Translations under genes and position numbers: made by a program
Assembly: GCA_942159475.1 (NCBI GenBank)
Contig: OW804094.1
Coordinates: 14,886,132-14,950,131, forward strand
Reading direction: 5' to 3'
Source: Sthenelais limicola
Taxonomy: Eukaryota > Annelida > Polychaeta > Phyllodocida > Sigalionidae
Length of the DNA stretch: 64,000 bases
Part shown: positions 1 to 64,000 of the stretch, piece after piece
Layout of the letters: each line of letters starts with the position of its first letter
Position numbering within the stretch: the stretch's first letter is position 1
The notes under the pieces: generated by a model
Seen by the model: only the letters and a program-made list of their open reading frames with translations
The model's database searches: none
Told to the model about the DNA's origin: nothing

Positions 1-549
1 GTCCTAATCGTGGTAGAGTATCAAGGAATGCTTCAACAAAAGGTACATCTTCTTGAGGCTGTAACGTATAACTTACTGGAAAAGTTCGTCATTATTTGAA
101 AAAGTTCATAGATTGGTAATATCTGTCAAGTTGGATTTTTTTCTACTAAAGTTTTCTTTTGACATATACTGTGACAATTCTCCTAGATTAGTTTGCGTAA
201 CCCTCCTGATACGATATAAGTGTGTCACGAATTGTAAATATTACTAATCACACATTTAGTAGTATTTAAAACCCCAACTGCGCCCCTTTTTGATTAGTCC
301 TTCTCTAAATCCTTACGGTTAAAATACTAATTTGAAGAAAATACTAGTTAAAACATTTTGGCTAAATCCTCCTTCAACATGTTTTTATATATTCCATGTA
401 TTTATTGCTTGTACCTTGTGTCCTGTGATATAAAATGAATTGGCACCTAATTGTAGCCCTCGTGGCAATACTATAGGCCATTCAACATGTGCTTATTTTT
501 CATACCTATATTCCTGAACTATTTTCTATAAACTAGGTGTTTCATGCAG

Positions 550-3500
550 TAGTATTGTGGTCGATGAATCTGAGCCTATTCACTCAAAAGAGCCTAAAGC
601 CTTGAGCTCGGTCTTCTGTTGGGGAAGTGGGATCAACGCGCCCATAAAACTACCGTTACCTAGCAACGATGTGGAAATAACTCAGGCCTCCATTGGTCGA
701 ACCCAAAAAGCTGCAGTCACCAAAAATGGACGGCTTATCGTTTGGGAGGTAAATTATCACCCTAATCGCTTTCCTATATCAATACTTACCATACCATTTA
801 ATACCATTTATTATTTAAACCTTTTAAGGTAAATAAGACTCGATTCATTTCCTTTTAAAATGTTCTCTCTTCATTAAGATATCCAAACGGCAAACGGTTT
901 ATATCGAGGAACCTGTAAGAATACTAACTGAGCTTTTCCCTTTTTCATTTATTCTAACGCTTTTAATGAGAAGATGATTTCTTTTGCTAAATTGGAAGTA
1001 ATTTTACGGAACGTTGCCGAGCATTGTGTGTTGTGTTGCCTTTTGTGCCTGCTACGGAAAAGAGAAATGCTAACTATTGTAAAATATTAAATGTTTACTT
1101 AAAACACCATTTAAAAAAGTTGTTTCATGGCATCAATACGTGGATTTTGAATATATTGAGGTCCTGTGTTGTCCATTAAATCAATTAATAATTGGTAAAG
1201 TATGCAACTATTTCATCTTTTTTGACTATCTCTATATTTCGCCATATTCTCTTGTGTCAAAAATTACAATGTTTTACTTTAGAGAGAAAGGAAACTGTAC
1301 AAACTGAAACAAATGAAGTTTATATAGTATGAAATTTTGGATCCTATCTAGATCTTTAGAGTCATTTTGTTATACCTCATTGTGCATTCCCCAAAAATTT
1401 AACTTTCTAGCTAGCTCCTACCTGTATGGACGCTAGCTCATTAATGACTTTTCCCCTATTCTCATTGGTCGCGCTGCACCTGTCAATTAGGTTAGAGGGC
1501 TTGCCTAATGGTAATCCTCCATACTACAGTGTGCAACATAGTGAATTTGGAGATGAGAGACCGTCGGTCTCTGCCAAATTGTAACAGTGGAGACCGAAAA
1601 GATTTTACAGAGACCAAAAAAAAAGTCTGGTTCATAGATAGGGTTCCCGTGGTCCAGAGCAGTTTAAACATTTTATCACTTGGATATTTCATTGGAGACC
1701 GTCGGGCCCTTACAAATATCAATTTCAGAGACCGACGAAAATTCAATGGAGACCTGGGCGTCGGTCTCTGGGTTATGTTGCACACTGAGATTACTATTTT
1801 ACAGGTAATCGTGCACCGCCTAGCTAGTTACCTACCTAATAACACCTAGGTTATACCATCATAAATACTTCATCTGTACCAGGAATAAAGACCATCTTAC
1901 AACTTCTATACTTCGTTACCTTTTGTGTTACTTTCGTTGTAATAATTTAAATGGTATTTCTACCCGTTGAACACGACACACAGGCGCCAGTCATGGGTTC
2001 AGAAGGATCCATACTACCAGGATCTACAGAACCGCAGGGTCCAGCATTCATACCTCGCTACCTGGAGGGTCAGTCAGCGGTCACCATACAGTACGTCTCC
2101 TGTGGGGATCTCTTTACTGCCTGTCTGACTGGTCAGTGCCAATTGGTCTTTAATTTGATTTGAAAATACTTTACAATTTAATACATATAGGACTAATGGT
2201 TGACAAAAAGGTAGACATGCTTCTGGTTTCCAGGTCTTCCAGCTGTTACTGATAGGGGACAGTTGATCTAATCTAACACTAATAGAAGGTCAAATATAAC
2301 TAGCGTGTATAATACAGCACAGTACAGTGCCTTAGAGTACAGTACAAATAGATTAATGTTCACTATAGTCCTATGTACTTAGCACTTCACATAAATTCAT
2401 AATTTTTAATATAAAATAATTTGGGTTGCAGAGAAGTCTTCTGATGTAATGGTTTATCAATAAATGAACGGAGAGTAGATTTGACTTTTTAGATATACAG
2501 TCTCTATATAACGTATTAGCTCTTGCAAATCGTGATTTTTCTTAATTTTATTGAAAAGAAAAATGTCACAAAATCTACAAATTTGGAATTATCACATATT
2601 TGCTCTCTGTTACTACTAATAATGATAAGTGTGACTGTAATGATGATTGTAGGAATAGAACTTGTTTCCTCTTTAGGGACACCGTAACCACTATCATTAA
2701 TATTCATATCACTACCGCTACTATTTATTTTAATTTACATAGGAGGAGGAGCATATACATTCGGGCATTTATAAAAAAAACATATTCTTATCTTCCAGAC
2801 CGTGGGATCCTCATGACCTTTGGTAGCGGGGCTAATGGCTGCCTTGGTCATGGAAATTTCAATGATGTGTCCCAGGTATATTTCATTAGATTATTCATAA
2901 TATTCGTTAACATTTAAGTTAATTTTCAAATTCTCTATGTCTAGAAATCCTTCCCAGTGTGTACAGCTCATAACCAGGAAACTATGCCATTTTGAGAAAT
3001 TGAGAAATAACAGTATATACATGAAAATTCTACAACAAAATAATATTAACTCAAAGAAAAAACCAAACACGATCAAAGCTAGAAGAATAGCTTAACTAAA
3101 GAGTCCCTTCATGCTTTGATTATAATATGTACAGAGCAACCACCACTTCGGACAGATTTTATCATTTTCCAGGGTAAAAAAAATAATTTCATTGCTAAAT
3201 CTCACACTAAATTGCCTTTTTGTTGTAAAATAAATGAAAATTATTCCAGTGAAGAATATGAATATATAATGTAAAGGTTAGGATATGCCATTTTATATAA
3301 TGTTAAGATGATAATGAACGAGAAGCAGCGAGCCACCTTCAGTCAATGACAAAGGTGGTATTGTTCACCTGCTTAAAAAAATACTTTAAAAACAACAAGG
3401 AGGGCTTGAAAACCTCCTGTGTGAAGGAGAACCGCTCCCCCAATCCAATAAAACGTAACCAAACCAAAACCTATTTATTCCAGGCAAAAATCGTTGAAAC

Positions 3501-6500
3501 ATTACTGGGGTTTGAGGTTGTGGAGGTATCCTGTGGAGCCTCCCATGTGTTAGCTGTAACAAACGAACATGAAGTGTACGCCTGGGGTCGAGGAGACAGT
3601 GGGAGGCTTGGACTGGGAGACTGCGAAACCCACAACACACCGCAGCTAGTTCCCATTGCTGAGAACTTCCAGCCGTCGTCTGTACACTGTGGCATCGACT
3701 GCTCCATGATTCTTACAGAGGACAGTCGCCTCCTCTGCTGTGGCAGCAACAGGTGGGAACTGGCTCATTGCTTTGTTACATTTATCACGGAAGGAGAATA
3801 ATAGTGAGATATACATGTGGATAAGAGGAAATTCCTATAAGATACCACTACCAGAGAACCTAATAAGGCCAAAAAAAATAGGTGTGTTTCCCCTACCTAG
3901 AAAAACCTTACCCTACCTAAAAAATTGTTTACCATACCTGATTTTTTCCCCATCATATCTTACTTTTTTTGGATTTTTTGCCAAAAATGCTTATAGAAGC
4001 AGGAAAACGGGTTTTCCTAACCTGGAACTGTCCAAAGGCACATTTCCCATGTTCAAAACAACTATTGTTATGAAAAAGACATTTTTTTCAGTTCCTGGAA
4101 GGAGGTTTCCAAACAAAAAATAATAATAAAAAAAAAAAGTTACCACCCCCCCCCCCCCAACCTAGTTTTCAGCCAGATAAATCGGAAACACACCTATTTT
4201 TTTTTTGGCCTAAGCATTTCCTGATTTCTCATTTTTACTATATTAAATTGTTGGCATACCAAAATGTATGGTGTTGCAATGCTAAGGCTTCTTCTCTAAA
4301 TGTGATGTGTTATAGATAGATTAGTCACAAGGGGCCATCCACAAATGACGTCATGCTTTTTTTGGCCATTTTTGACCCCCCCTCCCCCCCATGTCACGTT
4401 TCGTCACACTGTGCCAGACCCCCCCCTTAAAACTGATAAAAAATGACGTCATGTTTGCAGCACCCCCCCCCCCAGCCCAACTCCCCCTTTTAAAAAAGGT
4501 TATCATTAATTAGGTATAACATCATAATTAAATGATCCACAACATTGAAATCTTTGTATTAAAAAAACCCTGAAGTCCCAGAATGTGAATAGGCTACTTT
4601 ACAAATTCATTTAGTACCACGGCAACTATGGTGACCTCAATCCTAGCTCAGAGTCAAGGCAGGCAGTTTTCCAGGGCCCTGATACTTTCACTATAGGTGT
4701 CAAATTTTGCCAACATATACCAGCAATGAATTTTGCTTTGTGTCCAACAAATAAGGCAAGATTATCAACCACTATGTTAAGGTTAGTTTTCTGCCTGCCA
4801 ATGGACGTGGGTCTAATGAGTTGCACATGTGCAGAGAGGTTTGGCAGTGGTATAATACCCAAACGCATTAAGCCTGATTTGCATATTGTGCACAGTTATG
4901 GAGGCTATAGTTTAGGATGTAGTAATGGAACATATCACATAAAAGGCTTTTACACAAGATCAAGTCTGTGTAGTCCCACAGGGGTCAGTTCCATGACCAC
5001 CTCTCTTCATAATATATATGGTCAGTTCTCACAAATCGGGTACACAGAGGGTATTTTTGGCTAAAAATTTAAATGCATTGAAACTACTTGCCATTTACAG
5101 ATATCATTATACATATAATGAAGGGTTCATAACAAAAATTGGGCACACTAATTTTAAAAACTGCATTTTATAACGTTGCCACCCCAATGCTTTTGGATAG
5201 AAATATTGTAGAGGTGATGAGGGTTATTTTTTAAATTTCAATATTTTTGTTTGTTATCGTATCATTAAGCTAATGTTTCAAGCTATAGAATAAGATCAAA
5301 ATTGATTTTATTTTGAATTTCTATTTCAAGGCACTTTATTTGAAAATCATCTTAACTCTTTGACACCCAAAGTTTAAGGGCATGGCCTTGTTCTAATCCT
5401 TGTCAAATATACTTGATTTCTCAAAATCAATATTTTGGTATTCTTGTAGCAAAAATACATTATTCTCATTATATCCAATTTCATTATCTCATCTGAAATT
5501 GTTCTTTTCCAATGTTTTATGTTGCCAGCCCATTAGTGCATCCGGGCCAACCCCAGCTTAAATCAGTCCAAAAATAACAGAAAAAATGTTAGGTTGAAAT
5601 TAAAAATTCTATGACATGAACATCTTATTAGAAGCTTTAAATTGACAAAGTTCCATTTGATGATCAATAATTGTGTAGACACATTTTTAAAATGAATGTC
5701 GTTAGGTTGGCAATGTTTAAACTTCCCCAACATGACCTTTTTTTAATGATTCAGATCTCATTGAAACAGTTTTTCTGATATGCAATTATTCAATGTTTGT
5801 ATTCAGAATAAAGTCGTTTGAGATTACATATCAGGAACAAAATCTCACTAGATAATTATTTTTGATCCCTAGCTGAACCCTTTAAAAGTGCATCGGGATG
5901 GCAACGTTAAAATTTCCCAAAAGAAAAAATGAATTAAAAGAAATTAGCAATATTTCCAAACACTATATCTTTAATGTATTTATAGCCAATAGATAGGAGC
6001 ATTATTTCAGACACATGTTATAATAATTTGATGTTTTGTACAATGCTGAGTAAACTCTATTTGACAAAATTATTTTTTCCTCTGCATAAAAGTGGGTTAT
6101 GTGGGTGGATTTCTGCCCATAGGGGTGGCCATTTTGTGTTTTAGCTATATAAAAGTATATGTCCCATGAAAGGTCTATCTAAGCTGCATCGATTAGTTTA
6201 AAATTTATTCATATATAATAAACTGGTTTCCATGAGGGGTTCAGAACCCTGAGTACATGGTTAATATCAATACTCTGAAGAACCTTCAAAGGTGAGTGAC
6301 AAAGTCCTTAGATATGTATAAGCAACTTGACCTGCCTACCCTTCACTTTAAAAGATTAAGAGGTGACGTGTACACGCTACTGGACTTGGTTGTAACAGGA
6401 CATAATGTCAACTGCCTCAAGAACGATCTTGAGGACATGGAAATATCGTCCTTGGCATTGGGACTGGTTGGGCAATGGGTGTGGTACCAGTCATTGTATT

Positions 6501-9500
6501 GATACCTCTGCGTAAAATGCATGGGTCTATATCAGGAAAAAATTGCATGACCTCCAACACCAATGGTCCGTAAAGATGAATGGCTGGAATCCATATTAGC
6601 AGACATTTCCTATACCAACAGACATGCTGCTAGAGATTTTGTTACATACTATTTATTTAATAAAGGCAGTGTAAGGCTGCCACTCAAGTTACATGACACC
6701 AGTTCCTTTTGATTTTTGATTTTTTTTAATTCAGTTTAAGGCAAATACATTATTTAAATTATTATAGAAAAAACGCAATATTCCTCATGGATGTTTTCTC
6801 ACAGTGCCATTGTTGAAGTTTGATTTGCAAGAAAACTAGAATGATCTGGATATATCTAGATATAGAGGCCATAGAAGCATGTCCAGTAGCCTTTTATTCT
6901 AAGGTGTATTTCAAATGAATTTTACTTAGAGCACAAGTTTCCCCGTTATGGTAGTCTTTTTATCAAAAATATAAAAACATGATGTCATACATGAGGTGAC
7001 CCCCCCTCCCCCCATTGTCATACCTTGTCATAAAAACTCAACCCCCCCTCCCCCCCTAGGGCATGACGTCATTTGTGGATGGCCCCCAAGTCGCAAAATT
7101 GATATTTTCCAAAGTGATTTATTCACAAGATCTCCTTGTTGCAATTAAAACAGTGTATTAAATATATCCTTGTGTTTCGAGGGCATTAGGGCATCCTAAG
7201 GAGTGCATTTAATTACTTTACTAGTACATGTAATTGTACACCCTGAAATATTGCAGATCTGTTTACCATCAGTGGAATTGGCTTATATCTCATCGTATCA
7301 ATTATGATGATATCTCAAAATTCATTTTTTGCGACTCGTGACTCATTTTCCTGTAACATATCACAAATGACAGAGATTATCTTCTAGCCACGGCTGATTT
7401 GGTGAAAAGACACGTCCTTCACATGAAAGTTGTTTTTTTTGAGATACCAGGAAAACCCCTCTCTCCCTATCTCGGAATTCATCCTTTTGAGAAACTTGTC
7501 TCAAAACACATCTACATCCTTTGTTATCCCTCCCCCAGAGGTTTAATTCAAATGCCTGAAGAGCTACATTAGCGAAACCATGTTGTGCCAAACATTGCCC
7601 CCAGGCAATGGAAGGAGTGTACCAGATATAAGGGATCTCCCCATTGAACCATTAATTCTGAGATATCATATTGACAGAATTACACTCATTAGTTGACAGC
7701 TTTTATTTGTATCAACTAATTTCACCTGGACACTATATCCAGGTAACAAGTGCACCTCTTTATGACGTCATATCAACGTCGTTAAGAGTCCCGTGAGGTG
7801 TTGGTTACCTCTCGGCTGAAGACGTTCCTAACGTCCAGTTGCATGTTAGCATTCTTAGGGAGCGGACCCGTCATCTCGTCACATTATTCCTTCACATGAA
7901 AGGCTAACAACGTTTATTACAAGCCTATCATACCATTTCAGATTCAACAAACTAGCTATTGATTTTGAGGAGTTTATAGAGGAGACAAGTAGATTCATCC
8001 CGCTCCAGTCCTACCCTATCAGTGACGTGCCCATAATAAACGTTGCCATGGGAACATCCCACTCCGCCATTGTGACAGGTTAGTCTTTATACAAACTTTG
8101 AATTTCAAATTTGTCGATGACTTTTAAAATCTGTTATGCATGAATGTTTCTCTCAGAGCCAATGGTGGCCTGGAGAACAGGGAAATTAAACACAGGCGTT
8201 CTTCCGTCACTGCAAATCAATTATCTTAAGCTTTAAATTAAATTATTTGAAGTCGTGATAACACCAAAACCAGACAACTAGCAGTTTTTCATGAGGTTGT
8301 AGTTTATTTGTTGTATAAATTCAAGTGGTTGATTCCTACGTTTCGATCACGTGGCGGATCTTCATCAAGGAATATTTTTTATGCAGAGATGAATAGGGGG
8401 TATATAAAAAAAATTAATTAAATTAAGAATAAATTTAAATTAAATTAATTCAATCTTCAGATATAGGTATGTTGCACCAGTAACCGCAAATATTCTATTT
8501 TCTGAGGCTATTTCATCGTACTAAGAGGAGTGAACGCTAATTTATTTCTTCGTAGATATTGATTGTTTTCAATATTTGTTCGTATATGTCTCAGGCATCA
8601 AGACTCAATATAATATTTTTTTAACAATAACCAATACTGCTTGAAGAGTATCTCCAAGTCCCTAGGGCACCCCTTTAGGATGTTATTGAGACTATCACTA
8701 AGGGAACAGTAGGTATTGGATACTAACTGCTGGAATACGTTCTGTAACGTCTCAGTAACATGGTAGCACTCAGAGGGGGGGGGGATGGCTTAGCATCGTT
8801 TGATCAATATCATATTTGTTATTATGTATTTTGAATAGATTCCCATGAGTGACCCTTGTATTTATCTTTTTATTATACGAATACTATTTTGTCTTACATT
8901 TCATGTAGCATCTGGACAGTGCTTCACGTTCGGCTCTGACCAATTTGGCCAATTAGGCAGTGGAGATGAGCCTGTGCTTGATAGAGGAATATTTGAGGTT
9001 CTTAAAGTTATAGAAGTGTGTATGGTGTCTTGCGGCGATACCTTCACTGTAGCCGTTTCGAAAGGTACGTTGCCCTTATTGCAGTCTTCTGTGTAAATAA
9101 AATTCCCAGGTACCTATTCCAAGGTTATAGATTATCGTTAGGAAGTTAGGAATACTATATATTTCGATTTTGAACCATGTGAGAGTATATGTAAAGTTGT
9201 CATAAACTATCACATCACATAAACTATTCAGTTAATCAACACGAACTCAAACCCACCCATATGGTTGTAGCAGAGTTTAACGTTATCATAGATTTTATGT
9301 TTACTTATCAATAATACAAACCTTATTTAAATGTTACCGCATGTTATATACCAATGCTTGAGACCTGTTTTATAATATAATATGCTATATACAGAATGTT
9401 TCCCCATAACCTCTACACTGATCATTAACTAATCAACTGAAACTAAGCAATCCCACAACCATTCTTTCGACTGAAACATAAATGAAAATCATTAACTACC

Positions 9501-10553
9501 CGCTGTACCACTGTAAGTAACAGACTTTTCCCCCACAGAAAGTCCCGGGGAGCTATACATATTGGACGGCAATAAACCCTACTAAACCAATAAACTCCCA
9601 AAAGAGAGGAAACACTTCTGTGTCCCTCTTCGTCCCCTTATCTCTATTTGCCCATTATCACGTATCAAGCATTCACAATTCAATGAAACTATACATTCTT
9701 GGGATAGTCTCCACTCGGCTCAATTACGTAACCGTATTTCTTTTCAGGATTACGTCACACTTTTATGTATAAAAAATAAATTGTGAGATGAAATATTTTG
9801 CTTTATATGTTACGATAAGTTTTCCCCGTCGTCTTTTGCTGAACCTCTTTCTTCCTTTTAACGTATGTTTGATCAGAGATACGGATACGTTTACGTTTAG
9901 GTTAGACTTGCTGAATCTCCTTATTTTATCATGTGTCAGTGCTCTTATCTTATTGTTACCGAGTCATTAATTTTCTATTGTAATTTGCATCTGCAGATGG
10001 TGAGGTGTACTCGTGGGGTAAGGTAGCACGTGGAAGGCTGGGGAGGCCTAATGAAGACTCAAGTGTACCTCGCCCTGTGGTATTTGCAGACGAGGATCCG
10101 TTCAATGTTGTGTCTGTGTCCAGTAGTCATGGTACCACTCTACTCACAGTTAAACGTATGTACTTGTTTATTCATCATCATTTTGAATCGATGTGTGAAT
10201 TGAGTGCAGGAAGGAATGGGGAAAAGTTTCCATTTCTTTGGCTACCAACGTTTCGGTCTTTTCATTATTTATACCTTGATTATAGCGCCTTTGCTATACA
10301 TACGTATTTTTTTATTATTTTCTTCTTCAACCTGCAGCCTAATATTATTGTAATGTGTGACTGATATAACATATAATGAAGCTGAAAAATATATCATTGG
10401 GCAGAGTGCTTCTCTTCTATTGTTCAAGCCCACCCATAAACAATGTAACCCTTATTATAATATAATGTGTTAATTAATTCAATGGCAAAAGCTTGTTTCC
10501 AACAGTTTGATTTCTTTGCAGCTCTAAGCCGTCCTGGTAGTCCAGTAGGATGA
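550..10553 (+). CDS. NEK8: NEK8 (NIMA-related kinase 8), C-terminal RCC1 half, 5' partial
   Basis: Eight exons join in one frame with GT-AG introns: 550-748, 1984-2131, 2799-2875, 3484-3752, 7942-8078, 8909-9064, 9997-10155 and 10522-10553 (stop TGA 10551-10553). They encode about 391 residues made of RCC1-type repeats, with blades such as AWGRGDSGRLGLG, TFGSDQFGQLGSG and SWGKVARGRLGR. The order and wording of the repeats (GRLIVWE, LTDRGILMTFGSG, CGSNRFNKL, the final SWGK..RGRLGR..ED segment) fit NEK8 rather than NEK9 or RCC1. NEK8 is a Ser/Thr kinase of the proximal cilium (inversin compartment) linked to nephronophthisis in vertebrates; the RCC1 propeller directs it to cilia and centrosomes. 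The kinase domain must lie upstream, because nothing before 550 joins in the required phase. The C-terminus is short and ends SRPGSPVG. Introns are loaded with DNA transposon remnants, above all the 4.2-kb intron 3753-7941. Confidence 0.9.
1527..1787. mobile_element. Short inverted-repeat transposon (MITE), possibly hAT-like, in NEK8 intron
   Basis: A perfect 14-bp terminal inverted repeat (CAGTGTGCAACATA at 1527-1540, its reverse complement at 1774-1787) bounds a 261-bp element. Ends beginning CAGTG are compatible with the hAT superfamily, but I do not see a clean 8-bp target duplication, so the superfamily is uncertain. The interior carries several copies of GAGACCG, two of them in near-palindromes of the type GAGACCGTCGGTCTC. 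Reading frames across it are incidental. Confidence 0.6.
3867..4210. mobile_element. PIF/Harbinger-type MITE with TAA duplication
   Basis: Terminal inverted repeats start GGCC, continue into an A/T-rich run and end with a TAGGTGTGTTTCC core (left 3867-3893, right 4182-4210). They flank a 344-bp non-coding interior. The triplet TAA sits directly outside both ends (3864-3866 and 4211-4213). A 3-bp TWA duplication with G/C-rich ends is the hallmark of PIF/Harbinger elements. The element lies in the NEK8 intron. Confidence 0.75.
4331..7086. mobile_element. 2.76-kb DNA transposon with perfect 26-bp terminal inverted repeats, non-autonomous
   Basis: The 26 bases at 4331-4356 (GGGGCCATCC..., ending in TGACGTCATGC) recur exactly inverted at 7061-7086. 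CAA flanks both ends (4328-4330, 7087-7089), suggesting a 3-bp duplication. Just inside each end lie direct repeats of a C-rich motif (GACCCCCCCTCCCCCC) followed by TGTCA-type sequence. No transposase-like frame is visible in the AT-rich interior, which has only a short LINE-like fragment at 6296-6400 and several degenerate TTGCCAnCCC boxes. Superfamily is unresolved. Confidence 0.75.
6296..6400 (+). pseudogene. Fragment of a non-LTR retrotransposon reverse-transcriptase tail
   Basis: A short frame reads KQLDLPTLHFKRLRGDVY. This matches the conserved LDLPTLxxRRxRGD segment that follows the RT domain in CR1-like LINEs; the same segment reads LNLPTLLYRRRRADLIQ in the LINE at 20472-21455. The similarity fades within about 35 residues, so this is a decayed fragment inside the larger inverted-repeat element. 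Confidence 0.45.
7545..7865 (+). repeat. Dispersed repeat, copy A of three around NEK8
   Basis: Shares with 11003-11330 the block CCATGTTGTGCCAAACATTG, the following GCAATGGA, then CTTTATGAyGTCAT and a CGTTCCTnA...AGCAT stretch in the same order and similar spacing over about 320 bp. No coding capacity is recognisable and no terminal repeats were found. Copy B (8650-8785) keeps only the last third. Confidence 0.6.
8275..8385 (-). repeat. Penelope-like or related retroelement fragment (GATGAAG...GAAACGT motif)
   Basis: On the minus strand the segment reads TTGATGAAGATC, a short spacer, GATCGAAACGTAGGAATC, and then about 60 bp later GTTGTCTGGTTTTGG. The same order of motifs occurs at 48030-48690. 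Paired GATGAAG/CGAAACGT boxes with a small hairpin are common in Penelope-like element ends in invertebrates; that family assignment is from general knowledge and not proven here. Confidence 0.4.
8650..8785 (+). repeat. Dispersed repeat, copy B of three around NEK8
   Basis: Contains ATCACTAAGGGAACAG, then AGGTATTGGA, a CGTTC box and CATGGTAGCACTC, matching 11247-11330 closely. It lacks the 5' part present in copies A and C, so it is a truncated copy in the intron preceding the exon at 8909. Confidence 0.6.
9700..9921 (+). mobile_element. TA-flanked MITE, family M1, copy 1 (degenerate left end)
   Basis: Shares with 50739-50919 and 63286-63518 the core TTGTGAGATGAAA...TTTTGC, the box AGAGATACGGATACGTTTA and the right end CTTGCTGAAyCTCC. 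The right end is followed by TA (9922-9923). The left end is eroded; its first 20 bases match the full copy at 63518 only weakly. It lies in the NEK8 intron before the exon at 9997. Confidence 0.65.
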
Positions 10554-10870
10554 ACCTGAGAGCATTTATACAGCCATCACTTGTCCTTATGATGAAACAC
10601 AGAAATGTAATTCTTGAGGTCTTGTGTCCAAAATATACTACATGTGATATAAACTGCCTTAAAATGATGTCCGGGTGTAGTCAATGAGTAAATCACATAC
10701 TTGTTCAAATATCTTTGTTTAATCGGCGTTAAAATTGCACTTCCCTGGTGGAAAAATAGTGCCTGGCCGTTCATACTGGGTCGCTTTTCTTCCTTCAAAA
10801 CAATGTTTTTCTTCGATATTCGCGCTACTAAAGGGGGACATTGGCTGGTGATGCCGGCTCCCAGACTATT

Positions 10871-10922
10871 CTCCCTAGGCAGGTTTATTTGCTAGTGCTA
10901 ATAACTAACCCTGCCTAGGAGG
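10871..10922. repeat. Perfect-core stem-loop downstream of NEK8
   Basis: CTCCCTAGGCAGGTT (10871-10885) pairs with AACCCTGCCTAGGAG (10907-10921), with one unpaired position and a loop of about 21 nt. It lies about 320 bp after the NEK8 stop and immediately upstream of repeat copy C, so it may belong to the end of a transposon. Confidence 0.5.
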
Positions 10923-11002
10923 ACGCTATGGAAAATGTGTTTTTTTTTAATCTTCATGGGACCCTCTGTTTCCATCCAAAATCATTGATATACCTACTAA
11001 AA

Positions 11003-11330
11003 AGGGTGTGTCAAATGTGCCTGATGAGCTTTAACAAGCGTAACCATGTTGTGCCAAACATTGCTGCTAAAGCAATGGAGAGAGCTATTTGTTTATATAA
11101 ATCCGTTTATTCATCAAGGATAAATTGGGATATATACAAACAGGGTTAAACTCATTGGTAGTTGTCTATTAACACAATAGATAGCCAATTGGCTGAGAAT
11201 TGATATTCTTGACAACGGACAAGAGCACACCTTTATGATGTCATTAGCAATATCACTAAGGGAACAGAAGGTATTGGAAACCGACTGTTGCGAAACGTTC
11301 CTTAATCTCCCAGTAGCATGGTAGCACTCG
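11003..11330 (+). repeat. Dispersed repeat, copy C of three around NEK8
   Basis: Aligns by eye with copy A (7545-7865) across its length and with copy B (8650-8785) at its 3' end (ATCACTAAGGGAACAGAAGG, CATGGTAGCACTC). A short frame runs through it but contains nothing recognisable, so it is treated as a non-coding repeat. Confidence 0.6.
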
Positions 11331-12394
11331 ATTGGTGAAGACCTCCAGAGCTCCGTCCGACCGAAAATTTGAGTTTGTACACGCATGCGTTGTCAATGGT
11401 GCGCTACATCCTTGCTGGTGGCCTTAGGCTTCCTTTACTTGGCACAATACAAATGTACATACAATAGGGTATTTGCATAGCCGCCATTTTGAATCTTGAT
11501 TCGCATGGAATTATGGGACTAATGGTACAGTGTAAAATCTATAGAAATCATGTCATGTTCAGCATGGGATATTTATCAGTGCTCTAATATCAATATCCAT
11601 GTGTTATAGTGTTTCCATAACACAAGCCTCCATATTTCCCATCATGCATTTGGTTTTCATAGATGATTTATACAAGCTATGATATTGGTGAAAACATTCT
11701 TACAATTTTCGATGAAATATTGCCAAATATTTGTACGTCAGATTTCATCAAAATCCATCCCAGCATGAACTGCAGTAGACATGCGCAGTGAGACATGCAA
11801 CTCCCCTAATGAAACTAAGTGATGTTGCGACTAATAGAAATGGGATAAGTTTTCAAAGTACTCCATAGGAACAAACTTTAATATTCACTTGTGTGAAATG
11901 CACCACTTAGAATTACGCTAAGTGTTTAAATATATCTTTAATAGGCATTCTGAAAGTGGCTTCAATTTTTGTTAGTGGATTTAAGATTTGACAACTTGAT
12001 TTAAATGTCAGTGAGAAATCTTTCCAGTCTTTTATTGAAGTGATGTGATAATTATGCCATACGTGATATCAATTATTCATGAATGACAACGATGTCAAAG
12101 AAATGTAATGATGCGAAGTAACATTCATATGCTCTAAGGGGCCAGGTTATGGCGTGCATATAATGTAATTTTGTTTCTGGAATCATGGTTTGAGAAAAAT
12201 TGGTGCTACCCGTTTGGTTTTTCCTGCATTAATGGGTATAATTTTGTTCAAGCCCACCCATTAACAAAATAAAGGCATGTTTTATATAAATCTCATAGCC
12301 AATTTATCGTGTAGATTCATGTTAATTTTATTTATTCAATCGTTCTTGAAACGTAAACGATCTGGAACCATTCAATTTAGAAGGACACTGTGGT

Positions 12395-12548
12395 ACCATA
12401 ATTTAGAAAACCAATACCAACGTTTATTGTTTTATGTTATTTATCATACCATAACTTAGAAAACCAATACCAACGTTTACTATTGTTTGATGTTATTTAT
12501 CATACCATAACTTAGAAAACCAATACCAACGTTTACTATAGTTTAATG
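12395..12548 (+). repeat. Tandem repeat, about 55-bp unit, nearly three copies
   Basis: The unit begins ACCATAAyTTAGAAAACCAA, continues TACCAACGTTTA and ends in ATGTTATTTATCAT. Starts are at about 12395, 12448 and 12504. The copies are nearly identical, indicating recent duplication. Confidence 0.85.
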
Positions 12549-14272
12549 TTATTTCTCTGTTGGTAAGGGTTTTATTGGCATGCCTTCAGCTGTTTGTATC
12601 GTCATTTCCATTTAAATACACATTCTGGTAATCTTGACCAAAGAAAAAGGATTTCCCGTCGACTTAGCTGAGAATGCAGCTTTGAACCTAAATTGCACTT
12701 AGTGCATTGTCCGAATATTTATGCACAGAAATAATAAAAAGTAATGTACAAGAAATCGTGTGTATTAATTTTATTATTACAAGTGGAATTTAGTCAGAAA
12801 TGATACATCAAATGATCATTCGGTATGAAAGAGTATATAATCGCTTCTCTGAAACCTCATAAGCTTTGATGTATCGTAGTATCTGTCCCTTATACAAGCA
12901 TCAATCTGACATGCATGAATACATTCTGATAATTAAATAAGGCTCTAAAATAGTCTGTCATTTCCAGTGGCAATTTTTCATCAATTGCAAATTAATTCAT
13001 GAAAAAAAAGATACGGTTTCTACATTCCAGGGAAAATAAATTCAGACAGAAAATATACACATAATGAACACTTCGATAACATGTAAAACATGGAATGGGA
13101 GCCCCGGTATTGCAGCCTGCAAAGAAGACACTTAATGAGAAGTAGACTAAGAAAGATCAACACAACAAAAGTGAAAATCTATATATAATGATTCCAAGGC
13201 TTCAATTCCTTCGCAAGTCACAAATTAAGATGCTCTACCGATGATTATATTTTCATGTATTTATACTTGATTTGACATCGCATTTCTCAACTATGCACTT
13301 CACATGTCCATATCCGTAATTTCTGAAAATATACAAAAGGTAACATTTGAAAACATGTGTTCCATTAACGTTCACGTGATTGGCTATACCACAAAAGATA
13401 CAAACAATTCCTCTCCAAACATGAATGACTTTTCCGGCTACAGCCTAACTTGAATTTTATTTTTTAGAAATTTGCTTACCAAATAAATTCCCATGACAAT
13501 GATTTACGCATATGCCGTATTTTAAAAGTGAATAAACTTTTCAGGATTCCAAGTGTGGAAAATTATCAATTTAACCCGGACTTCTACCCCGTTAGCACCG
13601 ATTCACCCTTAGAAAAATTCATTATCCGAGATGACTACGAGCACTACCCAAAAAATCTGCAATTTTAGAACTTAGTTGCCAAAAATGAACTCCCAACTTC
13701 TTAAATCCACTTAAAAATTGTCATTCATTGCAAATATTTCAACTGCCTTTCCAAGTGGCAAATTACTTACCTGAAGAATTACGAAAACAGTTTATAATAA
13801 TGAAGGGTTAGTTGATTTGTTTCTAATACGAGAAGCTTATATCATTAACTCGTTATTAAATGGGAAGGGGGAATTATTGACAGATCTGGACAGGCGTTCC
13901 CAGCCCATCACCTGTACGTAGTTCCTCCTCTTTTGCCTGTGTCTCCAAAACCTTAGTGACAGTTGCGCGTCACATATAGAATCCAGATGAAGTGTAATCT
14001 GAACAAACTGGACGTTATAGTAATCAATTAGACTGTAGTAATGAGGTCTTGTATATTAGATAAACAATGTTACATAACAGAACAGCCTATCTATATCCTT
14101 AATGAAACTTGGAGTCTACATATAGTAATACGATTCCACTTTTAGCCTACCTGATTTAATAAAGGGTTCACTTTTCACGTGCACTAGATTTTTTTATAAG
14201 TAAAAAGGAATTAGAATTTAATCCTTTGCACTTTACTTCTATAGGGATTAAATTATATAGCAATAGACATAA

Positions 14273-17200
14273 TTAATCAGATTCAAGAGCCAATTCACCT
14301 GTGTGTTGTCCATTTTCTCGTCCAGGTATTTGTCCCGACTGGAGTAGTTTGTTCAGCATTTCAACCTCTTCTAACGTGTTTGCGTTGGCAATAGCCGCCT
14401 AAATAAACGAACAAATGAATTGTCACATTAACATGTCTAAATATTTGAAAACATGAGAGGATATGACATATAAATATAAAAATTATAAATATAGTTCGGA
14501 CCATAAGAATTAGTAGTTTTCATAATTATTCGAATTTACAAAAAACCTTTAAATAAGGATGACATTTATCAACTTAAGAGGTGTCGAAATTTATATGATA
14601 TTCTCAAATTATCAGGTCATTTTCCAAAATATTGGAAAATTCTGAATATGTTTTTTTTTTCAAAAAGAAATCCGGTTTTGTACACCTTGATAATCTGACG
14701 CATATATGTAGTTCCCCCATCTAAGTACCCAACTTATTTTCCAAAATATCGGGAAATTCTGAATGTATTTTTATAAAAAATACAAACAAAAAAACTTGAT
14801 AACCTGACGCATATATATACATATAGGTAGTTCTCCCATCTAAGTAGCCGAAGTCCTAAGAACATAACAAGTAATCATTCAGAGACCAGCCATAAGTCAG
14901 GGCACATATTGTATGTGATACTTTGCCTTTTCGATACTCCATTATATCAGAAATGTATATATTTATTGAATAAAAGTTTTATATATATATACCTTAATGG
15001 CTTCCATGTCGTGCTTCTTGGCTTCGACTGCATTGTTTGCAGGGCCGGCAGCAGCTGCGCCGGCTGCACCGGGTCCTGCACCAGCCTTCTTCTCAGGTAA
15101 GCCTGCACCAGGTACAAACGTCCGCGCCCGCTTGCCGATATCCCGAGCCAGTAGCTGGCCACGCTTTCCTTTGAACATCTTTGACGCTGCTTCCCTCTCC
15201 TAATGTTTTATTAGGGAAACATAAGACATTAGACAGAAGATAAATATTGTATTCTAAGCAACGTTTGACTGGACATTTGGATCGGCTGGACAGTTTGTAC
15301 TCTGCATTCAGAGAAGTAAATTGACTACATACAGTATGTAGAATGTGTGATTAGAGATCATCAACATTGCACGATATGATCAGTCTGATTCAGAAGTTAA
15401 ACACTGAATATGCAGATCAGAATATTGTTCTCAGCTATTAGTGCATTATCGACAGTTTAAAGGTAATTCACAATAGTTTGGTTGGTTTTTTTTTATTATA
15501 TTTCAGGCCATTACACATTTAAACATAAAAAGAAATGTCATTTTACTCACCCTTTCTCTCACTTTCTGGAAATCTAATATTCTAACCGATGGGAGCTTGT
15601 GAATAATATATAGTCTGTAGTGTTTCTTTGTGGTGATGGGGTTACGTAATAAACTGCAATATCACAACAAAGAAAGTGTTAAACGTTGCACAGGAACAAA
15701 AATGAGTATTATTTCCTATATTTATATAAATACAACCAAAATCTCATAATTAATGTTGATTATGAATAAGTCCAGCAAATATATATATAATACCTGAGAG
15801 TTTTTAGAGTCTTCACTGTAGAAAGGTTGTCTATGTCACCCAATTCTTGTAAATTGTTGTTGGTAAGAATGATCGAGTCGAGGTGCGGCAAAAACTCCTC
15901 TAAATGTTCTCCAATACGACTGCAAAAAAGTTTAAACAGGAAACCCAATAAAGCATAGAAATACCATTTGATATCGAAATGAACTTAAGGATTCAAATAA
16001 TTTCAATTGGTAAAATATAATCTATTTTAGCATAGTACCGGTACATAATCAGCAGATACATATAAAAAACAATTTAGTATTACGGTACCAAGATTGAGAT
16101 TAAAATATTAATCACGATTACATTATTTGGAGGAAAACAAGTGTCGTACGGAACTATACTTACACCACGCGATTGTTGTTGAACATGAGGCACTTTAACC
16201 GTCTTAAAAGAGGGAATCCATCTACTTTCCTTATTTCGTTGTCTGACATGTCAATTGTGTCGAATTGATCCTGTAAGGGGGATATTAATAGATATATTGA
16301 TGTTGTGATCGTGTGAATATCTATAATATTGTTCATCATATCAATTTAATTTACAATCAAATTTTATTTTCCCGGTGTTGGTTGAAATTGAAATGAGATC
16401 TGTTTACGGATAATGTTAAGTTCTGGTACACTCCCCTAACTCATTACACATGACAAAATGCAGAATGGGAAGCCCATTTCAGTGAAGTAGTTGTCCACAG
16501 ACAGGGATAATATTAATTATATGAAAATATTGATATGTGTAACTATATTCTATAAACTATGTAACAAATTGCTGATATTTGCCAATTATAAGTTGGTAGT
16601 GAAATAGGTAAATGGTGCTCCAGTAATGCCATGATGCCATAGTAATGGCAGTATAGGACTGCTTAGTCTGCTAGAAAATGATAATTGATAGGCATTGCAA
16701 CGAAGCATACCAAATGACAAACTGTCAGTAAATGAATCAAATATACTCACCAATGTGGCACCCATATTTTCAATAACTGGTATTTTATAACCTGAAATTC
16801 GAGGAAAAAATGCCATTATATTATTTAATTAATCATCATCCGGAATGCTTGAAGCTGCCGTACCTTGGCTTGGTATTAAATTAACTACTCTTACTGGCTA
16901 CCATTATTCTAGTATAATCTGTAGACTCTAAATTGACTTTAAGTTTAAAGTTTTGAGTTGAAACAAGAATACTGTGAACTCGGTGAACTGAAGCCGTGAA
17001 GGCTGAAGCCAAGCCCTCAGGCCCAAGGGTTGTCGGAAAAAGTAAATCAATGCCAACTGAGACAATCACAAGTACCAAATCCTTAGAACCATACGTTTAT
17101 TAGGTTGTCTCCGAGACGACAAGTGAAATTAGAAAGTATCAAAATTAATCCAATAGTCAATACTTTAGCGTGTGTAGTGTCAAGTGAGTTACCTCTCAAA

Positions 17201-17274
17201 TCCAGTTCGCGGTCCCGTACTGGATTGGTGTATTGGGCACATTGTTCGATGAGGTCCGGTGTTAATTTGACCAT
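14273..17274 (-). CDS. SNRPA1: U2 small nuclear ribonucleoprotein A' (SNRPA1), complete
   Basis: Seven minus-strand exons in frame: 17193-17274, 16751-16791, 16164-16270, 15794-15919, 15551-15653, 14993-15199 and 14273-14398, giving about 263 residues (human about 255). The start MVKLTPDLIEQCAQYTN and the following VRDRELDLRGYKIPVIEN are hallmarks of U2A'. Leucine-rich repeats follow (DGFPLLRRLKCL, LTNNNLQELGD), then the cap region RILDFQKV and the tail MFKGKRGQLLARDIGKRART. U2A' binds stem-loop IV of U2 snRNA together with U2B'' and acts in branch-site recognition in the nucleus. The upstream in-frame Met at 17292 is not used because MVKLT is the conserved start. The last exon reads through a potential GTGAAT donor to a stop, ending GELALESD; an alternative final exon cannot be excluded. 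An Ala/Gly/Pro-rich insertion lies near residues 185-205. Confidence 0.92.
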
Positions 17275-17813
17275 GATTATTTGATTTCTCAAACAATAAA
17301 TAACAATTTAACGATACTTAAACCTCCCTTTTAGAGTCTTGACAAATTCAGAGATGGATTCAAGGGCTACTACACCCTGAATTCTACTATTTTGGTCAAA
17401 ACGCTGTGTTTTCGTCCTTTCAGCGTGGTTTCTAACTTCCGCCGGCAACCTGCGCCGAGTTCACTGCGCAAGTAGCTTGTGACAAAACACTCAACAATTT
17501 TATAGGGTGCGCTACTGCCGGTGCATTCAGAAGTGCTTTCGGTACTTGGCTCGGCTGACTCATTGATTGAGTCTCCTTATGTGGCATACACCCCGCATTA
17601 TTATTATTTTTTTTATAATATTTTGGTATAATTATAAAATTATAAGAATTTACGATTATTACATAATTATTACATTTTACGATTAAAACATGATGATTTT
17701 GGGAAATTTAATTTCATCGATTTGTTCCTTTATTATGGTGCTATTAATCTACAAAAACCAAATTGAAAATATGTCAAATGGCGACAATATATATCGTGAA
17801 TGGCGACTTAAAA

Positions 17814-18176
17814 TCGACTGACCCAGTATGAATACACATATATATTCACTAGTGTGTATTGACTGACCCAGCATGAATACACACATATATTCACTAGTGT
17901 GTATTGACTGACCCAGCATGAATACACACATTTATTGATAATTCACTAGTGTGTATTGACTGACCCAGCATGAATATACACATATATTCACTAGTGTGTA
18001 TTGACTGACCCCCCAGCATGAATACACGTACATATTCACTAGTGTGTATATTGACTGACCTAGCATGAATACACATATATTCACTATAGTGTGTATTGAC
18101 TGACCTAGCATGAATACACATATATTCACTAGTGTGTATTGACTGACCCAGAATGAATACACACATATTCACATAT
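17814..18176. repeat. Satellite array, about 46-bp unit, eight copies
   Basis: Units follow the pattern GACTGACCCAGCATGAATAC, ACACATATATTCACTA, GTGTGTATT, with copies starting about every 44-50 bp. Each unit contains AATACACA and its complement TGTGTATT about 14 nt apart, so every repeat can fold into a hairpin. The minus strand is open in several frames (reading CVFMLGQSIHTSEYM), but this follows from the unit structure and is not a gene. Confidence 0.9.
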
Positions 18177-18182
18177 ATCTGT

Positions 18183-18345
18183 CCAAACCGGGACCCAAAC
18201 GTCCAAAGGCCTGGGCCCAAACGTCCAAGGCCCAGCGGGGCCCAAACGTCCAAGCCCGGGGCCCAAACGTCTTTTAGCTTGGGCCCAAACGTCCAAGGCT
18301 GGGGCCCAATGATCCGGGCCCAATGATCCTGGGGCCTAAACGTCC
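18183..18345. repeat. GC-rich tandem block of CCCAAACGTCC units
   Basis: Directly after the AT-rich satellite comes a compositionally opposite array built on GGGCCCAAACGTCCAAGGCC with at least six imperfect copies, ending in two ATGATCC variants. Unit spacing is irregular (about 18-30 bp). Nothing similar occurs elsewhere in the window. Confidence 0.8.
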
Positions 18346-18388
18346 CGTGAAACATGACCACAATAAATATATGAATAAATACATTTTT

Positions 18389-18487
18389 TTTTTACATTTT
18401 TACCAGGATTAGATCACCGCAAAGGTGGTCTTCCTCTAGTACCGCACCGACCCAGTGCTTCAGACCACTCGGCCACCCCACATCCCT
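18389..18487 (-). mobile_element. tRNA-Leu-derived SINE, internally deleted copy
   Basis: The minus strand reads GGGGTGGCCGAGTGGTCT (tRNA-Leu-like A box), then CACTGGGTCGGT, and jumps to TACTAGAGGAAGACCACC and CCTGGTAAAAATGTAAAAA. Compared with the fuller copy at 22209-22378, the B box and the region after it are missing. Confidence 0.75.
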
Positions 18488-20424
18488 AAATTCCTTTGTG
18501 ATCATTTGAAACCTAAAGACATGAGAACTGCAACACTAAGTAGAGTGAGGCAAATATAATTATATAGACCTTCTTTTCATACATACTTAATTTTTTTCGA
18601 AAAAAATGGGGGTTTTCCCCCCAATTTTCTAAATATTCGTTATGGTTAAAATATCGTAAAATATTAGTGTCCTTCACAAATTAGTTGTGGTTCATTACCA
18701 CCACTCCTGTGTGGCGCTGCAGTCAGACCACTGGACGAAATGTGACCCCCGCGCTTTTTTGGAAAAAAAGCCAAAGGCTTATACGAAATCTAAGGTCCGT
18801 CACGCCGCCATTAAAGGTCGAACCTTACATCTAACGCTCCCCTACCTGCTGCCTTAAAACTCGACTTTTCATCATAGGTTGAACCTCTTAAAGTACTCTC
18901 AAAAGATGGCTTGCAAAAATTAGATACGAGTGTTATTGAAAACATTTTTGATTTGAGCGATAATTAAAAAGTTCTCGCTAACCGCGTACTTGAAGCGGAG
19001 CCGGAGAATTCAAAATGGCCGCCAAAACAGAAGGTTGATGGAAGAAAGAGCAACTGCAACTCTAAGCCAATCAGATCATCAGATGCGATCACGTGACCAT
19101 GCGCGCAATGACGTCACATATAGCGGCAGGTCGGGGAAGCCCTCCGATCAGAAAAACAAAGCTCATATGCTTTTTTGCAGGTAGAAACTCCGGGATTATA
19201 ATTTATTCCATTAAAAAGCTAACGAAATAGAGAATCTAATCCTAAAATCTAAACGCCTGCAGGCGTCTTATGGTGTTCCATATAGACGTCTGCAGGCCTC
19301 GTCAAGCAAAAAAAACATTGAGTTCAGACAACCCTTGTTGTACATTCGGGGGGAACCCCCGCTGCTATGACGTCATACGGCCGGTCCCCTGGCTCTGCAG
19401 TCACCGAAACGATATAACAAATACAGAGAGATGAAAATAATCTTCTAACAGATTTCTAACCAGCCAAGCAGTTAACGTACACGAATTCTCGCGCGGATAC
19501 TCCCCTGGACGGGCACTTTCCCTTTGACCCTATACCTTCAACATAGTGCCCAACCTTCTCAACCCTTTTGTTCCAACTTTTTTAAAGCTATGTCCAACGC
19601 ACTGGGCAGGATTATAGAATCATATGTTTAGAGTAATCATGCCAGGTAAGAGGTCGATGGGCCCGCTAGATTATAGAATATGCTAAGTTTTGTCAGAGTG
19701 TTTCTACAAGAAACAGGTACGCACGGGGACACACGCACAGGCAGCGGCCAGTTCTAGTGATATTGACGGGTCAGTGAGTGGGAGTGGTAGGGTCCCGTGG
19801 GCACTTGTAAGGGGAGCATTTCTGCCCGCATTAGGGGGCGCTTTCGACTTGTTCTCCAAGTGCACCTAGTGTCCCACGGGAGGAAGCAGAACGTGCGCTG
19901 GTGACGCCGCTGGTGTCCCTGGTGCTACCCCACCTCGCACCGCCGGGAGCTTTGGGGAGGTTACTCACGCAGGCGCACTGCTGTCTCCACAAGCGCCTTC
20001 GGTATTGTCATGATATTTGAACTCATGATATGAATGAAAACTTTAATTTTGGTACCCCGAAAATTCAAAACCCACACAATTCATCTATTTCTGGTTCAAT
20101 TTGATGGAAATGATTGTTGGAGAAGGATGATAACAAATCTCAGAAGTCTTCCAGTTCCCCAGGTGGCTCCCGATGACTCAAAAGTGTGTTCGGCTTAGGG
20201 AAGATCGCACATGCGCATTTCCTCCACTTTTTATATTTCCTGTTCACTAGGTGTTGGTCGTGGGGAAGAAGTCGAAAGCGCCTAGGGTGAGGCTCTAATG
20301 AGTTGCACATGCGCAAAATGATTCAGAGCTGTCCCGCAGTTACTGACTGCGGAATATGTAAAGTCTCCTATTGTATCAAAAGAGGTTGCTCATCATGTAA
20401 AATTCGCCCCAACGGTAGAATTGA

Positions 20425-21605
20425 CCATATATATATATATTAAATATTAAATATATATATATTAAATATTAGTGAGCGTAAACGGCAAAACATCCAAATG
20501 GACACCAGTCACTAGCGGAGTTCCCCAAGGCTCGGTACTTGGACCCGTCTTATTCTGTCTATTTGTGAATGACTGTCCCAAGGTCACGGACTGCAGCGTA
20601 GAGATGTATGCTGACGACACCAAGCTTCACTCTATCATTGACAACACATCCAACATACAACAGGACCTCAACAACATCCAGGACTGGGCATACAAGATGC
20701 AGATGCGCTTCCATCCTGACAAATGTAAAGTGCTACACCTAGGTTACAACAACCCAAATCACAGCTACACCATGTTGAATGGGAAGGAAGAACAGCAAGA
20801 ATTGGAGACTACAACGGAAGAAAAAGATCTGGGGGTCACAGTAGATGATAGACTAACCTTTGCAACCCATGTACAGAACATTGTCCAGAAAGCTAACCGG
20901 GTACTAGGTGCCCTGCGGAGGACGTTCAACTTCATGGACCCAACCATGTTCCTACAACTCTACAAAAGTCTGGTGCGTCCCCACCTCGAATATGCATCCT
21001 GTGTATGGTCGCCAGCCTATAAATACCTCAGCGACATGATTGAGAACGTACAGCGCAGGGCCACCAAACTGGTACCACAACTGCGTGAACTCCCCTACGA
21101 GGAACGACTCCGCCGACTCAACCTTCCAACGCTTCTTTACCGTAGAAGACGGGCTGATCTTATCCAGGCATTTAAGATAATTAACAACATCGATCAGCTA
21201 AAACAAGACACGGACTGCAAGGTCTGCGAGTCTAGGCAGATGTTCGAGTTGTCCTATGCCAGGAATACTAGGGGCCACAACAAAAAAATTCAAGTCCAAC
21301 ATGCCGTTGGGCACCGCTCACGCTTCTTTGCGACAAGAGTGACACCTGCCTGGAACCAGCTAAGCCAGTTAGCCGTCAACTCCTCAACTGTACTACAGTT
21401 CAAAATAAATCTCAGCCGTTGCCCAACCGAAAAATCACTCCTATACATCCACTAAATTCTATACCGCCTAAAACTAAACTAATTAACCCGCGAAACCCAC
21501 CATGCGCACACACAAATTAACGTTTAGCGTCTCATTATCCTTAAGGGATATATATTGACGGATACAGGTGAGATTACAGGTGAGATATATATCCATATAT
21601 TATAA
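20425..21605 (+). mobile_element. 5'-truncated CR1-like LINE insertion with short tandem 3' end
   Basis: Extends from the AT-rich junction before the RT frame, through the frame ending at 21455, to about 21600. There the 3' end shows two copies of ACAGGTGAGAT in tandem. CR1-group elements typically end in short direct repeats rather than poly(A). Exact boundaries and the target duplication are obscured by flanking TA repeats. Confidence 0.6.
20472..21455 (+). CDS. Reverse transcriptase fragment of a 5'-truncated CR1-like LINE
   Basis: An uninterrupted 327-codon frame starts inside the RT domain. Motifs in order: GVPQGSVLGPVLFCLFVND (RT block 4), MYADDTKLHS (catalytic YADD), EEKDLGVTVDDRLTF, then the C-terminal region YKSLVRPHLEYASCVWSP, RRLNLPTLLYRRRRADLI and TRVTPAWNQL. 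This order is typical of CR1/L2-group non-LTR retrotransposons. The first codon is only where the frame opens; N-terminal RT blocks, endonuclease and ORF1 are missing, as in usual 5'-truncated insertions. The 5' junction abuts an AT microsatellite (20430-20471). The lack of stops implies a fairly recent insertion. Confidence 0.85.
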   Translation: MSVNGKTSKWTPVTSGVPQGSVLGPVLFCLFVNDCPKVTDCSVEMYADDTKLHSIIDNTSNIQQDLNNIQDWAYKMQMRFHPDKCKVLHLGYNNPNHSYTMLNGKEEQQELETTTEEKDLGVTVDDRLTFATHVQNIVQKANRVLGALRRTFNFMDPTMFLQLYKSLVRPHLEYASCVWSPAYKYLSDMIENVQRRATKLVPQLRELPYEERLRRLNLPTLLYRRRRADLIQAFKIINNIDQLKQDTDCKVCESRQMFELSYARNTRGHNKKIQVQHAVGHRSRFFATRVTPAWNQLSQLAVNSSTVLQFKINLSRCPTEKSLLYIH

Positions 21606-22208
21606 TGTGGATTACCCACTATCACAATAGTTGTTGACCCCACTCTCTTGGAGGAGAATTTTCATTGATGGTTCAAGGCATTGTCTGTCTCAGAATAACA
21701 CTGCATTGAAATGTGCAAGAATAGCATTCCTTGACCATAATTCGAGATTGAATAAATATTAATTTGAGATTGATTAAATATTAATGTGAGTTGTAGTTAG
21801 AAGAACGAAATTCGAAGTAGTAGAGTGTTGATAGAATCCAAGTAGTATTAGAAATGTAATTAATATAACTTAAGAGAGAGTTTAACAATCGAGTAGATAT
21901 TTTCTTATTATTCATGTTATGAAGAATGTTTTGAGGCAGCGCGATAATAGTAATAATACATTAACTATGCTGACATGCGTCTTTTGTAACACTGTAAATG
22001 TTTGGCCTGAAATGTAATGGAAAAAAAGTAGTCAAAATTTATGCCGACTTCCCAGAAAACACTTCCAGGCCCCAGGGTGCAGTATAGCTCCACACTCCAA
22101 AGACATCACCATAAAGCTATGTGACTAGGCTTATGTAAAGCAAGAGTTAATAAAATGCGCTTGAATTTTGACGCTTATTTTAACAACCATTAATCAAAGG
22201 TGGGGATA

Positions 22209-22378
22209 TATGGGGTGGCCGAGTGGTCTAAAGCACTGAGTCAGTTCATTGGCATCAATTGCATGTTATGGGTTCGAACCCAGGTGTGGCTACAATTTCA
22301 CTTCCTCCCCCAGGTACTAGAGGAAGACCACCATATGGAGGGGATCTAGTCCTGGTAAAAAATGTAAAAAAAAAAGGC
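22209..22378 (+). mobile_element. tRNA-Leu-derived SINE, fullest copy
   Basis: The head TGGGGTGGCCGAGTGGTC TAAAGCACTGAG resembles the tRNA-Leu 5' half with its A box. The B box GGTTCGAACCC is at about 22270, then comes GTGTGGCTACAATTTCAC and a tail CCTGGTAAAAAATG ending in an A-rich run. Related copies are at 18389-18487 (minus), 33305-33450 and 39867-39960. Confidence 0.8.
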
Positions 22379-22965
22379 AAAATCATTGAGCTGAAAATAG
22401 TTCTCGTTTTTAGCTCCAGTAAATACCAGCAGGGAATATAGTATGAAATTGTACTTCAAATCTAACTTTAACTTAACTTTTAATATTTATCTCGTTCTTG
22501 TCAGCTTTTAAATAATTATAATTAAAAATAAAAATATTCAATGTCTTCTTAGAATAGTCTAATAAGCAGTTTTGTAAACTCATGTGAGATGTTCTCCTTT
22601 GACGATCAAGCTGAATGTCTTAGTGACATGTCAAAGCAAAGGTGTTCAGGGTACTATTTCAGGTGTTCAGGGTAACTGGCAGTACTGCCTTCTCCTGCTA
22701 CATATATATCAAATGCCTTGTCTAAAAATGTGCATGAAATTATTGTAGCCTAATGCTAATATAGGAAAGGAAAACAAATCCCATCTATTTCTACTCGCAC
22801 CCACTTTCCATTGTGCATTGTCGAATATTCCCCCCCACTAATTACTGCTACAAACACTATTGCGCTCACAAGACTACAATCTAAAGCTCAGAGCTCGGGC
22901 GGGAAATCCACCTGCCTGGCATACCCTGGTGGCGAGAAAACGCAGCACAAAAATCTATTCCGAGA

Positions 22966-22975
22966 TTTCGCGAGA
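22966..22975. promoter_or_regulatory. TCTCGCGAGA-like promoter motif upstream of YTHDC1
   Basis: TTTCGCGAGA lies about 140 bp before the YTHDC1 start in a locally GC-richer stretch (22870-23000). It differs by one base from the TCTCGCGAGA element that marks many animal housekeeping promoters (bound by BANP in vertebrates). Its function here is inferred. Confidence 0.35.
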
Positions 22976-23112
22976 GTTGGTTTAATTAGGCCGACATCCA
23001 TTGAATCTTTTGTTTTCTCGTAGAAACCGCTCTAGTTTGTTGCTTTTGCATTTTTTTCGTCTATCCTTCGGGTATTCTGAGCAGATATCAATAGTGCCCC
23101 GTACACGTTGAT

Positions 23113-26100
23113 ATGGCTGATGAAACCAAAGGTAAGTTATCCTTCTCTGTTTTGGAAAATATTCCTATGTCCTGCTCAACTTGGTCGCTTCGTGTCGTTC
23201 TGTCCGCCATCTTACTTTGACTCGGCATCAACATATTAATGTGTAGATATCAATCTGAACCGACGGAGCGCACCTATGAGCCATTTTGGTGTATTCGGAT
23301 ACTTTCAATAGAAACATTAGATATGTTGCCCTATGTTAAGCTTAGAGCACTTCATAAATAGGGTTTGTTTACTAGAAATTAAAGAGACTTCGATGGTTGC
23401 TGTCTGATCACGATGCACGGATGTTGTGACGCTTCCCTGCCTTGGCCTTGCCTTGTGATCATATGAATATGACATCACGGAAACTAGTCTTTCTCGCATA
23501 ACGACGCATTATTTGTAATTTCATACCTGATTCAGGGCTTTGTAATATTTGGCCTAGTATACTTTCAAGAATTGGCTGACAACTAAAATAAATTTGCATT
23601 TTGGGTTTGGGTTCCCTGAACTGTTACTTGGCTGAAGTGAAGTTGAACAGGTGAAGTAGGCTAAGGCTTAGTATTGAATCCCCAATTCGCCGGCCCAATT
23701 TCACAAAACTTATACTTATAGCGATATCACCATTCCCTCAATTTAATGTTAAAATGACTAGGGCTAGGCCTAGGGTATGTAAAGCTAAGTAGAAAAGCGT
23801 GCTGTAGGCATTGCTTAGCGCCTGCTTGCCCTTAGCCTTGCCTCGGCCTGGCATCTTCTGGAATTAGACTTGGAGGTTTTCTCGCACAGTGTCAGTACAC
23901 AAGACAGTGCCACTGCCATTAGAAATAACACCTCTGGAAAGGCGTGACATATCTTATGACTATATGATATTAATATTTCAAACTGAAATATTTCTAAATT
24001 GGTTTTCTCAATCAAATGAGGTAAACACAAGCATGTCCCTCAAATTCTAAGACCCCTCCAGACCTTTTACGTCGTTTTTTTACATTTTACGTCGTTCTTT
24101 TTTAAAACTTAGGACTTGGAAGGCCATGTTTGGGTTTAAGTCCATTAAATATATAAACTTAAATTTATTCTTTTATCGGTAGATGGCGAAGTTAATGTGC
24201 TCGATGATATTCTGAACGTTGGAGGGGACGATTTAGAAGAGACAGAGCCTGAAGACAAAAAGGAAAAGGCCCCTGGTAAGTATTGGCTACTAACTATTGC
24301 TGAACGAGACCATTGCATAGTTATAATTAAGGTTATTGTTCAACCATTCCTTCACTAGACTTTGTATTCCCATTTCATTTTTGTATCATACACCCCCCCC
24401 CCACACACACACACAGACACACACACACCCCTTTCCCTAAAAATATATATTGGCTTCATCTCTCTTAGTTTAGCTTTTGTTTACACACGTTTTTATTTAT
24501 TCATTCTTTTCCAGACCCGATACATCCTATACAATTAACTCAAAGTAATAAATAATAACTCGAAACTCATATAAAGTACAATCAGACATTAACAAATGTA
24601 TAAACGATATTGGGACTTGATTGACCAATTGTTTCGTTATTTCTGTTTTAAGCTTCTTCGAAGCGGTCGAGGGGTGGGTCGTCCAAGTCTAGTGGACGCG
24701 GACGTAACAAAACTCGCCGATCCAACCACAGCAGCAGTAAAAGTGAGAGTAAACAGCAGGCAAACACTTCCTCCGAGAGCGCCGGCCTCCTGAATCAGAG
24801 CCTGGACGACAGCCTCGACCTCACAGAGGAAAGTATGGAGGATAAGAAACTGAGAGATCTGGAAAGGGAGAGGAAGGAATTGGAAAAAGAAAATGCTGAA
24901 AGGAAGCGAAAACTTGAAAAGTTGAAGCAAGAAGAAAGGGCGACCCAAGATGCTATTCAAAAGGGTATGTTTCCTTTTGGGTTATAATTTTTTCTTCCTA
25001 TGTTGCTAAGACTTTAGCTTTGTAACATCAATCTAACATCAATACTTTCTTAAAGTTTCTTCTTGCAGTTCACTTTAAATAGATGTTTTGTTGTCGTTTT
25101 TATTGATGGTTACATCACGTTTTCAATGTTTCATTTCTCAGATGTTGACAGTCAAAGGAAAAAGAAAGCAAAACACCCTGGCAGAAAGTCCGACAGAAGT
25201 AAAAATGATGGTATGTTCTGTAGCTTAGGATCTTAAACTTATCACTAAGATCCCGTTTGATAACCCATTTTTAAAATCGCCACCAAATGATAGTAGTCAT
25301 ATAATCTCACAAAACTTATGATATCAATAGATTGTGACAATATAGATTTCATTCACATAAATATAACTCCACACGACTCGGGGAAAACCTATATTAATTA
25401 GTTCCAAGTTCCCAATTTTAAAACTATATGACAGGGACGTGTATTGTTGTCGTATTGGGTAATAAAAATACGAAGAGTTCCTAGAAGTCGCCTATTCTAA
25501 ATCAACAGATCGCGATGGAGGTATAAGTAGCACCGCTGATGATAGCTTTAATACAGCAGGCAGTGGTGACCATGAGAAGCTGGAGACAGCAGAGGAGTAT
25601 GACACACGCAGTGAGGCTGGCAGCACCAGTGGTTTGTCTGCGCGCTCTCGCAGTCGCAGTCGCTCAGCCAGTGGAAGCATGTCCCGCAGTGGTTCGTCCA
25701 TGTCTTCCCAGTCTGGTTCTGGGTCTGAGTCAGGTTAGTTTGACTGATTGATTAGTTCTCTATTGTATTCGTAAGGGGTGACGTCAAAATAGGGTCGCAA
25801 CGGTCGCGACCCTGTTGGCACTTTTTCAGTGACCAAGGTCCCCAGCTGTGTGGCCAAACTTCACTGAAATTGTGAGAACGATGTGACTTGGTTGTCACAT
25901 ATTGTGTACTTCTCACTCAGTTGGTTCCTACTTTGGACGCGACCACGGACGCGGCCGCCACAACCCTATTTTGTCGTCACCTAACACTTAACAAAATAGT
26001 ACTTAATCTCAGGTCTGTCTTCCAGTATGTGCCCTGAGTCAATACAAACAGATGTGTTTTAGTGAAGTAAACTGCAAATGTTAGTCATACATCTCATTTA

Positions 26101-29100
26101 CTACGCGTCATCTGGTAGAACTATTGTAACATTTGCTGTTCTCTTAGGAGGATCTCGATAAGTTAATATCGTTTTCCATCTATATCCTATATTATGATGT
26201 TTTACTTATTCCTATTTCAATTACTCCCGCATCCCTATGTGTTGCTCATAAATAAAATCTAAATTTTAATTCAACTTCCTACAGTATGTCTCTAAAAAAT
26301 TATAAAATTTATCTCATTTATCGACATTTTACAGAAGGTGGGGAAGGAAATAAAGACAAAGATGGCGTCAAAAAGCCTCGCCGTCAGAGCCGCAAGCGTG
26401 GGATCTCGCCCATCCAGTGGGACCGCAAGAGCAACACAAGCAGAAGTCGTTCCCCAGGTTCTCCAGGTTCCCACAGGTCTAAGGATGATCTAGACGAATC
26501 TGATAGCAAGCGTGCTCGCATGGCATCCTCAGTTAGTAGGAAAAGTAAGTGTTCCATACCCACTTTTTTTTTCTTTCCTCAATATTTAGATTGGCTTCAG
26601 TAAAGACAAATTTCTTTCACTTTCGGAAATGTTCATGGTAAACTAGACTTCATCCAAAGCACAAAATATCTCTGGACCTGGGTAAGACCTTAAAATGCCT
26701 TTCTGTGAGTGTCTCTTTTCTGTCTCGCTCTCCCTTTTCTATCTCTATTTCCCGAGTATGATTATAAACTGCCTCCCTCTTAGTCCTCCCGCCCTTGATA
26801 TTACCATATTAAATGTGTTGATAAGGGCGTAAAGCAACCAATCTCACTCACTCACTCACACACTCACTCACAAAATATCTCATTGGAAAGGAGGAAAAAA
26901 TGCTTTAATTTTATTTGTTTTACGAAACCTAAGTAATTCCAAAGAATAATTTTGCCTAAGGAGAATGGTTAGATACACGAAGTCACTATTCCACATACAT
27001 TTTAACTACTCTCATGCAATTTGACTATAACCTGCTGTTCCTATTTCAGATCAAAGCTCAAAGTTGAAATATATATTCCGCGATGCCCGGTACTTCCTCA
27101 TCAAAAGCAACAACCATGAGAATGTTGCTCTTGCCAAAGCTAAGGGAGTCTGGTCCACCCCGCCTCAGAACGAAGCTCGCATTAACCAAGCTTATAAGGT
27201 GAGGTCCACCATTCCAGATCTTGTCACTTGTGACCTCTTCTTGACAAATAATACTGTCATTTAATGTTTGCATGTATGCTTAATCATTGAACTGCTTTTA
27301 TTTGATAAGCTTTAGATCATTACTTTTATATACACTTGATTGAAAAAAAGACTTGGATATAGATCAAACAAATTATGTGAACACCTGACTGACTTTAATT
27401 TTGTCGTTCTTATTTTTTAAAGGATTATCGAAGTGTCATCCTTGTCTTCTCGGTGAAGGAGAGTGGGAAGTTTCAAGGTAGAATTGTTTATTTGTCTACT
27501 ACATCCATACAGTTTCCACAATTTGTGCTTATGTTTTGTTCTTATATTTTCACCTATCTTTTCCCCTATCTACCTTTTCTTTACTTTGGATACTTGTCAT
27601 CATATCATCCCCCAATATTATATTTTAAAGTGTAATATTCCAGTCATATATATATTTTTTTTAATTTAGTATGTTTATACAGCAATTATGATTTCCAGTT
27701 ATAGATGTTTCTTAAAATTCGTCCCCAAAGTAGGCTTACTTAGTAATTGCATCAATTTTTATTTGTGCAAGTCATTTCTATATGCTATCATAGTATAGGC
27801 ATTATTTTTTATCAAATGAAGCGAAGATTTACACATGCCTACTATCTTGTTTGCAGGGTTTGCACGCCTGGCAGCGGAGAGTGACAAGAACCATGCCCCC
27901 ATTCGGTGGGTGCTACCCCCTGGCCTCAGCGCCAAGGCACTAAGCGGTGTCTTCAAGTTGGACTGGATCAACAGGTACAACTTTAATATGAATTATTATA
28001 AGCAATTATGATTAACGTTTAATTCTTATTTCCAAAGACAACCACATCTTTTCGGTGGATCATGTTGTCGTTGTTTTGAAACCAGTGACTTGAAAGGGTG
28101 CTATCAGTCTTCAAAAACATCACCCCAATTCCCACTGTTGCTGAAATGCGTATTATGCGACGTAAAACAACCACAAATCAAGCCAATCTTCTCAATCAAA
28201 AGCATAATTTGTATTCACAAAAATGTACCTCCTTTGAAATCTTAGTCTATTAAGAGGACCCCCTTGGATATGTTAGCTCCATCGTAGGAGTAGGCGAAGT
28301 GAAATCCTTCGAGACAATAACATTTCGTGTTTTTACTTCATAATCTGTCCCGTAATACCAATGAGCTTTCGTCTGACCACAGTTGTTGGTAGATTTTCGT
28401 GTGATCCAATGACTTGGGTGACATGTTTTGGGACTACCTCATTTGTGACGTGGTCTTTGTATGATGCATTGTGTGATCTTTCTGTAGGATCTCTTCCCAA
28501 AACCAATTATCTCAGGTTATACCAAAGGGAGTGACCGGACGCAAAGGTAACCAGTGCAGGAAACTAAAACATCCTAACGGTAGTAGAGTAGAAAAGTTGC
28601 ATAATTTGGAAGTTGGATATTAGGGTTCTTCCATGATTCCATTTATATATATTTTTTAGTTATTGTCGGCAATGAAAAGAAAGTTTATCAACACAAACTG
28701 GGGGGAAAAAACACCAAAACACTTCACTGACATTTTCTTGATACAGTAAACATTTTGTATGTTTTCTTTTTACAAAAATGGGACCAACAATCTTTGTTAG
28801 TTTGACAGCTTTATGGTTCTATTCATCTGGATTAAGTTTCAAATTTTTGCATCTCGATTTTCAGGCGGGACCTGCCGTTTGTCCAGACAACTCACCTTTA
28901 CAACACGTGGAACGACAACAAGAGTGTTAAAATCGGAAGGGATGGACAGGTATGATGCTTATGTCTCATTTGCTAGCTGTTGCATGTAAAGCTTCTCAAG
29001 CCCAGGCCTGTCAGTTAACTCTTGTTGTTTCTTGACCTTTTTCCCAATCGTCCCAATATATTCCCAATATATTCCGCTCCACTGCTGTCATTATAGAAAA

Positions 29101-32100
29101 TATGTGAGCCATAAATACAAATTTTGATTATATTACGAGCGACTTTACTGTTGCTTTGGTGTTTTTTATTCTGTGGATCACAGATTTGTGTGTGTGTGGC
29201 GGGGGGGGGGGGGGTATGCCCCCAGTCCCCCCCCCCAGCAGGGATTCGCGCCTTTGGCAATCACTTCAGAGACACTGCCGCTTATATTTAGCATGCCAAC
29301 ATACAATTCGGGCTTTTTTAAGGACCCCCAACTGGCATCCCTCTGTGATGTATTAATGATTTTGCAATTATTCGACTGTAGTAGTAACAGAGAGTTGCCA
29401 TAATAGAAAACTTGTATTGGGCAACATCATTAACTTGATTTATCTAACTAATTCTTTATTGATTGAATTTACAATTGTTTGCCTTGTAGGAGATCGAGCC
29501 CAGTGTCGGAGAGGCGTTGTGTCGGCTGTTTCCCCTGGACGAGAACATCGACCTGAAAGCCATAGCGATCAAGGCTAAACAGATGAAGCGCTCTGTGCCT
29601 GTGGAACCTCACCATCCTCCACCTAGGGACCGCTTTGGACCACCTCGACGTATGGACCCACCTAGGTTAGGACTGTTGCTGTTTGGACTACTTTCCCTCT
29701 GTTGTGCTCATGGACTCGTAACCACTTGAGAAACCATGGGATAAGTTGTGGAAAAAAATAATTGAGCCACAGAGTGTGAGTCTGAAGTAATTCTGGCCGG
29801 CAGCAGCTCTTGCTCTGGCAAACTGCCCCAAAGTGAGCGGCTCTGATGCTCTGATAGCCGCCGCCGGCAGGCTTCCAATGGTGCCCCGGCAGCAGCTTGT
29901 GTGGTGTCCAGGGCAGGTGCTTCTTCACCTTAAGGCAGGCTCTGATGTGTAAATATGAGGTGCTCTGCCATGTGCACAGCGAGCAGCTCCACTCCATTCA
30001 GCTCACGGCCTTGTTTGGACTGTTATCTACTCCTCTTCCTCACAACTCCTTGTCCCACCGATCATGTGGGCACAAAAGCTCCCCAGTTTCCATGGATCAA
30101 TGTTATATATTATATATAGACACTCCCTAGATTCTATCCACAAAAATGATTTTAATATCTAAGTATATGTTGACATATTCTGGTTACTTTCCTCACACAT
30201 ATTCCACTAAGTGATCATATTCCCTTTAATGATACTTTTTAAACGAAAAAAACAAACCTTTAACATCATACAACAAGTGGTAAGTATACAAATGGGACTG
30301 GTGTCAGCATATTTTACTAAGAAGCTAATAAATAGATTGTGGCCCGGTGCAGGAAGAGAGAAAAGCCTCCTCGCCTTGGACATTGGCTCTATGGTGCGCA
30401 CCGAGGCCTGGTCTCTTAAAACTTGTTGACAGGAGCTTTCCTGGCTCTCCTCATCTCACTCACACCGAGATAGAAACGTTCACCCCTTCAGAGGATGTAC
30501 AAATTACATAAGGAAGTCCTATGATGTGACCTGAGCATTGGGGTTTGGCTGTATATAGCTCCATCTGCCCAAGAAGTAGCCAACCATAGTGACTACTACG
30601 ACAATCCATATTAACTTCAGGGGTATTAAAAAATAGCTTCAGCCTATGTGTTGTAAATGCTTGCGCTCAGAGCGAGCAGGCCTTCTGAGATCTTGCTTGC
30701 TCTGGCCCACAGCAGAATACAGGGACGTTTTTTGCCATGATTATCTTGCGTCAATACCGTAGTATCAACTTATGACCACACAATTAGAACTTTTCTCATC
30801 CCGAGTGAAAACCAGTCTTCTTCTCTACCAAGTTAAACAAAGCATCTTTCCCCCACATGATTGCATTAAAGGGTTTTATCATAAACTCACAATATCTCCC
30901 TAGGTGGACTTGTAATGAGGGCACGATGAGATGGTCATGAATATGCAGAATGATCTAATAGACTTTCTTACGGTCTGGCTGATATTCAGACATGTCCGTA
31001 GTGTAAATGATTCTAGCAGGATTGTGTGCTTTTGTCTAGAAAAGGAGGAGGTCTTAAATAGTAGTCCTCCCTAGACAAAACAAAATCTCGAGTAAGGACT
31101 TACTCATATACCATCAATGTAACATCTGCACTGGGATTTCTAAAGGACTAGGGACTGACATATCAATCCTACTTGACAAGGGACTATTATAGTGTTGATT
31201 AAATTGCTGGGGACCCTTCATGTTTGCGTATCTTCATGGACTTCTTATCCAAACTGGTTGGTGGTGAATCTTCTACATGGTATGTCGTTTATTTGGTAAC
31301 TTCTAATTTTGGGCTTGTCCCAAATATACATATTTGAATTTCTTTCAATGTTATCTTTTTGGATTTCTGATGATGTTTGTGAATACTTTTGCCATTAAAA
31401 ATGAACTTGTTTTTTATTTTAACAAAACAAGGGAGACCTTGATATTCTGAAAGACACTTTCTTAGTCTCTAAATAAGTGAAAGGATGGAATGGTTTTAGG
31501 AATAGGGACGCTTTTGGGGGAAGCTTTAATTTAATATCAATAGGAAGAAATTACAGCCAACTTCCAGTTTCTGCGCTTTTATTTTATTTCCATCCACTCC
31601 CAGAGAATATTATTTTAGTTAATAACCGCATTTCAAACAAAAATTGCTGCTATATGGTAATGCGTTTTACAATTTTTATGTTTATAAATTCCGATTCAGA
31701 CTTCAAAATTTTAAAAATCCATAAAAAGCATAGCACCCACAACATTAATCAGTTTTGAACAATTTAATCGTGCATTCCATGCTCATGTTTTTATTCCAGG
31801 ATGAAGAATTGTTAACCATTATACATAAGCTAAGCTCTTACATAATTAACTCTCTACTGTATGCCATTGTGTTAACGTGAAAGACTCTTTACCCCTGATT
31901 AGGCGTAGGCGGCCTTACGATGACTTCAGACACAGAGGAGCCGATCACATGTCTCGCTTCAGAAACAGGAGAATGGACCCCTATGACCGTGATGGTATGT
32001 CCTTGAGGGGCTGACTTGATTTGGGATTATTTGTCTAGTTTTAAATGTTACAATCTGTCACTTATTCTAAGAGGGATGTCATTTATCTGGTGACATTTGA

Positions 32101-35100
32101 AATCAAATATGTATTTGTGAGTAACGATCAGTTAGTCCAAATAGTAAAGTATTATCTTTCATGAGTGGAAATATTGTACACATGGATACACTTAAATTTT
32201 TTATTTTTTTTTAATCATTTTTATTGAGGTTAATGAGCAATTACATCAGGTTAAGAGAGAGTTATTTATGGCTCCCCAGTTCAAATAAATAGCATCCCTC
32301 TCTAGATGTCAAGGAGGTCTAGCCTGTTAATTATGTATTGATCTTACCTCACGGATTTGAGTTGGTATGTCACAAAAATAGTTCAAATGATATAAAATTA
32401 AATGAATGTTATCTTCCAACAAATTATTACATTATATACACATTGGGTATGAAACAACGTGTCTAGAGTGGGTAATCTCATCTGCCTCTTCTGAAATTTA
32501 ACTTATATTTGTGAGCTGTTAAGGGAATTGGTTGTGATTTTGTGACCGGATGAATATTTAAGTGCTCTAAACGTGTGTGGTCTTTGTTCATTGGATACAA
32601 TTAGCTTATTTTGGATAGATCGTGGGGGTGGGGGAATGGTTTAACAAACCTGGGTTGGTAACGAACTCACATTTGTGTAGTCCTACGAGCTCATTTGATT
32701 TTTTGAATTACGATGTTTGCACTGATAACCTAGATGCCATTTTGGTGTTGTAACTTAGGGAGTTGATTTCCTGGTATTATATATTTAAATATATTACATT
32801 ATTTACCAGAATACTCCGTGCTAGGAAGTTTTATTTATGGATTTAACTCAAGATAGCATTACATCATCCTCATCTTTAAAGCAACCCAAAACGGTGTCTA
32901 TGGCCAAAATCATTTTACGTTTGCTTTGTTTTCAGCTAATACAAAATATTTGTTTATTTTCAAAAAAAATTGTAACAGGCGGATATTACAAAGACAGACC
33001 TAGAAACGACAGGTATGTCTACATTTAGGTTCATATCCTTTGTCTCCTGAAGTCGTAGTTTTATTATGGATCATATTGTATGATGGCAGATTGAAATTAC
33101 CAAACGAGGGAGGTCGTTAAGGGAGTGGCACCATCTTATTCACATAGTGCTATAAAAGCAGCTCTAGGGAAGTAAAGACTTCTTAAGTCAGCCTGGTCAG
33201 ACCAATATTAAGCTAAATTTGTATCTGTATCGTCATTTCTACACAGAAAAAGTGGTACTGCTTCGTTTAGACAGACCATAGTTTATTTGACTGCAAGGCC
33301 AGGATTTTCAGCTAAGCAGTCTAAAGCGCTGGTTTCGAACCCAGAGGTATTAGAATTTGGTGGTTTCGAATCCCGGTGTGGCTGCAATTTCACCCCCAGG
33401 CACTATGGGAAAAGTGCTGACTTAGTCCCTATTGAAAAAGATGTGCCCTCACCTTTTACATACGACCTCCCATATCTAACTGGAGATGTTTACCTTCTAA
33501 TAATGAATCGTCTTCATTATCCCTGATGATGTAGATCGTCGTCGAGATACGGAGGAGTACGGAAAGACACTTTCATAAACGGGGTAGGTTATTTTGCATT
33601 AATCCGAAGAATTATTCCATGTCTTGTAATTTACATTAGCTATCATCATAACCTCAAATAACGATACTATGTAAAGCAAGACGCCTCGCCTCAAATAACG
33701 ATATATCAGATTATAGTACCTACGTTATTTTGATATATCAAAGCATTTAAAAATAATTGCAGGTGTTTTATTTGACTTTGCCTGCCAAAAAAGTAAGTGG
33801 ATGGTCGAACCGACCGGACTGTAGTTCACTACAACCTATTCTGTTTGCTTTGAGAGCTTCCTCAGGACATAATTTATCCATGTTGATTGTTGGTTGATTT
33901 GATTTCAGTCGTACAACGACTACATGCGTGAGTTCCACAGGGCACCTCCCATGCCTATGCCAGGATACGGCGCTCCGGTAAGTTAAAGTTAACACAACGT
34001 GCAAGTCAGAATTAGTAATAACAAACTTTGCTGTTCCGCCTTTAAGATTAAGAAGAGTTCACATGTTACAAGCCTGATATCATCTTAATAGGGACCCAAG
34101 AAATATGATTACTACAGTAGATAAATCTTACTCAAACTTCCATATTACACTAATAACCTAGATAGGAAATCTCTCAAACTCAGACAAAATGTACAGTGGA
34201 ACCTCGCATAAAGACCACCTCTCTATAGAGACCACCCCTCTATTAAGACCAGTTTCTCTCAGTCCCGAATAAATTGCTTTCCTCTTATTAGATTAGCCCC
34301 TCTAATGAGACCACCTCGCTATTAAGACCAGTTTCTCTCAGTCTCAAGGGTGGTCTCAATAGAGAGGTTCAACTGTATACCAATAGTAATGAAGTATGTT
34401 TTAGTGAATGTGTGTATATTGCAGCCGCCACCTGGGTACGGTCACATGGAGCCCCCACAGCCCTACTCGTACGAGCGGCCGCCACACACACACCGGGACT
34501 ACCCGCCCCCCATGGACTACCCCCCGCCCTCCCGCAGCTCCCACTCCCGCACTACAGACAGGAGATCATCCAAAACGGATCCTTACCAGGTAGGGTTTAA
34601 TGATTGTCTATTAGAATTTTAGCTGGCTCTTAGGCTAGACAAAATTCAGTTGGTTTGTCTTTTAAATGTAAAAAAAAAAGGCCTCCCATACAAGTGAGGC
34701 AAAAGGTATAGAAAATCCGAAACCAAAAAACAAAAATTCGAGCAAAAGTTCTCGTGATGAAACATGCTTTATCGGTTAAAAGAAGTTGCCGTGTCGCGCA
34801 AGCGTTATAATTGTAGAAGCCCAGTTGGCAGGATACACGAAATAAAGTTGCAATGTTTTTATAAAAAAAAAAAAACATGAACAAGTTCTGTCATATCCGG
34901 CCTTGTATGATTATGTAACAAGGCATAACCTTAATTAATATGATTTATGATTATGAATAACTAATAATTATAATGATAATAAAGGTAACGGTTTAATTAA
35001 TTCTTTAGTATACATTATGTCAGCCTTATGTTGACTGGTACTTCTACCATGATCTAGAACCTACATTGCATCAGAATCATCAACTACGACTTCTTAGTCT

Positions 35101-35316
35101 TCATACCTATCACTTCCTTCTCTTTCTTCCCTGCAGTATGAGCGTGACGTAGATGACTTCCTACGCCGCACCGCTCACGCCAGCCACGCCAGTCACGCCA
35201 GCCACTCCAGCCACAGCATGCAGCATTCCAGTCATAGTTCCCACTCCCACACCTCACACAGCAGCCCACGTGACCACCGCCGAGATCACCGCCGAGACCG
35301 CGACAGCAGACGATAG
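23113..35316 (+). CDS. YTHDC1: YTH domain-containing protein 1 (nuclear m6A reader), complete, 17 exons
   Basis: Exons: 23113-23131, 24183-24275, 24653-24964, 25142-25210, 25509-25733, 26335-26544, 27050-27198, 27423-27477, 27857-27974, 28865-28949, 29490-29665, 31903-31994, 32979-33012, 33535-33583, 33909-33977, 34425-34589 and 35137-35316. Phases join perfectly to give 699 residues (human 727). An acidic N-terminus is followed by a Lys/Glu helix (about 105-140) and Ser/Arg-rich blocks. The YTH domain (about 313-457) starts [20 protein letters not shown] and keeps cage tryptophans W344 (KGVWSTPP) and W395 (IRWVLPPG), the KIGRDGQEIE segment and LCRLFP. The C-terminus is Pro/Arg/Tyr-rich with [13 protein letters not shown] and VDDFLRRT blocks shared with vertebrate YTHDC1, plus a Ser-His repeat run. 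The protein binds m6A in nuclear RNA and acts in splicing and export. Confidence 0.95.
25775..25981. mobile_element. TAA-flanked MITE in YTHDC1 intron
   Basis: The left end GGGGTGACGTCAAAATAGGG and the right end CCCTATTTTGTCGTCACC are inverted repeats. TAA lies immediately outside both ends (25772-25774, 25982-25984), pointing to a PIF/Harbinger-like element of 207 bp. The interior carries a near-perfect palindrome GGTCGCAACGGTCGCGACC near the left end. Confidence 0.7.
26838..26876 (+). repeat. CACT microsatellite in YTHDC1 intron
   Basis: A run of ACTC units, slightly interrupted by ACAC, near 26846-26872. It is flanked by sequence without other structure. Confidence 0.7.
31029..31080. repeat. 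Intronic hairpin in YTHDC1
   Basis: TTTTGTCTAG (about 31030-31039) pairs perfectly with CTAGACAAAA (31071-31080), and inside it GGAGGA pairs with TCCTCC, leaving a loop of about 15 nt. The fold resembles a small transposon end or a pre-miRNA-sized hairpin. It lies in the 2.2-kb intron between exons 11 and 12. Confidence 0.5.
33305..33450 (+). mobile_element. Degenerate tRNA-Leu-type SINE in YTHDC1 intron
   Basis: Contains AGTCTAAAGCGCTGG (A-box region), GGTTTCGAATCCCGGTGTGG (B-box region), GCTGCAATTTCACCCCCAGG and a body like the copy at 22209-22378. The local duplication GGTTTCGAA(C/T)CC occurs twice, suggesting rearrangement. Confidence 0.6.
34194..34375. mobile_element. TA-flanked mariner-like MITE in YTHDC1 intron
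   Basis: The left end begins CAGTGGAACCTC and the right end is GAGGTTCAACTG. TA flanks both sides (34192-34193, 34376-34377). The 182-bp interior is a repetitive run of AAGACCAC/GAGACCACC units, with the block ATTAAGACCAGTTTCTCTCA present twice. A related arrangement is at 55601-55765. Confidence 0.7.
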
Positions 35317-38300
35317 GAGGAGCAGCAGCAGTAGCAGACGACATTTGTCCTGTGTGTGTATCAACGCCAGCACCTTACATTGAAGCTACATTTTCAACTA
35401 ACTTTGGTAAAAAAAAAAATCAAAAGTGCCCACCCACCCACCTGAAAGTCACCAGACTAAGATTTGCGACGAGTTTTGTCCAGGCTTTGTGTTCTGTGTA
35501 CGACAAAATAATTGTTTATACGCACCTACTAACGAACGCTCACTTTTCCGTTGTTGTTTACCATTTAGTTATATTTGGGTCTATTGCATATCTCAACACA
35601 TCCATGTTTATTATACATGTACAATGTATTTATGGAAGATATTTTTTTGATCGGTTTAGCTGAGAATGCGGATTTAATATAGCTCTACCTCTAGCCCCTC
35701 GCCGATATTTCCTGTGTTGCTTGCTTTGTGAAACCTGGCATTTGAAAGGAGTAAAATACTGGCTCCGGTACTTAGTGCATTTTGTTTTATGTGCACCCTG
35801 TTTTGGTCAACCTGGATGTTTTCAATTTGATATTGTTTTATACACTCTTGGGGAAATACAGTTTTTGCTCATTAACACAGACATGTATATATATATAAAT
35901 ATGGTGTTGCGAAAAGTTTAAAAGTAGAATCTGAATATCAATCTTAAAATCTGAATAAAAAAAATACTCTGAAGTTACGATTACTGGGATCTAGAATAAT
36001 TTGAGCCCGAATGGTGTTATCCTCTTTAAGCACGATGTTCTGTTATGGAGGGTTGTGTGGACTGTTCAACTGGATTTCCCGCTACTCCTACCTCCATGGT
36101 GGTCGATCTGTCGTCAGTGGAGCTTGACCTAATTTATGCCAAGTATTAGTCCAAATATGGCTTCTAAATTGCGGAATATTTATATATATTGTTTTAATGG
36201 TTGAATCAGAGAAAGAATATCAAGTGTACAAGTAGTTATTACAATTGGCCCTAGATCTATGTTTAGATATATTCGATTAGTTTATCAATTATTTGCCATT
36301 TCAAATATCATTCATTGCTCCTTGTATGGTTAGGACTCAGCGTTAGCAAGTGGGAACATGGGTGATATCATTATTTAAAGGTTCGTTATTGACTGCCAAA
36401 TGTTAAATGTACCGTATTTATAAAGGTAATCCTAAGAGCTCAGCCTTTGTTATACCTCTCAATTGAAAAGATGGCCTGTGTGAAAAGGGACATGGAGTTG
36501 GTTAGGTGTGTGGTAACTGGAAGTAGCTGCTTATTTCCCCGTCTTGAAACTCCTTCTCTTTAAAATATTAAGTTCTTTTTAGAGAAGTCTAAGATAGTAT
36601 ACTACTACAGGTGCTTGTGGACGATTAATTCTGAAAGCTGAACTTGAAACAGTCGTTTTAAACATCGTTAACCACCGTGTTGATTAAACAATTGTGGTAG
36701 TATACTACACCAAAACTAGTGGAAAATTAGCTGAACTAAAAACAGACTTGTAAAACTTGGCTAAAGCTTTATTTCATTTGGTTTTTCGAAATCAATAAAT
36801 GGAATAGCTTTCATAAAAGTCGACAAAAGAAAACATTTTCAGGGAAGGAGGCTCTTAGACATTTTTCTTGATTTGTCTTTAAAGCCTGGTGAAAATACAC
36901 TGCAGTGGTGAAGATCATTTTGACATTGTAAAAGTTGCTATTGAAGTGGCTGCTGGTGTGCGCTTATTCAGGTTATCAACATGTTGACGTGTATGACGGA
37001 TAAGTTATCATGTGTATGGCTATATTGTATATATTATCACGTATTATTATCAATGCAACCAGTGAGAAGAAAATGGATGTCATCATTTAAGCGCATTTCT
37101 GTTGCGAACTAAATACTTGCTGTTGAATCTCCTCGGTATGTGTATTGACGCATTGTAACGACATTAAAGAGACACTAAAATGAACTAGCGGTGAAAGGAA
37201 GGCAGTATTATGTTCTCGCTCCACCCGTGTCCGATTAATAACGTTTGCATTTACCTCATGGACGTTATGGTAGCCTTTGGTTCTGTTCTAGGACATATTG
37301 TACTTCATATCAGTCAGTAACTGCTTGACAATGCATTGGCAATTTTCGGTATGTTTTCATTTGCTTCCTCTTGAACTTCTCTTTAATGGTCGGACGCTCG
37401 TGGACATGACCTTAAGTCAGGGTTCCCATAGTACTGCGAAGTGTTGGACGATCTGGGCTTTGACAAAACCTTTTCTGGACCTTTATAAAGGCCTTCAAAA
37501 CATCCAAAGGTCGTTGAAAATGTAAAACATTGATTGTATTGTTTTCATTCTTGAACTTAATCAGCCAAGGGCCTGCATCTTTCAAAACAAAATCTATTTT
37601 AGGTTATTCCTCGAAAAATGCAATCGAAAGTATTGGATCCCATTTAAAACCATGATTCTGTTGGAACAAGTGTACTGGAAAAATATTTGGAATACAATGT
37701 ATTTGATATAAGGGACTTGCATGTGCTAATTAATACCCATGTCAGGTGCAGTGCTTTATGTTATACGCGTCATCTTGATTATTGTATATTTTCACTGCAT
37801 AGAATGTTTCTTCTGGTATTTGTATGGCTTACAGTTCTAATTGCATAACACACATCTCAAATTACGTATATGAAAGTCCTCTATTGCTAAACAACATGGG
37901 AACCCTGATCCGCGATTAGAAAAACGCAAGAATATGCCGCCACCCATGATCTTGTGTTGTGTATTTGTAGTTGTGAAATTGATTTGAATACAAAATCATT
38001 CATTGGTATTATCTAGATGTTCTACAGTGTCTTGTAAATATGAACATAAGCTATGAAACTTGAATGGAAGTTTTATTCCTAGACCCTAAGTCTTTTTAGT
38101 TGTTTAAATTAGATGAAAAGGGAAGAACGGTAACCGTAGATAGGTAATGCTGGCCGACTCTGAGAGAGTGAATGTGACAGTATTTGTTATTCGTCTATAA
38201 TGGCTCGTGTAGCGATCTCAGTTTAATATTTATTCACCGCCATTAAATCAATTTTATAAGTGACAAATCTTTATGTTTGTTAAGTTCATTTATCCACGAA

Positions 38301-39866
38301 GATGTTAAACATTTTCAATGGGTTTTTTTAAAGTTAAAAATGGTGTTATGGCGAGTGTATTCGACGATTGGCAACTTTTTTTTTAAGTTGATTTGAAGAG
38401 ATATTAAATATTTAGACATTTTTAAATAGGTGCACTTTGTTCTCCAGCACTCCTTAAAATTAATCATGAAAGCAAATGAATTGGTAATCTTCTTATTAAT
38501 TTCTCCAATTAATATGCTGTCATAGATATGGTTCAAATTGCTCATTTATGGATAGCTATGCACTCTGAGTATAAAGGGGAGGAAGATAAGGCATCTTGAT
38601 GCGTTTGTAGACAGTGTTGAATGCAAGGCGAGTTGAATATGTGTCGCTCATTGAAGCAATAATTACTCGTTTGTTGCTCATCACGAAATATTGATTCAGA
38701 TAATTCTTATAGGGGAAAGAAGCTATGTTGTGTGACTGTCAACCTTATTTTATAGGGCATGAAGAAGTTATGTGGGCTTTTTATTTTTGAATTGATCCAA
38801 ACATACAAATCGTATGTAATGTTCTCAGTCCAGACCATGGGAAATGGGGCCAAACATGGAAAAAGAATTCAAGATTACATCCATACAAATTTTAACGTTG
38901 TAATAAGTTAACTTGGGATCTCGACACAAGTTTCGGCTGTCTTCATGTTACATCACAACTTCTAGACTTGCAAGATAGATAACTGATATTCATTATGGCG
39001 CATATTGCAGATTCACTTCAACAATTTAGTGCCATTGTTTACAATATTTGGTTCAGCCCATTTGTTTGGACATGTTAATATTTACTCTTTATTAATGGGT
39101 AATAATAGCAGTACGTCATAGATGTGGTAACTGTGGGCATGGAAGAATATGGGACTTGCATCGGCTACTGTGAATGCGTGAAGAGAAATTTCTGAGTGAA
39201 AGATCACTTTTATTTATTATTATACAAGTCATAGAATGAATAAACAGAAGGTGCGGTGATTGAGTTAGTTGCAAGGTGACAAATTAATTGGTTTACCACA
39301 AGTTGACTGGCGCACATGTTGATAATCAAGTCTCGTCCACCGCGAGCAATATGGGCGAGAATTACCGTGATTGGAATCGAGTCTAAGTAAAGTCCTCTAT
39401 TACATGCTATACATAGTGCAGGACACATCAACCTATTCCAATGGAAGAACTGAGAGTTACTGGGTTTGTATCATAGCCCGGAGTGGTTAGGTGAGCAGAG
39501 AGGGTTAGGAGCTGGGAATTCCTCAACAATGTATATATATGTAAGTAAGTAGGTATGAGTGTATTTCAGAGTATTTCTCAAGGTTTGATAATAAAAACAA
39601 ATATGGATCAGAGAGTTCTGTGTTTTTCCTGGGTCCACTTTAGTAAATGCTTATATTATTATAACTACTTATTATCCACAACTATCATATTGGATGAATA
39701 CTTCAATGTTTCTGAAAATCAAGTTCAAAATGTTTCCTGATTGCCCTATTTCAAGGTAATTTACCCCTAATTTGTTGAACACTATTTTAAAGGTGGAACA
39801 TCACCCCCATCTCGCAATGTTTATTTTCAAGGTAAATGGTTTTTACCTACGACAAAAATTTATATT

Positions 39867-39960
39867 CTTCGAGTTGTCAAATGGTCTAAAGCGCTGAGTC
39901 GGCTCGGTGCATGGCATGATGGGGGTTTGTATCCGGTGTGGCCACAAGTTTCACCTCCCA
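39867..39960 (+). mobile_element. tRNA-derived SINE remnant
   Basis: GAGTTGTCAAATGGTCTAAA followed by GCGCTGAGTCGG and a mutated B box, then CCGGTGTGGCCACAAGTTTC. It matches the 5' half of the SINE at 22209-22378 and is truncated at its 3' side by the foldback element. Confidence 0.6.
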
Positions 39961-39969
39961 CAAGGCAAC

Positions 39970-40545
39970 TTACAGATAAATACCAGTGTTGTCAGTACTG
40001 CAGCAGGCGGGAATTCAAGGAACGAATGCATGAAACAATAGAATTCAATATATTTTGTTCAAACTTTGTATTGAAAAAGAACATGGTTGGGGGAATACAA
40101 AATGCCAAGAAAACTGGATATTATCATATTATTTTGTGTTTTAGGGATGAGTGAAGTTTACTTCCCTTCACTATTGATTTCAATGGGGGAAGCTCATTGT
40201 GATACAAGTTTAGCTGAATAACTTTTTTTTAGTTCAATGACCCCTTATTTTTTTTAATTGGGAGGATAGAATAACATGTCAGCAATGTATATGCAGATTT
40301 AAAAGAAAATCGTATGATTCAATCATATGCTATTGGGAAAAATGCAGAAAATACCCATTTTTCCATAGACTTCTATAGTGAACAGTAATAAATTTCAGTG
40401 GCCCCTGAAATAAAAACTAATCCAATGACATGGTTTTGGGGGGCTTTTTGGGTTCCCCCAACCATGTTCTTTCTAAATCCAAAGTTTAAAGAAAATTCCA
40501 TGATTCATTCATTTTTTAAGTGAACACTGGTATTTACCTTTAACT
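39970..40545. mobile_element. Foldback-like element with long imperfect inverted arms
   Basis: The left arm (39970-40105) contains ATAAATACCAGTGTT, later ACTTTGTATTGAAAAAGAAC and ATGGTTGGGGGAA. The right arm (40440-40545) is its imperfect reverse complement (TTCCCCCAACCATGTTCTTT, then AACACTGGTATTTACC). The arms extend about 100 bp with indels and enclose about 330 bp. Confidence 0.55.
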
Positions 40546-40890
40546 ATCTTTTTAAACAAAATAATAGCACTACAATAGATTGTATACAATGCATGGGTCT
40601 GGGCGTCAGAATATGCAGGTAATACTTTAGCCTACAGACCGGCAACTATAAAGTGAGTTAAACAATTATTAGTCTCCCATATTGATAAATTAAGAATTCT
40701 ATGCAACAATTATTTAAAATATGTATTTCGCTGACCCACATACGCATACACTAGGTCATTTTCTCGTGGAACTGATGAAGCCTCTTGCCATTGGAAGCAC
40801 GCCACTGAAATCGTGTCCAACTAACCAAAAACTTAGTAATATTCACAAGCACAAAAAGATGAATACTTTAAATGAACTACCCCAGAATAA

Positions 40891-40902
40891 TGAGAATTAT
40901 TC
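40891..40902 (+). repeat. 5' target-site duplication of the LINE
   Basis: TGAGAATTATTC, identical to 47688-47699. The preceding AA could extend the duplication to 14 bp but merges with the poly(A) tail at the 3' side. Confidence 0.9.
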
Positions 40903-41901
40903 GATAAAGATAGTACTCTGAAAGCGAACAGACGTGTGGTAGCTTAGGCTCCTCAACTAATCCTTTTTCTTTCAGATAAGCCAGGTTCCAGAAGCATCAT
41001 TTTTCGCCAAAGTGGAGAAAAAGTTAGAAGAAAAGTAGAGACGAAAAGAAAAATACCCAGGAAGCAAAAATAACGACAGAAAATTGGATAAGAAAAAGCT
41101 GAAGGATTACGCGCGAACATAACCGCCATTAATCCAGAAGCTCAGCGTTTATCGCCCACCTTGGATTAAGTGGATTAAGACAAAGTGACAGTTAAACGAA
41201 AAAAAAAGAGAAAGTTACTGGAATACGAATAAGAACCGAGAAATTCTGTGCAAGGAAAAAGTTTTTTGCCCCGCCAAAAACTTTATTTCTCAAGACAAAC
41301 GTGGAGATTAAATAATCCTCGACAACACGTGAGCAAGTGGATTAACGGAAAAGGATCGCAAAGCACAAGTAAAGGCTGGAAATATACGGTGTACATCAAA
41401 ACCGGTAAGAAAAAGAAGCGCAAAAATTCTGGATCTAACAGAAAAGTGGAAGTAAAGAATAAAACGGCATAAAAAAAAATAAAGAGAACCACGTGAGGAT
41501 TATCAGCTTATTCAGAACAGTTGGGATTAGCGGCCATATTGGTCGTCTTCCTCGCATCGAGAAAAGAGCGGGACGGGCTAAGTGAGGCTGCGGCCCAATA
41601 GCCACGACCCAAACGGCTAAAGACGGAACTCTTGGAGAAAAGAAGTGAATAAAAGTTAAGAAAACTGGAGAAGTACAAAAAACTTTATAAAATTTAAAAC
41701 ATTCGAACAAAAGTGACCCGAAAGTAAACTATTGTAACCAGAAATGGAACTAGTGGGATAAAAAACTGTAAAAGTCGAAAGCCATAAAGCGAGAAAAGTG
41801 ACGCCGGAAGTAACGGTGGCCATCTTGAATTTAGAGACAAGAGAAGTGAAAAACAAACTGTTGCAACGGAAACCAGTTCCGGTGTAAACACTTCCGGGGC
41901 C
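40903..41901 (+). promoter_or_regulatory. LINE 5' UTR, presumed internal promoter region
   Basis: Lysine-codon-like, A-rich sequence with only short frames (a 74-codon frame at 41248-41472 is rich in Lys and has no recognisable domain). A splice-acceptor-like tract CTTTTTCTTTCAG is at about 40966-40978. In L1-group elements this region holds the internal promoter; that role is inferred from position. Confidence 0.5.
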
Positions 41902-43581
41902 ATGAGTTTGGCTAACGTGGATCAGAAAGTACTAAATAACGAAGAAAATAAACAAAACCCAGACGAAAAAGTAAAGAGGAAAAGACCAGCGGAAGAATCC
42001 TCACCAACGATTCCAACTAAAAGAGCAAATAAAGCGGAAATGAAAACGGGAGCAGCAAAAGTTCCCCCGGCACCGACGGACCAGGGTCCTGATGGAAAGC
42101 CCAAACCTGATCCGAAGAAACAAAAAAAAGGAGGGGCAAATGGCACCCCGAAAAAACTAAAGAAGCTGGAAAAAAAGAACATAAAAAGGGTTAGACCGCT
42201 ATATAAGAGTAATGATGTTATGCAAATGGTACGTGAAATGCAGAAACACAACCAGGAAAGCTTCGACGAACTGTTTGACGCCTTAGGTGACTTAGAAGTC
42301 GTAAAGGACACAGTAAACGAAAATATCGTAGCGATAGAAAATGTGAATGCCGCCATAGATGTAATACATGAAGAAAATAAGAAAAGAGATATGGAGAAAG
42401 AGGAGATGAAACAAACCATCAAGCAACAGAATGAGGACATACTGATTCTGCAACAGAATGCGGCACAACCAAGAGATACAGATGACCTAGAGAGGAGAAA
42501 AATAGAGCAGCTGAAAGATCAAGATCTAGTGAGAGAAGAAATGGCAAAACTAGAGAATAATCTTTTGATTGTCGGAATCAAAGCAATGGAAGGAGAAACC
42601 CAGGCTGATAGACAAGAAGCAGCCAAAAATGTAATACATGAAGGTATGGGTCTGACTCATATAAAGATCAAGAGAACCTTCAGAGTGAATTCCAAGCCAG
42701 GATGTCCCTTGAAAATCGAGTTGAATAATCACGAAGAAGCTGAACTGATTCTTGATAATAAGGAGGAGCTAAAACAGTATGTATACGATGGAGTGGCAGG
42801 GCAAGTATATGTAAAAAAGGATGTTCCATTGTTCATGAGATTACGTAATGCCAAGGCGAAACAAATCGCTGACGCTGCACTACTTATCGGATACGACGAA
42901 GCCAGAGCAAGTAAAGGTAATGTCTTCATTGATAGATGGTATCGCTACGATGAACTGGCAGCAGTCCCTACCGAATTGTTACTATCGCAATTAACCAAGA
43001 AAGAAAACCATCATGCTCTAGTATTTTTTACGGAAGATAATCCACTTTCGAATCATTACAAATCGCCTTTCAACATCGAGCAGAAGCAGTTCCACAATGT
43101 AGAACAATTCCTTTTCTACAAGAAAGCAATAATCGGAGAGGATACTGATAAAATCCAGATGGCCCTCGCAACACAAAATCCGAAGAAGGCAAAGAGTTAT
43201 ATGGCGAATGTAACCAGGAATAGACAGAACTGGGTCCTCCATAGAAAAGAATTCTTACTGTCGGCCCTAAGAGCCAAAGTTCAGTACAATGAGTCGGTGA
43301 AACAATACCTACTATTGTCAGGAGACAAACATATTGGAGAAGCTGCCCCCAAAGATAAAGTTTGGGGAATAGGGATCCCCCTATCCGATCCTGACGTCCT
43401 AGACTCATCAAGATGGCCACCAAATGGTAACATGCTGGGAAAAGCATGGATGCAGATTAGAGATGAAATCAGGAGGAAAGAGCCTGAAAGTCGTGAGAGC
43501 AGTAGTAGTGACGAAGGAGAGGAAGAGGAGGATGACGACGAGGAGGAAGGAGAGGAGGAGATGGAAGAATCTCCACTTTAA
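41902..43581 (+). CDS. LINE ORF1 protein: coiled coil, RRM-like core, C-terminal NADAR domain
   Basis: 559 residues from an ATG in GGCCATGA context. Regions in order: a basic, Lys-rich N-terminus with nuclear-localisation-like runs (about 1-105); a charged coiled coil (about 105-215); an RRM-like segment starting NNLLIVGIKAMEG (about 215-300) and a small C-terminal module (about 300-360), as in L1-type ORF1 chaperones. Next is a NADAR (YbiA/DUF1768)-like domain (about 372-525) with FFTEDNPLSNHY, FHNVEQFLFYKKA, LRAKVQYNESVKQYLL, GEAAPKDKVWGIGIP and GNMLGKAWMQIRDEI, followed by an acidic Glu/Asp tail. NADAR proteins act on N-glycosidic or ADP-ribosyl substrates, including ADP-ribosylated guanine in DNA. 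The family's conserved Glu in VEQ, the Lys pair, WGIG and NxLGxxxMxxR positions appear intact, suggesting activity rather than decay. The assignment is by motif reading only. Confidence 0.85.
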   Translation: MSLANVDQKVLNNEENKQNPDEKVKRKRPAEESSPTIPTKRANKAEMKTGAAKVPPAPTDQGPDGKPKPDPKKQKKGGANGTPKKLKKLEKKNIKRVRPLYKSNDVMQMVREMQKHNQESFDELFDALGDLEVVKDTVNENIVAIENVNAAIDVIHEENKKRDMEKEEMKQTIKQQNEDILILQQNAAQPRDTDDLERRKIEQLKDQDLVREEMAKLENNLLIVGIKAMEGETQADRQEAAKNVIHEGMGLTHIKIKRTFRVNSKPGCPLKIELNNHEEAELILDNKEELKQYVYDGVAGQVYVKKDVPLFMRLRNAKAKQIADAALLIGYDEARASKGNVFIDRWYRYDELAAVPTELLLSQLTKKENHHALVFFTEDNPLSNHYKSPFNIEQKQFHNVEQFLFYKKAIIGEDTDKIQMALATQNPKKAKSYMANVTRNRQNWVLHRKEFLLSALRAKVQYNESVKQYLLLSGDKHIGEAAPKDKVWGIGIPLSDPDVLDSSRWPPNGNMLGKAWMQIRDEIRRKEPESRESSSSDEGEEEEDDDEEEGEEEMEESPL

Positions 43582-43638
43582 TCCCCTGGAAGACATTCGG
43601 AATTGTGATTTAACTTAGTTGAATTATAAAAATCCGTA

Positions 43639-46600
43639 ATGGAGACCCTAGGGGAAGAGAGAAGCCAGCTGGGTTTTATTTCACTTAATGTGAATGGCCT
43701 AGCAGGGAGCATTAAGAGAAAAGCAATTATGGATGAGCTTAAAACAAATAATAATATGATAATAGGGCTGCAAGAAACCCATTCTTCTAGTGAAATCGAA
43801 GCTATATGGAAAACACAGTGGCCGGGAGAAATGATAATGAATCATGGCACTAAAGCTTCTAGAGGAGTGATGTTATTAATACCTAAATGTTTAAAATCTA
43901 ATATAGCTGAACGAGGTCAAGATGATTCTGGTCGGTGGCAGTACGTAGTACTGGACCAGAACAATAGAAAAACTGGAATCTTCAACGTCTACTCACCAAC
44001 TAGTGAAAAGACAGAAGAACAGGAAGAAATTCTAAAGAAGATCAAAGAAAAAGTCCAGTCGTTACAAGTAGAAGACATCGTAATGATGGGAGACTTTAAT
44101 GCAGACTTGTCCTTCAGACCTGATAGCAAAGCTAGCAGCATATTAAATGATTTTATAAATGAACTGGACCTATGTGACATCATAAAGGTGAAAAGTAACA
44201 ACCAACCAGTAAAAACATGGTCAAGAAATGGTAGTGAGTCAAGGCTGGATTATGTTTTTATTTCCAGTAATATTGTGAATAGCATTGTCTCCTTCTCAGT
44301 AGATTCGCATGCCCAAACTGATCACAAAAAGATTAGCATAAATATATATCAAGAAATCGAAAAACGTGGTAAAGGCTTCTGGAAGCTCAATGTAAACTTG
44401 TTGCAGAATGATCATTTTGTTCACAATGTAGAGATGTTGGCAAAAGAAAACAAAGAGTTGTCACCCACTTTGAGATGGGAATTTTTCAAACTTAAAGTGA
44501 GAGAAGAGGCTATAAGAATTAGCTCAGATATTGCTAGAGAAAGAAGAAGAAAAAAAGAAATCGAAAATAGAAGATTAAAAATTTTGGACCAAAAAAAAAT
44601 AATGTCAGAGGAAGAAAAAGAAGAAAGAAAGAATATATTAAATGAGAAGAAAATAGCTGAGTTAAATGCAGCCCAGGGGGCCCTAATAAGATCTAGGGCC
44701 AGGTGGGCAATCGAGGGGGAAAAACCCACAAAATATTTCTGTGCCCTAGAGAAATACCAGGCAGAAAAAAAAATCATTAATCAATTGAAGGTAAATGGTG
44801 TTTTAAAAACTGGTAAAGAAGAAATATTGAAACAAGGTGAAAAATTCTATAAAGAATTATACACCGAGTTTGAGATAGACGAACAGATCGCAGAAACCTT
44901 TATGAAAGGAGAAAACATATATGAACTAGACGAAATAGATAACGATATTTTAATACGACCTTTTGAAGAAGAGGAAGTTAAAAAGATTATATTGTCTATG
45001 AAAAACAACAAGTCACCAGGGTGTGATGGTTTTACTGTCGAGTTTTTTAAGTTTTTCTGGTACGCGATATATCAAATGTTTATAAATATGATGCATTTCA
45101 ATCTAGCTCAGGGAAAAATATCTGAAAGTCAGTCAAGAGGAATAATAAGTGTCATACCCAAAAAAGATAAAAATTTAGAAGATCTGGGAAATTGGAGACC
45201 AATAACGTTACTCAACGTTGATTATAAGATTATATCTAAAGCTATCACATCAAGACTAAAAATGCATATTACAGATATGATAAAAGAAGATCAATTTGGT
45301 TTTATCCATGGAAGATACATAGGCACAGCAGTCAGAAAGATTGATGACACTATTTCTTACTTGGAAAAAAATCGACAGGAGGGACTAATAGTAGCTTTGG
45401 ACTTCTCCAAAGCGTACGATTCAGTCAGTTGGACCTTCTTAGAAAAAGTCTTAATCTCTCATAATATATGTGACACTTTCAGATCGTGGATAAAATGTTT
45501 ACTAGAAAACTCTAAAGCTGCCTTTTCGAACAATGGTCATATATCCAATTGGTTCGACATAAGAAGGGGAGTTAAACAGGGAGACCCAGTCTCATCTTAT
45601 CTGTTCACAATGATAGTAGAGAAGCTAGCAGAAAGCCTAAGAAATGATAACGAGATAGAAGGAATAAATATAGGAGGATATGAGAATAAAATAATACAGT
45701 TCGCAGACGACAGCACCCTCATGGTAAAGAATGAAATATCCCTAGTGAAATGCCTTAGAAAAATAGATGACTTCTTTTTAGCGACTGGTCTAAAACTTAA
45801 TGCTAAAAAATCAAAAGGTTTCAGAATTGGAAACTTTGCTCTATCTAATAGAAAGGTGTTAGAACTAAACTGGGAGAAAGAAATAAAAATTCTAGGGGTC
45901 ACCCTTATGTCGCCAAGAAGCGAAAAAAAACTATCTTTAATAAATACAGTTGATCTTGTGCAAAAAATCAAAAATGTAATAAATGCATGGAGGTACAGAT
46001 CATTGACGATCAAAGGTCGAATATTAGTCTCGAATGTTTTTGTATTACCATTGGTCCAACATACGTTATCGTGCGTTTATATAGATCCAAAAAAACAAAA
46101 AGAGATAGAAACTATTATCACCACCTTCATATGGAAAGGAGGATCTAATAAAATAAGTACTGACTTCTTAGCGCAGAACTGTCAGAATGGTGGCCTAAAT
46201 CTGAGATGCATAAAAGAAATAATTGAGACAAACAGATTAAAGTGGGTTCAAAGGATGCTAGAAAACAGTAATTCATCATGGTTTAAAATTCTTGAACATG
46301 ACCAGGGAAAATCAATTGAAGATATTTTCTTAATTAGAAATAAACCCAGTCATGCTTTGAACAAATTTTATGAGGAAGTCTTTGATATTTGGAACAAATA
46401 TTATTTCTCACAAAAACCAACTAGTGTGGATCAAATCAGAAAAGAAAGGCTATGGAGAAACAAATTAATTGTTGTTAAAAAAATCCCCATAGGATGGGAA
46501 AGAGGCGAAAATCTTGGAATTAAAGTAATTGGAGATATATTAAATGACAGAGGTGAACTAATGTCAGAAAAAGAATTCCGAAAGGAATACAGCACCAATA

Positions 46601-47424
46601 TATACTTGCCAAGAAATATCATAAAAAAAGCTGTGCCTATAGAGTGGTGGAATAAGCTTCGTAATAACATCCAAAACCCTGTTAAGGATGTAATAGAAAT
46701 AGAAATCAAAAATGTAAAGATTGATGTAAAAAACGCGAGTTCAAAAATGTTATATAATGCCCTGGTTGCTAAGAGAAAACCCAAATGGGAAAAGATATAT
46801 GAATGGCAAAAAATTCTAAATCTGGATGATGAAGAGTTTAATGCAATTGACTGGAAAAAAGTTTTCTATAACCCATATGCTGTTACCAAAGAATCAAGAA
46901 TCCATGCACTACAATACCGTGTTTTACACAGAACTATCACTTGCAATGTCAAACTAAAAAATATGGGAATAATAGAGAAGGAAAAATGTTCTTTCTGTAG
47001 TTATGACGACGACATAATACATTTCTTTGTCGAATGTAAGAAAACAAAAGCAATGTGGCAAGAAGTATTCCTTTTTATTGAATCAACAGGTTACCTGAAT
47101 AGAACTAATGGAGACAAAATGATTCTTAAAAAAAATGGAAGTAAAATGGATATAAATGCAAGCGATGTTATTCTTGGAATAAGAACAGATAATATTAATG
47201 CCAGAGTTATAGGTTGGATTATATTACAAATGAAAGCCATTATACAGAGGCAAAAACTATTCCATGAAGGTATGTTAACCTTTAAAATGATTATATCGGA
47301 GTTAGCAATTAAGAGTAAAATTATAATGTACCAGAACAGCACCCAAAATGTGGATAATGAAACTAAAGAAATATGGCTGAAGTTAAACGCGGATCTGATG
47401 TCCACCTGTGAGGATCCAAACTAG
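43639..47424 (+). CDS. LINE ORF2 protein: APE endonuclease and reverse transcriptase
   Basis: 1261 residues, intact. The N-terminal apurinic/apyrimidinic-type endonuclease shows FISLNVNGLAG, GLQETHSS, MMGDFNADLSF, SRLDYVFISS and AQTDHKKISI, covering the catalytic Asn, Glu, Asp and His positions. The reverse transcriptase shows SPGCDGFTVEFFKFFW, NWRPITLLNVDYKI, VALDFSKAYDSVSW, GVKQGDPVSSYLF and the catalytic FADD at about residue 688. The C-terminus carries a zinc-binding-like CSFC...HFFVEC motif typical of L1/Tx1 ORF2. The protein nicks target DNA and copies its RNA by target-primed reverse transcription. Its start is 57 bp after the ORF1 stop and in the same frame, with further in-frame stops in the spacer, so translation needs re-initiation or an internal entry. 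Confidence 0.95.
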   Translation: METLGEERSQLGFISLNVNGLAGSIKRKAIMDELKTNNNMIIGLQETHSSSEIEAIWKTQWPGEMIMNHGTKASRGVMLLIPKCLKSNIAERGQDDSGRWQYVVLDQNNRKTGIFNVYSPTSEKTEEQEEILKKIKEKVQSLQVEDIVMMGDFNADLSFRPDSKASSILNDFINELDLCDIIKVKSNNQPVKTWSRNGSESRLDYVFISSNIVNSIVSFSVDSHAQTDHKKISINIYQEIEKRGKGFWKLNVNLLQNDHFVHNVEMLAKENKELSPTLRWEFFKLKVREEAIRISSDIARERRRKKEIENRRLKILDQKKIMSEEEKEERKNILNEKKIAELNAAQGALIRSRARWAIEGEKPTKYFCALEKYQAEKKIINQLKVNGVLKTGKEEILKQGEKFYKELYTEFEIDEQIAETFMKGENIYELDEIDNDILIRPFEEEEVKKIILSMKNNKSPGCDGFTVEFFKFFWYAIYQMFINMMHFNLAQGKISESQSRGIISVIPKKDKNLEDLGNWRPITLLNVDYKIISKAITSRLKMHITDMIKEDQFGFIHGRYIGTAVRKIDDTISYLEKNRQEGLIVALDFSKAYDSVSWTFLEKVLISHNICDTFRSWIKCLLENSKAAFSNNGHISNWFDIRRGVKQGDPVSSYLFTMIVEKLAESLRNDNEIEGINIGGYENKIIQFADDSTLMVKNEISLVKCLRKIDDFFLATGLKLNAKKSKGFRIGNFALSNRKVLELNWEKEIKILGVTLMSPRSEKKLSLINTVDLVQKIKNVINAWRYRSLTIKGRILVSNVFVLPLVQHTLSCVYIDPKKQKEIETIITTFIWKGGSNKISTDFLAQNCQNGGLNLRCIKEIIETNRLKWVQRMLENSNSSWFKILEHDQGKSIEDIFLIRNKPSHALNKFYEEVFDIWNKYYFSQKPTSVDQIRKERLWRNKLIVVKKIPIGWERGENLGIKVIGDILNDRGELMSEKEFRKEYSTNIYLPRNIIKKAVPIEWWNKLRNNIQNPVKDVIEIEIKNVKIDVKNASSKMLYNALVAKRKPKWEKIYEWQKILNLDDEEFNAIDWKKVFYNPYAVTKESRIHALQYRVLHRTITCNVKLKNMGIIEKEKCSFCSYDDDIIHFFVECKKTKAMWQEVFLFIESTGYLNRTNGDKMILKKNGSKMDINASDVILGIRTDNINARVIGWIILQMKAIIQRQKLFHEGMLTFKMIISELAIKSKIIMYQNSTQNVDNETKEIWLKLNADLMSTCEDPN

Positions 47425-47687
47425 AATTGATGTATGAATCTGTTAATAATACAAAATGAAAATGTTCTTCTTTTAACACCTTTAATCGTTTATAACAATT
47501 GATAATATTAAGAGTCGCATGATGACAATGTATAATTATCAACCCAAAAGACCTGGGTCAAAGTTTCATTTTATTTTTATTTTATCAAGCAGGAAAGAGC
47601 TATGTAATACTTAATGTAAAAGCTCTAGGCGAAGGAGAAGTTTTGTTGACAGACTGAATAAACCATGTTTCAAAAAAAAAAAAAAAA

Positions 47688-47699
47688 TGAGAATTATTC
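47688..47699 (+). repeat. 3' target-site duplication of the LINE
   Basis: TGAGAATTATTC directly after the poly(A) tail, identical to 40891-40902. Confidence 0.9.
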
Positions 47700-48029
47700 T
47701 ATGAATGAATAGGAAACCAAGGATGGGCGACGACAATTTTTATTTATAAAATTGAGAAGAAATTAAGTCATACAAATTATAAGTAATGAAAGAATTAAAA
47801 TGTTTTATGAAAATATTTCAAAATGTGATATAATATATAAAACGATGTTACGCCGTTGCTCTCTTGCTACCATGTAACGAGGATCGGCAATTCCCGGGAC
47901 GTCAATAAAAAAAGTGATATAATAAGATAAATATTTATTTACCTTCCTTAGCGCTAGTCTGGTTTTTGGTATTAGTTGAAGGGAATTGAGTGGATGGGAA
48001 AATATTCTATAAATTGTGAGTTATCTCAT

Positions 48030-48690
48030 CAAAACCCGACAACCAAGTCGTGTTGGTATTTGTGTTTTATTACTAAGTTGTGTTGTATTTCAGTAGAGAT
48101 TCCAACGTTTCGACTATCATATTCCGTATATTGTGGACATGGATAACAGGTACATTCGGTTTTTTGGGACAGGTGGTCTGGGACAAAATCATTTCTATTA
48201 TAAAGTAGTGTTTTTGACCAAATAATGGGGACAGAATTTCGGCTATTAGGGACGGAATGAGACCCATTTTCTTCTGGAAATGATGAAATCACATGTATCC
48301 AATGTCACATCGGAGAAGCACATCACAGCAAGTCCAGTGGTGGGAATCTATCTGCAACTGAATCGAAACTTCCCTGAAAAGGTTTTACTCTGAAAAGAAA
48401 AAGGATTCAATCTAATCCCCATCTTATTGTATCTTGACAATTGAATGCATACATTTTTAAAAATTTTAATGTCCACAAAAAGATGTTGGATATGTATTTT
48501 TTTTATGTGTAGCTTACTCTCAATATCTCCTAAGTAAATCCATATCAGTTGCTATTGTGTCTCTAATTATCATGTATCTCACACCATAGTAGCAATTATT
48601 TACCACTCCTGATAGAGAGGACAGTCGCATAAAGGGGACAAAACCTTCTGGCCCAATGTGTCCACAATAAACAATGTAGTCTTCATCAGG
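48030..48690 (-). repeat. Penelope-like or related element fragment with long hairpin insertion
   Basis: On the minus strand CCTGATGAAGACTAC (about 48687-48673) and TAGTCGAAACGTTGGAATC (about 48115-48097) form the same box pair seen at 8275-8385, but about 560 bp apart. The intervening segment is bounded by inverted TATTGTGGACA/TGTCCACAATA, indicating an extended hairpin or an inserted element. The downstream GTTGTCGGGTTTTG matches the end of the other copy. Confidence 0.4.
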
Positions 48691-49274
48691 GAATGACAAT
48701 TTTGTGTATTTTTGGGGTATATTAAAATAGTGTAACTATGATATTTTATAAGATTTGAAATGGTTTGATTATGGTTGTGGGTCTCAAAGCAAGGGAGCTT
48801 GATGGAAAAATATCGGAGCAATATCACTCATGTGGGAGCTAGGCCATTACAGATAAGTTATCTCACATTGAAGTAAGATCAAGAGCATGTGCAAATATCA
48901 CGGCATGTACGATTCATCCTGATAATTATAACTTTTCCGTACAGCTTACAACTAGCATGTGTACTCATTAGAGCATGGCTACTACGCTTAATTTTTTTGG
49001 AAATAATTAAGATCCAATAATTTGAAAAAGATAACAAGGCCAAAAATATAATGGGCCCAATTTGTTAGATTTTATCGTTTCCTTTACTTTTCAAAAGAAT
49101 TTGAAACCAGTTGATGCAGAGAGAACATCCCTACGTTCATCTATTATTATTCATCTATTATTATTCATTCATTAATTAATATAATTTAGTCTGAGTAAAA
49201 TTTCAGAGAATTCTATCATAGAAATATGCCATAAATATATTCTGTTCTTATATTGATCAGCATACTTCCACGGA

Positions 49275-49346
49275 GGGGATATAGCTCAGCGGTAGAGCGC
49301 TTGCTTCGCATGTAAGAGGCCCCGGGTTCAAATCCCGGTATCTCCA
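49275..49346 (+). tRNA. tRNA-Ala (anticodon CGC)
   Basis: A 72-nt cloverleaf without intron. The acceptor stem is GGGGATA/TATCTCC and the discriminator is A. The D arm is GCTCAGCGGTAGAGC. The anticodon arm CTTGC-TTCGCAT-GTAAG has a mismatched last pair and anticodon CGC. The T arm is CCGGG-TTCAAAT-CCCGG. A and B boxes are intact and a TTTTT terminator starts 5 nt after the gene (49351-49355), so it is probably a functional Pol III gene. It decodes GCG alanine codons. Confidence 0.93.
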
Positions 49347-49350
49347 CAGG

Positions 49351-49355
49351 TTTTT
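49351..49355 (+). terminator. Pol III T-run after tRNA-Ala
   Basis: TTTTT five bases downstream of the tRNA 3' end. Confidence 0.8.
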
Positions 49356-49429
49356 AGTTCATGGGACGCTTTGACTGACAGTCCAATGGGAGTCCAATAT
49401 GCCCTGTCTAACGGTCCATGACCAACATA

Positions 49430-49681
49430 CCTATATGGGTCAGATTTTCAGAAAATATAAAATTTGTCTTCAGCAATCATTTCAAATAACACAAATTTAA
49501 GACAATAATGATGTTCAAACTTCAGTTTAACACAACCAAACACATCCTTTAAATCAACTCAATACCAAACATACCCAGATATATCTAGTTTTGACTATTT
49601 TTTAGTCTTAATTTAGCAGAATTGACTAAATATGTAGACCTGCCAATGGTATATTTTCTGAAAATCTGACCCATATACAGG
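49430..49681. mobile_element. TA-flanked MITE with long inverted ends
   Basis: The left end CCTATATGGGTCAGATTTTC continues to AGAAAATATA (49430-49460). The right end is its inverse with one indel, TATATTTTCTGAAAATCTGA to ATACAGG (49650-49681). TA flanks both sides (49428-49429, 49682-49683), as in Tc1/mariner-type insertions. The 252-bp interior is AT-rich and non-coding. It starts 84 bp after the tRNA gene. Confidence 0.8.
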
Positions 49682-50738
49682 TACGGCACCGGCGCGCCCC
49701 TCTTGTATCTCGGGCGCCCGATATCACTAACCAACAAAACTAATTATTAAAAAGAATGAATTGACTGTTACACACATGTATCATGAGAGACTGGCGGATT
49801 CATGAGTGACTTGAGGTGAGTGTAGGCTATACTGGCCAGATGAATGAAGTCTTTATGGCATCTTCTTGAGCAGTTTTTTGGTCACAATTAGATGTTGTAT
49901 TCATTAAAAGATGAAGTGATAAGAAGTCTCAACGACGCGACGAAAAACTTAGAATTGTTAGGCCCTACGTGTATGAGAAAATTCGATAAGTTTTTTTGTG
50001 TGAACTCAAATTTGCCAAATATGTGTTTCAAATTTATATGAATCTATCCCAGAAGATAAACTTGACGTGTCCCCTATTTCTTTGTTATATTTTTACGCCC
50101 TTTAGAACCACAAAAACAAAACAGGGATTTGGTCTTGACTAAACGAAATAGGCATCTCTCTCCTTACTTCTTGGCTGTATGTGATATGATGTACCATCTG
50201 CCTTCGGTGTATATTGGGTGCATATTATAAAAACACAACAACTTGCTGCTTCGGGTTTTCAGTCGCTCATTACATATTTCCTTAAGGACAACTAGTAACA
50301 ACAAGACACGATTCGATTTCAGGCTTGCATATATTGTCATCAAAGAAGCTACATTTTACAATGAATGATACAGACCAACAATCATAACGTTATCATAGGA
50401 AACATTTGGTGTTATCATAACAGTTACAGGGCAAGAAGTAGTATATAGTAATCAGATTTAATACTTGTGGCTACATATAAATTAGTAACGATAAAATTCT
50501 GCAGTTTTAACTCGACTCCATGAATCTTTGGGACAAGGCTGACAGGGAGGTAGAAGAGAGAGGACACATGTTATAACCTTAGACTCGAAACTTAATCAAT
50601 TTTACAGTGGATTGTTTTCTAAAATTCACAGCCTTTGATAGAAAACGTGCTCCTGAAACGCACGATATTCATTTATCTTATGTAATTTTGCGCTATGAAA
50701 TGGTTTCATGTACATGCGTTAATCTGGTCAGGCCAATA

Positions 50739-50919
50739 GGGAGGTTCCGCAAGCAAACCTTTTGTGTGAATTAAAATTGTGAGATGAAACATTTTGCTTC
50801 ATATGTTACGTTACGTTTTTTAAAACCCCTTTCTTCCTTTTGACGTGTGTTGGTATATCAGAGATACGGAATCTTTTACGTTTACGTATAGACTATAGGT
50901 TACACTTGCTGAACCTCCC
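50739..50919 (+). mobile_element. TA-flanked MITE, family M1, copy 2 (internally shortened)
   Basis: Begins GGGAGGTTCCGCAAGC and ends CTTGCTGAACCTCCC, with TA outside both ends. Compared with the 233-bp copy at 63286-63518 it lacks about 50 bp of the left interior. Confidence 0.8.
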
Positions 50920-52234
50920 TATTTTCTCCTATCAGCGCCATGTTTTAGTGTTCCACTAATAACATTGAGTCAATGACCTGATACCATTCCTCTGCCATAC
51001 CACACCTCCCTGCTTCCAATGCCATATTATTACTTTACAAAAAACTAACGACATGACTCAGTCAATAGTAGGTTCTGCATTGATGTCTTCATGGATATAG
51101 TTACATGGTTTTGTGGTTGTTGCGTACAAAATCGTGGTACCTGGTACAACATTTGCATTGAGGAAAATAAATGTTGCCCAATAAAGAGTAACATTTTGAG
51201 GCTGACTTTGTTTGGCAAAGGTAAACAATGTTGGCAATTAGTGTAGTCCCAATAACAACAATGGATTTACATTACATTTAAGAGACATTACCGAACTGAT
51301 ATTTGGATTCTCCTCAATCATTAGGAAGTAAAAGAAAACATTGCAATGTTAAAAAGGCAAAATAACAGCAAACATTGACACAAATATTGGTCATATTTTT
51401 TCAAATTTTTAGTGACCTTTGAAACAATCACTCTAGGTAATAGACACAAGAAGCACTTGAGGTAAACTTTGAAACACATTTTTGGCATAGGAGTTAATGA
51501 CAAGCAACACTTTAAAAGCAGGGGTGGAAACCCTTCAATGAACTCTGGTCAAACAACCACAGCGATACAGCCTCCCTTTTCATATTGAAGATACTAATTC
51601 AACACTAAACATACATTCAGGTCAGCATAACAACAAATTTCACCATCAACGTATGAATAGGAAAATTGCATTTTGAATTTTGATTTGCAAGGAAACAGTT
51701 AGAAACACTATACAGTACCACAGAACAAATGTCCGCCAGTTTTGCTTTTTTAAATCTTTTAATTTTAATTTAATAATAGTTCACGCTTTCATCATGCAGT
51801 TGCATTCTAATAGAACCTTTGCATGCGTAACGTAGGTGAAATTAATATGGCAGATTTCTGTAAATTTACTTGTGAATCATTGAATGAACCTTCATTGATA
51901 AAAACAGTTGTATCCGAAAATACCCCATAACAGAAACACGTGGGGAGGCAATCGCAACCCCCTGGTCAATTTATTTAAAAGATTTAATCACAATTTTGTA
52001 GGGGTTCAACAAGTTGGTGGGACGTGGGGGCGATCAGCCAATGGTTCGATTCGACCTAATAAGTTCAAAGTTATTCCACAAGGAAGACAAATCTATTTTT
52101 ATAGCATCGATTCTGTAAGCATTGATCATTCAGATTGTGAGTCTGGGATCATATGGTAGTGTCTGTTTCCCCTTACCAACATCACACATACATAAGTCTA
52201 GGTTAATAGTATACACAAACACAGCTGCCTACAC

Positions 52235-52425
52235 AAATCCACTTTATTTGTAGTTTCCAACGGACGATTATTATCTCTGGACCACTTCTGTAAACGTTAC
52301 ACAAAAACTTGATTGGTGAAAACTGAAATAAAATCCACTTTTATTCGTAGTTTCCGACGGACTAATATGATCGAGAATTCACTTGGGAAAACATTACAAA
52401 ACCCCGATTCGTCAAATTTGAAATA
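52235..52425 (+). repeat. Diverged tandem duplication, about 95-bp unit
   Basis: AAATCCACTTTATTTGTAGT TTCCAACGGAC... and AAATCCACTTTTATTCGTAG TTTCCGACGGAC... start about 95 bp apart and share the later landmarks CACTT, AACrTTACA and GAAAT. The two copies have diverged by substitutions and small indels. Confidence 0.6.
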
Positions 52426-54119
52426 CATATATTTCTCTTTCCACTAAAAACTTTTGAAATTTGCATCATATATCATGAATGTCATGATATTATGAGATAA
52501 CAGGTAGGCCTATGGGTCCAAAACTATGTTACCACATTTTAGTACTAATTACTGAAGCTCAGGGCACAGGGCACAACGGAATCACTTCATTTAAGTGAGC
52601 GTGCAACTTCATTGATGTAAAATTCTTTAATAAAATGTTTAACAAAATTATATACCTCCTAGCTTATAACATCCAGGGACTGGTTGGAAACCATGCCTCT
52701 TTCAAACCTCCCTTTTAAAACCATACTTTTATCTATACATCAAATTCCATTTAAGAATTCAATAACAAAATATGACAGGATTCGATGCATATTCAAAGTT
52801 TATATATAATAGTTGACCACAACTATATGTACCTCCTTCTAATAACAATATGTGAATGGTATGCTTCCATTCTCTCCAATCAACCTTGCTAAAGTCAATT
52901 TCAAAACTGTATAACAAATCTACCAGCATGACACGTTGACTTCTTTGCATAATTCAATTGGTTTAAAAAAAACTGGACTCGCGGTTCAAATTTACCCATA
53001 ATAAAATTACTGATCATACCAAAATAGCAATAGGCAATCCTATATTGCCTCATATATAACTATGGACACAATACTACCCATTCTATACTGCATTTTGCTG
53101 CAAAAATTGAGGTTCAACCCTTCAACAAGGGATCATGGCAAGAAAACAGGATCGTGTGCAGCTAAAAATACATAAAAACTGTATTTTTAAAATTCTCCAA
53201 AAAGCTAAATTTCCTATCTAAAATATTTGAACAATTTCCTATTATCTGGCCACACAAAAACAAGAAATTTTGAAAAGACGAGGCACCAAGACCTCATATT
53301 TCGCTATTTAAGATCAATGCACTCTTTCTGGAAAGTGCATTTTGTCACATACATTTTGGTGCTATTTACATGGACTGAATTGGGGAAATGTTGATTAATT
53401 GGGAGGATGGGGAAATAAGAGACTTGCATCCTCGCCCACGTGCTTTTGAGGTTCGCATAGAAAAATGAAATATGGTTATATCATTATCACTATTCGTACC
53501 TATAATATTGTTTTCTTTTTGCTTCTTCTGGGTATATTCATCCAATTTGTCGATGAAAACAGTGAAAATTATACACGATTTATAGAATAAAACCTTTTCA
53601 AATCAAATCAAATCAAATCTGTACCAACACTGAACACTGAAGTTTTATGGCCAACGAAATTCAGTACTAACAACATTATTGTACTGTCTTTATCGAATTA
53701 TATTTTCACCTTAGTGAAAACAGTTTAAAGACAAAGTTTGGGCGTATGCAAGTCCCCTATTGTTTCATCTGTTCCGCCAATGCTGCAAGTAGGCTAGGCC
53801 AGGCTACTGGCCTGTTAATTAGTACAGAGACATTAGTCCATTACTCTACCCATCCTGTGTCCTTTTTACCAGCAAGGGTCAGCCAGAAAAATACTCTTAA
53901 AAAATTAAGTGTTTTTGACATCTTTTATAACCCACCAGACATTTTCTAGGGAAAACTGGTGCTATATTATTTGTTAAAACATTATAATCTTGGTCTGCCA
54001 AATTAAATATCCAGTTGTCGCGGACAGATATGACAGATGTCCTAGGATATATCAGAGCAAGAATTGCGCTTGCCCATACTGAGGTCATTACCTCACAAAT
54101 GTTAGGTAGACATATTATA

Positions 54120-54438
54120 CATAGTATTCACTGACGTCACGGCGCTCGCCGCGGCTTGCCATAATGTGGGTCAACTTTAGCTGGACATGAGTGCTCCAAG
54201 CCTCAAAAATGCAGTTTTCACCTCCAAAAGTTTTAGAGAATGTTATATAAAGTATGCTGATAGGTTATATGGTCATTTTGTAGTGTGTCATGATGGAATA
54301 ATAAGTATAATTGCCATTAGCAAACATTTGAAACAGGAAATCCTGTCGATCTAGTGTCTCCCGCTATCTATGCTGCCACACATTATGGCTGCCAGTGAGG
54401 ATAGCCGCTGACTGGGGTGACGTCATGTGAATACTATG
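54120..54438. mobile_element. TA-flanked MITE with GTGACGTCA palindromes near both ends
   Basis: The left end CATAGTATTCACTGACGTCA and the right end TGACGTCATGTGAATACTATG are inverted copies, with TA outside both (54118-54119, 54439-54440). Length 319 bp; the interior is non-coding. Confidence 0.75.
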
Positions 54439-55600
54439 TATTATAAGTTGCAGTTATAAGAAATTAAATTGTTGCGGTTGGTTAGTTTGAATCGCCTTCT
54501 TAATGTTAAGGAAACGAAGGTAAAGGACACACAAATTGTTAACATGAAGACAGATTTCTTATATATTCTAAGTAAAATATTTGTTGAAGTTGACAACTAT
54601 TCTGAAGTTTGGGGGCAACCAAAACCCCTTTTTTTAAAAAAATTTGGCAGACCGTCACATTAATGTCATTTTTACCAGACCCATTATAAGGAAATAACAG
54701 AACTGTACAGAATCATAACCAATAACGTTTACCCTCTCCTCTCTCAATATAATCATTTCTATATGTTTTGTTTGGGATCTAGTAAACACATTGTTCAGAA
54801 TACACCATCACTTTCCATTCTGGATCACAATGTAAGTTTTCTGGTCACATAAATGTCTAGATTTGAACTGCCATAATGCGCATATATATGAGACAGTTTA
54901 TACTTGTATACATAAGGAGGGACACACAATAATATACCGTCCTTAATCTAGAATAGTATTAACCATTCGTCCCTTCTCTATTTACATATATACACAAGGT
55001 CACTCCTACCTCTATAATTGTTATTTTCTATAGCTCCCTGTTTGTATGTACTTAAGAGTACCATTTTCATTCAGAAGTACAATAATGGTTAGTATTTATC
55101 CACTGTCATTTCAGGGGTGGGTGCGAATAATCCTCAAGGGTCTGAATATTGGCATAGCCTCAAACAACTGATGTCTAGTACATAATGACACTGGTAGCCT
55201 TTTATATTAGCTCCCCCAACTCCTCTGAAATTCTGGCATCCAGATTCTCAAAACCCATTTTCCAAAATTCAATGCAAAGGTATACGAAGTTTACATTGGC
55301 ATAAAGAACCGATGTTCAAACACGATTCTCAGGGTGACAACATAGTTTTTAAGGACGTACTGGATTTGAATATAAAGTACCATACCTTTGAATATCCCTA
55401 TAATGATGAGAAATTATGCCAATGATTAAAAATTGGAACACACCTAAGATAGTGCTTCCTCATCAGATTCACTATAACTATTAAAAAAAATGTTTCAACC
55501 ATTCCATTGTGATTAGTAGATAATGACACAACATAAAACCGTTACAAAGTCTGATTTGACAGGTACTGTACCTGTACCAAGTAGCATTCAATACTTGCTA

Positions 55601-55765
55601 TAGTAAAACCTCTCTAACACTGACAAACATGGGATTAGACCTGCCCACAATGTCGAGGTGTCCTGATTAATGAAGGAACACAATATTAGTTATGTACAGT
55701 TATAGAAAAAGCCTATAATGGCGAGGTGTCCAGATTTGAGGTGTCCAAAATCAATGGATTTACTG
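55601..55765. mobile_element. TA-flanked MITE related in style to the one at 34194
   Basis: The left end TAGTAAAACCTCTC and the right end GGATTTACTG are inverted with mismatches; TA lies outside both. The interior repeats GAGGTGTCC. The overall plan (AACCTC box, repeated GACC or GTCC units) resembles the 182-bp element in YTHDC1. Confidence 0.55.
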
Positions 55766-56258
55766 TATATTGCAAACTGAAATGTGCAATGATTATGCAG
55801 ATAAACTCTAACCCGTACAACAATAGGACCTTTTCGCTGAACCCTAAATAGTCATAGAAAGCTCAATCTTTTTTTGAGACAGTGACACAGCATAAAAATC
55901 AGCATACGAATGAAAGATATAAGTGCAAGAAACAGTTTTATCAGAATGGTCAAATATCAATACAGAAAACAATCTTAAAATGGGAGTTGAATAAAAAAAA
56001 AAGCTACAGTAAAAAAAATTGGAAGTGAAATGATAATTGGTGTCTGGATGAAAAGCAGTGTTTAGTAGGTAAACAAGTTGTAAGTTTAACATGTTCCCAA
56101 GGGACTTTTATCATAAAAGGGTGACCAAAGGTTTATACAGAGAAATGTGGCCCCTCGTTGGTGATTATTCGCAAATATATGGTAATGTATGTACATAATA
56201 TATTTTAGACTATAGAAGGACCCTTACAAAAATAGAGGACGCATCTATATTAACACGC

Positions 56259-59200
56259 TCACGTGCTTATAACCACATAACCAGATTTATTAAGCACCTT
56301 CCGCCCGCCGTCAGATGGCAGCAGTGAATGGGTTTCCCCCTCGTCGTCTCCCTCGCCACCACCAGGAGCGTCCATGTTGCTCTCGGAGTTATTTATAAAC
56401 CTGGAGGTGTCACAGTCACCTTGAACAGTGTTCAGGTGATCAGGGTGGATGTAGTTGACACTGTTGTGATTGGCGTCATTCTGTGGCGGTGGATATTGCC
56501 CATGAGCTATATCACTCATGGTCTTGTAACCTCCCACGGGAGCTGTGTCCGGGCCCCTCAATGTAGCAGTTTGGTTAGAGGTATATGGACTGTCTTTCTG
56601 CTCGTTAGAGTCACTTGAGACTGGTGGCAGGGTAATATAGCCATTATTACCCTGTCTTTGTTGTTTAGCTGGTGGCTTTCTGTTCATAGAGTCGGCTTCA
56701 GGAAGAGGTTGGAGCTTTTGTGAAGGGGGTAGAGTGATGTAAGGGTTGGTTTGGGGTTCAGAAGAAGTGAAAGGTTGGGGAGTTGAAGCACCAAGTGGAG
56801 GGGTCACACTTCCAGATGTAGCCCGGGAATACCCGGGATCAACTAGGTCATCCTCTGCTCCAGAACCACTTCCAGTTCCGGGTGGATACATTTGAGGCAT
56901 AGTGACATAGCCATTCATGTGATTTGGTGTCTCTGAATTGGTTCTATTGGTGGACACATTGGGTCCTGTAGCAAGATTTGGTGGGGTATTTCTGCCTGAA
57001 TCAGGCAAAGTTACATAACCAGCGTTTTTATGCAAAACAGAATTGGACGGCTCTCGTGGAAAGCTTTCTGTTGGTTTTTGTGCAAGATCTGAAGCTCTCA
57101 TACGACCCCCTTCAACAAGAAGAGAGGGGCTAATAGTCGGGGCAGGAATATAGCCTCCTGCTCTAGCAGCTGCTGTGTTTTCTGGCGTCTCACATCCGAG
57201 GACCGGTGTGATGTGTCTGTTAGAAGAAGATGGTGGATGTCTGTGTTCAGGTACTGTCACATACCCTGACTGGGGAGTAGAAGTTGCAGGGGGAGGAATA
57301 TAGTCTGTCTCACTCTGTTTGGCAGTGGGAGGAGGGCTCAAGACATACCCTGTGTCCTGCTTAGGCTGGGCACTAACCCCCAATATACCAGGGGGTGAAG
57401 TGATGTACCCTGTGTTGGGGTTAACAGGGGCACCTGCGGCACTGGGAAGTGGCACATAGCTGCCCTGAGGTTGCTGTAGGTTACTCTGCGGTGGCTTATT
57501 AATATTGTCACTAATGCTGGGACTGTTTCTGGCCATATCTGGCACTGTGATATAGCCAGTGTTGTGTTGGACACTGCCTGGGGCTTTGATATAGTCTGTG
57601 GCTGGGTTGGAGCCAGCAGGTAATGTGATATATCCATTATTGTGGCGGATATTGATATTATCAGGGGGTACAGTGATATAGTCTGGGTTGGGGTTCACTC
57701 CCGGGACTGTTATATAGTCTGGGTTAGAGTCTGTGTTGCCTGGTACTGTAATATAGCCAGGAACTTGGTTCTGTGTGCCTGGGGCAGTAATGTAACCTGG
57801 GGTGACAAAATTACCCTGATTTGTCGCCCCTGGTAGCAACCCCATGCCATTAGGCTGAACTGGTGGTCCAGAATGAAGGTCATTATAACTCCCACTAGCA
57901 TTCTGAGCTTTGACATAGTCAGATAAGGGAGTGGATGACAGGTCTGGAGGCAGGTTCCTAGAATTGTCCTGTTCCCCAGTGTAGCTCTTATCGCCCACCA
58001 TGACATAGCTGGGCATGGAGTTACTCCCCGGGGAATCAGGGTGTTGAGGATGGGCATAACCTACTGCCTTGTCTGGACTAACACCACCTAGCCCAGGAGA
58101 AGTTTGTGGTGACAAATTTCTTGGTGGGAGTTTAGGCCTTGGTAATGAAGCAGTCTTGCCAGCCTGGCTGGCATTAGATCCCCCACTGGCATGAGTAACT
58201 CTGGCATAACTGCTAACTGGCTCCCCACGGGGTTGGTAGCCATTGCCTACATCGTTGAGCTGCGTTGGGAAAACTTCATCGAGCTCCCCAGAACTAACTC
58301 TGTGCAGGGGGTTGGTACGGATGGGGTCTTGAGACAAACTTCCCCTCCCACTGTCAGCAGTGCTTTCCTGGCTGTTCTGCTTCGCAAGCTGCAAGAAAAC
58401 AAATGAGTTTATACATAGCCCTTGGCTCTTCATTGGAAATCCTAATTAAACATTGTCATGAAGACCCATTGGTAGACAACTTGAACCCTCTTTGGAAGTG
58501 TAAAATTGAGCTGTTCTGCCACACAAGCTGCATTTTCAATTAGTGAATGTACAGTAATTCCCAAACAAACTAAAACATATTGCTCAAAATGAAGCCACCA
58601 AAGGTAACTAAACAAAAATTAGAATATCATGACAGGTGATATATATCCCAAAATGAGTTCAAGGAGTCATATTTGAATATACATGCTAAAGAGTGAATAA
58701 GACAGTTTAGAAACAAAATACTCACACATAAAAATAAATGGGGGTAAAATGTTAAGCTTTGACAAAACGCATGCATAGTTTTCTATTTTTTAAGATTCTT
58801 GATTCAATCATTAAAGACATTATTGGAGAAGCCAAAAACCACTATGCAAGTATCCATTAGCAACAAGTTTCTATCAGGATAAGAGTGTTCATGGTACTTA
58901 AGTTAAGTAAAGATAGAATCAAGCAACATTTTTGTAAGAAAAAAGATAATCCATCTCGGTTCAAAACTAGTCGTATTGATTTTAGATTTAATATGAGAAG
59001 CATTGCAATAATAAATAACATGTAGATAAATAGTACTTAATTTTGAGAAATTACTATGTTAAAAAGGACTTCACAATCTTTTTCAACTTAGAAATAAGCA
59101 ATCAGTTTTTAATTTCGAAGAACAACATCACAATCTTGGTTTATACTTTGGAAAAACTCAGTGAATTTCATTGGGAAAGGTGGAGAAGAACTTACTCCTG

Positions 59201-62200
59201 TAGATATATGATTGAGGTAGTAATCTTCATCATCTACTACGAGTCCCTTCTGACTAGAGACACTGTTCTGGGCACTCTGCAAAAGTGAGTGAGGAGGTGA
59301 CAGTGAGTGAGTGAATGGGTGGTGGGTGAGTTAGAGGTGAAGGTAAGGTAATGTGTCCAGCAACAAAAAAGTTGTAAATCAAAAATATTCTAAAAGGGTA
59401 ATTTAAGTAGAGTATATTCCAGATACTGTCAATCAAATTACTTAAGGAGTGGATTCATATCAAAATTAGTTATTTTCTACACTAGTGAACTTGTGGCCTA
59501 ACCCTGTTCTGTGACCTATTCACCTAAAAAAACTGTATCACTTAAGATGCAAATTTTCAAAGATTTATCATGGCCCACGCCCTAAACTATGCTAGTTTCA
59601 TGATCGGGGGCAGCCAAGATTGCACGATGATGCATTTTATTTCTTGCAATACATTTTTTCTCTAATTAAGGGATTGAAATAATGATTCAGTATAAGGAGC
59701 GGTAGTTGATTAGCCAGCTGACATTGGTCATTTTCCAATTTATATTTGTTAATACTTTAATCTTGGGGAAGAGACCGATATAACTTTAATACTGGAGGGC
59801 AATCGTGGCGGGGTTACGCAGTATAACCTTCAGATCAACCAACTTCTCATCAGACAAACCACAAAAGGTTTTTTTACATACGGTATATCACAAATATTAT
59901 GTTCATGATATTGTGTTTTTTTAAAACCAAAATGTGTAGCTTATAAAGGGCACCATAAACTAATACCTAATACCTATTTTGTTATCAATTTTACAAAAAT
60001 AAATCTATAGGTATTTTTCAGGCTACTACATGTGGTTCCAGAAATTTTCTGGGGGAAGAAAATCAGAGACACATTACCTAAAAACGTTTCAAACCTTCAT
60101 CATTTTCGATTCCATACATAAACTATATACATGTATATCCTAATTATCAAAGAACTTATGTCAAACCACATTACACACATCTACATAGATTCTAGGATGC
60201 ATTTCTTTAACCCATGTTGAGAATAGCAAAGAATATTCCAGGGCTTACGTAGGATGTATGAGGCATTTCTATCCGGACACCAGTCTTGAACTTCTTGTAC
60301 ACCTTCATGCAGTACCTGTGAGTGGAATACATAAAACATTTAGACAAGAGATTTCAGGCAATGATTCTGTTAGGTTGCCTTAAGCTGGGAGTCCACTGGA
60401 CCACTTGTATGGGTGCTTAGGTTTCTATTGGTTTGCTTTGTCATAGGGCACTTTTCATTCACTCTTCATCCTCTTTTATTTTTAGCACGATACAAGCGCT
60501 GACCGATTTTACTAGTTTGATTTTACAATTACAAAATTAATAGCAATTGCATTGGTCCACTCTCAGTGGGCTATTGATGCACTTACTAAAAGGTGGAATG
60601 AATGTCCCATAGTTGCATTCAAACCACATACATAGCATATTAATTGATTCCATTGGACCGCGCTGGCTTCATTCTATGCTTGCTTCTTAAGAGCTCTAGA
60701 CAAAAAACAGAGCGAGCCAGGAGTCCACCTAAAGAGAGGTCCAGTGGATTATCGGCTTAAGTATTTTTTAAATCACCATATAGCAGTAAGTTTGGAATAT
60801 TTCAGCAAAAATCTTTATGATAAAATAAATTCTATGACATTGAATATCAAAACAAAACAAAAATGAACACAGTATAATCATTTAAGATTGATATCATTTC
60901 TATTTGAGCATGTTCTGAGCCTTTATGCTGATTTAGATAAGTAAAATATTGTTTCACATATATTTAAGAACATTTTAGCAAAATCTTTATATCAGATAAT
61001 TTAGAAATTGAGCAGCTGTAATGATAAGGACACATACTTCCAGGACTTGTAGAGCACGAAGACCAGGATGATCAGAAGCAATATTCCTCCAATAATCAGC
61101 CCTGCTGTTACGCCCGCTGTCAGCCCTGCAAAATTAAACAAATGATAAAATCAATGTGAAAATTAACGTGAATATTCATAAGTAAATGTATAAAGTTTCT
61201 TCCTCCATCCTTGATCGGGTACATGATCCTCTATCACACCACCATTCAACCCACATAGCATAACTCTTTAATACCAGCCACTCGCTAATAAAATGATATC
61301 ATTAATTGTGTCCTAGTGATAGCAATCATGAAAACAATGCAAATACTTACAAGTTCCTATAGTTCTGGCACACATGGTATCACTGGACGAGAGAGAAGCA
61401 CCAGCGGCTGTAAGACTCCTTACAGACACGCAGTAGTTGGTATAGGAGGAGAGCCCAGTCAGTGTGAATTTGGTAAGGGTCTCTGGGATGGTCATCTGAA
61501 GGCTGTTACCATCTTGGCAGGATGACTCAGCAGACTTGCAGTAAGAGATGAGGTAGCCATAGATGTAGCCTCTGTGGGTATGGCATGAGGGAGGGTTCCA
61601 TTGTAGGATCAGTTCTCCGCTATCTCCGGGGGTCAATATACGGTCAAGCCAGGAGGGTGCTGGCGAGGCTGAAAAGTAGAATGAAAAGTGTTTTTGTTAT
61701 TTTTTTATATTCAAAGTTTGTACTTTAGATTTTTAGATTGTTAACAAATTAGTGGAGCCAGGAGATGGGTTCTGGAGACTAACCACCGAAAACATGTCAT
61801 TTCATGATTAGTGTTTATTTAAATGGGAAGGTATTGGAATTAATCCATCCACATTCATCCATATTTCTTGTGGAAATTGTCTGGGAAGACTAACGATTTG
61901 ATATGAACAACTCTTGGGTTTGAAACCAGAGCTTCAATCTATTGGTTTTAAATCCCATAAGAGACATTACAAAAATTTGATATGACTTGTTAAGGCCGTA
62001 AAACAACCAAACAAACTCCGCAAATCCATTAAAACTCACTTTTTGCCAGCTCATAAGTGCAGTCGCTCCACACCATGCCACTACTCAGAGAGTCCACCTC
62101 TCTGGACACAGCAAACAAGTAGCTGTCGTGGTCCTCACTCAGCGTCGTTATGGTGAAGTTATTCTCATCTGCTCCCAGTTCCCGCCACTGCAGCTCTCCC

Positions 62201-63795
62201 GTGCATTTTAACAGTGCGCCCTCGCACCAGTAGACATGGTAACCTGTTGTATTGCTGTTGTTACCTTCATTGTTATTCCAACTAATTGCCACATGACCCC
62301 CTGAATTAGCGATCACAGTGATGTTGCTAGGGCCTTCGATACCTGTAAGATATAGTCAAAGTATTCCTTAGTTTTTTTTGTTTTTTTTTACTGATTTTAT
62401 TTATCCAGCTTCTCAAAACAAATACACATGATATAGTCGAGAACAGGTAACACAATACAGATTCTGTGGCGTTCCACCTGCTGCTGCAGTCTACTTTAGA
62501 TTAACATATCCGGTTAGAAATAATACTACGTTTCCGGTGAATTAGTCAATACGGTATAATATAGAACAGAGCATGGTAAAAAACAGTGGTTACAGACAAG
62601 GTTTACATAATGGTAATGATGACTTACAGATTTGTTATAGTACATACAATGCAGTGAGAGGTAACTTCGTACCTCCAACAGTGTGCAATGAAAGAATTAG
62701 AGATGTATGATATAGATAGAGTGTTGTTGTAGCAGAGAGTGATTAGACAGCAATACTAAGTTGGTGTCTGCCTAAAAAGAGAGAGCTATGTTACTGATCT
62801 GATTTTAGCATGATTAGGGCTTTGTTTTTAAATGATCTTGAATCTTGTTCCCTAAGAAAAAATATTTGCTGGAGTCTAGAGGGTATTGAACCCATAGCTT
62901 CCTTATTATAGGTTAAGTACTTTTGATCCATTATTGTACCAATTTCCACTTCATTGATCACATTGTGAACTTGCATTTGGAATAAGATACACATATATTG
63001 CTCTTTCGCCATTGTTATTATTTGGGAGATGGAGATGGGAGGGTGCTTATATTGTCTCACGGGGCTGGGGGTTATGGGGTGAGAAAGTCCTGTGGGCTTA
63101 ATGAGGGCTAATTAGAAGATTATTTAATTAAGAATTAGAGAAGAAACTCAGCCTTTACAATATTGACATAAAAATTCAACATGCCAAAATTAGCAGGTTT
63201 GCCTTGGGTACATATAGACGATTTACTAGGTTTTTGAGAGTTGGTTTTGCAAACAGCTAGCTTCCGATACATAAATAAGTAAATAAGGAGGTTCAGCAAG
63301 TCCAACCTATACGTAAACGTATACGTATCCGTATCTCTGATATACAAAAATACGTTAAATGAAAGAAAGGTTCAGCAAAACATGGCGGAAAAAACGTAAC
63401 GTAACATATCAAGCAAAATGTTTCATCTCACAATCTATTTTTCATACATAAAAATGCAAAGTAATCCCCCAAAAGATACGGATACGTAATTGAGATAAGT
63501 TTGCTTGTGGAACCTCCCTAATGAATAAATAATACTTACGTTGAGGGTCAGGAGGGATGGTAACTCGGGTGGGTGTACCAGGGACAGTGCCCACTTCATT
63601 CTGAGCTTGTACAAACAGAGTGACAGCCGCATGCCTGGGTACTGACAGCCGTATCTGTCCTTCATGCTGCTCCCGCTCGTTACATGGTGAGCTGTCAATG
63701 TCAGTCACATCTGAAGGAAGGACGTTGTAACCTTCGATACGGTCTGTGACGTTGTACTTGAAATGTGGTCCCCTTCTCTCTATATCTTGTAAAAG
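56259..63795 (-). CDS. Transmembrane receptor with FN3 domains, class I cytokine receptor-like (gp130/Domeless type), 5' partial
   Basis: Minus-strand exons in consistent phase: 63540-63795, 62040-62342, 61351-61668, 61038-61125, 60249-60315, 59196-59276 and 56259-58388 (stop 56259-56261). The first three encode fibronectin-III-like domains. One has the GYHVYWCEGALLKC pattern resembling gp130/LIFR FN3 domains (VEWC...C) and ends MVWSDC. The exon at 61038 encodes one membrane helix (AGLIIGGILLLIILVFVLY). The cytoplasmic side has KFKTGVRIEMPHTSY, then an acidic DDEDYYLNH exon, then a 709-residue exon rich in Pro, Ser and Tyr. That exon has at least 17 Y-[IV]-x-x-P motifs and ends GYVVIST. This fits a JAK/STAT-type or other tyrosine-phosphorylated receptor. 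The ligand-binding module and signal peptide lie beyond the window, so an orphan FN3 receptor remains possible. Confidence 0.72.
60384..60756. mobile_element. TTAA-flanked (piggyBac-like) MITE in receptor intron
   Basis: TTAA lies at both edges (60380-60383, 60757-60760). Directly inside are GCTGGGAGTCCACTGGACC and GGTCCAGTGGATTATCGGC, inverted with a mismatched centre (11-bp perfect core TCCACTGGACC). Further GTCCAC boxes recur inside. The 373-bp interior is non-coding. TTAA duplication is typical of piggyBac; the ends do not begin CCC as in classical members, so the family is tentative. Confidence 0.6.
63286..63518 (-). mobile_element. TA-flanked MITE, family M1, copy 3 (full length)
   Basis: 233 bp with ends AGGAGGTTCAGCAAG and CTTGTGGAACCTCCC, TA outside both (63284-63285, 63519-63520). 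The right end lies only 21 bp from the FN3 exon boundary at 63540. It shares ATACGTATCCGTATCTCTGA and TTTCATCTCACAAT with copies 1 and 2. Confidence 0.8.
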
Positions 63796-64000
63796 CTGGT
63801 AGGAAATATACAAAGAAATGGAGTCTAAATCTTGGAGACATGAGCACATATCGGTATTTGTGAGATATTGATGAAAGTAAAAATCATTCCCCCACCCCCG
63901 AATAAAACAAAACACTGCAAGGATGTTACTTAGAATTTCAATGACTAAAAATGATGATCATCTCTGCCCTTAACTTAGTAGGAGAATTCCTTGAGACTTT

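Follow-up and report, generated by a model that had tools for sequence, protein, structure and literature searches.

A YbiA-type NADAR domain at the C-terminus of the ORF1 protein of an L1/Tx1-type LINE from the annelid Sthenelais limicola

NADAR domains hydrolyse guanine-linked ADP-ribose (guanine-ADPr) on DNA (PMC11543638, PMC11125620) and are described as alone among hydrolase families in having been found to undo guanosine-ADPr on RNA (PMC11833690); the NADARs tested were inactive on thymidine- (PMC11125620), phosphate- (PMC11833690) and uracil-linked ADPr (PMC13036486). Vertebrates are reported to have none (PMC11543638), and the physiological role of animal NADARs has been called unclear (PMC11125620). 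According to a single passage of PMC12477816, ORF1 of several Tx1 families of the oyster Crassostrea gigas appears to hold a YbiA-family NADAR, called there divergent from the copies of Ectocarpus. The Ectocarpus retrotransposon likewise carries a YbiA-family NADAR, but it is an LTR element with the domain in Pol; this NADAR is said to find almost only bacterial matches (PMC12477816) and may represent a separate acquisition. The LINE presented here resembles the oyster Tx1 elements in carrying a YbiA-family NADAR in ORF1, as far as the published description of those elements goes. The fusion itself, of which an earlier note on this DNA could not say whether it had been reported, is thus already published, while the evidence on selection, residues, clade and copies given below, and what appears to be a rebuilt pocket, are not in the passages of PMC12477816 cited here. 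A search of open-licence PubMed Central (titles and abstracts, part of the hits) found no second report of a NADAR in a LINE.

The window (the whole stretch of DNA analysed, 64,000 nucleotides of contig OW804094.1) contains one full-length LINE bounded by a target-site duplication, with the following features:

40889..40902, unstranded: target-site duplication, 5' copy, 14-bp AATGAGAATTATTC, exact match
40903..47685, + strand: full-length LINE, 6783 bp including the 3' poly(A) tract, bounded by the target-site duplication
40903..41901, + strand: 5' UTR, 999 bp
41902..43581, + strand: ORF1, 559 aa, open reading frame
42541..42999, + strand: RRM/CTD-like nucleic-acid-binding core, ORF1p residues about 214-366 (family core profile; dN/dS 0.045)
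43033..43473, + strand: NADAR domain, ORF1 residues 378-524 (Pfam, NCBIfam, residue mapping, dN/dS 0.070)
43474..43578, + strand: acidic C-terminal tail of ORF1p (from the sequence)
43639..47424, + strand: ORF2, 1261 aa, with endonuclease, reverse transcriptase and C-terminal zf-RVT (profile matches; endonuclease and reverse transcriptase motif strings present)
47425..47685, + strand: 3' UTR, 261 bp, with the poly(A) tract at its end
47686..47699, unstranded: target-site duplication, 3' copy, exact match to the 5' copy

The 14-bp repeat occurs on the + strand of the window in these two copies only (at 40889 and 47686), and ORF1 and ORF2 are separated by a 57-bp spacer. The AP-type endonuclease, the reverse transcriptase, the C-terminal zinc motif, the poly(A) tract and the target-site duplication identify the element as an L1/Tx1-type LINE, the name Tx1 being borrowed from the C. 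gigas report and not taken from a reverse transcriptase tree. The best match of ORF2 in the PDB is human LINE-1 ORF2p (3.4e-75), and the ORF1 core is likewise related to the L1 ORF1p of human and mouse LINE-1, which is not known to carry a NADAR. Sister copies of the window LINE are up to 99.75% identical to it over 3579 bp and, since such similarity points to recent movement, the element is, judged from its sequence, both full-length and recently active.

Outside the LINE, the window holds (i) a tRNA-Ala (CGC) gene (49275-49347, + strand) about 1.6 kb downstream of the element, (ii) a reverse transcriptase fragment of 329 aa from another retroelement (20466-21455, + strand), (iii) an exon with RCC1 repeats that probably belongs to a host gene (3307-3801, + strand), (iv) a 724-aa open frame (56259-58433, - strand) with repeats such as GYITVPG and without a Pfam match, in which 31 Tyr are accompanied by only four Y-x-x-P, and (v) beside that frame a fibronectin III exon (61313-61696, - strand), which is also matched by an interferon-receptor model. 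The last two may belong to the tail of a host gene that resembles cytokine receptors.

The earlier note, made from the letters alone, had proposed that a NADAR-like domain related to bacterial YbiA is fused to the ORF1 protein of a LINE, and had quoted five motifs in the NADAR order, all of which are found in the ORF1 translation. Profile searches bear the proposal out. Pfam NADAR (PF08719) matches ORF1 at residues 378-524 with an E-value of 3.7e-25 and 89.5 bits (cut-off 35.1), over profile positions 9-163 of 163, and NCBIfam TIGR02464 matches with 95.6 bits (cut-off 73.7). In the PDB, the single sequence finds the NADAR 8bau as its nearest solved chain (6.6e-12) and E. coli YbiA (2b3w) at 0.09, and with the family profile these values become 1e-24 and 1.5e-12, respectively, the latter agreeing with the proposed relation to bacterial YbiA. 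A chance resemblance was considered and rejected, as a profile built from 15 stand-alone NADARs scored ORF1 at 132 bits, against 6.6 bits for the best of 500 ORF1 shuffles; the reversed ORF1 was absent among the best five rows of this control. The Pfam match recurs in all 11 proteins examined (the window copy and ten database relatives). By profile, therefore, the C-terminus of ORF1 is a true NADAR, lying in frame within an intact LINE.

The model TIGR02464 is named riboflavin biosynthesis intermediates N-glycosidase, and ORF1p scores above its cut-off, so automatic annotation may label such LINE proteins as riboflavin enzymes. A NADAR protein of Pectobacterium phage CBB (L009), for its part, is annotated as GTP cyclohydrolase.

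The remainder of ORF1p had been described in the earlier note as a normal coiled coil and an RRM-like core. The core is supported through the family: searched on its own, the window ORF1 has no L1 ORF1p among its PDB matches, whereas a profile of the core without the NADAR (7 sequences) has L1 ORF1p entries as its four best matches (E 0.0011-0.0064; 2ykp at 0.0011). For the coiled coil, the support comes through the relatives, as by a rough measure of how hydrophobic residues recur a period of 3.5 was strongest in 4/4 relatives (narrowly in L028), while the window copy gave 4.5 as its strongest period, so that the description suits this copy poorly.

The genome assembly (1,130,627,326 bases, 1.13 Gb, in 161 contigs) holds at least 150 NADAR matches (150 scored among 5858 first-look candidates). 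Among the 150 listed, 11 are identical over 193 aa and spread over six contigs; 127 are stop-free within the match and 23 carry a stop, which in 15 of them is a single TAG. In the two copies read (L043, G000:C4:112899700-112902900, and L044, G000:C1:156889400-156892600), this TAG is the natural end of ORF1, and in the subfamily that they represent the frame then runs on into ORF2 without a further stop; some of the 15 single-TAG matches belong to frames that stay open for as many as 1860 aa. In another copy, L042, a TAA stands between ORF1 and an ORF2 that shares its frame. Readthrough or reinitiation may lead from ORF1 to ORF2 in the TAG subfamily, where the context of the TAG is not known as a readthrough signal.

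Twenty loci (L023-L042) picked by their NADAR all have an ORF2 match; several diverged copies among them have both ORFs open, and one, L027, has an interruption in ORF1 upstream of the NADAR. Since these loci had been chosen by the domain, the fair test is a search with the ORF1 core alone, which gave 111 matches in the genome. At least 79 of these (68 of the best 72) have a NADAR downstream among the NADAR matches listed. Five of the other 32 were read (L045, L050-L053), and in each the NADAR lies directly downstream, in L052 and L053 in two frames that were read as separate pieces. The domain thus adjoins 84 of the 84 core matches examined out of 111, and no core without a NADAR was seen among those 84. 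The possibility raised in the earlier note, that the domain is an oddity of this one copy with its catalytic residues lost in relatives, is rejected by the at least 150 genome matches, by the retained residues, the glutamates included (see below), and by the 84 core matches.

Ten other proteins in the database, several of them incomplete, agree with the window copy in the arrangement of those parts that they contain. A bacterial NADAR was used as query to look for a host NADAR gene (at least 150 matches, scored among 4726 candidates); of the four loci obtained (L046-L049), the three that were read are all LINE ORF1 with ORF2, and no host gene was found among them. A deep subfamily is represented by L047 (G000:C7, NADAR at 114729079-114729594), with an open ORF1 frame of 475 aa and a NADAR without the G-R pair discussed below. 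Viral contigs gave one distant match (L001, in a 240-kb contig), and no relative when an alignment was the query; genome contigs searched with the window domain gave two Lachnospiraceae NADARs only. Plasmid and phage hits amounted to 54 and 574 records, respectively, of which 11 were fetched.

The closest solved relative by sequence is the stand-alone NADAR of Phytophthora nicotianae. We take 8bau to be this protein, because a shift of its numbering by two brings its residues (E, K, K, G, R, V, Y, D, W, R, E, D and W) exactly onto the published contact positions (PMC11543638). Its residues E43, K50, E125, D130 and W133 all have counterparts in the window copy (E401, K408, E480, D485 and W488, respectively). 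The residues were tabulated for 26 LINE rows, 16 from the genome including the window and ten from the database, one of which falls short of the last three sites (L003, L046, L048 and L050-L053 were left out of the counts). Five positions are invariant in all rows that reach them: E43, K75 and W89 (26/26), and E125 and W133 (25/25). The K50 position is always basic (R in 17, K in 9). At the D130 position 15 of 25 rows keep D, eight have N and two have S; R93 is kept in 16/26.

The greatest departure concerns the pair G78-R79, which in the P. nicotianae structure contacts adenine (G78, through the backbone) and the pyrophosphate (R79) (PMC11543638). Both residues are present in the P. nicotianae protein and in all 15 stand-alone NADARs compared, a count that may not hold for all NADARs, as 13 of these rows had been collected for their resemblance to the domain in the window; both are absent in 25 of the 26 LINE rows, only P0003 keeping G-R. 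The window copy has M-A here, so the ADP contacts of the P. nicotianae NADAR are not reproduced. We read the LINE branch as having held the catalytic and ribose half of the site and rebuilt the ADP half and, owing to this altered loop, the LINE NADARs may take a different adduct from that of the stand-alone proteins or may bind ADP-ribose by other contacts.

Glutamate at the E125 position, rather than Asp or His, places the LINE domains in the YbiA subfamily (PMC11543638, PMC11125620). The DarT1-associated NADAR antitoxins share with them the fold family, the catalytic glutamate and the basic residue, but in the BC4488 type Asp takes the place of the YbiA-type Glu found in the LINE copies (E480), and assignment to the DarT1 type was rejected on this account. 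K431, considered as a specificity mark of that type, was dropped, being common to 14/15 stand-alone NADARs. As regards the frequent arginine at the K50 position, the corresponding K95R variant of the E. coli C7 NADAR keeps guanine-ADPr hydrolysis in vitro and loses its antitoxin effect in cells (PMC11543638).

Selection was estimated with six pairs sharing no sequence, drawn from the window ORF1 and those of 19 loci, all 20 exceeding 450 aa in length; the interrupted L027 was left out, and L025, L028, L031, L032, L035, L040, L041 and L042 are not in the six pairs. For the NADAR, dN/dS is 0.070 (26 synonymous changes in 589 sites, 7 nonsynonymous in 2255 sites; one-sided P against neutrality 1.5e-12), which shows strong purifying selection. 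The values elsewhere in ORF1 are 0.045 for the RRM/CTD core, 0.166 for the N-terminal part with the coil and 0.068 for the tail; in these close pairs the constraint on the NADAR (0.070 vs 0.045) is thus about equal to that on the RNA-binding core and not greater. At larger distances the order changes. Among ten chosen subfamily representatives, shared identity is 55% in the NADAR, 46% in the RRM/CTD part and 32% in the N-terminal part, and the window copy is 34-40% identical to the ten database proteins in the NADAR and 13-25% in the core. At database distance the NADAR is therefore, by alignment, the best conserved part of ORF1p, and the selection acting on it in related elements suggests that the LINE needs it.

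These data bear on whether the domain is still an enzyme. Catalysis may have been lost or become irrelevant, leaving the fold as an additional module for binding RNA, ADP-ribose or protein, and the loss of G78-R79 in 25/26 rows, the residues other than D at the D130 position in 10/25 and the change of K50 to R in 17/26 would fit such a module. We nevertheless rate it as rather unlikely, since E43, E125, W89 and W133 are invariant wherever present, position 50 is always basic, and the retention of both catalytic glutamates, at a dN/dS of 0.070, is not what would be expected for mere binding.

In a 37-row tree (without P0010 and YbiA; L003 was kept out of all trees), a branch supported at 100/98 sets 22 LINE rows apart from the others, and all 23 LINE rows are set apart when P0003 is included, with the lower support of 94/89. 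A 26-row tree left P0003 unplaced and did not reject a single LINE clade (p 0.499), and a 25-row tree without YbiA has 11 LINE rows on one side (82/88). The simplest reading of these trees is a single acquisition of the NADAR by the LINE lineage, although P0003 may have gained its domain separately. Retrotransposons do capture sequence, and it could be supposed that one ORF1 caught a host or bacterial gene that serves no function; nothing beyond this general habit favours such a passenger. It is contradicted by the dN/dS of the domain and by its presence beside all 84 core matches examined of 111, and the common branch of the 22 LINE rows also stands against it, so that we give it practically no likelihood.

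From the retained residues we infer that the NADAR of ORF1p is a working N-glycosidase/ADP-ribosyl hydrolase. Regarding its role, our proposal is a tentative one, possible though short of probable. By binding the RNA of its own element, ORF1p would keep the enzyme on that RNA and, during target-primed reverse transcription, on the cDNA; there the NADAR would strip bases, guanine being the likeliest, of adducts of the ADP-ribose type, which would otherwise stop the reverse transcriptase or mark the ribonucleoprotein, and template and cDNA would in this way be cleaned of base adducts. The source of the adducts would probably be a host nucleic-acid ADP-ribosyltransferase. An example is known in clams, as guanine-N2 ADP-ribosylation of DNA was described in six edible species and the guanine-N2-specific enzyme, CARP-1, was cloned (PMC11209040). 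Since the NADARs tested leave thymidine-, phosphate- and uracil-linked ADPr, the proposal requires that the adduct sit on guanine or be of a new kind. The release of ADP-ribose from guanine, to which the earlier note had pointed, is chemistry of the NADAR family that the LINE branch, with an ADP-contact loop unlike that of the 15 stand-alone NADARs, may or may not share. The loss of G78-R79, the N or S at the D130 position in some rows (8 and 2 of 25) and the prevailing arginine at position 50 count against the proposal.

The same altered loop would admit a smaller ligand, and the domain could instead be an active N-glycosidase on small molecules or RNA ends within the ribonucleoprotein (soluble ADP-ribose derivatives, by-products of RNA repair or NAD-type caps), which we consider unlikely, though a serious candidate. 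Several published observations lean this way. RNA processing was suggested as the role in the Ectocarpus and C. gigas elements (PMC12477816); the NADARs found within RNA-virus polyproteins, whose carriers include bivalve and annelid picornaviruses, were proposed to act on soluble ADPr derivatives (PMC9503650); YbiA, as recounted in PMC11543638, cleaves riboflavin intermediates; and the nematode trans-splicing factor SNA-3 needs its NADAR residues (PMC9303266). The fusion to a nucleic-acid-binding ORF1 core in each copy read argues, on the other hand, for a target that is itself bound to nucleic acid. A third role would concern host proteins: the NADAR might remove or read ADP-ribose on them, e.g. 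what PARPs deposit where the element integrates, and thereby help target-primed integration or the escape from restriction by PARP-family proteins. ZAP belongs to that family. Its restriction of human L1 (PMC4441479) is in keeping with such a role, but the activity of NADARs on nucleic acids was shown for guanine bases only (PMC11125620, PMC11833690), and we regard action on host proteins as quite improbable.

The removal of base adducts from the element's own RNA and cDNA may also be put in a wider and more doubtful form, in which a single intake of a NADAR made ORF1p an on-board eraser of ADP-ribosylated bases in RNA and cDNA, a counter-defence against guanine ADP-ribosylation by the host, and the rebuilt loop would mark a new NADAR subfamily with a substrate of its own. 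If the domain is active, this retrotransposon carries its own nucleic-acid de-ADP-ribosylase, which would point to base ADP-ribosylation as a means by which animals act against mobile elements. CARP-1 and similar writers would then gain a possible natural target, and animal NADARs a testable physiological role. The many diverged copies in the S. limicola genome, several with both ORFs open, provide natural variants.
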